DNA of 64,000 bases, from contig WHVD01000002.1 of assembly GCA_015178975.1 (NCBI GenBank), positions 992,001-1,056,000 of the forward strand. Direction: 5' to 3'. Of the stretch, positions 1 through 64,000 are shown one piece after another. Made by a program: the position numbers and the translations under genes. The notes under the pieces were generated by a model. That model saw nothing but the letters and a program-made list of their open reading frames with translations, searched no databases and was not told where the DNA came from. This DNA comes from Hysterangium stoloniferum (taxonomy: Eukaryota; Basidiomycota; Agaricomycetes; Hysterangiales; Hysterangiaceae). Numbering within the stretch: the stretch's first letter is position 1; each line of letters begins with the position of its first letter.

Positions 1-1135
1 TGGTTCAGGGTCTTGTCTAAAACAAACCTTCATTCTATCTCTCTTCCCAGATCAGCAGTAACTACACTTCGCACTGTAACAGTCGAAGTTAGTTACTATT
101 ATTCGACTCGACTTCAAGTTCTTGCTTCATGCAGTAAGAATATCCATCGTAGCTCACTTTCTTAGGATATTCTCTCTCTCTTGCAATATATACTTTCTCT
201 TATCTACTTGGCCATCGGCCCAGCTAGCTACACAGTCAGATCACACCGTAACTACTAGTCGATTGTACTTTGCACTATTGTTAGTCGATAACAATCACAC
301 ATTGAGTGGTAAACTACCTGACCCTTTACAGTGGTGATCCGGGCCGGACCCTCATTCACTGCGATCCACATGAATAATCAGCTAGTAGTATTATGACCTT
401 AACCAGCAGTGGAACCACTCGAATTCCTATGCCTGCAGGTGCCCCTCGGACTAGAAAGGAATATCCCGGCTTAGGGCTACCCAGTAATGTCACAACACGA
501 AAGTCATCTCTAATGACTCAAGAGGCCGATACTGTCTTGGAGCCCTCACAAGGTGAACATGGGCTTCCCGCGAGTGATTCTACTGGAATGAGCAAGGATA
601 ACTCCTATTTTAAGTCATCAGAAACTCTTGGACTCCTTACCACTCGAGAAAACAGAAATGACACCAGTCTAAAATTTCCACTGCCTCAAGTAATGCTGCA
701 GAATCCCTTTAGGGGTCAGGTATATTTCGCTGAACCAGCAAATGACAAGTGGGACAAATACTACTCAGAACAAATTGAAGAGAAGCAAGTTGATGCAGTA
801 GCTGTGGACTACTTAGACAGATACCCCAACATGCTGAAAGAGGTGTCCGTCTGGTTAGGCAGGTTGAATAGCATCGTGATCACCGATTCTTTCTTTTCCC
901 AAACCGGTACTATAGATTAGCTGGCAGAGCAACTCCCCGAGTGGTCTGAGGAACTTGTTACTATTGATGTCGCTGGAAGAGGATGTATAAGGCTAGTGTT
1001 ATTCGAATGGATTCTTGACCTAGTGGCCATGCACAATGACACGTTACAGATCTTACACGTGATCCTAGATCAGGGCGGAACAGTACCTAAGGTGGATTAT
1101 CTTTATATGCGTACACTGGAAAGATCCCTATACGA
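1..1135 (+). mobile_element. LTR-retrotransposon fragment: leader and gag-like region
   Basis: The first 340 bases are pyrimidine-rich like the end of an LTR. A leader with TGGTGATCCGGGCCGG near 332-350 could hold a primer site. An open stretch at 393-920 begins with a Ser/Thr-rich leader and runs into a region with WDKYYSEQIEEK and VDYLDRYP, continued at about 996-1130. It looks like a gag-type protein of an LTR retroelement, but I cannot name the lineage. The right edge is abrupt where the tRNA-bearing repeat starts. The fragment is broken, with a few breaks, and its 5' limit lies outside the window. Its CpG content is moderate, so it is not among the oldest debris here. Confidence 0.5.
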
Positions 1136-1139
1136 AGGC

Positions 1140-1611
1140 TCTCCAAACCTCCCTTTCACCTACCACACTCCCTTCCTACATATATCTCTTTTTCCAAGTG
1201 CATGAAATATTTTTAACCATTATGGAACTAGTCATGAAGTACCAAACATGCATATCCAGAACTATGTAGAAGTTCGAGGTTCGCATCCCAAGATATAGTG
1301 ACTTGCCTCATCACTTTATGCTTTTGTCACGGTAAATACTACTACAACAACAGTAAGGTGACAAATAAGTCTGGAATTGGGGGGGAAAGATAGCAGATTC
1401 AAATGCAGAACATCACAACGGTGGTGTCACAGTTCAACATATATTACAATGTGGACTTAGTAAAGCATGCCTTGGTAGCTCAGTTGGTAGAGCGTAAGAC
1501 TCTTACAGTCCCTCTGACCGGGTGAGAGTGTTAAGGTCGCGGGTTCGATTCTCGCCTGAGGCAATATTTTTATCCCGTTAAATCACGGATCCTTCCTACC
1601 AAGAATTCCTA
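1140..1611 (+). repeat. tRNA-Lys-bearing repeat unit
   Basis: One unit of a dispersed repeat of about 400 bp. Landmarks are an AT-rich start with TTTTTCCAAGTGCATGAAAT, a segment ending CACTGTAAATACTACTAC, then ACAAATAAGTCTGGAATTGG, and the tRNA-like gene. The same landmarks surround every tRNA-like copy in the window. Elsewhere the units occur as tandem pairs 390-430 bp apart; here one unit is seen. Confidence 0.75.
1469..1563 (+). tRNA. tRNA-Lys(CTT)-like gene with 22-nt intron
   Basis: The 95-nt sequence folds as a tRNA: acceptor GCCTTGG/CTGAGGC, D arm GCTC..GAGC, T arm GCGGG/CTCGC with loop TTCGATT. A-box TAGCTCAGTTGG and B-box GGTTCGATTC are intact, and a T5 run follows 5 nt after the end, as a Pol III terminator should. 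Placing a 22-nt intron after position 37 gives loop CTCTTA and anticodon CTT (Lys). The intron can pair with the anticodon region. The anticodon stem has one mismatch. It is either a functional tRNA or the head of a tRNA-derived repeat. Confidence 0.6.
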
Positions 1612-1659
1612 GTGAACCATATATATATATTTTTCCAGTTGCATGAAATATTTTTAAGC

Positions 1660-1707
1660 ATGGAACTTAGTTTGGACGAATTTATTCGTCCAGGAGCTCT
1701 GATGAAA
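1660..1707 (+). other. Conserved 16-codon first-exon-like peptide with palindrome and splice donor
   Basis: ATG opens a 16-codon reading frame (MELSLDEFIRPGALMK) followed directly by GTACGT, a good 5' splice site. The frame contains an 18-bp perfect palindrome at 1674-1691. The same peptide, donor and palindrome recur at 31149, near 53651 (reverse) and near 57455 (reverse). Conservation across otherwise diverged copies suggests a real former exon. I do not recognise the protein. Confidence 0.4.
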
Positions 1708-1739
1708 GTACGTCACATGACAGACAAAGCCACTTTGCG

Positions 1740-2261
1740 TTTCCCTGTTGTCATTACCCACTGTTCTCATATGTGTCACTTCCCACTCTGCCCTTTCCCT
1801 TCATCTCGTCTCGTCTCACTTCGCCCTCGATACTCTTCAAAGCCTTCGAGTTAGTTCATTTTTCCCATTGCTATCTCACGCACCCGCATCCCACCGCCAA
1901 TCTTCTCGCATCCTGCTGAACGCTGCCCCATTCAGGCAGGCTCGAGCTCCCTGAGAATGCATACGGGGATCCTGCAGGATATGGCAAACGCCATCTACGC
2001 AGACTCTCATCTCTGGTGCACGATCCCCTTCCGCGCCACACCGTTTATCCCAGATCCCAACGTTCCATGTGTGCATGCTGTCCTATCCACATGCCATCGA
2101 TTGCATCTTCAAATTCATTAGAAGTTTCCACATCATGTAATCTAAATTCTATTAGTTTATCGCTATCCCAATCGCCAACAGTCTCATCTAACTTGCACGT
2201 TCTATCACTCTGTCTCGGGCTAGGCCCTTTCATCCCATGCATATCGAGTACTCGCCCGCTG
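1740..2261. repeat. Cassette segment P, with conserved acidic reading frame on the minus strand
   Basis: This segment is shared with 53060-53560 and 56870-57400 (inverted) and 36640-37190. On the minus strand (about 2308 to 2045) a frame reads KLDETVGDW..DKLIE followed by FEDAIDGM. This peptide stays open in the other copies (plus strand near 36700 and 53120), so it may derive from a coding exon. No start or stop can be trusted and no family is recognised. Confidence 0.4.
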
Positions 2262-2620
2262 AAATTAATTGCTCTGAGCTGCTGCTGCTCAAAACCGATC
2301 CTGGACACACCTCTTCGTCCCTTCAGTCTTCAACAGTCCATTTATATACATCACTACTACGAGTAGCACATAGTCGCTGTTCCAACCCCATGTTGGACAC
2401 ACTTGCCCCTTGACAGTCTTCGATTGCCCACTTAAATTCATTATAAAACAAGACACTGGACATACTTACATGTCCTCTGACAGCCTTCGACTGTCCACTT
2501 CAATTGATCTCTGCTAGACTTCAGGCCGCTGCTCCTCCAATCCGACGCTGGACTCACTGATTCGTCCTTTGACAGGCTCCGACTCTGTCGCTGTTGGGGA
2601 GCGGAAGGTCATAAACATTA
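2262..2620. repeat. Minisatellite of about 90 bp units
   Basis: Three to four degenerate units, each with a CTGGACACAC-type start, a TTGACAGTCTTCGA-type core and a GCTGCTCCTCCAA-type end. The unit length is close to 30 codons and translates on the minus strand (written here on the mirror copies) as repeated TVFDCPL and SLFLQP peptides. The same array occurs at 36330-36640, 52735-53060 and 56670-56870. Confidence 0.6.
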
Positions 2621-2985
2621 GGAGAAGAGTTACTGATGGAGACGTCATGTGGAACATACGTGGTCTGGGATGCTTTGAAAGAGACGGTAGCGGGATTTCG
2701 CGGAGATGGTGAGTGTTTGGAGGTTTCTTGAAAGTTTCCGAGCCCTGATGATGCTTACGTTGATTTTCTTAAAGGGACGTCCAAATGTGTGCCTTACTTG
2801 CTATTGTGGCATCTAAAGAACTGGGGACCGGACCGATACGGGAGCAAGATTTGTTGATGCATATGTTGGTGAGCAGCTTCACGCACTTCCTCTCATGTGC
2901 GGAGATATGGCCCTTACGAGCTGGTTCGAGATACAACCCAGGTAAGAATCCATATATATCCGTCCACTGGGTTTGTACCTTTGTA
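2590..2985 (+). pseudogene. WDR59/Mtc5-like C-terminal region, forward arm (decayed host-gene fragment)
   Basis: On the plus strand the sequence encodes a diverged version of the 3' exons seen in the reverse arm at 3060-3500: a VGERKVINIRRRV-like stretch, then FERDG..RRW followed by GTGAGT, an intron-like gap of about 65 nt ending TTTCTTAA, then a frame reading VQMCALLAIVASKELGTGPI. The GDVQM..LLAI pattern resembles the C-terminal region of fungal WDR59/Mtc5 proteins, a SEA/GATOR2 subunit; this is a recalled resemblance, not a search result. The arm is out of frame in places. It ends tail to tail against the reverse arm. Confidence 0.4.
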
Positions 2986-3059
2986 ACTTATTAAGATATA
3001 TTCCTCGGTTAGTTCCCGCCATGGTCTCGAACTTTGTATAAAACCCAAAGATTCAAGGC

Positions 3060-4412
3060 CAAAGGATCTGACAATTGTAACGCCGTTGTTTCTCAAACCA
3101 GCTCGTAATGTGCATATTTTGGCACATCAGCAGCAGGTTCGTGAAGCTGAAGCCGGGAAAGCATTTATAGCGCGAAAGATTACGAAGAATTTTGATACAT
3201 TATTGTAGGCTCTAGTAGCTCACCAACATATGCATCAACAACTGTCGCTGCACGTATGGGTCCAATCCCCCAGTTCGCTAGGTGCCGCAATAGCAAGTAA
3301 GGCAAACATTTGGACATCCCCCTAAGAAAATCAATGTAAGCATCATCAGGACTCGCACAAATTCAAGACACATCCAAAGACTCACCATCTCCGAAAAATC
3401 CGCTACTGTCTCTTTCACCGCATCGCTCACCAGGTCTGTCCACATGACGTCTTGTTCAGTAACTCTTCTCCTAACGCTTATGACCGTCCGCTCCCCAACA
3501 GCGACAGGCCCATGTTTGAGAGGCCCAAGCCTGATCCCATCCCCGGTTTCGGAGACAATTTCCTCGTCGAAGAGCCCGAATGGGCATTACTATCTCCGTG
3601 TTCGTCTTCGTCGTCGTGTTCCCCATTGCCACGCTCGTCGCTTGCGAGATGGGTATCGGGTGGTCCTTCGAGAAGCTGGATGATGCGTGCAGGTTTTTAA
3701 AGAACGGTGTAGAGCGGGGATCGGTGATGAAGGATGATGTGCGGCTTGTAGGAAGTGAGGACTCCATTAATGACGATGATATTCCACCCGTTTCTTCGAA
3801 TTGGATACGTCCCCGTCCGTCACCTACCAAACTGGCCTTTCCTCCACTCTCACTACCATAGACGTTATGTTCCTCTCGCTATCCGAGTCATCCAGCTGGC
3901 CGCCGCTAGTGTAGGCAGAGCCACGGACATCCGCCTGAAGTCGCGTCTCGCAGCGGTCGATCGAGTGTTCACAGCCGTCAATAGTTGCGGTGAGATAATG
4001 GAGGAGCCTCTCGCTACATGTTTGCATCAAGTTCAATCACAAAGTCATGGTCAATGTAAAGAAAACGTCATGTACCTGAATATGTTCCGGGACCCTTGCC
4101 TGATGCACCCGTGCTAGAAATAGACGCGTCATACAGAAGAGGGCTTGGGTTAGCCCGAGGAGAGGGTGAGGGGGTCAGACGTGGCGATGAAGAGTCGGAA
4201 TGGGCGGATAGTTGGACACGGGCAGAACAATGGCTATCATGTGGGGTCGACTGGAGGGTAGATTGCAGATGACCGTGCTTGGCGTCATTGTCAAGGAGAT
4301 GGAGGGTCCCCACAGCGGTAGTTTCCTCTTTGCTCTGCGTTAGAGGTGTGTAAACAGTGCCTTCGTATCCCGCTATCATGTCCCAATTGAATCTGAGCGC
4401 AGAGACATACAT
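3060..4412 (-). pseudogene. WDR59/Mtc5-like host-gene fragment, reverse arm
   Basis: Reading leftwards from ATG 4412: MYVSALRFNWDM, a Ser/Pro-rich linker (TPSPSPRANPSP), a possible intron of about 62 nt (GTACAT..ATGTAG), an acidic DDSDSE stretch, GDGRGRIQFEET, a Ser/Thr-rich linker, VAVGERTVI..RRRVTEQDVMW, an intron of about 64 nt (GTGAGT..TTCTTAG), then GDVQMFALLAIAAP, a second intron of about 77 nt, and DVRKYAHYELVRETKASQ. The order and the last two blocks recall fungal WDR59/Mtc5. No WD repeats or RING domain are present, so it is partial at both ends. Frame changes and stops between blocks mark it as a pseudogene. Near-identical copies lie at 28161-29000 and 50886-52290. Confidence 0.42.
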
Positions 4413-4796
4413 ACCCGCCAATTTTGTTCAGCACGTGCACTAGACCACGACCGCGGTTTGCAGGGCGACTTTACTTACTTGCTAGGTGGCGTATTCGTCC
4501 ATGGGGTTTCCAACCCATCCATATTTTTCCAACACCGAGATGCAATATGAGTTGGATAGGAGTACTGTTCCAGTTAAAGGAGTGGGGGTCAGACATAGGA
4601 AGGACTCAGATACACTTGTGAGATGTGCAGAACATGGAAAACTGTCGGGACGGTGGCCAAGCACGGCCAACGGAATTGAGGTGTAGTATGACAAATAAGT
4701 CTCGACTGGCAAAGAAAATAGCTGGTTCAAACGCAGAACGTGACAACGGTGGTGTCATGGTTAAGTATGGGTCAGGATGTGGATGGTAGTACTCAC
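4413..4796. repeat. Cassette sequence between gene fragment and tRNA unit
   Basis: Shared closely with 27780-28160 (inverted) and 34080-34456. It may hold the promoter side of the gene fragment that starts at 4412. No reading frame of its own is convincing. Confidence 0.45.
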
Positions 4797-4891
4797 GCCT
4801 TGGTAGCTCAATTCGTAGAGCGTCAGACTCTTACAGTCCCTTTGACCGGGTAAGAGTCTTAAGGTTGCGGGTTTAATTCCCGTCTGAGGCA
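4797..4891 (+). tRNA. tRNA-Lys(CTT)-like copy, decayed T loop
   Basis: Same 95-nt layout as the copy at 1469. The T loop reads TTTAATT instead of TTCGATT, which damages the B-box, and the D loop has AATTCG. A T5 run follows. It forms a tandem pair with the copy 394 bp downstream. Confidence 0.5.
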
Positions 4892-5190
4892 ATATTTTTA
4901 TCCCGTTAAATCACGGACTCCTTCCTACATAAATATCTTTTTCCAAGCGCATGACATAGTTTTAAGAATAATGGAACTAGCTATTAAGTTCAAACTTTGC
5001 ATCCCACGATATATTGACTTAGCCTGATGACCGTATCATTTTGTCACTGTAAATACTACAACAACAACAGTAAGGTGTAGTCCGACAAATAAGTCTAGAA
5101 TGGGGGGGACAGATAGCAGATTCAAAGGCAGAACGTAACAACGGGGTGTCACGGTTTAATATATATTACAATGTGGGTATAATAACCCAT

Positions 5191-5285
5191 GCCTTGGTAG
5201 CTCAGTTGGTAGAGCGTCAGACTCTTACAGTCCCTCTGACCGGGTAAGAGCCTTAAGGTTGCGGGTTCGATTCCCGCCTGAGGCA
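5191..5285 (+). tRNA. tRNA-Lys(CTT)-like gene with intron
   Basis: Acceptor GCCTTGG/CTGAGGC, T arm GCGGG/CCCGC with TTCGATT, and A- and B-boxes intact; a T5 run follows. The 5' half of the anticodon stem (TCAGA) can also pair with TCTGA inside the proposed intron, an alternative fold that would leave a 13-nt loop. Confidence 0.55.
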
Positions 5286-5399
5286 ATATTTTTATCCCAA
5301 TAAATCACGGACTCCTTCCTACATATATTTCTTTTTCCAAGTGTATGAAATATTTTTGAGAATTATGGAACTAGCCATTAAGTACCAAACTTGCATATT

Positions 5400-5909
5400 T
5401 AGGTCATAGTCTGAAAGGAAGGCTGATTGGACGATCACATGTGTTATCTCTCATGATGGGTGGGGAGGCCGATGTTTGGGAGCGGAAAATGGGTCTGAAA
5501 CTTCTGCGGAAAATGGGTTCCGGGGTTTAAGAACAACTCCACGATTTGTGGATTTGATGTGCATTCTCAGGGGGGTCACAATGCTCCGCGGGAATACTTT
5601 GCTGGGCGGCAGAATGTTACACATCCTCAACAAGAGCCACGATAGCGATAGCCGTCCTTACTGAATTCCATAACAATACATGTCTTTGTAGCTACAATTC
5701 TATCTCATTCCTATCATTATTATTCTTTGGATTTCTGGAGATTTTACAGTAACCAGTACATTGCTTACCTTCGGCAGCAAACCATCTATAAGATCCCAGA
5801 CATCCTTGTGGACGAGAAGTACTTTCATATACACACACCATGTACCATAATTTTCTTCCCCTAGTTTTTGAAAGTAATTCTCATTCCCCATTTTTGAATA
5901 AGTGTGCAA
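5400..5909 (-). mobile_element. Gag-like fragment of a Copia-type element (UBN2-like N-terminus)
   Basis: On the minus strand from 5909 the frame reads GNENYFQKLGEENYGTW, VYMKVLLVHKDVWDLIDG. This is the usual start of Copia-lineage gag (UBN2/DUF4219 type: N-Y-x-x-W then a W-D-x-I/V-x-G motif). Downstream sequence to about 5440 is shared with other cassettes but is not recognisable. The fragment is broken and no LTR is seen beside it. Mirror copy at 26666-27130. Confidence 0.55.
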
Positions 5910-6218
5910 TGCCGATATAGATTAGTGAGAAAAATGAAGATAAGGTGTGCAGTGCCAAGTTAGATGTACTGCCCCAGAATCCTTTCTGTGCATGTACTGT
6001 GACTCCTAAGTCCTTTTATATGGTCACCTTCAATATACTGCCCTAGAGTCATTCCCATGCAAGTATTGTGGCTTCTAAGCCCTTCTATATGGCCACCTAA
6101 AAAGAATATGATGAGTAACTACTGGAAGGAATGAAAATGCATGGTGATGAATATGAGAGATACATAAGTCTGCGGGCCTATAACCTGTAGGAATATGGTG
6201 CAGATGTATATCGGGACA
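5910..6218. repeat. Flank duplicated in inverted orientation at 26345-26660
   Basis: Nearly identical to the reverse complement of 26345-26660, up to the break at about 6218 (GTATATCGGGACATG). No gene seen. This marks one edge of the 3.4-6.2 / 26.3-29.0 kb inverted duplication. Confidence 0.65.
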
Positions 6219-6617
6219 TGTTGTCAATACCGTGTTCCGCTCTTCTCGCAGTTAGTATTTTCTAGATGCCTGTTACCTGTATATGAACCTGCTGTAGTTG
6301 TAGTTACTAGGCAATCAGAATATCGACTCAGAATACCGTCTTACGCCTCCAGAAGTCTCATACTAAGAATTCCGTCTTCCACCTTCACATGCGCTCACTC
6401 ACTCTCAGTCCCTGACCCCTTGGCCCGACACTCGACTTAACCTTCGGTCCCGATCAGTATTACACTGAAAGGAACTCAGTAGGATTAGTCTTTGCCCGTC
6501 CGAAATTTAAGGACACTCAACGGATATTTGCGGGGGTGCAGCACATAAGATGAAGCCAAGTCCTTCCGATCAGTCCCTGTCGGCCAACTGACTTTAGTTA
6601 GTTTTCAGTTCTTAACA
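6219..6617 (+). mobile_element. LTR fragment, family B
   Basis: Starts TGTTGTCA and ends CTTAACA, with AAGCCAAGTCCTTCC near the end. It is similar to 19020-19368, and its terminal part also resembles the Gypsy LTR family. I found no target-site duplication. Probably a decayed or truncated solo LTR. Confidence 0.4.
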
Positions 6618-6639
6618 CAGGGCATGTGTCTCAATGGAA

Positions 6640-6960
6640 AGCTAGATTTCAGGAGGAATTATACTCTCCCCAAGGATGGAATTCAATATATAGAACAACA
6701 CCAAGGATGTGAAGAGCCTGGAAAAGAAGATCATGTCGGTATCATATGTACTTAGGGGATTGTACAGCATGAAGAAAAGTAGCCAAATCTGGAATAAAAT
6801 AATGAATGAACAAATGTTGGCTTGGGGCATTACCAGGTTCACTTCAAAATATTGCATTTATTCCAGATGTACCACTGGTGTAATTATAGTGGTAGTACAT
6901 GGTGACAATTTCCTTTAAATTGCCAATACAACTGCCAAAAAGGAAGCATTTAAAAAAATG
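6640..6960 (+). mobile_element. Copia reverse-transcriptase fragment
   Basis: The frame reads LRGLYSMKKSSQIWNKIMNE and then CIYSR..VIIVVVHGDN, matching the Copia pattern LYGLKQ..W and the stretch leading to the catalytic aspartates. It is an isolated, decayed piece with no LTR or other domain next to it. Its first 40 bp are also found inverted at 49236-49275. Confidence 0.6.
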
Positions 6961-7360
6961 TAAATATACCATGTGTGGTCTATTTCTGATCTCAGTTCTG
7001 CCCATTTGGTTGTATATATTGCTACAAACAGAATAAGACTAACCAAATCATTCTGTTTCCCTTTCTCAAACTGCATTAATTGACAAAATTGTGTGACAAT
7101 TTGGCCAAAGTACTGCACATAATGTGTCTACTCCTATGGATCATAACTGTTATGTTATGTATTTCTAAGTTTTTTTACAATTTTTAAACAATTTCCCCTA
7201 ACAAATTGCGAAAACAAATATTCAAATGTAATTATATTGCGATGATTAAATTTTATAATATTTGTTTGATTTATCCTGAATTTATACAATTTATTTTGTA
7301 TTTTTATAGTAATTGAATTTCTACTTTTTATTCTTTTTTGATTAATATGTCGGCGACTCA
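6961..7360. other. AT-rich stretch without recognisable content
   Basis: Very AT-rich, almost free of CpG, and no credible frame. I see nothing specific in it. Confidence 0.5.
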
Positions 7361-7760
7361 GCACTTATTCACAACGCGCGAGTAATCATGTGACATTCAC
7401 ATGATATTTCAAACTCCGACGCTGACAAAACACGTCTCTGTCCTTCGTGCGTTGGGCAAGCAACAAATCTATTTTTGCGTCGCCACCACTCTCTTGCACG
7501 GTCAGAAAGACCCGGGCTGTGCTCAAGCCGGCAGAAGCGAAATACAATGAGGGGAGCCAACAAGGAGAAAGAAAAGCACTAGAAAGTGGGAAGCGGAAAG
7601 GGTGGGTGAAAAGAAAACTCAACTCGATGTCTTTTAAGACTATCGAGTGGTGCTGTGAGCACTATGGGAGATGATACTAGAAGTGAACTATGTACCTATT
7701 GAGTGGTGCTGTGAGCACTATGGGAGATGGGGAATGACCATGAAGACAGTAGCTATATAT
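7361..7760. repeat. CpG-containing segment with local direct repeat
   Basis: Unlike its neighbours it retains CpG (ACAACGCGCGAG, TGCGTCGCC). Positions 7430-7540 resemble 35890-35975 (GGCAAGCAA..AATCTAT and GTGCTCAAGCC shared). A direct repeat of about 30 bp with GAGTGGTGCTGTGAGCACTA lies at about 7650 and 7697. Several frames are open but none is recognised. Confidence 0.35.
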
Positions 7761-8045
7761 AATGAATGCGGGACAATAGAGGACAATGTACAATGGGAAG
7801 TAAGGAGACAATGGAAGTGTGGCCTTGCGGCCCTAAGCATGTGTCACGTGCCTCATCCAGAGAAACCGAACAAAGGCATTTGTTCGATCTAATTTGAAAT
7901 ACTCGTGCATTATCAAGGCGAAATATATTTTTATATTATTATAATAAAATATTATATTTATAACTAACTAAAAGTAAATATAATAATTATATAATAATAT
8001 AAAACCGGCCTGGCATTTATTACACGGCGCGCGGGAAAATCGTCA
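7761..8045. other. AT-rich spacer, nothing recognised
   Basis: From 7920 the sequence is nearly pure A and T (ATATTATAATAAAATATT-like). No frame, no repeat family recognised. Confidence 0.4.
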
Positions 8046-8190
8046 CAATGAGTGACAACCATCACAACAGGTGACAGTTGTCACAAGGGCACGCGACGGT
8101 CACAGAGGTGCGCAATTGTCACAAAAGGCGTGCGACAGTCACACAGGCGTGCGACTGTCACAATGCGTGACAGTCACAAGATGCGAAGGG
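8046..8190. repeat. Minisatellite of about 19-24 bp units
   Basis: About six to seven degenerate copies of a unit like GCGTGCGACAGTCACA. Units contain the half-palindrome GTGAC/GTCAC, so single strands could fold. It sits at the left edge of the LTR-like promoter region. Confidence 0.6.
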
Positions 8191-8239
8191 TGCCATGCAC
8201 GCGCACAGGCGCGAGAGCATTATGTCATCCATCATATAT

Positions 8240-8600
8240 GCTACTGCAACAAAAACAGGAAACTCTTTGGAACATTCCAGTGGCTTCCAATGGAACATTA
8301 GTTAATAGGTACTAATATTAGATAGAATATTGTAGAATATTCTATAAAATTCTACAATGTTCCATTATGCCAAGAATATTCTATAGTGTCTTAGAAGTAG
8401 TTAGAACCTTCCACAATGCTCTAGAAAATTCTAGAAAATTCTAAATGACATCACTCCTCCCAGAATGACATCATTAAATCTTCTAGAATCTTCTAAATGT
8501 CTCAGACTAAAATGTATATAAGGAGCTCAGCTCCAGCCTTGAATAAATCAATCATATTATCACATCAACCCACCACATCTGTGTGTGTCACTGCAGCAAG
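8240..8600 (+). promoter_or_regulatory. LTR-like promoter with heat-shock-element-like palindromes
   Basis: Multiple TTCTAGAA and GAATATTC palindromes at 8320-8480 match the inverted GAAnnTTC pattern of heat-shock elements. A TATATAAG box lies at about 8514 and an AATAAA at about 8544, followed by a CAGCAAGC segment. TATA box followed closely by a polyadenylation signal is typical of an LTR. No second LTR or TSD was found, so this could be a solo LTR or a fragment. Confidence 0.4.
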
Positions 8601-8960
8601 CAGGTTACTCCACCCCTATCTGGGCAGTTGGACATCTAATTCCACCTCTATCTGAGCTGTTGGAAACACTTGCCACCTCTATTAGAGTTGTTGGCCCAAT
8701 CAGATCCCTTGTCACCTCAATCTGAGCTGCTGTTCCCCCTGTCACCTCAATCTGAGTTGTTGACTTTTGTTCCCCCTTGCCACTTCTTAATTGAATAGTT
8801 GGCTATCTTTTATATATTATTTCCACTTCAGTTAGATCTATTGGTTATCAACTAATAATATATAAATAATCTTATACTATAGTCATCTCTTAATTGAGTA
8901 TTTGATTATTAGTTTTCTCTACATTGTTATTTGTAGTTTAAGACTTCAGTCACCTCTAGT
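8600..8960 (+). repeat. Degenerate tandem repeat (CACCTCTATCTGAG..TTGG)
   Basis: At least seven imperfect units of 35-60 bp, each with a version of CACCTCAATCTGAGTTGTTG, becoming AT-rich to the right. No coding potential is evident. Confidence 0.6.
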
Positions 8961-9647
8961 TGAGTAATTTGACTGTTTATTACATTGCAAATAATCCCGT
9001 TCCTTTGTTCATTTATTGTGAATCAGTAAAGCATATTCACATAAACAAATACTGAGAATATCCTTGCAGAATCCTTAAGACTACATTAAGATCCTGATAA
9101 GTTAATATCACAGTAGACCTTGTAGGTTAGTGTAAATAAAGCATATATTAGCCAAATAGTGTTTTATTCTATATCTAATCTTTTGACCTGTTTATAAATA
9201 TTTTTACTGTTTGATAAATAGTATAAAATATATATAAACTAGCTAGCATTGAAGTTAAATCTAGCTTTGGAATCAGTAAATTGTTATTCTTATTTTAGTA
9301 GTTGTTATCACAGAAAAAGAACAAGCTTGCACAAGCAGCTCTCAAAACCTTCTTTGCGAAGTAGGGTGCATATATTCAAGTAAACTCTTGACTTCAGGGG
9401 TTCTAAGTCTATTTAGGCTGCCACTGATTAATATCAAATACTTAAATTATTTTACCTTGTAGTGAATTGAGTATTTGCACACTTTGATAGAACATTGGAC
9501 TCCTTTTTCCAGAAAATAATATTAAAATAAGGCTGATACATTACAATAACCTCAAACCTTGTCACTTTGATCATATATCATTATGCAGAATTGAACTTAT
9601 AAAATTGCTGAAAATCTCTTGTTATGCCTTGGTTGGCTGTTTGCTTT
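8961..9647. other. CpG-poor debris without recognisable gene
   Basis: AT-rich and CpG-depleted. A TTTAGTAG/CTACTAAA-like texture and several AATAAA runs are present, but no domain or repeat boundary can be supported. Confidence 0.4.
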
Positions 9648-9652
9648 ACTTG

Positions 9653-10475
9653 TGTTAGGTATGTACACGGCGGGTTTCCGGAGAAATCCGTGGGTTATCC
9701 GGTAGGACTTGGCTTCAGCTTATAGGCTGCACCCTTGTGAGATTGTGTTGTCCAATTTCAGACAGGCAGATGGGAATCCCAGGGAGTCTGGGCAGGGTTC
9801 GTGGGTCGAGGGGTCGTGGGTCGGAAGTTGTGGGTCGAGAGGTCATGAGTCGAGATAGGTAAGAGAGATAGATGTGCTGGAGCCCGTGGGCTCCAACTAG
9901 TGTGAGCAGTGTAATTCAAGTAGGAGTTTAGAGCAGAAAATGTATTAGATTACTGGGGGGAATCTAAGCCGATTTTCTGACTGGATTGTATGTGAAACAT
10001 CTGCCAGTTTAAATAGACCAAGGAGTGAATGACATACCAAATCCAGTAATGATGAAATGAAAATAGCCAAACATAAAACAGGAATAGTAAACACCGAATT
10101 TGGTGTTAGGAATGGGATGGAACAGAGCGGAGTCCGAATCATGACAAATAATAAACCATAATGGGAAATGGAGTGGGAGCGGAGTCCGAATCGTGACAGG
10201 TCATTTGACTAAAATGGGAACGGGGCTCTGTTAGAGGGATGACAGGTTTTACGAGTGGGGTCTGGTGACTGACACGCGGGATGAGGATGGACATAGACAG
10301 GCACGGAGTCCAGTGGGTTTTCCGGTGACTGAAACACAACATAACGAAGTTGAACGTAGACAAGTCTGACGTACGGAGTCCGGCGGGAATTCTGGTAAAC
10401 TGATAATGAGTGTGTATAGGGTGTGGGTGTGTATAAGTTAGTGCCTGGAGTCTGGCAGGATTTCCGGTCGTAACA
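9653..10475 (-). mobile_element. Solo LTR of the Ty3/Gypsy family, TSD ACTTG
   Basis: Minus-strand LTR running TGTTACGACCGG..to..CCTAACA, 823 bp, the same family as the LTRs at 38742 and 45921 (820 bp). It is flanked by ACTTG at 9648-9652 and 10476-10480, a perfect 5-bp target-site duplication. It is older than the full-length element: many CpG sites have become TpG or CpA. Confidence 0.9.
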
Positions 10476-10480
10476 ACTTG

Positions 10481-10800
10481 GCCATGTCCATACAAGCTAT
10501 TCTGTTGACTGTAGTAAATTTGACAACATAAAAAATCATATTGAGAACCATTTTCCAAACCAAGAATATCATAAAAAAATGAATAAATACTTGTCAGACA
10601 GAGAAAATACTTTATGTGAAATCATGTTATAAATATTCTGGAAACTGACTGGAAGTGTTGCAGCAATTTGGGAGGATCTACTTGAGGTCTGAAATCCACC
10701 CTGATGAGGATGCTTCCTAGTGTGTAGTGTGAAGGGCTCATTTGAGGTAATCTACAAGCCTGGGGATCACAGTAAGAGTAGACTGGTGTAGGTATTAAAC
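10481..10800 (+). mobile_element. Decayed Ty3/Gypsy pol remnant (RNase H end)
   Basis: Around 10735-10790 the sequence (TTTGAGGTAATCTACAAGCCTG) parallels the stretch of the intact Gypsy pol that encodes I-R-F-R-P-G-R-L-G after RNase H. It is heavily decayed and CpG-free; only an approximate extent can be given. Confidence 0.4.
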
Positions 10801-11648
10801 TGGTGATATTGCTAGGCTACTAGATGAGGATCCTACTCCTCAACTAGACTAATTATTTACTAAGTACATGGTCTGTTCACTGGTCTGTGTGTTGCATGTT
10901 TGTGTGTAGTACAGAACTAGTGAACACTAAACTAAATATACATTATTACATGACATGAACAGGTCAGATCTATACAGTCACCAGATGAGATGTGAGATTA
11001 GACTTAGACACATGTCACATTCTAACAGGTCTAAGGTCTAAAGCTAATGAGTCATGGAACTTTGAGGGTCCATAGCATTAGTCCATACATACCCAGGTGC
11101 TCTGGTTCTACAATGCAAGTGGAGCTTGGTTTCAACTTATGTGTTATGCCCTTACACAAACTGTTAAGTTGCTCCAGTATTTGGAAAAAAGTAAATAGAT
11201 GGAAATAGAACTAAGTTAGCACTTAGCAAAATCAGCCAGTGGGCCAGAATGCTAAGGGTCAAGGAGGTATGAGTCTTAGCTAGCTGAGGACATCTTGTTG
11301 AAGATTAAGTAGAGAGTAGAGGAAGTGAAATTGATATTGGAACTAAAGAACTGTAGGGTACAAGATGAGAGTTTTATACTAAGGTGAGATGGGTGATTGG
11401 GAGGCCAATCAGAGAGGCACATATGAAGACAGATGAGTCAAATTGGCACAAAAATGGACAAATGCCTTAAGTCAGGTCTTGGAGTGGCTGATTGAGTGTT
11501 GGCAGGGGTCAATAGTCATGGAGAGATAACAGAGGAGCCTCTTGCTACAAGTTTGCATCAAGCTCAATAACAAAGTCATGGTCAATGACAAAAAACAAAG
11601 ACATCATGTACCTGAATATGTTCAGGACCCTTTCCTGATACACCTATG
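10780..11648. repeat. Inverted duplicate of 48370-49240
   Basis: Near-identical to the reverse complement of 48370-49240. At 11530-11640 it includes a decayed version of the WDR59-like cassette (AGAGGAGCCTCTTGCTACAAG and CATCATGTACCTGAATATG), showing that an old cassette copy was the LTR target. Confidence 0.7.
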
Positions 11649-12390
11649 TGTTAGGACCGGAAAATCCACTGGGCTCCAGACCCCATTCTATATGCACCCG
11701 ACTCTCTATATCATACCCAAGGTACAGTTACAACCAGAGTACCTGCTGGGACCTGCATGTCACTGGACTCCGACTGGACTCCCAGAACCCCTCTAACAGA
11801 GCATAGAACCCTGCTCCTGCAGTCATTGGACTCTGCTGGACCCACATGTCAACCTGTCTATATCTGACACTGTGTCTCATACACCAGTCTTCAGACTCCA
11901 CCGGACCCACACATCAACCTGTTTATACCCAACTCTCTGTTCCCATCACTGGACTCCAACTGGACTCCCAGAACCCCTCCAACAGAGGATAGAATCCCAC
12001 ACTCAATATGGTCTAATGACCTGTCTAGTTTGTTCTTTGCTTCCATTCCATCCCATCCCAAATTCTCAGTTTAGTATTTACTTGTTTCATTTTATGTTTA
12101 ATTGTTCTACCCTCATCATTACCAGATTTGGTATTATTACATTCCACAGTCTATATATGTAAGTCTCCCATACTCATGTACTTACAATTCAGTTTCAATA
12201 TCAAACTAGTTACACCCAAATATGTCCTGATCCAGTCTCTAGTCCTCTTGTCTGTCTGCATGCTTGATTCCCAGAACTCCCACAGGAACTCTGGAATATA
12301 CATCTTCCTTGTAGGTGTTCTGTCAGCTTGAAACATGGACACCCGAATGAGTGTACAAGGGCAGCACATAAACTGAAGCCAAGTCCATCT
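11649..12390 (+). mobile_element. Decayed Gypsy-family LTR
   Basis: Starts TGTTAGGACCGG and contains blocks like those of the 38742 LTR (CACTGGACTCCGACTGG, GGTATTATTACATTCCACAGTC, CATAAACTGAAGCCAAGTCC). The other inverted copy (48369 leftwards) sits in the identical flank, so this insertion predates the duplication. The 3' end is uncertain. Confidence 0.6.
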
Positions 12391-13009
12391 TAGTACTCTG
12401 GTAATTATTCTGATACACTCCTTGTACTAATCCCCAGAAACTCCCCAGACTATTATGTGGGGACTCCACAGGACATTCCTGGATCTTATTATCTGGTTTC
12501 TGTGTGGAACATCTCAAATAGTGGAAAGCTGCCATCAATTGCAGCCTCACTAAATCTCATTCTGAATGTTGATAGGACTCAAGTATATTTGTCTATGAAC
12601 ATGGACAACATGGATGATAGTGACAATCAGTAAAAATGACAATTAAAAAACTAATACATGCATTTATTCTAATTATCTAAGGAGACAGATGCTAAATATT
12701 AAAGGTCCATTGTAGTAAGCCTCACCTACAGATGGTCACTTTGATGTGATACAGTTGGACTCAAGTTACTCAGTCATCCCAGGACACAACTGCCCACATA
12801 CTACTGGTGTGTAATATACACATGTCAATCCCACTAGCTCACACTGTAAAAGAGTGGTGAACAATGCTGAATTTATTTTCTGTTTGGTTTTGCTGACTTG
12901 GTCCTTTGTAAGATGATGCATACAATGTTATGCCCAGTTTTCCTTCTTCCACCCTGAGTCTTCATTCTCCACACCTGCTCTTCCCATAGGAGTCAGAGCT
13001 TTTATATGT
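12391..13009 (+). mobile_element. Decayed Gypsy internal region, protease part
   Basis: At about 12727-12800 the sequence GGTCACTTTGATGTGATACA then TTGGACTCAAGTTACTCAGT parallels the region of the intact pol (41215-41280) just after the protease motif. The rest is CpG-free debris of the same element type. Broken, with many breaks. Confidence 0.5.
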
Positions 13010-13014
13010 CTTTA

Positions 13015-13268
13015 TAAAGACGTTTAAGTATCTCAGCGGTTAACCGTTCACTATATTATACAATACCTAAAGACATTTAAGTACAAAATACATAGATAAG
13101 TTTTTCTTCGTGATGAGGCAATAGACATATCACTTACTCTCAGCAGTTATATATAATAGTACATTCGAGAGGAGATTGAACAATATGACACATTGCATCT
13201 TTTCGAGACATTCTGTCTCACCTTCTTCATACAAGCGCTTACTTCTTTAATACTCGTTATACCTAACA
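13015..13268 (-). repeat. 3' LTR of the broken Copia element
   Basis: 254 bp, begins TGTTAGGTATAAC when read on the minus strand and is preceded by the purine tract GAGGAGGAG. Its partner at 17590-17878 is 289 bp. Confidence 0.85.
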
Positions 13269-16200
13269 CTCCTCCTCGAGTTTTGAAGAAGTAAGTCCTA
13301 AACATCCTGTGTGATGGTAATGAATTGGTGAAGAAAGAGATTTCATTAAAATATCTGCAATCATTTGTTTGGTTGATCGATATATGATTTGGATAGTGCT
13401 GTTTTCAATCAAATGATGAATAAAGTGATATTTCATGTCAATGTGTTTCAACCTTCATACGGCACATTGATTTTCAGTGAATGTGATTGTACCTTGATTG
13501 TCTTCAAAAATTGCCATCGGTTCTTCATATATTATATTGAGTTCTTTGAGGAAATGACACATCCACATAATTTTGCAAGCCACTTCTGAAAGCACAATAT
13601 ATTCCGCTTCTGTGGATGAAAGGGTGACTGTTGATTGCTTCATCGAAGACCAAGATACCACTCCTGAACCTAAAAAGATCACATATCCTCCTGTTGAACA
13701 TCTATCCTCTTGACCTCCTGCGAAATTGGCATCTGAATATCCATGCAGACAAAGAGCTTGTCCTCCCAATCGAAGCTCAAAATCACAAGTCATGTATAAA
13801 TATTGCAGGATATGTGTAGCTATGTTCCAATGCATTCTTGTGGGATTTGATGAATATTGAGATAATTTGTTAACAGTGATACTGTAGCTGTGAACATCAA
13901 ACTTCCAATGAGTTTGTGATAAGGCAATTCTGCAATTTTGTTTCATTCTTCTGTAGTATCTGGGCAAATAATAGAGGCAAAATCGATTCCAAGTGATATG
14001 GGAGTTCAGATTGGTTTGGAATTTTGTATGTTGAACTTCTTCACTGTATTTTCGATATATTCCTTCTGCAATATGAATGCTGATTTCGATTCAGCATCTC
14101 GACAGATACTTGTTCCCAATATCCAATAGGCCTTGCCTTCACTCAAAATTCCAAATCGTTCACGGAATGCTTTTTTGAGGTCTAGAAGCCGTTTTTCATC
14201 ACCTATGGCAGGTGCGTCATCCACCCAAAATGCAACTACGGCCCAGCTTCCATCATCCCATATTTTGAAAAATGTAGTGCTGTCAAAATTGGAACAGAAC
14301 CAGATGAGTTCTTTAACCATAAAATCATATAGCATTTTTCTCCACTCATTGCCTCCCTGTTTTGTTCCATATAGACCCTTCAATAATGGTAATGCCAGAT
14401 TCTCCTTTCCGGGTTCTTCAAACCCCTCCGGTTGTTGAACCCAAACCTTTTCTTTCATTGTCCCATGTAAGTATGCCAATTTGACATCGAATTGACATAT
14501 AGCTTAATTTGTTATTGCTCCCAGCACCAGTAAAATTCTGAATGTTTCCCACTTCATGACTGGTGCGTATGTTTCATTAAAATGTAATCCAGGAATTTAA
14601 CCAAATCCTTTTACGACGATTTGTACTTTCCTTTTTATTAGTTCGCCATTCTTGTACGATCCATGACACACCGTTCTGGTTTTTAAAACACATGTTCCTG
14701 GCAGTGGTTCTTCAGGTGCGCCAAATATGTTATGTTCTACCATATTCTTCCACTCCGCCTGTCTAGCTTCTTCCCAAGCTAATCCTTCATCTCCCAGCAT
14801 ATTCAATGCCTCCTCTATCATCGGATTGCCCAAAGTCGAGAAAACAACCGATACGTTAGAATCTTCTAATTATTTTTCTTCGACTGACAATGAACTTCGA
14901 ATTCCTTCTCGTACTTTACCAGATCTTGTTATTCCACGAGGATAGTCAGGTACGTTTGACACTAATTGAGACTCTTCCCTCATTTTAGTCTCCTCTTTTT
15001 CTTTGATAGGTCAAGGACAAGGCGGGATATGGATCATGAGTTTAGGTTGAGGCTCACTCCCAGGTTGGATAGGAGGTACACTATTTATATCCCTGAATAT
15101 GACCTTCATCTCCATAAGGCACCGGTGATGGAAAATTCATCACATCTTCATGGAATATCGCATCTCGTACTTTTTTGATCCTTCTCGTTCCAGGGAACCA
15201 CACTAAATATCCAGATGAATACGGTTCATACCCAACCATATAACCCATCTTTGAACGTGAGTCCCACTTCTGACACCTTTGCTTAGGAGTTGCCATGCTA
15301 ACTGGACTTCTGAATATCTGCAAATGTGCTAAACCTGGCTTTTCTCCAGTTATTCATTCAAGAGGTGTATGTCCATTGTTTGCACGTGATGGACTCCGAT
15401 TCCTCAAATATGCCATCGTTTTGACCACAACCAACCACAAGAATTTGGGGAGTTTTGATGCATATAGTAAGTTTCGTGCACCTTCCACTATTTTCGTCAC
15501 ATATAACATTGTTCTTGCCCCTTCAATAATGGTGCATATACCTCTTTCTGCAACCCCATTTTGCTGTGGTGTATATGGCACCGAGGTAAACAAAGCTATA
15601 CCTTTTGATAACAGATAGCGTCTAAATTCCAAATTTATTAGCTTGGTTCCATTATCCATCATAACTCCCTGGACCTTCATATTGAATAACGTCTCCAGTT
15701 GAGTTATATATTCCTTTATTTTGCGCACCGCTTCAAGCTTGCTTGCTAATATTTCAACCCATACAGCATGGGAGAAGTCGTCAACAACAATAATGAAATA
15801 ACACTTTTTGTCAAAACTTATTGTTTCCATAGGTCTGGCAAGATCCATATGGAGTAATTCTCCCAACTTCGTCACTCTAGTACATCCAGTTTTGAATGGG
15901 TTTCTGCACTGTTTACCCTCAATACATGCAATGCAGTCAGCTTCAAAACCTTCAATTTCTTCAATTTCCATTCCAGTCGCAAAATGTCGCACAAGATTCC
16001 TAATAGCATTCATACTCAAATGCCCCAAATGCTGATGCCATTGCATAATATCACATGTCGAACTTGTGGAAAATATCATAGGTACGTCTGTCAACCTATT
16101 TTGTAATTCATCGTCTGATAAATTTGTATATTCACATACTGGTGGTGACACGGGGATTATATCCAGCTGGAACAAGTATACATTACCCCTCTCATTCACC

Positions 16201-17589
16201 TCAATGAGTGTGCGGCCTGACGAACCAACAATTGTAGAACCAGTTTTGCTCAACATAACGCAATATCCATCCTTGAAAAATGGTGCAGGATTAAGGAGTT
16301 GCACCTTAACTTCTGGAGTCCATTCGAGATTGGGAATTTTGCCTATAAACTCCAGTCCATGTTTCCTAACTTTGAAACGCAATGTTCCAATACCTCTGGC
16401 ATGAATATAAGCACCATTCACCATTTGGATTTTCTTCAGATTTTTATATGCCATAAAATCGTGTAAGTCACACATACTCAGTACATAATGTCCTGATGCT
16501 GTGGAATCCAGGAAATATTTATGTGGCACACTCTCCTTGCTCAGGAAGAATGTGGATTTGATGGTGGTAAACATTCCCCTACTTGCAACTGAGGGAGATG
16601 GCATATTTCCAGATGAGTCATTACTTCTATTTTGATTCTTCCAATTTTCAGATCACTGAGCATATCTCTGCTTTCTCTTAGGACAATTGCTTGCCCAATG
16701 TGACAAATCCCCGCATTCGAAACAACCAGATTGCAGATTACTCTTCCTGATCTGTGTTCCTCATGGAATGGTGGCACAACCACAACCCCTATTTCAATAC
16801 ACTCCTCTTTGCATACTGATACCCCTCTGGGGACGAAACACAGAACCTTCAATACCCCTCTGGGCACGAAATGTGGAACCTTCACCATAGCCCGGACATA
16901 TTTCTTTTCAAATCTCAACTTGATGCAGTTTATTGACTACTTCTTTGACAGTATCAATGTCATAATTGATTGTTGTTGACATTATATTGAAATCCTTGGG
17001 CAGCATACTCATGAATAGGCTGAGGTAGTCAGCATTCATAATGGCATGACCAGCCTCCAATAGTTTAAGCCTTATAGAATCCATCTGAGATTTGTATTCG
17101 ATAATTCCTGTCCCATTGTAATGCATACAAACTAGTTTGGAAAGTAGTGTCACATGACAATTGGCCAATTGTGTTCCATAAGTCATCTTCAAAGTTTCCC
17201 ATGCCCTGACTGGATTACTATCCACCATTATAGCCACCCTGGGCTCGTCTTCAATGCACAGCATTATTTTGCTGTAGGCCCTCTTCTTTCAAACCTCCCA
17301 GGCCTCTTCAATCTCTAGCTCCTCCTTCATAGGAACTTTTGAATCTGCATGTACTGGATCCACCAGTTCTCCAGTTACAACCTTCCATTGGTTCAAAGAC
17401 TCCAGCCTGGTTTTCATACTCACGCTCCAAGTAAAATAATTGTCTTTGCGTAACTTCGAAAAAACTTGGTAAGCACTCCCAGTGCTTATTTCATAATTCT
17501 TAATTTTGTCCAGGGTAGTCATTTGAGTGATTAATTAGGATGGCTTGTTTATTGTATGTTATTAATATAAAGAGCTGGGGCCCATAACC

Positions 17590-17878
17590 TAAAGACATTA
17601 AGTATCTCAACAGTTAAACATTTGCTATATTATACAATACCTAAAGACGTTTAAGTACTAAATACATAGATAAGTTTTGCTTTGTGATGAGGCAATAGAC
17701 ATATCACTTACTCTCAGCAGTTAAACATTCGCTGAGAGATTCACTAGCTATACTATGTGTATATAATAGTACATTAGAGAGGAGATTGAACAATATGACA
17801 CATTGCATCTTTTCAAGACATTCTGTCTCACCTTCTTCATACAAGCACTTACTTCTTTAATACTTGTTATACCTAATA
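17590..17878 (-). repeat. 5' LTR of the broken Copia element
   Basis: 289 bp, next to the GGTTATGGGCCCC primer site. Contains the CTCTCAGC..GCTGAGAG hairpin, which is also seen in the LTRs of the young relative. Confidence 0.85.
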
Positions 17879-17883
17879 CTTTA

Positions 17884-18678
17884 TGAGGGGAGGTTTTTGT
17901 GCAAATTATCACTGAAGGAGGAGTCTTCCTTGTTTTATGTATGTATACCATCCACTGTGGTCTTTATTATCTCACAGATGATGTTCACACCCCACAACCC
18001 AGTGCCAGTCACATCACTGTCTTCATGGTCTGTACTTGTCCAATATTTCTCTTAAAATACACTAACATAATTATGTTTGGATTAGATGTGACTGGAGGAT
18101 TGGTGATCAGCCTACTCTAAGTGCTGCCTGTGTACCTCAACTCAACAGTGCAAGATGGCTTGATGTTTAACCTTTTTCTCTAGACCCAAGAAACCTTCAG
18201 ATAATACATAGGAGGATAACCCAAAACTTTAAAAGTTATTTATCAACTAAAGTATATATATTTATATTGTTTGCTGTAGAATTAATATTTCATCAAATTC
18301 AATTGATCAGGTGACATTCTGGAGAATGAGGAAATATTAATATTAATCTGTATCTGACAAAAGTTAGTAACAAACATATGTAGATTATCCTTTTGGGGAT
18401 AAATTCCACAACATGTATTGGTTGGCCAGATATTTCCACTGTGACACCAATATCCATCTATATTATGTAATATTTGGGTATATCAAAGCTAGTATATTAA
18501 GGTATATGTGAGAATATTGTCACTATTTTAAATTTATTTGGTAGGTTATAAAGCATTTATTGAGAATTACCAAAACATTGGGACAAAGTTTTGGAAGCCA
18601 CTGTATATATTCAAGAGAATGCATCTTACCCCAAATAATGTGGTTTAACCATGACATTTATGTGTATTGTTCTGACTG
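17884..18678. other. CpG-free debris; possible Tc1-type terminal repeat at 18575-18605
   Basis: No gene seen. At its right part the sequence ..AAAGTTTTGGAAGCCACTGTA has the look of a Tc1-type end (reverse complement CAGTGGCTTCCAAAAC next to TA), but no partner end was found. Confidence 0.3.
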
Positions 18679-19368
18679 TGTTGCAACCCAAAGGTAACCA
18701 ATTATACTACCAGCTTACAACACCAAGTTATCGTTCACATCCTTATATTGGCAACTGTCAGTATACCCAACACTGATGTATACTTTTGAGGCGATCAACA
18801 CTGCTTACAACCCTGTCAAGTTATACTCATACTATCTGGTTATAATTTGATACATCCTTTTATCCTTTTGATCATCCATTTCACATATGCCAAGGACTGT
18901 TTCCTTTAGTTGATCGCAGCCTCCAACTTTATCGTAACCTTTGCATTCTTAGTCAAGTTTATTTGTCACCATTGGACACTTCCACTTTTCCCTTAATTAG
19001 TATTTCAAGATGCCAATAGCCCATATATAAACCCAGCTGTAATGTAGCTACAAAGCAATCAGAATGTCGACTTAGATACACCTCTAGTCTCTGACTCCAC
19101 TATCTGTTCATGACCTCTGCATTCTGACACCATCCAATTTCACAACCCAACCTACATTTACAACTTCAACCTCAACTTCAATGTTAGTCACTTCAGTTTC
19201 CAACTGTTTGCATATGACTCAGTTTCTGATCACTGAGTATTACCCTATATGTTTTAAATTTAAGGACAATTGACAGTACCTTTGTGAGGGCGCAACACAT
19301 AAGCTGAAGCCAAGTCCTTCCATTCAGTCCCTGTTGGTTTCCCAAATCTCCTGTTCCAGTTCTTAACA
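18679..19368 (+). mobile_element. LTR-like sequence, family B
   Basis: Begins TGTTGCAACCC, holds CATATATAAACCC (TATA-like, about 19022) and AAGCCAAGTCCTTCC, ends CTTAACA. Its 3' half matches 6280-6617. Flanking 5-mers do not match, so boundaries or integrity are doubtful. Confidence 0.4.
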
Positions 19369-20330
19369 TGTATTTTGAAAGAGCATACAAGTCTTAAAGA
19401 TGAAATTTTGGGGTAATGAAATATAAACTCCTAAAACATGTAGGCATAGCCAGAGGAAATAGTCTCACTCAAAAATACGAGGACTTTTCCATAACATTTT
19501 GTATATTCAATAAACTGTAAATATCCTCTATAGATGCTATGGGTCTATTTCACAAACTACATATACTTTTATTCTCCCAAGCAATCCATTTTGCTTATGT
19601 TCATACAATTCTTTCTGATAACATCAGTTTCCTTCTTAACCTCTATACCTGGTATGCCATGCCCCAGTGCATGACCCCAAATATTGCACCAGCCATCAAC
19701 ACTTCCTTGTCCACTCATCCAACACACAGGACCAGCACTATCCCAATCACCTCTGTAATGTAACATGTCACCCTTATTACCTCATTCACCAACATCAGGC
19801 CAATCTGTGCCTGAACCTACAAGCTCAGTGTGTTGTCTCTCCTCCTGCTGAACTCATGGCGTCTTCCACATCTATATTCTCTGAGCAATTCAAATATACC
19901 ACTGAAGCCATGCCTAGCACTCCATGGAGGATACCATGCATGAGGGTTATTCTGAAGACTTGGGGTGATAAATATCCTTATACGTTCATTGGCATATATG
20001 TGGGGAATAGAGCAGTGTGTGTGATGTTTGAATTGTTGAAGATAGGCAGATATTGGGAAGGCTTCCTCCTTGACATTCATTCATCCTCTAAGACACTTTT
20101 ACCTCACCACTGAATCCAAATTCTTCAAAGTATCCATTCAATGAGCTGAAAGGAGATGCAGCTAGCATTCCATATGACAGATACTGTTGATGATTCTGCT
20201 TCACCAGAAACAGCAGGGAGCAGATCCAGTGTCAGCATTAGCTGCATGATGTGGATCTATGATGGCATGGTCATTGATCAGCCCAGCTCAACAGGTTGAT
20301 AGCAAGTATATCAGACTGATGCCCACCTGT
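19369..20330. other. CpG-depleted region without recognisable gene
   Basis: A 148-codon plus-strand frame (19667-20113) and an 87-codon minus-strand frame overlap here, but neither shows a known motif and the base composition is that of decayed repeats. Treated as debris. Confidence 0.4.
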
Positions 20331-21040
20331 AAAGTTATGGAGATGGATCCAAAGACGAGAGTTATAAATATGGGGCTTGGCTTGATATTCCAGAAAGGCT
20401 TGGTGTACCTGGAATTTGTCTAACCTCATCCAAGATCATGTACCATCTGGAATCCTAATTTTCATCCAATGTATATCTCAAATTCAGTTCCATGTTGCAT
20501 TGGGCCATTACCATGTGATTCATAGATTCTTCTGGGGGAAGAGCTGCAAAAGTGAGAGCTGGATGCTGTATCCAAAAACCTTTATCTACTTTCATTGGGA
20601 TCCATTTAATATGATCCCTAGAACCAAAAACCTACACATCTAATTCCATACTGCCTGGGCTGTGTCCCCTGATGCTAGATTTTCCCTCACAGAGAAGCCC
20701 TCCCCTTTAAACAGACTTCTGACTTGGTGTCATGGCAGTCCATATTTGTATGAACATCTACATTCAGTAGTGTTGACAGTTGCCCCCACACTCTGAGCCT
20801 ATGAAAACAGATACATATCTAGCCAAGGAGAATTATAAAGTTTCCCTGATGAAGTATTGTTCACTCATTTCTAACCTTTGATAACCAACAACACAAAAAT
20901 AGCATCAGGCATTATGTATACATAGATGAGTATGGGGGATGATCAAACAAAGCTCAATCCTCAGGCTTGGTGGAAGTACAACAAAATCAAGGTGTAGTAG
21001 GACAAATCAACCTGGAATGGGAGAAAAAATAACTGATTCA
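20331..21040 (-). mobile_element. Decayed Gypsy gag-family debris
   Basis: Shares long blocks with 29850-30450 and 58200-58740 (for example ATCTCAAATTCAGTTCCATG and a following GGGCC..TACCATGTG), which adjoin a recognisable dead Gypsy gag at 29.1-29.8 kb. No domain can be read in this copy. Confidence 0.45.
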
Positions 21041-21071
21041 AATGCAGAACCATGGGAAAAGCCCTTGTTCC

Positions 21072-21394
21072 AAAATTATTTAGGATCCTTAGTAGATGTT
21101 TATGTTATATAAACTCCACCAATCACTCATCAGATCCTTAAGCAAGTTTAACTTGGTTCAGGGTCCAACATGTGATTGGCAGGTTTAGAATCCAACAAGC
21201 TTTTGGATCCTTAAAGATCCATAACTGAGTTAAAATCAGTCATGGATCTAACATGTGATTGCAGGGTTTTGAATTCAACAAACTTTGGGATCCACAAAAG
21301 ATCCCTTATCAATTTTAACTCTTATGACAATTCAATGGATGATTGTTGGAGGTTATTAAAATAAGGCTTTACTAAGGATCCTGAATTTATTTTA
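21072..21394. mobile_element. MITE-like element with imperfect terminal inverted repeats
   Basis: Left end AAAATTATTTAGGATCCTTA and right end (reverse complement) TAAAATAAATTCAGGATCCT are inverted repeats with few mismatches, 323 bp apart. The inside holds a tandem duplication of about 83 bp (ACATGTGATTG motif at about 21168 and 21250). No coding sequence and no clear target duplication. Part of one end is also present at 47478-47500. Confidence 0.35.
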
Positions 21395-21475
21395 GAGAGG
21401 GGGGTAATCCTGATGAACATAACAATGGTGGTGCTGTGGTTCTGCATGTGTTACCATGTGGACCTTATCAACTGT

Positions 21476-21508
21476 GCCTTAGTAGCTCATTTGGTAGAGT
21501 GTAAGACT
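21476..21508 (+). pseudogene. 5' part of a tRNA-Lys-like copy, split by an insertion
   Basis: GCCTTAGTAGCTCATTTGG.. through the first half of the anticodon arm, then an abrupt switch to the 1.9-kb element. The rest resumes at 23402. The uninterrupted counterpart is at 47302-47396. Confidence 0.8.
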
Positions 21509-22037
21509 CATCAGTAACATGGTATTGGCGCCTGGATGGTCTTGGACGCTCCATGAGCGCTGGAGGCGTGGGAGGAGGTCGCCCATTCTGGCAGCGTCGT
21601 GGAGTGTCTGGGATACGTCGGAATGCCTTTGGATGTCCCAGATGACGCTGGATCATACTGCCTCCTGTGTCATCCACATCCTCCCATGTCATCCACAGAC
21701 TTCCAGTGTTGTCCACAGACTTCCAGCATCATCCACATGTCTTGTATATTGTTTATATATTAATAAATTTTTCTTTTAATTACCCCGCTGTCCCAGTCAA
21801 ATGGCTTTGAAAACTAATATTATTTAACTTTTTAAAAAGCTTGATTTTAAGTAATTCTAGATGCTGCCAGCAGTAATGAACTAATCACTAGTACAATTTC
21901 ACCGATTTGAAACCTAGACATACTAAGCATCCAAGTCCTGTCATCGCCCGAGTCCATGTCACTGGTGGATGATTCGCAATGCTCCAAATCGGATTGGTCG
22001 CCATTATCCCATGGCTGCATTCCCGTTGTTATAAACA

Positions 22038-22328
22038 TCAACCGATCTGTTCTACGAAAATAGTGTAGGCGTGCTTGAGTGCCTGGGTAAGTTGTCGGTT
22101 TTCTTCATAGAGGGCTGCAGTTGCCTCTATGAAGTGCTGACTGATATTCTCAGCTAACCGGTGGGAGATGTCGGCCTCCTGGGCTTGCTTCCGTACAATA
22201 CTCAAATCGTACTCCATCTCTGTGCTGCACTCTTGCAGAAACTTGACACACTCTTGAAGCTCATCTTGCTGCGAGCAAATTTTTGTGAACACCTCCCTCG
22301 CCTCTGTTATGGCACGGACGTCCCTCAT
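22038..22328 (-). CDS. Coiled-coil-like reading frame inside the 1.9-kb element
   Basis: A 96-codon minus-strand frame opens MRDVRAITEAREVFTK and is rich in Glu, Gln and heptad-spaced hydrophobics (QDELQECVKFLQECS, LAENISQHFIEATAALYEEN), suggesting a helical coiled coil. It ends with a stop at 22038. Upstream on the same strand (22325-22590) another acidic frame ends at a GTGAGT, with a TTACCAG just before this ATG, as if an intron of about 75 nt separated two exons, but the reading phase does not match. It may be a captured host exon or a real protein starting here. Function unknown. Confidence 0.35.
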   Translation of the reverse strand: MRDVRAITEAREVFTKICSQQDELQECVKFLQECSTEMEYDLSIVRKQAQEADISHRLAENISQHFIEATAALYEENRQLTQALKHAYTIFVEQIG

Positions 22329-22929
22329 GCTGGTAAGACTTGAATACTATGAAGTAAGGTGAATAACGAAGATATTGCAATGCCATTACTCAGAACACTC
22401 ACATTATTCATGGATGGATCTATCATAGACGGATCTTCCCCTCCTTGCAGCTCAGTGTGTAGTGCAGAATCACCGCTGCTGAACCCATCTGTGTTCGACA
22501 CAGCCAACTCCACAAGTTGCCTTTCAGTTTTGTACCAGACTATGTTGTCATCGTTTGGTAATGATCGCAATACTCTGGAAGGCCAGTCCTAGCACTAAGG
22601 CTGAGACTCAACTCATGAGATATAGTAGTGGATGTGGAGGCTGAGCCTAAAGTGGAGGCCAAGGCAGAAGTGGAGGTCAAGGTGGAGATGGAGGCAGAAA
22701 CTGGGGCAGAGGCAGAGATGGGGGCAGAACAAGGAGCAGAGGTGGTGGTGGAGATGGTGACAAACCTGTGAATGGCATTATGTAAATATAAAGAAAGGCA
22801 AAGAAAATTGAACATACTTGGGCTAACACTAGCTTGATTCATTTGGTGATCAGAAGAAAGTAACAAAAACAATGACAAAATAAAATGTAAGGATGGGTGA
22901 ATCGAGAAAAGTACAAAAAAAATTTTCAA
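22325..22929 (-). CDS. Overlapping Ser/Thr/Ala-rich and acidic frames inside the 1.9-kb element
   Basis: Reading leftwards from about 22840: MNQASVSPSMFNF, then an imperfect Ser-Ala-Pro/Thr repeat (SAPISASAPVSASIST), followed after a frame change by NDDNIVWYKTERQLVELAVS and a Gly/Ser/Asp-rich tail. The low-complexity repeat is a 15-24 bp DNA repeat (GAGGCAGAGATGG-like). I do not recognise a family; it may be part of the same gene as the coiled-coil frame to its left. Confidence 0.3.
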
Positions 22930-23401
22930 GCGGAGTTTGAATGTGTTTGCAGTTAAGCTCTAAGTGCTGGAGTGTGCCGAAAGTATGTACAGGTATTTGT
23001 GGACATGTTGTGGGAGCAGCTGTCATGTCTGCTAATAGCTTTGTGAGTACATAGGAATATGTGAGGGAAAATAATTTTTTTATCCAAGACAGAATTATAA
23101 AACGGTATTATTTCTGGGAGAGGGAGACAACAGCTATCCTATCTAACTATAAGGCGAGCAGCGCTACCTAACTAGATATGGGTGTGTGGGTACTACGGGT
23201 GCACTCATGTGTCGCTTCCACGTGTGCAGGAGGAGTTGGGACATAAGCACTACTCATGGAATATGCTGGAGCTGCCTGGATGCACATTTACCACTTCTGG
23301 AGAGTGCTGGAAGCGCCCGGACGCTCTTGGTGGAGGTCTAGACTAGTAAGCGTTCCTGACGGCTCTCAAGCTATTTAGCGCCCAATACCATTTTACTGAT
23401 G

Positions 23402-23466
23402 CTCTTACAGTCCCTCTGACTGGGTAAGAGTCTTAAGGTTGCAGGTTCAATTCCTGTCCAAGGCTA
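23402..23466 (+). pseudogene. 3' part of the split tRNA-Lys-like copy
   Basis: Continues from CTCTTACAG through the intron-like segment, T arm (GCAGG/CCTGT with TTCAATT) and acceptor 3' strand. Together with 21476-21508 it restores the 47302-47396 sequence. Confidence 0.8.
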
Positions 23467-23740
23467 TACTTTTATCCAGTTAAATCTGTTGAAATATGAT
23501 ACAGTGACTCTCAAAACCTTTTCAATGTTTGACATTTGCATATTGGCAGCCCACTACCAGGGGAGAAAAAGTAGCAAAATATCTCAAGGAAATACAGTGT
23601 ATAGCTAAACGTATGTAGAATCAGTGTCCAGAATATTATTATGTAATATCCATTTTTGGGTATGCTAAACATAGTTTATTCAGGCCTGCTCATTGAAAAG
23701 GTTTTGATGCTGATGATTATGATGCAATATATGTGATATT

Positions 23741-25935
23741 TTAATACTTGGTATACCCTCCCTTGGCCTTTGTGACTACCTCAATCCTTCTTGACATGCT
23801 TTCAATTAACTTGTGACATTCAGAAGCTGGTATATCTTCCCACTCCTTCTCTATCCTCTCCCACAACTCCAGAATCCCACTTGGTACAGTGGCATACTGT
23901 CCCAGCGTTCTCTTCAAGTAATCCCATAGATACTCAATTGGATTGAGGTCTGGAGATTGGGCAGGCCATGGTAGGACAGTCATTCCATTATTCTCAAACC
24001 ATTCCTGTGCCTTTTTTCAGGTATGTTTTGGATCATTATCCTGCTGAAAGATAATTTTAGCAGGGTCCAACTGGTAATACCTGATGCTGTTTTGGAGATC
24101 TTCATCCAAGATACTCCCGTAAAGTTCCCCATCCATTGTACCTCAATCCTGGTGGCATATCCCACACCCTCCCACATGAATCACCCCCAAACCTGTTAGA
24201 TTTAGTGACTCAGCACAGTAGCTATAAGTTGTGTACCATTGTGGGTCCATAGTGCACACTAGTGAAATTTGCATTTGCTCATTTGTGTCTGTGTCTGTGT
24301 CTGAGCTCTCACACTTCTTGTGTTTCACATCCACCTCCCTTCTTCTTTCTAACAAAACCATGGCAGACCCTCCACCAAACTTCACTGTTCCTTGAACTAG
24401 CCTCTCATTCAGGCCTTCCCCAGTCTTTTTCCATACCCACTTCCTCCCATCTGATTTAAGGCGATTTATTTTAGTCTCATCAGACCATATAACCCTCCTC
24501 CAGTCATCTACAGTCCAATACTGGTGGGCCAAAGCAAAGTCAAGCCTCTCCTTCATGTGTCTCTTGGACAAATGTGGCTTCTTCTTCACAACTGCTTTCA
24601 TCCCTGCACTCTTCAAGCTCCTCCAAACTGTATGAGCTGAGATAGAGTTGTTGGTGTTGGTCTGAAGTGTTTTGGCTATGTCAATTGCATTGTCAGCTGT
24701 TCCAGAGGTGATCAAGTGGACTGCATGACAGATGTTGGTGGGAGAGAGCTTCTTGGGATGACCTCCAGTTGATTTTGGGAGGGTAGGAAGGTATTTAGAG
24801 TGAAGTCTGGAGATATGTTATGACTGGAATTCCTGCTGGACTCTGGGCACTAACTTATATGCACCCACACCCTATACGCACCAATTGTCAGTTTACCGGA
24901 ATTCCCATGGGACTCTGTACATCAGACTTGTCCACATTCAACTTCATTACTTCATGTATCAGTCACCGGAATACCCACCAGACTCTGTCCCTGTCTATGT
25001 CCGACCCTGTCCCACGCATCAGTCACCAGACCCTGCTCAGAAAAAAACCCATCATCCCTCTAACTGAGCCCCATTCCCGTTATAGTCAAATGACCTGTCA
25101 CGATTTGGACTCCGCTCCTGCTCCATTCCCATTATGGTTTTATGACCTGTCACGATTCAGACTCTGCTCTGTTCCGTCCTGGTCCTAATACCAAGTTTGG
25201 TGTTTACTTATCTCGTTTTATGTTTGTTAGTTTCGTTTCATTATTACTGGATTTGGTATATCATTCATTCCACGGTCTATATAGTCTGGCCGATATTGTA
25301 CATACAATCCAGTCAGAAAATCGGCTTAGATTCCCCCCAGTAATCTAATACATTTTCCCACCTAAACTCCTACTTGAATCACACCGCTCATGCTAGTCAG
25401 AGCCCATGGGCTCCGGTGCATCTATCTCTCCTATCTATCTCGACTCACAACCCCTCGACCTACAACCCCTCGACCCACGAACCCTGCCTGGACTCCCCAG
25501 GATTCCCGTCCACCTGTCTGAAATTGGACTACACAATCTCGTGAGGGCGCAGCCTATAAGCTGAAGCCAAGTCCTACCGGATATTCCATGGGTTTCTCCA
25601 GAAACCCGCCATGTATGTACAGTACCCTAACACAACTCCCTGACCTCTTGACCCATTAACCCTGCCCGGACTGCCCAGGATTCCCATCTGCCGGTTTGAA
25701 ATTGGACAACACGATCTCGTGAGGGTGCAGCCTATAAGCTGAAGCCAAGTCCTACCAGATTTCCCATGGGTTTCTCTGGAAACCCTTCATGTATGCACCC
25801 TTAACAAGATAGTACTAATGCTAATTCCAGTTATTGAGGCAATGTATGGAGTGGAATGGCGATCTTCAAGCTGGGAGATAATGTATTGTCGCTGATCAGG
25901 TGTGATGGAGTCGATGATGGATTTCTGGTAATAAA
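23741..25935 (-). pseudogene. Tc1-type transposase pseudogene with one intron
   Basis: Read leftwards. N-terminal part (about 25930-25812) has IIDSITPDQRQYII then a helix-turn-helix (ITGISISTISRLHSK), interrupted by the solo LTR, and continues at 24810 with GGHPKKLS. Catalytic motifs: WSDETKIN (first Asp), QQDNDP (second Asp), SPDLNPIEYLW (Glu), with 34 residues between the last two, i.e. DD34E as in Tc1. An intron of 166 nt (24193-24358, GTTTTG..CTAACAG) splits MV from WG; the same intron is in the second copy. Broken by a TGA just after the intron, a 1-bp loss near GAGGTACAATGG, and a TGA after the second Asp region. It acts on TIR DNA in the nucleus when intact. Confidence 0.85.
24816..25806 (+). 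mobile_element. Solo Gypsy LTR with internal duplication, TSD AGATA
   Basis: TGTTATGACTGG..CCTTAACA, 991 bp, flanked by AGATA (24811-24815; 25807-25811). It is longer than the 820-bp family standard because a segment of about 180 bp near the 3' end is present twice (GCCTATAAGCTGAAGCC at about 25551 and 25731). The LTR remnant at 37195-37948 lies in the same Tc1 position in the inverted copy. Confidence 0.9.
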
Positions 25936-26344
25936 AAGAGCTAGGAATGTCAGAATTGAGTATAAATCAACAAGTCACATGACCATGTTGAATAAACAAA
26001 ATCATGTGATTTGGCCAGTTAATATAGCATATATTGCATCATAATCATCAGCATCAAAACCTTTTCAATGAACAGGCCTGAATAGGTTATTTTTAGCATA
26101 CCCAAAAATGGATATTACATAATGATACTTTAGACACCGATTCTACACATGTTTAGCTATATACTGTATTTGCTTGAGATTATTTGCTATTTTATCTCCC
26201 CTTGTAGTAGCCTGCCAATATGCAAATGTCAAACATTCAAAAGGTTTTGAGAGTCACTGTATATATAATTAGTAATCTTGCATTCTTTTGTAAATAGATA
26301 AGTAACTACTGTATAGCTGTTTAGTGATACTAACACTCTTTGCT

Positions 26345-26660
26345 CATGTCCACCATGTCCCGATATACATCTGCACCATATTCCTACAGGTTATAGGCCC
26401 CGCAGACTTATGTATCTCTCATATTCATCACCATGCATTTTCATTCCTTCCAGTAGTTACTCATCATATTCTTTTTAGGTGGCCATATAGAAGGGCTTAG
26501 AAGCCACAATACTTGCATGGGAATGACTCTAGGGCAGTATATTGAAGGTGACCATATAAAAGGACTTAGGAGTCACAGTACATGCACAGAAAGGATTCTG
26601 GGGCAGTACATCTAACTTGGCACTGCACACCTTATCTTCATTTTTCTCACTAATCTATAT
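26345..26660. repeat. Flank shared with 5910-6218 (inverted)
   Basis: No gene. Near-identical to the reverse complement of 5910-6218; edge of the inverted duplication. Confidence 0.65.
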
Positions 26661-26665
26661 CGGCA

Positions 26666-27130
26666 TTGCACACTTATTCAAAAATGGGGAATGAGAATTA
26701 CTTTCAAAAACTAGGGGAAGAAAATTATGGTACATGGTGTGTGTATATGAAAGTACTTCTCGTCCACAAGGATGTCTGGGATCTTATAGATGGTTTGCTG
26801 CCGAAGGTAAGCAATGTACTGGTTACTGTAAAATCTCCAGAAATCCAAAGAATAATAATGATAGGAATGAGATAGAATTGTAGCTACAAAGACATGTATT
26901 GTTATGGAATTCAGTAAGGACGGCTATCGCTATCGTGGCTCTTGTTGAGGATGTGTAACATTCTGCCGCCCAGCAAAGTATTCCCGCGGAGTATTGTGAC
27001 CCCCCTGAGAATGCACATCGAATCCACAAATCGTGGAGTTGTTCTTATACCCCGGAACCCATTTTCCGCAGAAGTTTCGGACCCATTTTCCGCTCCCAAA
27101 CATCGGCCTCCCCACCCATCATGAGAGATA
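26666..27130 (+). mobile_element. Gag-like fragment of a Copia-type element, copy 2
   Basis: Same frame as 5909-5700 reverse (GNENYFQKLGEENYGTW, VWDLIDG), identical at protein level, and the same downstream sequence to 27130. Broken; no LTRs adjacent. Confidence 0.55.
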
Positions 27131-27289
27131 ACACATGTGATCGTCCAATCAGCCTTCCTTTCAGACTATGACCTAAATATGCAAGTTTGGTACTTAGTGG
27201 CTAGTTCCATAATTCTCAAAAATATTTCATACACTTGGAAAAAGAAATATATGTAGGAAGAAGTCCGTGATTTATTGGGATAAAAATAT

Positions 27290-27384
27290 TGCCTCAGGCG
27301 GGAATCGAACCCGCATCCTTAAGGCTCTTACCCGGTCAGAGGGACTGTAAGAGTCTGACGCTCTACCAACTGAGCTACCAAGGC
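27290..27384 (-). tRNA. tRNA-Lys(CTT)-like copy
   Basis: Reverse-strand 95-nt copy, mirror of 5191-5285. Acceptor and T arm intact; a T5 run follows on the minus strand. Confidence 0.55.
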
Positions 27385-27681
27385 ATGGGTTATTATACCC
27401 ACATTGTAATATATATTAAACCGTGACACCCCGTTGTTATGTTCTGCCTTTGAATCTGCTATCTGTCCCCCATTCTAGACTTATTTGTCGGACTACACCT
27501 TACTGTTGTTGTTGTAGTATTTACAGTGACAAAATGATAAGGTCATCAGGCTAAGTCAATATATCGTGGGATGCAAAGTTTGAACATAATAGCTAGTTCC
27601 ATGATTCTTAAAACTATGTCATGCGCTTCGAAAAAGATATTTATGTAGGAAGGAGTCCGTCATTTAACGGGATAAAAATAT

Positions 27682-27776
27682 TGCCTCAGACGGGAATCAA
27701 ACCGGCAACCTTAAGACTCTTACCCGGTCAGAGGGACTGTAAGAGTCTGACGCTCTACGAATTGAGCTACCAAGGC
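27682..27776 (-). tRNA. tRNA-Lys(CTT)-like copy, altered T arm
   Basis: Mirror of 4797-4891, second of the tandem pair (392 bp apart). The T loop reads TTTGATT and the T stem is weakened. Confidence 0.45.
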
Positions 27777-28160
27777 GTGAGTACTACCATCCACATCCTG
27801 ACCCATACTTAACCATGACACCACCGTTGTCACGTTCTGCGTTTGAACCAACTATTTTCTTTGCCAGTCGAGACTTATTTGTCATACTACACCTCAATTC
27901 CGTTGGCCGTGCTTGGCCACCGTCCCGACAGTTTTCCATGTTCTGCACATCTCACAAGTGTATCTGAGTCCTTCCTATGTCTGATCCCCACTCCTTTAAA
28001 TGGAACAGTACTCCTATCCAACTCATATTGCATCTCGGTGTTGGAAAAATATGGATGGGTTGGAAACACCATGGACGAATACGCCACCTAGCAAGTAAGT
28101 AAAGTCGCCCTGCAAACCGCGGTCGTGGTCTAGTGCACGTGCTGAACAAAATTGGCGGGT

Positions 28161-29000
28161 ATGTATGTCTCTGCGCTCAGATTCAATTGGGACATGATAG
28201 CGGGATACGAAGGCACTGTTTACACACCTCTAACGCAGAGCAAAGAGGAAACTACCGCTGTGGGGACCCTCCATCTCCTTGACAATGACGCCAAGCACGG
28301 TCATCTGCAATCTACCCTCCAGTCGACCCCACATGATAGCCATTGTTCTGCCCGTGTCCAACTATCCGCCCATTCCGACTCTTCATCGCCACGTCTGACC
28401 CCCTCACCCTCTCCTCGGGCTAACCCAAGCCCTCTTCTGTATGACGCGTCTATCTCTAGCACGGGTGCATCAGGCAAGGGTCCCGGAACATATTCAGGTA
28501 CATGACGTTTTCTTTACATTGACCATGACTTTGTGATTGAACTTGATGCAAACATGTAGCGAGAGGCTCCTCCATTATCTCACCGCAACTATTGACGGCT
28601 GTGAACACTCGATCGGCCGCTGCGAGACCCGACTTTAGGCGGATGTCCGTGGCTCTGCCTACACTAGCGGCGGCCAGCTGGATGACTCTGATAGCGAGAG
28701 TGGAAGCGATAGCGAGACGAACATAACGTCTATGGTAGTGAGAGTGGAGGAAAGGCCAGTTTGGTAGGTGACGGACGGGGACGTATCCAATTCGAAGAAA
28801 CGGGTGGAATATCATCGTCATTAATGGAGTCCTCACTTCCTACAAGCCGCACATCATCCTTCATCACCGATCCCCGCTCTACACCGTTCTTTAAAAACCT
28901 GCACGCATCATCCAGCTTCTCGAAGGACCACCCGATACCCATCTCGCAAGCGACGAGCGTGGCAATGGGGAACACGACGACGAAGACGAACACGGAGATA
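28161..29000 (+). pseudogene. WDR59/Mtc5-like host-gene fragment, truncated copy
   Basis: Starts with the same ATG and MYVSALRFNWDM as 4412 reverse; includes the Ser/Pro-rich linker, the GTACAT..ATGTAG intron, GDGRGRIQFEET and the Ser/Thr linker to about 28999. There it switches abruptly to dead Gypsy gag. In this copy the acidic stretch reads DDSDSESGSDSETN, longer than in the 3.9-kb copy. The GDVQM part is absent. Confidence 0.45.
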
Positions 29001-29009
29001 GACAAGGCT

Positions 29010-29840
29010 AGATGCCAGGTATCCTAAACCTTTCTGGACTTTCAAGCCAAGCCCCCATGTTCATCACCCTCTTCTTTGAATCACTCTCCATAAGTCTACA
29101 GATGGTCATAAGTCTGATATATATGCCATAAACACATTGATATATGCCAATCAACATCCATGACAGTGTATTTGGAAACCTTCTGTCCATCTTTTACACA
29201 TCCTAGGCAGAAGTTGTTATCCATGTGCCACTGTTTCTCCTTGGCTGTGGGCTTTCCATTGGAACCTAACAAATGAAATATGTCAGGTTTTTTGGAAGTT
29301 GACTGTTTTCCCTTATTGCTCTTCATGGTCATCTGGTCATTTTTTCAATCATTATTTGATAGGCTTGTATTATTATTGCTGGAGTTGCCAGCATTCTTGC
29401 CACAGTTGTTGCCAAAAGTCCTTCCATTCAACACTTTGTTGCTTTTCAGAACATTCCATTGGATTTTCTTGGGACATTTCTGCACAATGTTCCCAATGGT
29501 GGGCATCAGATGTCTGAGCATTCATCAACTGTACATGAGTTGGAGAATTCTTGGCTTCCTTCTTTGCAGATATCACAGTGTGAGATGTTGAAAAGAAATA
29601 GTGGAAAAGGGGGAAAGGAGAAGAAATGAGAATGTATGAGAGTTGATGCACTGGTGGGGCCCATAGCCTGATAGAAACTTGCAAATAGCTGACCGAAATA
29701 TAACAATGCTGACTGGATGATGTGCGCAGTGGACAAAGAAGCTCTGTATCTTAATGTGTATGTAATACACTTCATGTAGTCTACCAGAGCATTCTGCACC
29801 TCAAGCTGTCCCAAAACCTAACAGTATTGTCCCTATGTAT
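29010..29840 (-). mobile_element. Dead Ty3/Gypsy gag
   Basis: Minus-strand frames parallel the gag at 39598: NAQTSDAHHWEHCAEMSQEN corresponds to NADARYWERRAEVARET, and KEKQWHMDNNFCLGC to the ERQCRMDNNLCLLC before the zinc knuckle. CpG is almost absent. Broken, with several breaks. The other copy of this same gag was the target of the young Copia element (58985, 63937). Confidence 0.7.
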
Positions 29841-30541
29841 TTAAACAGCAGAGATGAGTTATGAAAATATGTATATGTATCATGCACCATATGTAATCCT
29901 AATTTTCATCCAATGTGTATCTCAAATTCAGTTCCATGCTGGATTGGGCCTTTACCATGTGCTCCATAGATTCTTTGTAGGGAAGTGCTGCAAATGTGTA
30001 ACAAAGGATTTTATCTGCATTCATTGGCATCCATTGAATACAATCCCAAGAATCAAAAACTTACATACCTAATCCCAATGCTGTTTAAGCTGTGCATCCC
30101 CTAATGTCATATTTTCCCTCACAGACAAGCCCTCCCCTTTGAACAGACTTCTGAGTTGGTGTCACAGTGGGCCATGTTGTTTTCATATCTATATTAAGGA
30201 CAATGTTGACAGTGGCCCCCATGCTCTGATCTGATGTGCCACTCACAAGTCAGTGTGGCAATGGCCTATGAAATCAGAGATCTAGGCAAGAAGAATTATA
30301 AATTTTCCCTGATAAAGTATTGTTTGCTCATGTCAAACTTTTTTTAAAACCAATGACAAGAAAATACTGTCAGGCATTATAGATGAGGATGAGTGATGAT
30401 CACAGATAACCTCAATCCTCAGGCTTAGTGGAAGTACAACAAAATTAAGGTGTAGTATGATAAATACAGATTCAACTGCAGAATGTAACAATGGTGGTGT
30501 CGTGGTTCAGTATGTGTTACAAGGTAGCTATCACAAACCAT
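29841..30541. repeat. Gypsy debris duplicated (inverted) at 58084-58740
   Basis: No readable domain. Near-identical to the reverse complement of 58084-58740 and related to 20331-21040. Confidence 0.6.
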
Positions 30542-30635
30542 GCCTTGGTAGCTCAATTGGTAGAGCATAAGGCTCTTACAGTCCCTGTGACCGGTTAAGA
30601 CTGTTGAGGGTGCGGGTTCGGGTCCCGCCTGAGGA
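30542..30635 (+). tRNA. tRNA-Lys-like copy, diverged
   Basis: Keeps GCCTTGGTAGCTCAATTGG and a strong T stem (GCGGG/CCCGC), but the T loop is TTCGGGT, the stem around CTCTTA differs, and the last acceptor base is changed. A T6 run follows. Confidence 0.45.
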
Positions 30636-30954
30636 TATACTTTTTTCCCATTAAACCACACTCCCTTCCTATATATATCTCTTTTTCCAAGCACATGAAA
30701 TATTTTTAACCATTATGGAACTAGTCATGAAGTACCAAACATGCATATCTAGAATTATGTAGAAGTTCGAGGTTCGCATCCCAAGATATAGTGACTTGCC
30801 TCATCACTTTATCCTTTTGTCACTGTAAATACTACTACAGGTGTAGTACGACAAATAAGTCTGGAATGGGGGCGAAAGATAGCAGATTCAAATGAAGAAG
30901 ATAACGGTGGTGTCACAGTTCAATATATATTACAATGTGGACGTAGTAAAGCAT

Positions 30955-31049
30955 GCCTTGGTAGCTCAGTCGGTAGAGCGTAAGACTCTTACAGTCCCTC
31001 TGACCGGGTAAGAGTGTCAAGGTCGCGGGTTCGATTCTCGCCTGAGGCA
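30955..31049 (+). tRNA. tRNA-Lys(CTT)-like gene
   Basis: Almost identical to the copy at 1469, including TAAGACTCTTA and the TTCGATT loop. A- and B-boxes and the T5 terminator are intact. Second of a pair 413 bp apart. Confidence 0.6.
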
Positions 31050-31148
31050 ATATTTTTATCCCGTTAAATCACGGATCCTTCCTATCAAGAATTCCTAGTG
31101 AACCAGATATATATATATATATTTCCGTTTCATGAAATATTTTTGCGC

Positions 31149-31196
31149 ATGGAACTTAGTTTGGACGAATTTATTCGTCCAGGATCTCTGATGAAG
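31149..31196 (+). other. 16-codon first-exon-like peptide with palindrome and donor, copy 2
   Basis: MELSLDEFIRPGSLMK followed by GTACGT. The 18-bp palindrome is at 31163-31180. One residue differs from the 1660 copy. Confidence 0.4.
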
Positions 31197-31199
31197 GTA

Positions 31200-31880
31200 C
31201 GTCACATGACCGACAAAGCCACTTTGCGTTCCCCTGCATTACCCACTGTTCTCATGTGTCACTTGGTAATAATCCATATATTTCTCTCCACTGCATCCTT
31301 ACATCTATTTAACACTCGATTCAAGGCACAAAATACCGATTTCTCCCCATGCGGCCAGTGTAACACTCCCCCCCGTCGCGTTCCGTTCCCTATCCGAGAG
31401 CATGTACAGCACGTGGAAGGCAGGTTTGCTTCGGCAGGTGACCCTTCCAACGTCGTAATCGGGAGAGGTGGAGGTGAGTTGGCCAGGTCAACAATAACGA
31501 TTGATAGCTCACTTATATTCGAATTACTGTTGAGAGTATTGAGAATATGAGATTATGGAACTGAAGAGGGCAATAGTCCCTGAGAGATGTGCATTGGGCC
31601 TGGGCTCGCAATGATGGAGGCCGGCTCTCGTATGGGCTAGAGGATGTGAGCGTCTGATACAATGAGCTTGATTATCGAACTAATGTTTCGTGGTTTAGAT
31701 TTTGACACCAAGATTGTAACGAGCGCACGGAACGACAAGATAATTTACTGAGACATTAACAAGCAAGGGAAGAAGTACGGTAAGGCACCACCGATGGACT
31801 ATTCCCCTTCCATTTGACTGACTAAAATCAGAGACATGTGTAAAGGAACACAAGCGAGCCGTCAACAAGCTCGCCTTGTC
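31200..31880. repeat. Cassette segment without clear gene
   Basis: 31250-31550 retains CpG and has open frames on both strands (CTCCSRIGNGTRRG-like on minus), but nothing is recognised. 31600-31880 is mirrored at 56420-56640. Confidence 0.4.
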
Positions 31881-33060
31881 GTCGTTTCTTCTATATCTCT
31901 TCATCAGTGGATCGCAGGATGGACATCTACGTACATGGGTGAGCCCAACAGAAAGGATGCTTTGAAATGCAAGTCCTCACCACACACCACATCACAGGAT
32001 CTTCGCACACCTCCGGCATCTACCATGAAATCTTGTCACGCTACACCTTGGCGATGTGACGAGACTTGTTCAGGGTTACGTGCTTGGTACTGAATGAAAT
32101 ATGCCTAGGTTAGACGTTTGTGAAATCAACGGAAAGGTAAGCCGCATTTCTCCTGATTTTCGCGATCTGGATTAGACCATTATCCATCCACAGAGCGTGT
32201 CAGGAAGGCCCAAGTAGCGCAACAAGAGTCTGGAATTGTATGGCTGGACTCCTAGGTGTCAAACCGAGAACAGTCATCCTATAAGACGAAGAGGCTCCTT
32301 TCACACCTCTAAGGCAGAGAAAAGAGGAAACTGCCGCTGACTGACGGCAGACAATGTCATCTGAAATCTACCCTCCACTTGAGCCCACATGATCGCCCTG
32401 GTTCTGGCCGCGTCCAATTATCTCCCCATTCCCACTCGAGATCACCACGTCTGACGCCCTCACCCTCTCCTCATGCTAGCCCAATCGCTCTTCCATCTGA
32501 GCCACCCACATCGCCGGAGACCATGTATGACGCGTCTATCTCTAGCGCGGGTGTACCAGGAAAGTCCCGGAACATATTCAGGTACATCACATTTTGGTTG
32601 TTGAGCTTGATGCGAACTTGTGGCGAGAGACTCCTCCATTATCTCTCCGCGACTATTGACGGCTCGATCGGCCGCTAGGGCTTGTGTCCTTTTCTGTGCC
32701 ATACACTGGCGGTGGCGCACTGGATGACTCGGGATGACTCGGACAGCGAGAGTGGAAGGGAAATCGATGGCAAAGATGGCGTCAATGGTAGTGCGAGTGT
32801 AGGAAAGGCCATCCTAGTAGGCGACGGACGGGGACGTATCAAATTCGAAGAAACGCGTAGATTATCATCGTTATTCGTGGATTATTCACTTGCTAAAGCC
32901 GCACATACTCCTTCACCACCGGTACCCGATGACGTCTTGTTCAGTAACTCTTCTCCTAACGTTCATGACCTTCAGCTCCCCAACAGCCACAGGCCCCATG
33001 TTTGAGAGCCTAAGCCTGAAACCATCCCGGGTGTTGGAGACGGGTTCCTCGTCGAAGAGC
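31880..33060 (+). pseudogene. WDR59/Mtc5-like host-gene fragment, version R, forward arm
   Basis: A second, diverged version. It begins further upstream in the gene than the 4.4-kb fragment: KDALKCK, then (best read in the 56.3-kb mirror copy) LGDVTMQRLVQGYVLGTEWN and a VCEINAKV block, then the Ser/Pro linker with TSPET and YDASIS, the intron-like GTACATCAC gap, DDSDSESGREID, GKAILVGDGRGRIKFEET, ending near a CTCCCCAACAGCCAC segment. The C-E-x-N-A-x-V block also recalls WDR59-type proteins. Frames are interrupted. It meets the reverse arm at 33060-34072 tail to tail. Confidence 0.4.
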
Positions 33061-34072
33061 CCGAATGGGCATTACTATCTCCATCTTCGTCTTCGTCGTC
33101 GTGTTCCCCATTGCAACGCTCGCCGCTCGCGAGATGGGTATCGGGTGGTCATTCACAAAACTGCACGATGCGCTTCAACACCGGACTGAGGCTTGGTTGG
33201 CCCTTGCGGATTTCCGGGCTGACATGAGAACGGGAGCGACTGGTTGGGGTTAGGGATACCCCGCGTGCACGCGGAGCGAGGCGAGGGTGAGAAACTGGAT
33301 GATGCGTACAGGTTTGTAAAGACTGGTGTAGAGCGGGGATCGGTGATGAAGGATGAGGTGCGGCTTGTAGGAAGTGAGGACTCCATTAATAACGATGATA
33401 TTCCACGTGTTTCTTCAAATTGGATACGTCCCCGTCCGTCACCTACCAAACTGGCCTTTCCTCCACTCTCACTACCATAGACGTTATGTTCGTCTCGCTA
33501 TCGCTTCCACTCTCGCTATCCGAGTCATCCAGCTGGCCGCTAGTGTAGGCAGAGCCACGGACATCCGCTTGAAGTCGGGTCTCGCAGCGGCCGATCGAGT
33601 GTTCACAGCCGTCAATAGTCGCGGTCAGAGAATGGAGGAGCCTCTCGCTACACGTGGGCACCAAGTTCAGTAATCAGTAACAGAGTCAGTCTGAATGTAA
33701 AAAAAAAGACGTCATGTACCTGAATATGTTCCGGGACCCTTGCCTGATGCACCCGTGCCAGAGATAGACGCGTCATACATGGACTCGCGTGGCCCAGATG
33801 GAAGAGGGATTTGGTTAGCCCGAGGAGAAGGTGAGGGGGTCAGACGTGGTGATGAAGAGTGGGAATGGGAGGATAGTTGCACACCAGAACGATTACTAGT
33901 ATGTGCGCTCGACTGGAGGGTACATTGCAGATGATCGTGCCTGACGTCATGGTCAAGGAGATGGAGGGTCCCCACAGCGGTAGTTTCCTCTTTGCGCTGT
34001 TTTAGACAGTCTCTAGTGTCTTCGTATCTCGCTATTATGTATGTCCCAATTGAATCTGAGCGCAGAGACATA
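33060..34072 (-). pseudogene. WDR59/Mtc5-like host-gene fragment, reverse arm in cassette 4
   Basis: Reads leftwards with the Ser/Pro linker, the GTACATGACG intron start, DDSDSESGSDSETN, GDGRGRIQFEET and the SFITDPRSTP linker. A CpG-rich insertion-like stretch at 33180-33290 (ACCCCGCGTGCACGCGGAGC, itself an inverted repeat) interrupts it. Same family as 3060-4412. Confidence 0.4.
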
Positions 34073-34456
34073 GATACCCGCCAGTTTTGTTAAGCACGTG
34101 CACTAGACTACGACCGCGGTTTGCAGGGCGACTTTCCTTGCTAGGCGGCGTATTCGTCCATGGTGTTTCCAACCCATCCATATTCTTCCAACACCGAGAT
34201 GCAACATGAGTGGGATACGAATACTGTTCCCGTGAAGAGAGTGGCGATCATACATAACAGGGACTGAGAAGCACGTGTGAGATGTGCAGAATATGGGAAA
34301 CTATCGGGACGGTGGTCAAGGACGGCCAACAGAATTGAGGTGTAGGATGACAAATAAGACTGGAACTGGGGAAGAAAATAGCAGGCTCAAATGCAGAACG
34401 TGGCAACGGTGGGGTCATGGTTGAGTATGGGTCAGGATGTGGATGGTAGCACTCAC
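34073..34456. repeat. Cassette sequence between gene fragment and tRNA unit, copy
   Basis: Parallels 4413-4796; no independent gene. Confidence 0.45.
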
Positions 34457-34551
34457 GCCTTGGTAGCTCAATTGGTAGAGCGTCAGACTCTTACAGTCCC
34501 TCTGACCGGGTAAGAGTCTTAAGGTTGCGGGTTCTATTCCCGTCTGAGGCA
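34457..34551 (+). tRNA. tRNA-Lys(CTT)-like copy
   Basis: A-box intact, T loop TTCTATT, acceptor GCCTTGG/CTGAGGC. TAAGAGTCTTA at the 3' splice side is as in the 4797 copy. Confidence 0.5.
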
Positions 34552-34879
34552 ATACTTTTATCCGATTAAATCACAGACTCCTTCCTACATATATCTCTTT
34601 TTCCAAGCGCATGTCATATTTTTAAGGATCATGGAACTAGCCATTAAGTCCCAAAATGCATATGCAGAACTATGTAGAAGTTCAAACTTTGCATCCCAAG
34701 ATATATTAACTTAGCCTGATGACTTTGTCCTTTTGTCACTGTAAATACTACTACAACAGTAAGATGTAGTCCGACAAATAAGTCTAGAATGGGGGACAGA
34801 TAATAGATTCAAAGGCAGAACATAACACCTGGTGGTGTCACGGTTCAATATATATTACAATGTGGATGTGATAAGTCAT

Positions 34880-34974
34880 GCCTTGGTAGCTCAGTTGGTA
34901 GAGTGTCAGACTCTTACAATCCCTCTGACCGGGTAAGTGTCTTAAGGTTACGGGTTCGATTCCCGTCTGAGGCA
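34880..34974 (+). tRNA. tRNA-Lys(CTT)-like copy
   Basis: T loop TTCGATT but T stem ACGGG/CCCGT, which still pairs. Intron and 3' half slightly diverged (GTAAGTGTCTTA). T5 run follows. Second of a pair 423 bp apart. Confidence 0.5.
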
Positions 34975-35039
34975 ATGTTTTTATCCCATTAAATCACGGA
35001 CTACTTCCTACATATATTTCGTTTTTCCATGCGCATGAA

Positions 35040-35680
35040 AATCCTTTGAGATTTATGGAAATAGCCATTAAGTACCAAAATTGCATATTCAGGCCATAGT
35101 CTGAAAGGAAGGCTGATTGCATAATCACATGTGATATCTATCATGATGTAAGACTAGTATCTGCTGCAGGTGCAGACAGACACTAGAATGAGTGGTGGGG
35201 AATAAACCACTACTGTATTGAAATCCACATGTACATAATATATACTAATGGAGAACAATAGGATGTAAGCACAATAGGATGTGGACTACAATGGAGTAGG
35301 TAATAATGGAGACTCAATATTACCAAATCACAGTGTAGGGAGTCTCACTCCCTTACAATGATGGATGGGGAGGCCAATGTTTCGCGTCCGAGTACTTCTG
35401 CGGACAATAGGATCTGGGGTATCAGAACAACTCCATCATTTGAGGATTCGATGTGCATTCTAGGGGGGGTCACAACACTGCGATAATACTTTGGTGTGCA
35501 GCAGAATATTACATATCCTCAACAAGAGCCACGCTAGCGACAGCCGTGCTTGCTGAATTCCATAACAATATATGTCTGTGTAGCTACAATTCTACCTGAA
35601 TCCTATCATTATTATTCTTTTGATTTCTGGAGATTTTACAGTAACTAGTACATTGCTTACCTTCGGCGGGAAAGGAACAA
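35040..35680. repeat. Cassette flank with Copia-gag-like remnant, interrupted
   Basis: Parallels 5360-5760 (GCCATAGTCTGAAAGGAAGG, GGGGTCACAACACT, CTATCATTATTATTC), here split by the 211-bp element at 35147-35357. The gag motif region itself is lost after 35670. Confidence 0.5.
35147..35357. mobile_element. 211-bp insertion with TG..CA ends
   Basis: Starts TGTAAGACTAG and ends CTCCCTTACA, flanked by ATGA at 35143-35146 and 35358-35361. The empty version is at 5450 (CATGATGGGTGG). Size and TG..CA ends suggest a short solo LTR or TRIM-type LTR, or a MITE; there is no coding sequence. Confidence 0.55.
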
Positions 35681-36329
35681 ATGAAGATTAGCGTTCTCCC
35701 ACACAGGCGGAAGCGAAGAAATAAGGCTGTCAATCTGCAGAGCCAGTATGAGGCCTCGGTTAACACGAGGAGGGACCACTTTTATTCAAAAGTTTCAAAG
35801 TGATATACATAGTGGTGTCCAAATTGCACCTGGTATCCTTGTTTTAGCTCTCATTTTTTAGCCGAGTTCATAGACTTCGCTACAGTTCCTGCGTGACGTT
35901 CGGCAAGCAAAGGAATCTATTGCTTCGCTACCCCTCTTTCATACAACTGCCAGAGGATCACGCCGTGCTCAAGCCAAAGAACGAATGAGCCAGAGTTCCA
36001 GCGGACTGAGAGGTTGAGTGCTGGGGACAGTCCAAAGCAATGCAGCAAGGTTGAGGACCCGTGAATTGGAGGAGTTAATGTAGAATAGGGAAGCCACAGT
36101 GCCAGCACCCCATGAGGTCAATTTTCGGGAATGCAGGAGTGGGATGTGGCCATGGGACCTTGAAGTCAGAATGTTGCTGTACATGTAAACCAGGAACGGG
36201 GACCCAGGGACCGGAGTGTGAGGAGCAGGGGCTCAACGCTAAGTATAGTAAGGATGACTTTCAGCGCACAGCCAGAGCCTGTTATGAGATGAATTAGTTA
36301 GTCTAGCTTTGGAGGAACAGTGGTTCGAC
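35681..36329. other. CpG-containing unique stretch, no recognised gene
   Basis: 35890-35975 resembles 7430-7540. Open frames on the minus strand (63-71 codons) show no motif. The right end runs into the minisatellite of segment P. Confidence 0.35.
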
Positions 36330-36640
36330 GCGAAGTGTAGTAGAGATAATTGCATTGGTCAATCAAAGGCTGTCAAGTGTCAAGTCATTATTATGTCCAG
36401 CGTTCGGGTTTCAGGAGCAGCGGCTTGATGCTCATCGTAGCAGTGATGGGTTTAAGCGGGCAATCGAAGACTGTCAAGGTACAATTGTGTCCAGCGTGGC
36501 GTTGGAGGAACAGTGACTCGGTGCTAATCGTACTAGTAGCAATGAATTTGAGTCGACTACTGAAGACTGTGAAAGGACAAAGCAGTGTGTCTAGGATCGT
36601 GTTTGAGGAGAAGCAGCTCGGAGTCATGAATTTCAGCGAG
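36330..36640. repeat. Minisatellite of about 90 bp units, copy 2
   Basis: Units with GACTGTCAAGG/GACTGTGAAAGG and GGAGGAACAGTGACTCGGTG. On the minus strand they translate to repeated SLFLQ and LTVFDCPLKP peptides; frames on both strands stay open. Confidence 0.6.
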
Positions 36641-37194
36641 CGAGTACTCGATAGGCATGGGATACACAATTGGATGGAGGGGCCGAGCCCAAGATATAGT
36701 GATATCACGTGCAAGTTAGATGAGACTGTTGGTGATTGGGGCGATAAATTGATAGAATCTGTATTACATGATGTGGTTATTGCTATTGATTTTGAAGATG
36801 CAATCGATGGCATGACCAAAGAAACAAATGGGTATGGGGATAGGACAGCATGCACACACGGTATGTTGCGATCTGGGATAGACGGTCTCTTCAGGCGAGG
36901 TTGGCGCGGAAGGGCATCGTGCGCCAGACATGAGAGTCTGCGTAGATGGCGTTTGATATTTCCTGCACGATTTCCTATGCGTTTTCAGGGAACTTGGGCC
37001 TGCCTGAAAGGGAACGTGTTCACTGTCGGTAGCCAGGATGGGAGAAGGTTGGCGGGTATGTGAGATAGCAATGCGAAAAATGAACTAACTCGAAGGCTTT
37101 GAAGACTAGAGGGCGAATTGAGACAGGACGAGATGAAGGGAAAGGGCGGAGTGAGAAGTGACACATCACGACATCAAAAGGGGAACGCAGTGAA
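36641..37194 (+). repeat. Cassette segment P, copy 2, truncated by LTR junction
   Basis: Carries the conserved plus-strand frame CKLDETVGDW..DKLIES and FEDAIDGM within a 237-codon open stretch (36350-37063). The copy ends at about 37194, where it is joined directly to a Gypsy LTR end, indicating recombination. Confidence 0.45.
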
Positions 37195-37948
37195 GGGTGC
37201 GTACATGGAGGGTTTCCAGAGAAAACCACAGGAAATCTGGTAGGACTTGGCTTCAGCTTATAGGCTGCACCCTCACGAGATTGTGTTGTCCAATTTCAAA
37301 CAAGCGGATGGGAATCCCAGGGAGTCTGGGCGGGTTTTGTGGGTCAAGAGGTCAGAGGTTGAGTGATAGATGCATCGGAGCCCGTGGGCTCCGACTAGTA
37401 AGAGCGGTGTGATTCAAAGAGGAATTTAGAGCAGAAAATATACTAAGATTACTGGGGAGAATATAAGCTTATTTTCTGACTGGATTGTATATACAACATC
37501 TGCCAGACTATATAGACTGTGGAATGAATAACATACCAAATCCAGTAATAATGAAAATGAAACTAACAAGCATAAAACGAGATAAGTAAACACCAAACTT
37601 GGTATTAGGAACGGGACAGAACAGAGTGGAGTCTGAATCGTGACAGGTCATAAAACCATAATGGGAAGGGAGCGGGAGCGGAGTCTGAATCGTGACAGGT
37701 CATTTGACTATAACAGGAACAGGGCTCAGTTAGAGGGATGTCGGGTTTTCTGAGCAGGGTCGGACATAGCCAGTGATGGAGTCCAGCGGGTATTCTGGGG
37801 ACTGATACATGAAGTAATGAAGTCAAATGTGGACAAGTCTGACATATGGAGTCTGGTGGGAATTCTGGTAAACTGACAATTGGTGTGTATAGGGTGCGGG
37901 TGAATATAAGTTAGTGCCCAGAGTCCAGCGGGAATTCCAGTCGTAACA
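37195..37948 (-). mobile_element. Gypsy LTR remnant at the same Tc1 site as 24816
   Basis: Begins at 37948 (TGTTACGACTGG on the minus strand) with TATCT following, the mirror of the AGATA duplication at 24811. Its distal end is fused to segment P, so one end and one TSD are lost. Inverted duplicate of the 24816 LTR. Confidence 0.8.
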
Positions 37949-38741
37949 TATCTCCAGACTTCACTCTAAATACCTTCCTACCCTCCCAAAATCAACTGGA
38001 GGTCATCCCAAGAAGCTCTCTCCCACCAACATCTATCATGCAGTCCACTTGATCACCTCTGGAAAGGTTGAAACTGCAGTTGACATAGCCAAAACACTTC
38101 AGACCATCACCAACAACTCTATCTCAGCTCATACAGTTTGGAGGAGCTTGAAGAGTGCAGGGATGAAAGCAGTTGTGAAGAAGAAGCCACATTTGTCCAA
38201 GAGACACATGAAGGAGAGGCTTGACTTTGCTTTGGCCCACCAGTATTGGACTTTAGATGACTGGAGGAGAGTTACATATATGGTCTGATGAGACTAAAAT
38301 AAATCGTCTTGGATCAGATGGGAGGAAGTGGGATGGAAAAAGACTGGAATGAGAGGCTAGTTCAAGGAACAGTGAAGTTTGGTGGAGGATCTGTCATGGT
38401 TTTGTTAGAATGAAGAAGGGAGGTGGATGTGAAACACAAGAAGTGTGAGAGCTCAGACACAGACACAGACACAGACACAAATGAGCAAATGCAAATTTCA
38501 CTAGTGTGCACTATGGACCCACAATGGTACACAACTTATAGCTACTGTGCTGAGTCACTAAATCTAACAGGTTTGGGGGTGATTCATGTGGGAGGGTGTG
38601 GGATATGCCACCAGGATTGAGGTACAATGGATGGGGAACTTTACGGGAGTATCTTGGATGAAGATCTCCAAAACAGCATCAGGTATTACCAGTTGGACCC
38701 TGCTAAAATCATCTTTCAGCAGGATAATGATCCAAGACATC
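37949..38741 (+). pseudogene. Tc1-type transposase pseudogene, copy 2, 5' part
   Basis: Continues the transposase from the RLHSKYLP region: GGHPKKLS, TVWRSLKSAGMK, KPHLSKRHMKERLDFA, then the WSDE motif region (here with an extra ATAT that shifts frame), FGGGSVMV, the intron (38399-38570, GTTTTG..CTAACAG, 172 nt) and GSILDEDLQNSIRYYQLDP to QQDNDP. Shares the post-intron TGA and the 1-bp loss with copy 1, so both descend from one already dead element. Interrupted at 38741 by the Gypsy element. Confidence 0.8.
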
Positions 38742-39561
38742 TGTTACGACCGGACAAATCCCGCCGGACTCCGGGCACTAACTCGTACGCCCCCACGCGC
38801 TACAAGCACCAATCGTCTGTTTATAGGATTTCCCGCCCGGACTCCGTTACGTCAAGACTCGTTACGTTCGACCTCATTAAGACCCATATCAGTCACCGGA
38901 CTTCCCCCGGACCCCGTCTCTGTCTATGTCCGTCTTCGTCCCACGCATCAGTCACCGGATCCCGCTTAGAATCCCGTCACCGCTCTAATCGAGCCCCGTT
39001 CCCGTTTCAGTCAAATGACCTGTCACGATTTAGGACTCCGCTCCCGCTCCGTTTCCCGTTATGGGTTATGCTTTGTCACGATTCGGACTCCGCTCCGTTC
39101 CGTCCCGTTCCTAACACCAATTTGGTGTTTACTATTCCCGTTTTATGTTTTGCTCGTTTCGTCTCATTATTACTGGATTTGGTATGTCATGCATTCCACA
39201 GTCTATATAAACTGGCAGATGTTGTACATACAATCCAGTCAGAAAATTAGCTTAGATTCCCCCCAGTAATCTAATACATTTTCCTCTCTAAAACCCTACT
39301 CTTATCAGACCGCTCGCACTAGTCGGAGCCCACGGGCTCCGGCGCATCTATCTCTCTCGACTATCTCGATTCACGACTCTCGACTCACGACCTACGACTC
39401 ACGACCCACGAACCCCCGCCCAGACTCCCCGGGATTCCCGTCCGCCTGTCTGAAATTGGACAACACGATCTAGCGAGGGCGCAGCCTATAAGCTGAAGCC
39501 AAGTCCTACCGGATATCCCGCGGGTTTCTCCGGAAACCCGGCCTGAGTGTGTATCCTAACA
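38742..39561 (+). repeat. 5' LTR of the Ty3/Gypsy element
   Basis: 820 bp, TGTTACGACC..CCTAACA. Contains a CTATATAAAC box (about 39203) and repeated GGACTCCG motifs. The gag ATG lies only 37 bp past its end; no tRNA-matching primer site is evident there. Confidence 0.95.
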
Positions 39562-39597
39562 GTATTTTCTGACTAATACTCGCAGATTGTTTTCATT

Positions 39598-41016
39598 ATG
39601 CCACCAAGAAGAAGTACACGCGCACAGTCATCAATGCCTGGACCGTCGACTCTTCATTCCCTGTTAACTCTGTATACCAGTCAGACGCTTGCGAACCAGT
39701 CGGAACCCATGGAAGAAGCCCGCATCGAAGAAATCCCGGAAGACCTGGACGAATCCGAGCGCGAGGACGATTCCGTGGCCCCCGACAAGGGCAAAGGTGT
39801 GGAAATCCCTCCTGAAAATCCTCCGCCTTTTCAACGACCGAACACGAGGGATCCTACTTCTGAGTTTTTAGCAGGTACTATAGATAAATTCATGACGCAC
39901 CTGCTAGAAGAACAAAAAAAAAAGGAACAAGAACCTCCATGGTCAAAAGTCAATGCTCCGGAACCCTTCACGGGTTCCAACCCAAACAAACTCTCTACTT
40001 TCCTCATGCAATGTCGTTTCAATTTCCGCGATCGCGCCGCTGCATTCTCCACAGACTCCCGAAAAGTCAACTACGCACTTTCATATTTGTCGGGATCCAC
40101 GTTGAAATGGTTCGAACCGGCTTTTAGTGGGATTACCGAGGAAGAGCCGCTCTGGCTTGAAAATTGGGAAGCTTTTGTTGAGGAGCTTGAAACCAACTTC
40201 GGCCCGTATGACCCGACAGGAGAAGCCGAGAATAGTCTCACAAATCTTCGTATGAAGGACACACAGCGCATCACGGACTACATCGTCCAATTCAATAATC
40301 TTGCAGCTCGTTGTCAGTGGGGCGATCCCGCTCTCCGCCACCAATTCTACGCCGGTCTGCTGTCCCGCCTTAAAGACGAAGTCTCGAAAGGAGAAGATGG
40401 CAAGCCAAAAACCCTGTCCCGTATGCGCCTCAAAGCTCAAAACGCGGACGCACGTTATTGGGAACGTCGCGCGGAAGTTGCCCGCGAGACATCTGCGGAC
40501 AAAATAAATAAGTCCAAGGACAAAAACAATAACACCAATTCGTCAACCAGCAACCAGAACTCCACGCAATCCGACAAGAAGAACGATAAAAAGTCTTCAA
40601 ACAACAACAACAATAAGGACAATAAGGACAACAACAAGGGTCAACAGTCCGGCAAGCAAGCCAGAAAACCCGACCTCTCAGGCAAACTCAGACCTGATGG
40701 CAAATTGACTCCACAAGAAAGACAATGTCGTATGGACAACAACCTCTGTCTCTTGTGTGGGAAACCCGGTCATCGAGTCCCGGAATGTCCGCTGGCAAAA
40801 GCAAACTCTTCAAAGGGTCGATCAGCCAAGGCCTCCACAGAAACCCCGTCGAAGGACAAACCGGCTGCCGATTCGAAAAAAGAGTTATCAACCCCGTGGA
40901 CTCCGCGCAGGTTAGGGGTTGCGTTGCCTCTCCGCGCATTCAAGAGTTCACTCGCCTCAACGCATCCGCTCTTTCACATTCTGATTCATTTTTCGTTAAA
41001 CTTATGTCTAATATGA
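39598..41016 (+). CDS. Gag of the Ty3/Gypsy element
   Basis: 472 codons. An acidic N-terminus (EEARIEEIPEDLDESE) is followed by the retrotransposon gag domain (about residues 110-260; PEPFTGSNPNKLSTFL, LKWFEP, FGPYDP, NNLAARC), a Lys/Asn-rich low-complexity linker (about 305-350), and one zinc knuckle CLLCGKPGHRVPEC (about residue 385-398). Its 3' 290 nt overlap the pol frame, consistent with the frameshift read-through this family uses. The protein packages element RNA into cytoplasmic particles. Fossil element; described only as a part. Confidence 0.9.
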   Translation: MPPRRSTRAQSSMPGPSTLHSLLTLYTSQTLANQSEPMEEARIEEIPEDLDESEREDDSVAPDKGKGVEIPPENPPPFQRPNTRDPTSEFLAGTIDKFMTHLLEEQKKKEQEPPWSKVNAPEPFTGSNPNKLSTFLMQCRFNFRDRAAAFSTDSRKVNYALSYLSGSTLKWFEPAFSGITEEEPLWLENWEAFVEELETNFGPYDPTGEAENSLTNLRMKDTQRITDYIVQFNNLAARCQWGDPALRHQFYAGLLSRLKDEVSKGEDGKPKTLSRMRLKAQNADARYWERRAEVARETSADKINKSKDKNNNTNSSTSNQNSTQSDKKNDKKSSNNNNNKDNKDNNKGQQSGKQARKPDLSGKLRPDGKLTPQERQCRMDNNLCLLCGKPGHRVPECPLAKANSSKGRSAKASTETPSKDKPAADSKKELSTPWTPRRLGVALPLRAFKSSLASTHPLFHILIHFSLNLCLI

Positions 41017-44000
41017 TCCCGAAATTCGTTTTTTCAGCTCTCATAGATTCCGGCTCGACTCATTGTTTTTTAGATACAAAATTCACGCAAAAAAATTCTT
41101 TGTCAACTTATTCGATAAATCCCGTCGCTCTCCGCCTCTTCGATGGCACAAGTAATTCGGTTGTTACCCAAGCTTGTGATTTACCCATCAGTTTCCCTTG
41201 TGGAACATCTCAATTGGTCACTTTCTATGTGACCCAGTTAGACTCAAGTTGCTCGGTGGTTCTAGGACAAAACTGGCTTACCTGCTACAATCCGTTGATT
41301 GACTGGATAGCTAACAGTATAACTTTCCGGACACCCGCGGCGACCGAGGAAACTGCGCCTGTCTCGGCCTCCACGGCACCCATGGCCTTCCCGGCACCTG
41401 CAGTCTCGAGGACTCCTGTGATCCCTACGGCACCTACAGCTTCCCCGGAACCCACGGCACCTCCGTCCATTTCTCTGATTAATGCTGCAGCTTTTATTAG
41501 GGCTTCAAAAATGGATGGGTCCCAGGCGTTCACTATCAACTTAAAAATTGATGAAGCAACTGGACGTTTCTCAACCCCAGTATCCCAATCTGAGCAAGCT
41601 GCTGACCTAGAAGGCGTCCCGGAGAAATACCATGACTTCGCGGATGTTTTTAGCAAGCGAAAAGCTGACCGGCTTCCGCCTCACAGAGAATACGACTTAA
41701 AAATCGATCTTGAAGATGGCGCCCAGCCACCCCTAGGACATATTTACCCGCTTTTGTCCACGGAACTATCCGCAATCCGTGATTTCCTGGATGAACATTT
41801 GTCCATAGGTTTTATTCGACCCTCAAAGTCTCCTTTTGGAGCACCTGTTTTATTTGTCAGAAAAAAGGATGGATCCCTTCGACTATGTGTTGATTTTAGA
41901 GGACTCAATGCTGTCACCAAAAAGGACAAATACCCACTCCCACTTATATCTGACCTGCTCGACGCTCCGCGGAATGCCCGGATTTACACCAAAATAGATC
42001 TCAAGCATGCCTATCATTTGGTCCGGATTGCCGCAGGCGATGAATGGAAAACCACTTTTAGAACCCGCTATGGGGCCTTCGAGTGGTTGGTCATCCCTTT
42101 TGGACTCACTAATGCCCCGTCTGTTTTTCAGCGTTTTATCAACGACAAACAAGTCCGTGAGGTTCTCCAGAGGCTCAGACAACATGGTTTATTCGCAAAT
42201 GGTAAAAAATGTACTTTTGACACGGACTCCGTGGAATACCTAGGTTTCATGATGGGACCCGATGGACTCTGCATGGACGAAACTAAAGTGCAAGTCATCA
42301 AAGATTGGCCCGAACCCCGAAAAGTTAAAGATATCCAATCCTTCCTCGGCTTTGCCAATTTTTATAGACGTTTTATTCGTGGATATTCCGACATCACGCT
42401 ACCCCTTACCCGTCTTACGCGTAAGGGTACTCCGTGGAACTTTAACGATAAGTGTCAAAAAGCTTTCAATCTTTTAAAAAATTCTTTTTCCACAGCTCCT
42501 ATTCTGTTGCATTGGAAACCGGACTTCCTGCTCATTGTTGAAACGGACGCCTCCGACTATGCACTTGGAGCCATTCTCTCTATCCAGGACTCCGACGGAG
42601 AAGTTCACCCCGTGGCTTTTCTGTCCCGGACTTTTACCGGAGCAGAGCTCAACTACGACGTTCATGATAAAGAACTTCTGGCAATCTTTTCTGCTTTCAA
42701 AGTGTGGCGACACTATTTGGAAGGTTCAGGAGCTCTTATTGACGTTGTAACAGATCACAAAAACCTGGAATACTTTTCTACCACAAAACTCTTGACCCGC
42801 CGGCAGGCCCGCTGGTCTGAATATCTCTCCGCCTTCAACATGATTATCCGTTTTCGACCTGGCCGTCTCGGCGGCAAACCCGATGCTTTAACTAGACGAT
42901 GGGACGTCTATCCTAAAGAGGGGAGCAACGACTATGCAACGGTAAATCCGCACAACCTGAAACCTATCTTCACGAATCAACAACTTACTGCATCAGTCCG
43001 CGCAACTTTCCTCGTCAATCCCATTGTCTGTGGAATTATCATTATGGATATCGAAAAGTTACATCAAGATATTCTATCGGCAATTCCGCTAGACCCAGTT
43101 ACTAAAGCTCATCTGGACAATCCCGTGGACCCCGATCAACCTCGGTGGTCTCTTGATCAACATGGTTTCATTAGACTTGACGATCGTATCTATGTACCGG
43201 ACTTCAACGGCCTCCGCCTCAGGATCCTTCAATACAAACATGATCATCCACTCTCAGGACATTTCGGGTACAACAAAACTCTATCATTAATAAGAAGAGA
43301 ATATACTTGGCCTGGACTCCGTGGATTCGTTAAGCACTATTGTAAATCTTGCACTACTTGTCCCCGCTCGAAATCTCAGCGACACAAGCCATACGGCCTT
43401 TTGAAACAACTCCCGGTACCGGAACACCTGTGGAATTCTATATCTATGGATTTCATTGAACACCTACCGGATTCCGAAGGTTTTTCCGCTATCCTAGTCG
43501 TTGTTGACAGATTCTCAAAACAAGGTATATTCATCCCTACTTATGATACAATTACGACCGTGCAGTTAGCGGAACTTTTCATTATCCACGTATTTTCCAA
43601 GCACGGAGTTCCGTCCCACGTGACTTCCGATCGAGGATCAGAGTTCGTGTCTCACTTCTTTAGATCCCTCGGAAAATCCTTGGACATGACATTACATTTC
43701 ACGTCCGGACATCACCCGGAAGGTGACGGACAAACCGAACGCGTCAACCAGACATTGGAACAATACCTCCGCGTATATTGCAACTATCAACAGGACAATT
43801 GGAAAACCTTGTTACCACTTGCAGAGTTTGCTTACAACAATGCACCCTCGGCCACTACTGGCGTTTCCCCGTTCTTTGCAAATAAAGGATATAATCCAAA
43901 TATTACAGTACATCCAGAACGAAATCTCGCCTCTGTGCGTGCTCAAGAGTTCACCACGGACCTCCACGAGCTCCACGAGGAACTCCGGACTGCAATATTG

Positions 44001-44528
44001 TCTGCCCAAGAGCAATACCAACATTCAGCGGACAAACACCGGATCCCGCCACCAAACTTCAAGATTGGCGACCGTGTTTATGTCAAAGCTCAATTCTTCC
44101 AGACTACCCGTCCATCAAAGAAGCTTGCTGAAAAATATTTAGGTCCCTTTGAAATTATCGCACAAGTAGGTTCAGTTTCTTGGACTCTACGGCTTCCGGA
44201 TAGCATGCGCGCGGTACACCCGGTATTTCATGTCTCTATGCTAGAACCTTGTACTGCTAACACTATCCCGGATCGCGTGCAATCTCCGCCTCCTCCTGTC
44301 GTCATTGACGGAGAACCCGAGTTTGAAATCTCTCAAATTTTAGATTCAAAAATTGACAAGCGTCGACGCACTTGTAAACTGCTTTACTTGGTCAAGTGGG
44401 CGGGTTACGAGGGCACCGATGAAGAAACCTCATGGATTTTGGCCACGGAACTCGGTGATGCCACGGAAATTGTTACTGACTTTCATACAGCTTACCCACT
44501 CAAACCTGGACCATTATCGTCTCTCTGA
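40725..44528 (+). CDS. Pol of the Ty3/Gypsy element
   Basis: 1267 codons in a frame overlapping gag. Parts in order: protease (FSALIDSGSTHCFLD), a Pro/Ala/Thr-rich linker built of short repeats (about 41340-41470), reverse transcriptase (KKDGSLRLCVDFRGLN, IDLKHAYHLVRI), RNase H (ETDASDYALGAILS), H2C2 zinc module (HFGYNKTLS..CTTC), integrase (MDFIEHLP, TSDRGSEF, DGQTERVNQTLEQYL) and a C-terminal chromodomain (YLVKWAGYEGTDEETSW) that in this lineage steers insertion to heterochromatin. The element as a whole is broken. Confidence 0.9.
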   Translation: MSYGQQPLSLVWETRSSSPGMSAGKSKLFKGSISQGLHRNPVEGQTGCRFEKRVINPVDSAQVRGCVASPRIQEFTRLNASALSHSDSFFVKLMSNMIPKFVFSALIDSGSTHCFLDTKFTQKNSLSTYSINPVALRLFDGTSNSVVTQACDLPISFPCGTSQLVTFYVTQLDSSCSVVLGQNWLTCYNPLIDWIANSITFRTPAATEETAPVSASTAPMAFPAPAVSRTPVIPTAPTASPEPTAPPSISLINAAAFIRASKMDGSQAFTINLKIDEATGRFSTPVSQSEQAADLEGVPEKYHDFADVFSKRKADRLPPHREYDLKIDLEDGAQPPLGHIYPLLSTELSAIRDFLDEHLSIGFIRPSKSPFGAPVLFVRKKDGSLRLCVDFRGLNAVTKKDKYPLPLISDLLDAPRNARIYTKIDLKHAYHLVRIAAGDEWKTTFRTRYGAFEWLVIPFGLTNAPSVFQRFINDKQVREVLQRLRQHGLFANGKKCTFDTDSVEYLGFMMGPDGLCMDETKVQVIKDWPEPRKVKDIQSFLGFANFYRRFIRGYSDITLPLTRLTRKGTPWNFNDKCQKAFNLLKNSFSTAPILLHWKPDFLLIVETDASDYALGAILSIQDSDGEVHPVAFLSRTFTGAELNYDVHDKELLAIFSAFKVWRHYLEGSGALIDVVTDHKNLEYFSTTKLLTRRQARWSEYLSAFNMIIRFRPGRLGGKPDALTRRWDVYPKEGSNDYATVNPHNLKPIFTNQQLTASVRATFLVNPIVCGIIIMDIEKLHQDILSAIPLDPVTKAHLDNPVDPDQPRWSLDQHGFIRLDDRIYVPDFNGLRLRILQYKHDHPLSGHFGYNKTLSLIRREYTWPGLRGFVKHYCKSCTTCPRSKSQRHKPYGLLKQLPVPEHLWNSISMDFIEHLPDSEGFSAILVVVDRFSKQGIFIPTYDTITTVQLAELFIIHVFSKHGVPSHVTSDRGSEFVSHFFRSLGKSLDMTLHFTSGHHPEGDGQTERVNQTLEQYLRVYCNYQQDNWKTLLPLAEFAYNNAPSATTGVSPFFANKGYNPNITVHPERNLASVRAQEFTTDLHELHEELRTAILSAQEQYQHSADKHRIPPPNFKIGDRVYVKAQFFQTTRPSKKLAEKYLGPFEIIAQVGSVSWTLRLPDSMRAVHPVFHVSMLEPCTANTIPDRVQSPPPPVVIDGEPEFEISQILDSKIDKRRRTCKLLYLVKWAGYEGTDEETSWILATELGDATEIVTDFHTAYPLKPGPLSSL

Positions 44529-44727
44529 CCGCACTCCGCGGACCCCGTGTTACATTTGGACTCATTTTCATTATTCCCTGTCGCCCTATGTCTCTCTTTG
44601 CTTTTACAGGTTCTGACATGTCTGGTCAAGTCTTCAAGCGGACTCTCCGCGGACTTTGGCTTTGACTTTTATTTTTCTTTCACGCTTTACTTTATGTTCA
44701 ATTACTTTCTATTTCTATATAACTTTT

Positions 44728-45711
44728 TCAGTCTACATTTATGGGACTGTTCTTTTTCCCTGCTTCCTCAGCTATCTCCTCTGGGAGCTCCGCGACCTCC
44801 GCGGCAACCCCGTCCTCATCCGATCCGGCATCCTCGGAACTCCCGACTTGCGGCTCCTTATATACATAGCCGCCATACTCCGCCAGGAACTTCCAAAACT
44901 CCTCGCGGAGTCCGGACAGCTCCTTTGCCACCACAATTTGGACCTTGTTGCTCTTCTGGAGCAACTCGTTTTGGGCCTCGATGCCCTCGGCGATCCGTCC
45001 AAGGACCTCGTCCAACCCGGACAACCCGTCCGTCCCGCTTATGTCTCGCACCCCGGATCCCGTGGCCTGCTCGTGCACAAGCGAGCACCTCGCCTTGAGG
45101 TGCGCCCATTGATAACATCCCGGCCCCCGGCCGGCCTTTCGGTTGCATTCCATGTTCCGGTCGTTGCAACCGGAACACCACGGCTCGTTCCGCGTCGGAA
45201 GACGGACTGGCGCCGCCTTCCTTGCCTTCTGTTGATATGGTCAGTTTCCGCGGGTATTCCTTGGACATGAGGCCTACCTTTTGGGGGCTCTCTGGCTCCC
45301 CTTCGGACTCGGACTCCACCTCTGTCGCTTTGCGCTGAAAATCACAAGTCAGAAAAAACCGACAAGTTGAATATTGGGACTTACCTTTCCCGCAACAATG
45401 GCGGCCCTCTCCGCGGCCAACCGGGCTTTCTCCGCAGCCACCTGGGCGTTCTCCGTGGCCACTCGCGCAGCCTCCTCCGCCTCACGTTCCCTCTCCTTTG
45501 CAGCCTCTTCCTCCGCGGCCAATGCTTCCTGGTACTCTCTGTCCAGGGCCTCCTCAGCCTCCCTCGCCTCTCTCTCTGCTGCTTCACGAAGCTGGCGCTG
45601 CTCTTCTCGCCGCGCCAACAATTGGGCCGCCATCCACGGCGCCCGATACGGAGTGCCCGTGGAGGGCCCTGCTGTCGGCATTGGCTTGCGTGGTGTGGGT
45701 TTTGGTCCCAT
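44728..45711 (-). CDS. Antisense, spliced accessory gene inside the Ty3/Gypsy element
   Basis: Opposite in strand to gag-pol, between pol and the 3' LTR. ATG at 45711 (MGPKPTPRKPMPTAGPST) opens exon 1 (45711-45385), mostly a charged coiled coil (REEQRQLREAAEREAREAEE). Intron 1 is 50 nt (45384-45335, GTAAGT..TTTTCAG), exon 2 is 57 nt (Glu/Ser-rich), intron 2 is 49 nt (45277-45229, GTAGGC..CAACAG), exon 3 runs 45228-44728. All junctions keep frame and give about 294 residues. Exon 3 starts with a basic, Cys-rich module (CSGCNDRNMECNRKAGRGPG) followed by an amphipathic region (LDEVLGRIAEGIEAQNELLQ) and an acidic tail. It could bind nucleic acid; function unknown. Similar Cys-patterned proteins are common in Agaricomycetes (recall). 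Confidence 0.7.
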
Positions 45712-45920
45712 AGTGACGAAGATGGGGGTAATAAAGAAGAAGAAATTTCTATTTTTCAATTTTTTATATAGGCTCGTCGTGTTTGAACCTTACCTTCCAG
45801 ATCACATGACTCTTTGACACATACGTGTAACCGACATGACTTTTGACACATGCGCGTAGCCGACAAGAACCTTATTTAGGTCTAGAGCCTCTTTGGGACT
45901 TCGGCATAAAGGGAGGATAC

Positions 45921-46740
45921 TGTTACGACCGGACAAATCCTGCCGGACTCCGGGCACTAACTCGTACGCCCCCACGCGCTACAAGCACCAATCGTCTGTT
46001 TATAGGATTTCCCGCCCGGACTCCGTTACGTCAAGACTCGTTACGTTCGACCTCATTAAGACACATATCAGTCACCGGACTTCCCCCGGACCCCGTCTCT
46101 GTCTATGTCCGTCTTCGTCCCACACATCAGTCACCGGAACCCGCTTAGAATCCCGTCACCGCTCTAATCAAGCCCCGTTCCCGTTTTAGTCAAATGACCT
46201 GTCACGATTTAGGACTCCGCTCCCGCTCCATTTCCCGTTATGGGTTATGCTTTGTCACGATTCGGACTCCGCTCCATTCCGTCCCGTTCCTAACACCAAT
46301 TTGGTGTTTACTATTCCCGTTTTATGTTTTGCTCGTTTCGTCTCATTATTACTGGATTCGGTATGTCATGCATTCCACGGTCTATATAAACTGGCAGATG
46401 TTGTACATACAATCCAGTCAGAAAATTAGCTTAGATTCCCCCCAGTAATCTAATACATTTTCCTCTCTAAAACCCTACTCTTATCAGACCGCTCGCACTA
46501 GTCGGAGCCCACGGGCTCCGGCGCATCTATCTCTCTCGACTATCTCGATTCACGACTCTCGACTCACGACCTACGACTCACGACCCACGAACCCCCGCCC
46601 AGACTCCCCGGGATTCCCGTCCGCCTGTCTGAAATTGGACAACACGATCTAGCGAGGGCGCAGCCTATAAGCTGAAGCCAAGTCCTACCGGATATCCCGC
46701 GGGTTTCTCCGGAAACCCGGCCTGAGTGTGTATCCTAACA
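45921..46740 (+). repeat. 3' LTR of the Ty3/Gypsy element
   Basis: 820 bp, about ten differences from the 5' LTR, preceded by the purine tract AAAGGGAGGA. Confidence 0.95.
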
Positions 46741-46745
46741 ACATC

Positions 46746-47265
46746 CCTGAAAAAAGGCAAAGGAATGGTTTGAGAATAATGGAATGACTGTCCTACCATG
46801 GCCTGCCCAATCTCCAGACCTCAATCCAATTGAGCATCTATGGGATTACTTGAAGAGAAAGCTGGGACAGTATGCCACTGTACCAAGTGGGATTCTGGAG
46901 TTGTGGAAGAGGATAGAGAGGGAGTGGGAAGATATACCAGCTTCTGAGTGTTAGAAGTTAATTGAAAGCATGCCAAGAAGGATTGAGGCAGTCATAAAGG
47001 CCAAGGGAGGGTATACCAAGTATTAAAATATAGCATATATTGCATCATAATCATCAGCATCAAAACCATTTCAATGAGTAGGCCTGAATAAACTATTTTT
47101 AGCATACCCAAAAATGTATATTACATAATAATATTCTAGACACTGATTCTAGATATGTTTAGCTATACACTGTATTTTTGTGAGATATTTTGCTACTTTT
47201 TCTCCCCTGGTAGTGGCCTGCCAACATGCAAATGTCAAAGATTGAAAAGGTTTTGAGAGTCACTG
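46746..47265 (+). pseudogene. Tc1-type transposase copy 2, 3' part and terminal inverted repeat
   Basis: Resumes just after the Gypsy TSD with WFENNGMTVLPWPAQ, then SPDLNPIEHLWDYLKRK (catalytic Glu) to a stop near 47026. From 47029 the sequence is the 235-bp TIR, ending GAGAGTCACTG at 47265 next to TA. The flank beyond is the same as the flank of copy 1, so this is a duplicated locus, not a second insertion. Confidence 0.85.
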
Positions 47266-47301
47266 TATCATATTTCAACAGATTTAACTGGATAAAAGTA
47301 T

Positions 47302-47396
47302 AGCCTTAGACAGGAATTGAACCTGCAACCTTAAGACTCTTACCCAGTCAGAGGGACTGTAAGAGTCTTACACTCTACCAAATGAGCTACCAAGGC
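47302..47396 (-). tRNA. tRNA-Lys-like copy (empty site of the 1.9-kb element)
   Basis: Uninterrupted counterpart of the split copy at 21476/23402. Decayed (TTCAATT T loop, TTAGGC acceptor) but continuous, so it shows the pre-insertion sequence GTAAGACTCTTACAG. Confidence 0.5.
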
Positions 47397-47549
47397 ACAG
47401 GTGATAAGGTCCACATGGTAATACATGCAGAACCACAGCACCACCATTGTTATGTTCATCAGGATAACCCCCCTCTCTAAAATAAATTCAGGATCCTTAG
47501 TAGAGCCTTATTTTAATAACCTCAGGTACCCTGAAACCAACCTAGCACC

Positions 47550-47837
47550 ATGGATGAACCCTATGTGGAAGAAGTTCTAGAAAACCTGGAAGGTTTGGAA
47601 AATGGAGATGAGTCCATGGGCTCTGACAGCAGCAAGAATGCCCCTGATCCAGCCACTATACCCCATCTGCATTTCATGTACCCCACTACTGACATGGTAG
47701 CAAGGACCTTGAATAAATTTATGGATGCAATGATTGAAGAAAGAAAGAACAAACATCAAGAACCTGTGCAATCCAAAGTCAATGCACTGCAACCTTTCAC
47801 TGGCTCAAATCCCACCAAATTGTCAACTGGATTGTAA
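47550..47837 (+). mobile_element. Ty3/Gypsy gag fragment
   Basis: Frame reads TLNKFMDAMIEERKNKHQEP then SKVNALQPFTGSNPTKLST, parallel to gag positions TIDKFMTHLLEEQKKKEQEP and NAPEPFTGSNPNKLST at 39598. It is cut off by a junction to an LTR fragment in the opposite orientation. Confidence 0.75.
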
Positions 47838-48369
47838 GTACATGAGTATGGGAGACTTATATAGACTGTGGAATGTAATAATACCAAATCTGGAAATGAT
47901 GAGGGATAGAACAATTGAACATAAAACAAAATAAGTAAATACTAAACTGGGAATTTGGGATGGGATGGAATGGAAGCAGAGAACAAACTAGATAGGTCAT
48001 TAGACCATAATGAGTGTGGGGTTCTATCCTCTGTTGGAGGGGTTCTGGGAGTCCAGTTGGAGTCCAGTGATGGGAACAGAGAGTCGGGTATAAACAGGTT
48101 GATGTGTGCATCCGGCAGAGTCTGAAGACTGGTGTATGAGACACAGTGTCAGATATAGACAGGTTGACATGTGGGTCCAGCAGAGTCCAACGACTGCAGG
48201 AGCAGGGTTCTATGCCCTGTTAGAGGGGTTCTGGGAGTCCAGTCGGAGTCCGGTGACATGCAGGTCCCAGCAGGTACTCTGGTTGTAACTGTACCTTGGG
48301 TATGATATAGAGAGTCGGGTGCATATAGGATGGGGTCTAGAGCCCAGTGGATTTTCCGGTCCTAACACA
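47838..48369 (-). mobile_element. Gypsy-family LTR, truncated
   Basis: Begins at 48369 (TGTTAGGACCGG on the minus strand) in the same flanking sequence as the 11649 LTR. Its 3' end is lost at the junction with the gag fragment. Confidence 0.65.
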
Positions 48370-49240
48370 TAGGTGTATCAGGAAAGGGTCCTGAACATAT
48401 TCAGGTACATGATGTCTTTGTTTTTTGTCATTGACCATGACTTTGTTATTGAGCTTGATGCAAACTTGTAGCAAGAGGCTCCTCTGTTATCTCTCCATGA
48501 CTATTGACCCCTGCCAACACTCAATCAGCCACTGCAAGACCTGACTTAAGGCATATGTCCATTTTTGTGCCTATTTGACTCATCTGTCTTCTTATGTGCC
48601 TCTCTGATTGGCCTCCCAATCACCCATTCTCACCTTAGTATAAAACTCTCATCTTGTACCCTACAGTTCTTTAGTTCCAATATCAATTTAGCTTCCTCTA
48701 CTCTTTACTTAATCTTCAACAAGAAGTCCTCAGCTAGCTAAGACTCATACCTCCTTGACTCTTAGCATTCTGGCCCACTGGCTGATTTTGCTAAGTGCTA
48801 ACTTAGTTCTATTGCATTCTATTTACTTTTTTCCAAATACTTGAGCAACTTAAACAGTTTGTGTGAGGGCACAACACATAAGTTGAAACCAAGCTCCACT
48901 TGTATTGTAGAACCAGAGCACTTGGGTATGCATGTACTAATGCTATGGACCCTCAAAGTTCCATGACTCTTTAGCTTTAGACCATAGACCTGTTAGAATA
49001 TGTGATACACATCTAAGTCTAATCTCACATCTCATCTTGTGACTGCATAGATCTGACCAGTTCATGTCATGTGATAATGTATATTTAGTTTAGTGTTCAC
49101 TAGTTCTGTAGTACACACAAACATGCAACACACAGACCAGTGAACAGACCATGGACTTAGTATATAATTAGTCTAGTTGAGGAGTAGGATCCTCATCTAG
49201 CAATATCACCAGTTTAATACCTACACCACTTCCTTGGGGA
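48370..49240. repeat. Inverted duplicate of 10780-11648
   Basis: Contains, at 48400-48560, a decayed cassette stretch (GCAAGAGGCTCCTCTGTTATC) parallel to the WDR59-like gene. No intact gene. Confidence 0.7.
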
Positions 49241-49913
49241 GAGTATAATTCCTCCTGAAATCTAGGTCTCATGTTATCGGTAGGTCAGAATCAGGCTGGG
49301 TCAATGACAAAGCTGACACTCATCATTATTGACATATGATGAATCAAGTGCTGTAACAGTATCATGGACTGCAATGGTACACAGATGTTCTTGTCTTTGT
49401 AACCATAATCACTCACCACTATCCCTAGATTCCTTAATGGCCCATTGGAGCTGAGTAGACATAGCTGGTTGTCCTGAAGTTGTGTGGTCCAAACATTGAA
49501 GAAAAGGCAGTTTGTTGGCCAATCCATCAGCCATCTCAAGGGAAGGGATATTTGTAATTCAATGGGAATTGGAGCATCAGACAGGTCATCAGGAAAAGCA
49601 GAGTATACATACATGTAAATACATATCAGAGGGAGGGTAAATCACCTTAACATGGGATGGCTACTAGGTAAGTATTTGCATGTCTATATCACACTTGCTC
49701 TCCCCGTGCTGCTTTGCCATTGGATATGGAATCGGTGTATAGGCTAGAAGATCGTATTCAAGGAGAGAGAAGTTTGAAATATTAGGAGGAAATGCCATCC
49801 ACGCTGCACCTTATAACATACATACAAGGGAAAACAATTCAGATACAAACCAATGGGCTAAACAAGTCAAAGTTCATCCAGCATCGAGCCACTTCATTTG
49901 TTTCTTTCCTGCC
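49241..49913. other. Unrecognised CpG-poor stretch
   Basis: A 107-codon minus-strand frame (49614-49291; PLRWLMDWPTNCLFFNVW) is open but unrecognised, and its composition matches decayed repeats. 49236-49275 matches 6640-6680 inverted. Confidence 0.35.
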
Positions 49914-50280
49914 GAAGGTAAGCAATGTACTGGTTACTGTAAAACCTCCAAAAATCCAAAGAATAATAATGATAGGAATGAGGTAGAATTGTAGCTACAA
50001 AGACATATATTGTTATGGAATTCAGTAAGGACGGCTATCGCTATCGTGACTCTTGTTGAGGATGTGTAACATTCTGCCGCATAGCAAAGTATTTCCGCAG
50101 AGTGTTGTGACCCCCCTGAGAATGCACATCAAATCCACAAATCGTGGAGTTGTTCTTATACCGGAACCCACTGTCCGCAGAAGTTTCGGACCCAGTTTCC
50201 GCTCCCAAACATCGGCCTCCCCACCCATCATGAGAAATAACACATGTGATCGTCCAATCAGCCTTCCTTTCAGACTATGA
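49914..50280 (+). mobile_element. Copia-gag cassette flank, copy 3
   Basis: Starts within the motif LPKVSNVLVTVK of the gag-like fragment and continues to the TGATCGTCCAATCAGCC boundary, parallel to 26800-27160. The N-terminal gag part is missing. Confidence 0.5.
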
Positions 50281-50398
50281 CCTAAATATGCAATTTTGGT
50301 GCTTAATGGCTAGTTCCATAATTCTCAAAAATATTTCATACACTTGGAAAAAGAAATATATGTAGGAAGGAGTCCGTGATTTATTGGGATAAAAATAT

Positions 50399-50493
50399 TG
50401 CCTCAGGCGGGAATCGAACCCGCAACCTTAAGGCTCTTACCCGGTCAGAGGGACTGTAAGAGTCTGACGCTCTACCAACTGAGCTACCAAGGC
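50399..50493 (-). tRNA. tRNA-Lys(CTT)-like gene
   Basis: Reverse copy with acceptor, T arm (GCGGG/CCCGC, TTCGATT), A- and B-boxes and the T5 run intact. Best single match to the consensus together with 5191. Confidence 0.6.
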
Positions 50494-50885
50494 ATGGGTT
50501 ATTATACCCACATTGTAATATATATTGAACCGTGACACCCCGTTGTTACGTTCTGCCTTTGAATCTGCTATCTGTCCCCCATTCTAGACTTATTTGTCGG
50601 ACTACACCTTACTGTTGTTGTAGTAGTATTTACAGTGACAAAATGATAAGGTCATCAGGCTAAGTCAATATATCGTGGGATGCAAAGTTTGAACTTAATA
50701 GATGTCTGATCCCCACTCCGTTAACTGGAACAGTACTCTTATCCAACTCATATTGCATCTCGGTGTTGGAAAAATATGGATGGGTTGGAAACACCATGGA
50801 CGAATACGCCACCTAGCAAGTAAGTAAAGTCGCCCTGCCAACCGCGGTCGTGGTCTAGTGCACGTGCTGAACAAAATTGGCGGGT

Positions 50886-52290
50886 ATGTATGTCTCTGCG
50901 CTCAGATTCAATTGGGACATGATAGCGGGATACGAAGGCACTGTTTACACACCTCTAACGCAGAGCAAAGAGGAAACTACCGCTGTGGGGACCCTCCATC
51001 TCCTTGACAATGACGCCAAGCACGGTCATCTGCAATCTACCCTCCAGTCGACCCCACATGATAGCCATCATTCCGCCCGTGTCCAACTATCCGCCCATTC
51101 CGACTCTTCATCGCCACGTCTGACCCCCTCACCCTCTCCTCGGGCTAACCCAAGCCCTCTTCTGTATGACGCGTCTATCTCTAGCACGGGTGCATCAGGC
51201 AAGGGTCCCGGAACATATTCAGGTACATGACGTTTTCTTTACATTGACCATGACTTTGTGATTGAACTTGATGCAAACATGTAGCGAGAGGCTCCTCCAT
51301 TATCTCACCGCAACTATTGACGGCTGTGAACACTCGATCGGCCGCTGCGAGACCCGACTTTAGGCGGATGTCCGTGGCTCTGCCTACACTAGCGGCGGCC
51401 AGCTGGATGACTCTGATAGCGAGAGTGGAAGCGATAGCGAGACGAACATAACGTCTATGGTAGTGAGAGTGGAGGAAAGGCCAGTTTGGTAGGTGACGGA
51501 CGGGGACGTATCCAATTCGAAGAAACGGGTGGAATATCATCGTCATTAATGGAGTCCTCACTTCCTACAAGCCGCACATCATCCTTCATCACCGATCCCC
51601 GCTCTACACCGTTCTTTAAAAACCTGCACGCATCATCCAGCTTCTCGAAGGACCACCCGATACCCATCTCGCAAGCGACGAGCGTGGCAATGGGGAACAC
51701 GACGACGAAGACGAACACGGAGATAGTAATGCCCATTCGGGCTCTTCGACGAGGAAATTGTCTCCGAAACCGGGGATGGGATCAGGCTTGGGCCTCTCAA
51801 ACATGGGGCCTGTCGCTGTTGGGGAGCGGACGGTCATAAACGTTAGGAGAAGAGTTACTGAACAAGACGTCATGTGGACAGACCTGGTGAGGGATGCGTT
51901 GAAAGAGACAGTAGCGGATTTTGCGGAGATGGTGAGTCTTTGGATGTGCCTTGAATTTGTGCGAGTCCTGATGATGCTTACGTTGATTTTCTTAGGGGGA
52001 TGTCCAAATGTTTGCCTTACTTGCTATTGCGGCACCTAACGAACTGGGGGATTGGACCCATACGTGCAGCGACAGTTGTTGATGCATATGTTGGTGAGCT
52101 ACTAGAGCCTACAATAATGTATCAAAATTCTTCGTAATCTTTCGCGCTATAAATGCTTTCCCGGCTTCAGCTTCACGAACCTGCTGCTGATGTGCGGAAA
52201 TATGCACATTACGAGCTGGTTCGAGAAACAAAGGCGTCACAATTGTCAGATCCTTTGGCCTTGAATCTTTGGGTTTCATACAAAGTTCGA
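50886..52290 (+). pseudogene. WDR59/Mtc5-like host-gene fragment, best preserved forward arm
   Basis: ATG 50886 MYVSALRFNWDM, Ser/Pro linker, intron 51223-51284, acidic stretch, GDGRGRIQFEET, Ser/Thr linker, GMGSGLGLSNMGPVAVGERT, RRRVTEQDVMWTDLVRDAL, KETVADFAEM at 51931, intron 51932-51995 (GTGAGT..CTTAG), GDVQMFALLAIAAPNELG, intron of about 77 nt (52094-52170), ADVRKYAHYELVRE, ASQLSDPLALNLW. Intron positions at conserved blocks show it derives from a spliced host gene rather than from a retrocopy. One G too many near 52040 and frame conflicts at junctions make it a pseudogene. SEA/GATOR2 proteins regulate TORC1 at the vacuole; that role is inferred from the resemblance only. Confidence 0.45.
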
Positions 52291-52349
52291 GACCATGGCG
52301 GGAACTAACCGAGGAATATATCTTAATAAGTTACAAAGGTATAAACCCA

Positions 52350-52740
52350 GTGGACGGATATATATGGATTCTTACCTGGGTTGTATCTCGAACCAGCTCG
52401 TAAGGGCCATATTTCCGCACATGAGAGGAAGTGCATGAAGCTGCTCACCAACATATGCATCAACAAATCTTGCTCCACGTATCGGTCCGGTCCCCAGTTC
52501 TTTAGATGCCACAATAGCAAGTAAGGCACACATTTGGAAGTCCCTTTAAGAAAATCAACGTAAGCATCATCAGGGCTCGGAAACTTTCAAGAAACCTCCA
52601 AACACTCACCATCTCCGCAAAATCCCGCTACCGTCTCTTTCAAAGCATCCCAGACCACGTCTGTTCCACCTGACGTCTCCATAAGTAACTCTTCTCCCAG
52701 AGTTTATGACCGTCCGCTCCCCAACAGCGACAGAGTCGGA
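52350..52740 (-). pseudogene. WDR59/Mtc5-like C-terminal region, reverse arm
   Basis: Minus-strand counterpart of 2590-2985: VGERTVIN, DALKE-like block, intron-like gap of about 65 nt, VQMCALLAIVASKELGTGP and VDAYVGEQLHALPLMCG. It faces the forward arm ending at 52290, giving a tail-to-tail inverted repeat with about 60 bp between arms. Confidence 0.42.
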
Positions 52741-53060
52741 GCCTGTCAAAGGACGAATCAGTGAGTCCAGCGTCGGATTGGAGGAGCAGTGGCCTGACGC
52801 TACGTATAGCAGAGATCAATTGCAGTGCACACTCGAAGGCTGTCAGAGGACATGTAAGTATGTCCAGTGTCGTGTTTTATGATGAATTTAAGTGGGCAGT
52901 CGAAGACTGTCAAGGGGCAAGTGTGTCCAACATGGGGTTGGAACAGCGACTCTGTGCTCCTCGTAGTAGTGATGTATATAAGTGGACTGTTGAAGACTGA
53001 AGGGACGAAGCGGTGTGTCCAGGATCGGTTTTGAGCAGCAGCAGCTCAGAGCAATGAATT
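52735..53060. repeat. Minisatellite of about 90 bp units, copy 3
   Basis: Mirror of 2262-2620. In one plus frame it reads repeated VSNMGLEQRLCA and YKWTVEDC peptides. Confidence 0.6.
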
Positions 53061-53651
53061 TCAGCGAACGAGTACTCGATATGCATGGGATGAAAGGGCC
53101 TAGCCCGAGACAGAGTGATAGAACGTGCAAGTTAGATGAGACTGTTGGCGATTGGGATAGCGATAAACTAATAGAATCTAGATTACATGATGTGGACAAT
53201 GATAATGAATTTGAAGATGAAATCGATGGCATGTCGATAGGACAGCATGCACACATGGAACGTTGGGATCTGGGATAAACGGTGTGGCGCGGAAGGGGAT
53301 CATGCACCAGAGATGAGAGTCTGCGTAGATGGCGTTTGCCATATCCTGCAGGATTCCCGTATGCATTCTCAGAGAGCTCGAGCCTGCCTGAATGGGGCAG
53401 CGTTCAGCAGGATGCGAGAAGATTGGCGGTGGGATGCGGGTGCGTGTGAGATCGCAATGGGAAAAATGAACTAACCCGAAGGCTTTGAAGAGTATCGGGG
53501 GCGAACTGAGACGAGACGAGATGAAGGGAAAGGGCAGAGTGGGAAGTGACACATATGAGAACAGTGGGTAATGACAACAGGGAAACGCAAAGTGGCTTTG
53601 TCTGTCATGTGACGTACCTTCATCAGAGCTCCTGGACGAATAAATTCGTCC
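53061..53651 (+). repeat. Cassette segment P, copy 3, ending in the first-exon-like peptide
   Basis: Plus-strand frame 53015-53278 includes CKLDETVGDWDSDKLIESRL and FEDEIDGM. At the right end (53604-53651, minus strand) the peptide MELILDEFIRPGALMK, its GTACGT donor and the palindrome (53634-53651) recur. Confidence 0.45.
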
Positions 53652-53761
53652 AAAATAAGTTCCATGCTTAAAAATATTTCATGCACCTGGAAAAATATAT
53701 ATATATGGTTCACTAGGAATTCTTGGTAGGAAGGATCCGTGATTTAACGCGATAAAAATAT

Positions 53762-53856
53762 TGCCTCAGGCGAGAATCGAACCCGCGACCTTAACACTCT
53801 TACCCGGTCAGAGGGACTGTAAGAGTCTTACGCTCTACCAACTGAGCTACCAAGGC
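53762..53856 (-). tRNA. tRNA-Lys(CTT)-like gene
   Basis: Mirror of the 1469 type (TAAGACTCTTA, GTGTTAAGGTCGCGGG). T arm GCGGG/CTCGC, TTCGATT intact. A T5 run follows. Confidence 0.55.
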
Positions 53857-54190
53857 TTGTTTTACTAAGTCCACATTGTAATATATATTGAACTGTGACA
53901 CCACCGTTGTTATGTTCTGCATTTGAATCTGCTATCTTTCCCCCCCCCAATTCCAGACTTATTTGTCATACTACATTTTACTTTTGTTGTAGTAGTATTT
54001 ACCGTGACAAAAGCACAAAGTGATTAGGCAAGTCACTATATCTTGGGATGCGAACCTCGAACTTCTACATAGTTCTGGATATGCATGTTTGGTACTTCAT
54101 GACTAGTTCCATAATGGTTAAAAATATTTCATGCGCTTGGAAAAAGAGATATATGTAGGAAGGGAGTGTGACTTAACGGGATAAAAATAT

Positions 54191-54285
54191 TGCCTCAGGC
54201 GAGAATTGAACCCGCGACCTTAACACTCTTACCCGGTCAGAGGGACTGTAAGAGTCTTACGCTCTACCAACTGAGCTACCAAGGC
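54191..54285 (-). tRNA. tRNA-Lys(CTT)-like gene
   Basis: As the copy at 53762 but T loop TTCAATT. Pair spacing 429 bp. Shared boundary between cassettes 3 and 5. Confidence 0.5.
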
Positions 54286-54439
54286 ATGCTTTACTTCATC
54301 CACATTGTAATATATATTGAATTGTGACACCACCGTTGTAACGTTCTGTATTCGAACCTGCGATTTCCTTCTCCAGTCCAGACTTATTTGTCATACTACA
54401 CCTTTAATTTTGTTGTACTAGTATATACAGTAACAAAAA

Positions 54440-55069
54440 GATAAATTCATCAGCCTCAGTCAACACAGAAATGGTGTGATCATCGTTTTCTACGTGTGAC
54501 TCGGCGGCCTCGTTCCCAATTTATGAAGAGGCCGGTTCTCCGATGACGACATCGACCCAGGTCGTTTTGGGCCTCTGGCGGTGTGATACTAGTCACAGAA
54601 AGGCCTCAAAAAGGCTTCATTCAAAAAGATCTCCGCCGTGTAGGGGCGTTCGAACCTCGTCGCTCAGCTTCACAAGTGGTAATTTCGCCTAATAAAACAG
54701 CCTCCAAGGTGTGAATAGGTGTCATTGCGGCAATGCCCGCCGCAAATGATGCTCGCATGGACGTAGCTGCAGAGTTCGATATACGACGAGCAATACTCAC
54801 ATGTCGCGAGCTCCTGGCGGCACATTTTCCAGCGACTCCGTTGTCGCTTTCTTGGTGGAAACCTTTTCCAACCTGTACATAAGGCTATCAAGAGGCTAAC
54901 CATTGTCGACAGTGGATAATTTCATTCTTTCCATTAAAATTACAAATATCGTGGAAAATGTCCACCATTTACCAAAGTAATCACTAAGGGAGCTCGATAC
55001 GATTCACAGCTACTTGTAATTCTGGCTGGAACCGTGAGATATCCGTTCGTATTCCCTTCCCTCAGACGC
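54440..55069. other. CpG-rich stretch found once in the window
   Basis: This stretch is not seen elsewhere in the window and keeps CpG (CTCGGCGGCCTCG, ATGACGACATCGACC). On the minus strand a 77-codon frame (54903-54670) begins MVSLLIALCTGWKRF and is Cys-rich; alternatively a GT..AG reading gives KKATTESLENVPPGARDM. I recognise neither. It could be the last piece of a host gene. Confidence 0.3.
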
Positions 55070-56420
55070 CGAGCTTGATCCAGAACCCGACTCTGAGTCA
55101 GAGCCCGAATGCGTATTGCTATCTCCATGTTTGTCTTCATCGTCATGGTCCCCCATGCCTACGCTCGTCGCTCGGGAGATGGCTGTCGGGTCATCCTCCG
55201 CGAAGCTGGTTGACCCTTGCGGATCGCCAAACTGAAGTGCAAACGGAAGCGGCTGATTGGACTAGGGATACGCCGACTGCACGACGTGGTGCGAGGCGAA
55301 GGTGAGAAGCTCGATGATGGGTGCAGGTTTGTCAAGGATGTTGAAGAGCGGGTACCAGTGGTGAAGGAGTATGTGCAGCTTTAGCAAGTGAGGAATCCAT
55401 GAATAACGATGATAATCTACGCGTTTCTTCGAATTTGATACGTCCCCGTCCGCCTACTAGGATGGCCTTTCCTACACTCGCATTACCATTGACGCCATCT
55501 TCGTCATCAATTTCCCTTCCAATCTCACTGTCCGAGTCATCCCGAGTCATCCAGTGCGCCGCCGCCAGTGTATGGCACAGAAAAGGACACAAGCCCTATC
55601 GAGCCGTCAATAGTCGCGGAGAGATAATGGAGGAGTCTCTCGCCACAAGTTCGCATCAAGCTCAACAACCAAGATGTAACTGAATATATTCCGGGACTTT
55701 CCTGGTACACCCGCGCTACAGATAGACGCGTCATTCATGGACTCCGGCTATGTGGGTGGCTCAGATGGAAGAGCGATTGGGTTAGCACGAGGAGAGGGTG
55801 AGGGCGTCACACGTGGTGATGTCGAGTCGGAATTGGGGGATAATTGGATACGGACAGAATGAGGGCGATCATGTGGGCTCAAGTGGAGGGTAGATTGCAG
55901 CTGACCTTGCCTGCCGTCAGTGTCAAGGAGAAGGAGGGTCCACACAGCGGCAGTTTCCTCTTTTCTCTGTCTTAGAGGTGTGAAAGGAGCCTCTTCGTCT
56001 TATAGGATGACTTTCTTCGGTTTGACACCTAGGAGTCCAGCTATACCACTCCAGACTCTTCCTGCGCTACTTTGGCCTTCCTGACCGCTCTGTGGATGGA
56101 TAATGGTTTCTAATCCAGATCGCGAAAATCAGGAGACATGCGGCTTACCTTTGCGTTGATTTCACAAACGTCTACCCTAGACATATTCCATTCAGTACCA
56201 AGCACGTAACCCTGAACAAGCCTCTGCATCGTCACATCGCCAAGGTTGGAATTGGAGTAGCGTGACGGACTTTCATGGTGGATGCTGGAGGTGTGCGAAG
56301 ATCCTGTGATCTGGTGTGTGGTGAGGCACTTGTATTTCAAAGCATCCTTTCTTCTGGGCTCACCCATATACGTAGATGTCCATCCTGCGATCCACTTATG
56401 AAGGATAAGGAAGAAACGAC
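55070..56420 (-). pseudogene. WDR59/Mtc5-like host-gene fragment, version R, reverse
   Basis: Reading leftwards: GEPRRKDALKYKCLTTHQ, SSIHHESPSRYSNSN, LGDVTMQRLVQGYVLGTEWN, a VDVCEINAK block, then the linker with DTDGRQGQLQS and TPSPSPRANP, DDSDSEIGREIDDED, GKAILVG..RGRIKFEET, and a decayed end near 55080. It preserves the N-terminal blocks of the R version best. Frames are interrupted, so it is a pseudogene. Mirror of 31880-33060. Confidence 0.42.
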
Positions 56421-56669
56421 GACAAGGCGAGCTTGTTGACGGCTCGCTTGTGTTCCTTTACACATGTCTCTGATTTTAGTCAGTCAAATGGAATGGAATA
56501 GTGCATCGGTGGTGCCTTACCGTACTTGTTCCCTTGCTTGTTAATGTCTCAGTAAATTATCTCGCCGTTCCGTGCGCTCGTTACATTCTTGGTGTCAAAA
56601 TCTAAACCACGAAACATTAGTTCGATAATCAAGCTCATTGTATCAAACGCTCACATCCTCTAGCCCATA
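56421..56669. repeat. Cassette segment mirrored at 31600-31880
   Basis: No gene. Contains ACGGCTCGCTTGTGTTCC and TTACCGTACTTG, shared with the 31.7-31.9 kb region. Confidence 0.5.
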
Positions 56670-56870
56670 CGAGAAGCGGGCAGTCGAAGACTGTCAAGGG
56701 AGAAGTGTGTCCAACATGGGGTTGGAGGAACAGCGACTCTGTGCTAATCGTAGCAGTAATGTATATAAGTGGACTGTTGAAGACTGTGAAGGGACGAAGC
56801 GGTATGTCCAGGATCGGGTTGGAGGAGCAGCAGCAGCTCGGAGAAATGAATTTCAGCGGGCGAGTACTCG
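56670..56870. repeat. Minisatellite of about 90 bp units, copy 4
   Basis: About two units; plus frame reads VSNMGLEEQRLCANRSS and VYKWTVEDCEG. Confidence 0.55.
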
Positions 56871-57490
56871 ATATGCATGGGATACACAATTGGATGAAGG
56901 GGCCTAGCCCAAGATAGAGTGATAAAACGTGCGAGTTATATGAGACTGTTGGCCATTGGGATAGCGATAAGCCGATAGAATATAGATTACATGATGTGGA
57001 CACTGCTAATGAATTTGAAGATGCAATCTATGGCTGTGGATAGGATAGCATGCACACATGGTACGTTGGGATCTGGGATAAACGGTCTGGCGCGGAAGGG
57101 GATCGTGCACCAGAGATGAGAGTCTGCGTAGATGGCGTTTTCCATATCCTGCAGGATGCCCGTATGCATTCTCAGGGAGCTCGAGCCTGCCTGAATGGGG
57201 CAGCGTTCAGCAGGATGCGAGAAGATTGGCGGTGGGATGCGGGTAGCGTGTGAGATAGCAATGGGAAAAATGAACTAAGTCGAAGGCTTTGAAGAGTATC
57301 GAGGGCGAACTGAGACGAGACGAGATGAAGGGAAAGGGCAGAGTGGAAAGTGACACATATGAGAACAGTGGGTAATGACAACAGGGGAACGCAAAGTGGC
57401 TTTGTCTGTCATGTGACGTACCTTCATCAGAGCTCCTGGACGAATAAATTCGTCCAAACTAAGTTCCATGCTTAAAAATATTTCATGCAA
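56871..57490 (+). repeat. Cassette segment P, copy 4, ending in the first-exon-like peptide
   Basis: Parallels 53061-53651. The palindrome lies at 57438-57455 and the MELSLDEFIRPGALMK peptide on the minus strand. Confidence 0.45.
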
Positions 57491-57566
57491 CCGGAAAAAG
57501 ATATATATCTTGTTCACTCGGAATTCTTGGTAGAAAGGAATCCGTGATTTAACGGGATAAAAACAT

Positions 57567-57661
57567 TGCCTCAGGCGAGAATCGAACCCGCGACCTTAAC
57601 ACTCTTACCCGGTCAGAGGGACTGTAAGAGTCTTACGCTCTACCAACTGAGCTACCAAGGC
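57567..57661 (-). tRNA. tRNA-Lys(CTT)-like gene
   Basis: Same type as 1469 and 53762. A- and B-boxes intact; terminator run is shortened (ATGTTTTTATC). Confidence 0.55.
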
Positions 57662-57988
57662 ATGCTTCCCTACGTCCACATTGTAATATATATTGAACTG
57701 TGACACCACCTTTACGTTCTGCATTTGAATCTGCAATCTTTCCGCCCCATTCCAGACTTATTTGTCGTACTACACCTTACTTTTGTTGTAGTAGTATTTA
57801 CAGTGACAAAAGGATAAAGTGATGAAGCAAGTCACTATATCTTGGGATGCGAACCTCGAACTTCTACATAGTTCTGGATATGCATGTTTGGTACTTCATG
57901 ACTAGTTCCATAATGGTTAAAAATATTTCATGCGCTTGGAAAAAGAGATATATGTAGGAAGGGAGTGTGATTTAATGGGATACAAGTG

Positions 57989-58083
57989 TACCTCAGGCGG
58001 GAACCGACCCCGCACCCTCAACAGTCTTGCCCGGTCAGAGGGACTGTAAGAGCCTTATGCTCTACCAATTGAGCTACCAAGGC
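57989..58083 (-). tRNA. tRNA-Lys-like copy, diverged
   Basis: Mirror of the 30542 type: T loop TTCGGTT-like, altered intron and acceptor end. Likely a pseudogene. Confidence 0.4.
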
Positions 58084-58984
58084 ATGGTTCGTGATATCTA
58101 CCTTGTAACACATACTGAACCACGACACCACCATTGTTACGTTCTGCAGTTGAATATGTATTTGTTATACTACACCTTAATTTTGTTGTACTTCCACTAA
58201 GCTTGAGGATTGAGGATATCTGTGATCATCCCTCATCCTCATCTATAATTCCTGACAGTATTTTCTCGTCATTGGTTTTAAAAAAAGTTTGAAATGAGCA
58301 AACAATACTTTATCAGGGAAACTTTATAATTCTTCTTGGCTAGATCTCTGATTTCATAGGCCATTGCCACACTGAGATGTGAGTGGCACATCAGATCAGA
58401 GCATGGGGGCCACTGTCAACATTGTCGATAATATAGATATGCAAACAACATGGCCCACTGTGACACCAAGTCAGAAGTCTGTTCAAAGGGGAGGGCTTGT
58501 CTGTGAGGGAAAATATAGCATTAGGGGATGCACAGCTTAAACATCATTGGGATTAGATGTGTAAGTTTTTGATTCTTGGGATTGTATTCAATGGATGCCA
58601 ATGAACGCAGATAAAATCCTTTGTTCCACATTTGCAGCACTTCCCTACAAAGAATCTATGGATCACATGGTAAAGGCCCAATCCAGCATGGAACTGAATT
58701 TGAGATACACATTGGATGAAAATTAGGATTACATATAGGCCATTATCTTGGACAAGGCTAGATGCCAGGTATCCCAAACCTTTCTGGACTTTCAAGCCAA
58801 GCCCCCATATGTTCATCACTCTCTTCTTTGAATCACTCTCCACAAGTCTACAGATGGTCATAAGTCTGATATATATGCCATAAACACATTGAGATATGCC
58901 AATCAACATCCATGACAGTGTATTTGGAAACCTTCTGTCCATCTTTTCTATATCTTAGGCAGGGGTTATTATCCATGTGCCACT
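58084..58984 (-). mobile_element. Dead Ty3/Gypsy gag and flank, left of the young Copia insertion
   Basis: Inverted duplicate of 29010-30541. The gag continues at 63938 after the Copia element; the uninterrupted counterpart is at 29200-29230. Broken, with several breaks. Confidence 0.7.
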
Positions 58985-58989
58985 GTTTC

Positions 58990-59276
58990 TAATAGCAACT
59001 TTAAGTCTCAGCGATATGCGATTCGCTATATATACGTTACCTAATAGCAACTTTAAGCTACAAATACATATGAGTTTGTTTGTTTTTGTAAATGATAACA
59101 CCTAAGTACTTACTCTCAGCGATATGCGATTCGCTGAGAGTTCCACCTTACTATACTACACGTATATAACAATACATTTTAAGAGGAGATTCAAACCGAA
59201 GTTAATTATGTCATTTTGAGACATACACTGTCTCATTTTTCCGTTTGCGCATTCTTCAAGGCTCGATTACCTAATA
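58990..59276 (-). repeat. 3' LTR of the young Copia element
   Basis: 287 bp. Holds the 28-bp hairpin CTCTCAGCGA/TCGCTGAGAG and two copies of TAATAGCAACTTTAAG. The gag-pol stop codon falls within its first bases (minus-strand reading). Confidence 0.95.
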
Positions 59277-62200
59277 CTCCTCCTCGAGTCTTGAAGAATT
59301 AAGACCTAGACGTTGTGTGTGATAAAGATGTGTGGCTGGGGAAAGTGTTTTTGTCAATATATCCGCAATCATTTCCTTGGTTGACCGATATATGAGTTGA
59401 ATAGTGCCGTTTTGGATTAAATGCCGAATAAAATGATATTTAACCTCAATGTGTTTGATCCTTCGCAAGGTACATTGGTTATTCGCGAAAGCTATTGTGC
59501 CTTGGTTGTCTTCAAATATTGCCGTCGGTTCTTCGTATATTATGTCGAGTTCTTCCAAAAAATGACGCGTCCACATGACTTCCCGAGCCGCTTCCGAAAG
59601 TGCTATGTATTCCGCTTCTGTAGACGAAAGTGCTACCGTCGTTTGCTTTTTCGAAGACCATGATATCGGCCCTGAACCTAAAAATAACACATAACCACTT
59701 GTGGATCGCCGATCTTCGGTGTCACCAGCGAAGTCGGCGTCTGAGTACGCGTGCAAACATAACGCATTTCCTCCGAGTTTCAGTTCAAAATTTCCGGTTG
59801 TGTATAAGTATTGAAGAATGCGTTTCGCTAAGTTCCAATGGGTTTGTGCTGGGTTTGATGAATACTGAGATAACTTGTTTACAGAATACGCAATATCAGG
59901 TCGCGTTACAATTGCTGTAAACATAAGGCTGCCGATTAGTTCGCGATACGGTAACTTCATAGTATCTTGGCGTTCTTCATCGGTTTCTGGACGTGTTATA
60001 GAAGAAAAATCGATCCCTAGGGGAATGGGAGTTTGCGTGGGTCTTGTATTTTGCACGTTGAATTTCTTCGCTATGCTCTCAATATAATCCGTTTGCGATA
60101 GAAATATTGATTTGGATTCTTCGTCACGTCGTATATTCGTTCCAAGAATCCAATGCGCATCCCCTTCGCTAGATATTCCGAATCTCTCGTCGATCGCCTT
60201 TTCTAATTCGCGAAGTCGGCTTTCGTCTCCCACACTTGTAGCATCATCCACCCAAAACGCTACAACAGCCCAACTTCCATCTTCCCACGTCTTGAAAAAA
60301 ACGGCGCTATCGAAGTCGGAACAAATCCATGCGAGTTCGTTGACCATAAAGTTGTACAACGTTTTTCTCCACTCGTTCCCGCCTTGTTTTGTTCCATACA
60401 GCGCCTTCAATAACGGCAGCGCTAAGTGCTCCTTTCCTGGCTGTTCAAACCCTTCTGGTTGCTGTACCCACACTCTTTCCTTCATTATCCCGTGGAGATA
60501 TGCCGATTTAACGTCAAATTGCCGTATCGGCATATTTTTGATCGCGCCCAGAGCCAGTAGAATTCGAAAGGATTCCCACTTCATTACAGGTGCGTATGTT
60601 TCGTTGAAGTGTAATCCAGGAATTTGGCTAAACCCTTTTACGACTATGCGTACCTTCCTTTTTACTAGCTTGCCATTCTTATAGGATCCACGACACACTG
60701 TTCCCGTTTTCAAGATACGCGTTCCTTGCGGCGGCTCTTCTGGGGGACCAAATACCTCGTGATCAATCATATTCTTCCACTCTTTTTGTCGTGCCTCTTC
60801 CCAAGCTTTACCTTCCTCTCCAGGCATTCGCAACGCCTCTTCGATTGTTGGATCTTTTCCCATTGCGGAGTACATTACCGGTTCGTCAGCCGTTTCTAAT
60901 GTTGCACTACTGATAGTTCCGCGTAGCTTTCCCGACCTCGTTTTGCCTTGTGGATAATCAGGTACGTTGGACACCAAACGAGATTCCTTAATTGGTTCGC
61001 TGACTTCTGTTTCATCCGTCTGTCTGGGCCGCGGAGGGATACGGATTGTCAGTTTTGGTTGAGAAGGTAGTTGACTTAACGTTGTTGGTTGCGAAGGTAT
61101 GTTCCTATCTCCTATTTTCTTAAATTGACCTTCGTCTTCATAAGGAACCGGAGTCGGCAATATCATAACGTCTTCATGAAACACAACATCTCGTACTTTT
61201 TCAATACGACTCGATCCTGGAAACCACACCAAATATCCTGTCGAATATGGTTCGTACCCAACCATAAATCCTCGTTTCGAGCGCGAATCCCATTTTTGTC
61301 TCCTTTGTTTAGGTACCGCTACACTTACTGGGCTCCCGAATATGCGCAAATGTGATAAATCAGGTTTTTCTCCAGTAATCATTTCGATCGGAGTATGACC
61401 ATTGTTTGCGCGTGCAGGGCAACGGTTCCTAAGGTATGCCATTGTTTTTACTGCGACGGACCAGAGAGACTTAGGCAATTGAGATGTATAGAGCATGGAC
61501 CTGGATTCATCAATAATCGAATACTTCAATGCATAGAGCATAGAACGCGCTCCCTCCGTTATGGTACATATGTTTCTTTCCGCAACTCCATTTTGTTGTG
61601 GCGTATATGGGACTGATGTGAATAATGACATCCCTTTCGAAGCTAGATAATTCTTGAAGTCGGCATTAATAAACTCGGTTCCATTATCCACCATGACGCC
61701 TTGAATCTTTGCGTCGAATAATGTTTCGAGACGAGACACATAGGTTCGTATTTTCATTATAGCTTCGAATTTGCTTGATAGCGTATCCACCCAAATAGCA
61801 CGTGAGTAATCATCAACGATGATGATAAAATATCGCTTTTTATCGAAACTTAACGTTTCCATAGGTCCCGCAAGATCCATATGGAGAAGTTCACCTATTT
61901 TCGTGGCTCGAGATCGTCCCGATTTAAAAGGCCACTTATGTTGCTTTCCCTCAAGACAAGCGATACAATCTCCATCCGATTGGACAACATTTTCGTCAAT
62001 TGATATTCCTGAAGCGAAACGGCGTGCAAGGTCTTTTACTGCGGAAATATTCAAATGACCTAGGCGTTGATGCCATGTCATTATATCGCATTTAGATTCC
62101 ATTGAGTAGGCCATTGGTACGTCCTCTAATCGATCCTGCAATTCTTCGTCTGACGATCTTGTATATTGACATATATCAGGCGTCGCGGGGATTATATTCA

Positions 62201-63581
62201 ATTGGAATGGGTAAACATTGCCCCTTTCTTTCGCCTCGATGATAGTACGGCCTGATGGATCAATAACGGTAGAGCCATTTTTGTTTATCATAACCCGATA
62301 ATTGTCCTTGAAGAATTGCGCAGGATTTAAAAGTCGAACCTTTACTTCCGGCGTCCACTCTACATTAGGAATTTCACCTATAAACTCCGGCCCAAATTGC
62401 GATACCTTAAATCGCAATGTTCCAATACCTTGGGCGTAAATATACGCTCCGTTCGCAGTGCGAATTCTTCTTGGAGTTTTATATGCCAAAAAGTCATGTA
62501 AGTCTTGCATATTGGATACGTAATGGCCTGATGCTGCCGAATCTAGGAAGTATTGCTGTTCAGAAATTTCCTTGCCCATGAAGAAGGTGGGCTCGACCGC
62601 GGTAAACATTCCTCGTGCTGATACTGAAGGGGCTGATGTATTTTTAAATGATTCGGGTAATCTTTTATCGGACCTGCCCTGATTATCGCCATATTGGGGA
62701 TTAGGGCGAATTTCTCCTGGACGATGAAAACGACTTCTCCTCTTAGGGCAATCTCTCGCCCAATGGGAAAAATCTCCGCATTCGAAACAACCCGTAGACG
62801 GAGGGTTATTCGGTCCGCCATATGAACCACGTCCAGGTGGCATACCACGCATGATGCCACCGCGTCCGCGTTGGCCCCTTCTAAATCGACTTGTACCTCT
62901 ATGTGGATTTGTACTTTGGGCACGGAATGCCGATCCTTCCGCATAGCCGGGACGAATTTCTTTCCTAATTTCGACTTGACGCAATTTATTGACGACCTCT
63001 TCAACAGTGTCAATGTCGTAGTCGATTGTCGTGGACATAATATCAAAATCTTCGGGCAAGGTGCTCATAAATAGGCTGAGATAATCGGCATTCGATATAA
63101 CATGGCCAGCTTCCAACAGCTTAAGCCTGATTGCATCCATCCGCGATTTATACTCAATAATTCCTGTTCCATCGTAACGCATTCGGACCAGCTCCGAAAG
63201 CAAAGTTGCTCGGCTATTGGCCAAACGCGTTCCGTACGTAGTTTTCAACGTTTCCCATGCACTCTTTGGATCGTTGTTCACCATTATAGCCACTCTAGGC
63301 TCATCTTCGACGCGCAACATTATTTCACTGTAGGCCCTCTTTTTCCGAAGCTCCCAGGCTTCTTCAATCTCAAGTTCTTCTTTCGTAGGGACTTTTGCAT
63401 CTGCGCGTACCGGATCCACCAGTTCTCCCGTCACGACCTTCCATTGGTCCAATGACTCGAGTACGGTCTTCATACTCGCACTCCAAGTGAAATAATTATC
63501 CTTTTGTAATTTGGGGAAAACCTGGTAAGAACTCCCAGTGCTTATTTCATAATCTTTGATTTTGTCCAGAGTGCTCATCAT
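59271..63581 (-). CDS. Copia gag-pol polyprotein
   Basis: 1436 codons in one frame. UBN2-type gag (about residues 25-200; DNYFTWSASMKT), Arg/Gly-rich linker, zinc knuckle CFECGDFSHWARDC (about 265), protease (FLDSAASGHYVS, about 345), GAG-pre-integrase (WHQRLGHLN..CIACLEGKQ, about 505-560), integrase (LHMDLAGP, VDNGTEF, QQNGVAERN), reverse transcriptase with FWVDDA, and RNase H (YSDADFAGD, SSTEAEYIALSEA) near the end. In Copia elements integrase precedes reverse transcriptase, as here. A short duplication (GARSMLYA/ESRSMLYT) sits after the integrase core and is shared with the 13-kb relative. A single frame implies gag excess is set by splicing or processing. Confidence 0.95.
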   Translation of the reverse strand: MMSTLDKIKDYEISTGSSYQVFPKLQKDNYFTWSASMKTVLESLDQWKVVTGELVDPVRADAKVPTKEELEIEEAWELRKKRAYSEIMLRVEDEPRVAIMVNNDPKSAWETLKTTYGTRLANSRATLLSELVRMRYDGTGIIEYKSRMDAIRLKLLEAGHVISNADYLSLFMSTLPEDFDIMSTTIDYDIDTVEEVVNKLRQVEIRKEIRPGYAEGSAFRAQSTNPHRGTSRFRRGQRGRGGIMRGMPPGRGSYGGPNNPPSTGCFECGDFSHWARDCPKRRSRFHRPGEIRPNPQYGDNQGRSDKRLPESFKNTSAPSVSARGMFTAVEPTFFMGKEISEQQYFLDSAASGHYVSNMQDLHDFLAYKTPRRIRTANGAYIYAQGIGTLRFKVSQFGPEFIGEIPNVEWTPEVKVRLLNPAQFFKDNYRVMINKNGSTVIDPSGRTIIEAKERGNVYPFQLNIIPATPDICQYTRSSDEELQDRLEDVPMAYSMESKCDIMTWHQRLGHLNISAVKDLARRFASGISIDENVVQSDGDCIACLEGKQHKWPFKSGRSRATKIGELLHMDLAGPMETLSFDKKRYFIIIVDDYSRAIWVDTLSSKFEAIMKIRTYVSRLETLFDAKIQGVMVDNGTEFINADFKNYLASKGMSLFTSVPYTPQQNGVAERNICTITEGARSMLYALKYSIIDESRSMLYTSQLPKSLWSVAVKTMAYLRNRCPARANNGHTPIEMITGEKPDLSHLRIFGSPVSVAVPKQRRQKWDSRSKRGFMVGYEPYSTGYLVWFPGSSRIEKVRDVVFHEDVMILPTPVPYEDEGQFKKIGDRNIPSQPTTLSQLPSQPKLTIRIPPRPRQTDETEVSEPIKESRLVSNVPDYPQGKTRSGKLRGTISSATLETADEPVMYSAMGKDPTIEEALRMPGEEGKAWEEARQKEWKNMIDHEVFGPPEEPPQGTRILKTGTVCRGSYKNGKLVKRKVRIVVKGFSQIPGLHFNETYAPVMKWESFRILLALGAIKNMPIRQFDVKSAYLHGIMKERVWVQQPEGFEQPGKEHLALPLLKALYGTKQGGNEWRKTLYNFMVNELAWICSDFDSAVFFKTWEDGSWAVVAFWVDDATSVGDESRLRELEKAIDERFGISSEGDAHWILGTNIRRDEESKSIFLSQTDYIESIAKKFNVQNTRPTQTPIPLGIDFSSITRPETDEERQDTMKLPYRELIGSLMFTAIVTRPDIAYSVNKLSQYSSNPAQTHWNLAKRILQYLYTTGNFELKLGGNALCLHAYSDADFAGDTEDRRSTSGYVLFLGSGPISWSSKKQTTVALSSTEAEYIALSEAAREVMWTRHFLEELDIIYEEPTAIFEDNQGTIAFANNQCTLRRIKHIEVKYHFIRHLIQNGTIQLIYRSTKEMIADILTKTLSPATHLYHTQRLGLNSSRLEEEY

Positions 63582-63645
63582 CGCAAATTCGAACAGGATT
63601 TGTTAATTTGAATATAATTAATATATAAGGCCGGGGCCCATAACC

Positions 63646-63932
63646 TAATAGCAACTTTAAGTCTCAGCGATATGCGATTCGCTATATATACGTTACCTAA
63701 TAGCAACTTTAAGCTACAAATACATATGAGTTTGTTTGTTTTTGTAAATGATAACACCTAAGTACTTACTCTCAGCGATATGCGATTCGCTGAGAGTTCC
63801 ACCTTACTATACTACACGTATATAACAATACATTTTAAGAGGAGATTCAAACCGAAGTTAATTATGTCATTTTGAGACATACACTGTCTCATTTTTCCGT
63901 TTGCGCATTCTTCAAGGCTCGATTACCTAACA
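63646..63932 (-). repeat. 5' LTR of the young Copia element
   Basis: 287 bp, starts TGTTAGGTAATC when read on the minus strand. One difference from the 3' LTR. Confidence 0.95.
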
Positions 63933-63937
63933 GTTTC

Positions 63938-64000
63938 TCCTTGGCTGTGGGCTTTCCATTGGAACCTAACAAATGAAATATGTCAGGTTTTTTGGAAGTT
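63938..64000 (-). mobile_element. Dead Gypsy gag, right of the Copia insertion
   Basis: Continues the gag fragment from 58984; matches 29213-29290. Runs off the window. Confidence 0.65.

Follow-up and report, generated by a model that had tools for sequence, protein, structure and literature searches.

An antisense gene inside a chromodomain Ty3/Gypsy element

The window, by which we mean the whole stretch of 64,000 nucleotides that was analysed, contains a chromodomain Ty3/Gypsy retrotransposon (chromovirus) with gag, reverse transcriptase, RNase H, an H2C2-rve integrase, a chromodomain, two LTRs and a 5-bp target-site duplication (Table 1). The LTRs align without gaps and show 10 mismatches in 820 positions. 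The gag frame matches Retrotrans_gag with an E value of 1e-13 (piece 39901-40641) and includes a CCHC motif, and RVT_1, RNase H, H2C2 and rve were matched piecewise in the pol frame with the Pfam profiles. The reverse transcriptase of the window copy is open throughout, but neither YxDD nor FxDD was found when the pol frame was inspected for them, and an internal stretch appears to be missing. Since pol is without YxDD and the RVT_1 match is shortened to 97 residues for 136 profile positions, the window copy of the element is probably non-autonomous.

On the opposite strand, between the pol stop (44528) and the start of the 3' LTR (45921), lies a gene of three exons and two introns with 294 codons (44728-45711), which from start to stop codon has no overlap with the gag or the pol frame. 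Both introns contain CTGAC as a branch-like motif. The gene had been proposed in a sequence-only reading of the window, and a re-check confirmed it exactly: position and strand are right, the introns measure 50 and 49 nt, all junctions are in phase 0 and the product has 294 residues.

Table 1. Features of the retrotransposon and of its antisense gene, in window positions
Feature	Position	Strand	Remarks
Target-site duplication ACATC, left copy	38737..38741	.	by eye
5' LTR	38742..39561	+	820 bp; TGTTACGACC...CCTAACA
gag frame	39577..41016	+	stop to stop; first ATG 39598
pol frame	40698..44528	+	stop to stop
Chromodomain at pol C-terminus	44322..44486	+	PF00385, E 3.1e-8
Antisense exon 3	44728..45228	-	six-Cys module, long helix, acidic tail, stop
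Six-Cys module	45085..45177	-	C-x2-C-x6-C-x9-C-x2-C-x6-C; window copy has Trp at the fifth
Antisense intron 2	45229..45277	-	49 nt, phase 0; GTAGGC...CTGAC...CAG
Antisense exon 2	45278..45334	-	19 codons; with neighbours bipartite NLS-like KRK...KKARK, by eye
Antisense intron 1	45335..45384	-	50 nt, phase 0; GTAAGT...CTGAC...CAG
Antisense exon 1	45385..45711	-	ATG start; Ala/Glu/Arg-rich, coiled-coil-like by eye
TATA box	45763..45770	-	TATATAAA; 59 bp upstream of ATG
Conserved 5' block, presumed antisense promoter	45790..45909	-	abuts polypurine tract
3' LTR	45921..46740	+	820 bp
Target-site duplication ACATC, right copy	46741..46745	.	by eye

The surroundings of the element are rich in repeats. 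Transposase-like peptide fragments were seen by eye on both of its sides (37947-38741 and 46741-47030), and a Tc1/mariner-like transposon appears to enclose the element. Further LTR copies that belong to this family, with 75-86% identity, are found at 9671-10475 (minus strand), 24816-25785 and 37210-37948 (minus strand), and at 47535-47837 another Gypsy copy or family is represented by a gag-like frame, 69% like the gag of the element over 148 bp. The region 30000-58625 forms a palindrome-like repeat cluster, where the inverted arms 30000-30634 and 57991-58625 are 95% complementary and many other inverted and direct copies are present.

Genomic copies, splice sites and selection on the antisense frame

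The host is probably a basidiomycete fungus, judging from the introns of about 50 nt and the types of element present. A search of the genome (111 Mb, 554 contigs) with the exon 3 protein yielded 1171 first-look candidates; 150 of these were scored and are 79-100% identical to the query. Each of the 150 spans no fewer than 149 of the 164 exon 3 residues, in a gene-based search where elements without the gene cannot appear. Counted by hand, 110 of the 150 have no stop in exon 3, and TGA is carried by 37 of the 40 stop-bearing matches. The window and 59 fetched copies, a non-random sample chosen to span the identity range, were aligned (60 rows). GT..AG is kept in all 60 rows for intron 1 and in 59 for intron 2, with intron lengths of 48-72 nt and 48-52 nt, respectively, and no intron-less copy occurs among the 60 rows. 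This agrees with the earlier argument that the antisense introns survive retrotransposition, because introns on the antisense strand cannot be spliced out of the sense genomic RNA. If exon 3 is allowed to run to the stop of each copy, the spliced frame is open from ATG to stop in 32 of the 60 rows, giving 285-309 residues; the stop position moves by one base or codon in many copies, and 9 rows are open if this position is fixed. The remaining 28 rows have stops, frameshifts or losses. Sequence of the LTR follows in 46 of the 59 fetched copies.

Selection was analyzed as dN/dS over 52 rows, after eight were dropped (L038, L043, L050-L054 and L058). The predicted frame gave 0.237 (95% CI 0.198-0.288), with 0.280 for exon 1, 0.191 for exon 2 (CI 0.067-0.523) and 0.212 for exon 3, and with 0.119 for the 31 codons of the six-Cys module. 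Four of the five other frames gave 1.19-1.38. The fifth, on the element-sense strand with offset 2, had a dN/dS of 0.322, yet it carries 185 stop codons as compared to 32 in the gene frame; by our reading it shares third positions with the gene frame. As a yardstick we used the C-terminal 130 codons of pol, where dN/dS was 0.219 (CI 0.143-0.322) over 59 rows, and by this measure the antisense gene appears about as constrained as the pol C-terminus.

The pattern of variation is in line with these values. In exons 1 and 3 the first two codon positions had a mean pairwise difference of 0.08-0.13 and the third one of 0.22-0.25, and the intron bodies (0.20-0.22) are about as variable as third codon positions. 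The ratio of nonsynonymous to synonymous variants was 129:77 for singletons, 71:85 for variants in 2-4 copies and 146:147 for those in at least 5 copies, which is what purging of older amino-acid changes would produce. Between copies L009-L067 the synonymous divergence of the antisense gene (pS 0.301) was about twice that of the pol C-terminus (0.142), and the 5' region differed by 0.057; the excess in the gene perhaps reflects module exchange or base composition.

Taken together, the purifying selection points to a function of the protein, and with 32 of 60 frames open and a dN/dS of 0.237 the sampled copies speak against the refuting conditions set earlier, a frame lacking in other members or evolving neutrally. 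Conservation of the splice sites and purifying selection support the earlier claim of an antisense, intron-containing, protein-coding gene of the element, and we are nearly certain that this is a real, selected and spliced gene.

Related genes, upstream region and predicted protein

To look beyond this family (family A) we read ten other Gypsy loci for 3 kb beyond the integrase, taken from a PF17921 search (150 scored of 2662 candidates). Two of the ten, L105 (family B) and L108 (family C), have an antisense six-Cys gene, each model being our reading of one locus. The gene of family B encodes 292 residues and has introns of 50 and 56 nt, both in phase 0, a similar exon 2 and identical Cys spacing. 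In a single comparison, exon 3 of this gene and of copy L009 share 31% identity across 90 residues (E 2e-6), and judged by sequence the family B gene is homologous to that of family A. The gene of family C has two introns, 51 and 56 nt long, a product of 242 residues and a middle spacing of x7; with intron phases of 1 and 2, not 0 and 0, we do not claim it as a homologue. Both are repeated in the genome, with at least 150 matches for family B (150 scored of 478) and at least 150 for family C (150 of 189). At the remaining eight loci no such antisense gene was found within the 3-kb stretch, and the 3' LTR possibly lies beyond it. The stretch read at L103 includes the edge of an A-like copy, and L100, L103, L104 and L106, which represent another Gypsy group, have mutually alike long sense frames of 308-378 residues beyond the integrase.

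The 209 bp from the gene to the LTR have a mean difference of 0.057, which is less than in any whole exon. The 119 bp upstream of the ATG are covered in 58 rows, 57 of which have a TATA-like box there, and the block at 45790-45909 shows a pairwise difference of 0.004-0.073 per 20 bp among 46 copies. When compared to its counterpart in family B, 87 bp of the block align with 98 bp (score 71, against a maximum of 39 in 2000 shuffles), and family C has a match (E 0.006) to 32 bp that span the LTR edge. Since part of the match lies at the polypurine tract and the LTR-edge stretch matches family C, the block need not all be antisense promoter. The TATA box and the conserved 5' block nevertheless form a promoter-like region, consistent with the earlier suggestion that the gene is an expression unit of its own. 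Within the LTR, the stretch at 46390-46429 (LTR +469 to +508), after a sense TATA-like box, is near-invariant (0.002-0.013, 46 copies) and is perhaps the sense transcription start.

Read by eye, the predicted protein begins with a coiled coil rich in Ala, Glu and Arg, followed by a bipartite NLS-like stretch, six Cys, a helix and an acidic tail. Each of the six Cys is found in 56 or 57 of 57 rows; the fifth is present in 56, with Trp in the window row only. The Cys-rich module first recognized in the window thus stands, but its description needed correction, as the family has six Cys and the window copy a Trp at the fifth. Zn2Cys6 clusters follow the pattern C-x2-C-x6-C-x(5-12)-C-x2-C-x(6-8)-C, and the module with its x9 linker fits this spacing, the window copy itself being without the fifth Cys. 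The Pfam profile Zn_clus (PF00172) gave a weak match to the native sequence, 14.5 bits (E 0.038) in two stretches, where in the best stretch the module's first half fell on the second half of the profile. When the halves were exchanged, the score in this family was 19.6 bits (E 0.001) in one continuous match, as compared to 14.6 bits for the trimmed native module. In family B the exchanged module scored 14.5, the trimmed native module 13.1 and the whole exon 8.9 bits. The Pfam cut-off for Zn_clus, 21 bits, was not reached in families A and B in either half order, and the module of family C did not match the profile in native or exchanged order. The two halves of the cluster may be swapped, a suggestion that is supported in this family and barely in family B.

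An AlphaFold model of exon 3 of copy L009 predicted a helix at residues 66-118, with block means of 79-94 for residues 71-120, a poorly resolved six-Cys region (block means about 60-75) and a disordered tail (pTM 0.28), and Foldseek found no fold match for this model in the PDB. Against Pfam the whole window protein had sub-threshold matches only (TAF4, E 0.67; SPEF2_D5, E 5.3). Pfam matches up to E 10 included no bZIP model, and Pfam showed no similarity to a known suppressor. The viral_contigs scan yielded no relative, and no sequence relative of the family B exon 3 was found in the PDB (best E 0.58).

As a candidate operator we considered CGG-N3-CCG, which occurs 6 times in the 820-bp LTR (0.39 expected; none of 1000 shuffles reached 6) and 3, 0 and 1 times in the three other LTR copies of the window (0.10, 0.08 and 0.03 expected). 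We rejected it as evidence of binding to the LTR, because the motif is overrepresented in gag-pol as well (8 vs. 1.15 expected) and in the antisense gene (4 vs. 0.69), shows no excess in 820 bp counted from the start of the LTR side in family B, which need not coincide with the LTR there (1 vs. 0.28), and has triplets that are no better kept than other CpG-bearing triplets (0.697 vs. 0.677). An element-wide word bias looks likelier.

Possible function and comparison with known systems

We hypothesize, at about even chances, that the gene encodes a nuclear regulator of the element, made from an antisense spliced mRNA in the manner of HBZ/APH. A TATA promoter of its own beside the 3' LTR would give an antisense pre-mRNA with two small introns, and these would persist through each round of reverse transcription as the sense genomic RNA leaves them unspliced. 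The spliced mRNA would encode a protein of about 290 residues with a coiled coil, an NLS-like stretch, a Zn2Cys6-spaced cluster that presumably binds zinc, a dimerisation-type helix and an acidic tail. Such a protein would dimerise, enter the nucleus and act on the nucleic acid or chromatin of the element itself, possibly by binding DNA, and the outcome would be that sense transcription or integration of the element is set, much as by HTLV HBZ/APH. Both the targets and the direction of this regulation are putative.

Other functions can be envisaged for a protein of this kind. It could be a counter-defence protein that does not regulate transcription but protects the element against RNAi, DNA methylation or heterochromatin. 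The TGA in 37 of 40 stop-bearing matches and the common CpG-type changes at LTR sites fit methylation-driven decay, and therefore a host defence worth countering, and the synonymous diversity of the antisense gene, roughly double the value for the pol C-terminus (pS 0.301 vs. 0.142), would also suit such a role. However, selection is overall purifying and not diversifying (dN/dS 0.24) and Pfam revealed no resemblance to a known suppressor. We hold this function to be unlikely. We consider it slightly less probable still that the protein is a replication cofactor, with a six-Cys helical protein that binds genomic RNA or cDNA and serves packaging, nuclear import or integration targeting. Its basic NLS-like stretch, zinc-cluster-like module, helices and pol-like constraint are compatible with this, but a separate antisense promoter and splicing would uncouple its supply from Gag-Pol, and a CCHC gag and a chromodomain are present in the element anyway.

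Two further explanations are very improbable. Host cargo had been among the roles first suggested. A host gene could have been captured recently and be carried as a passenger; introns are expected in a captured genomic gene and the general architecture is like that of fungal zinc-cluster regulators. This is weakened by the matches, at least 150 and 79-100% identical, the family B homologue with its phase-0 introns, a selection at the level of pol and the 46 of 59 copies that run into the LTR. Given the many matches, the second-family homologue and the pol-like constraint, the antisense gene looks like an old gene of the element. Marginally less credible again is antisense RNA control, in which the RNA would act as such and its open frame would have no importance. 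In its favour, the average difference in the 209 bp upstream of the gene (0.057) is below that of every exon, but the frame-specific dN/dS and the conserved splice sites and cysteines speak for the protein, and from start to stop codon there is no overlap with gag or pol. As a sole function, antisense RNA is largely refuted by the splice-site conservation and the frame-specific dN/dS.

More tentatively than for the single gene, we suggest that fungal Gypsy elements could possess an ancient and widespread class of antisense spliced regulators with a half-swapped Zn2Cys6 cluster, found in several families in one genome, where the introns mark strand-specific expression and the element exerts an HBZ-like control of itself. 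Our results provide quantitative evidence that one antisense accessory gene is protein-coding, predicted to be spliced, under pol-like selection and equipped with a recognisable nucleic-acid-binding type of module. The complete frame survives in 32 of the 60 rows examined, and a homologue exists in at least one further family, which makes the role of retroelement antisense genes directly testable. Reads spliced at the antisense introns can come only from the antisense unit, which gives a clean assay.

Fungal Zn2Cys6 (PF00172) proteins have, as a general architecture, a helix after the cluster and an acidic tail. The antisense protein shares with them the six-Cys spacing, the helix after the cluster and the acidic tail, but differs in that the halves may be swapped, the score is below the Pfam cut-off, and no other domain and no fold match was found. 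Among fungal elements, Zhao et al. reportedly described in Virology in 2011 an antisense gene, brtn, in Boty-like retrotransposons of Botrytis cinerea. From the descriptions in citing papers alone, brtn is like the gene presented here in being an additional antisense gene in a fungal element, and the available text of one such paper gives Boty-like elements a gag-pol with a chromodomain (PMC4227169).

According to the parts of the literature available to us, plant Gypsy elements are known to harbour antisense genes between pol and LTR, brtn is the antisense gene of Boty-like elements in Botrytis, and the antisense proteins of HTLV are spliced and mostly nuclear (PMC7264820, PMC11963269, PMC8365987, PMC4227169, PMC10186651). 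For the plant genes, the available text reports an own promoter and a nuclear protein for gene23 of Grande, suggests DNA binding for TRP28 of Retand, and terms the functions of retrotransposon antisense accessory genes undetermined (PMC7264820, PMC11963269). As described there, these plant aORFs (Grande gene23, RIRE2, Retand TRP28) are like our gene in place, orientation and the many copies, and by its position and strand our gene is an aORF-3R, an antisense accessory ORF between pol and 3' LTR. The proteins differ (TRP28 in Retand, a six-Cys cluster here), and Retand belongs to a non-chromovirus lineage. The word intron is absent from the main texts of both papers on plant aORFs, as far as these were available (PMC7264820, PMC11963269).

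The closest parallel in mode of working is found in HTLV-1 to -4, where HBZ/APH are, in the available text, made from a spliced antisense mRNA from the 3' side, are mostly nuclear and mostly lower LTR-driven expression (PMC10186651). HBZ is there described as a bZIP protein with a promoter inside the 3' LTR (PMC10186651). The likeness concerns the mode of working and we claim no homology, the antisense protein having no bZIP match. In the open-licence literature, as far as its text was available, we found no description of an antisense gene with introns and a zinc cluster in elements of this kind, and the word antisense does not occur in the accessible text of a survey of fungal chromodomain elements (PMC2864245). 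Antisense accessory genes as such are known, and as far as we have searched the spliced zinc-cluster type is new.
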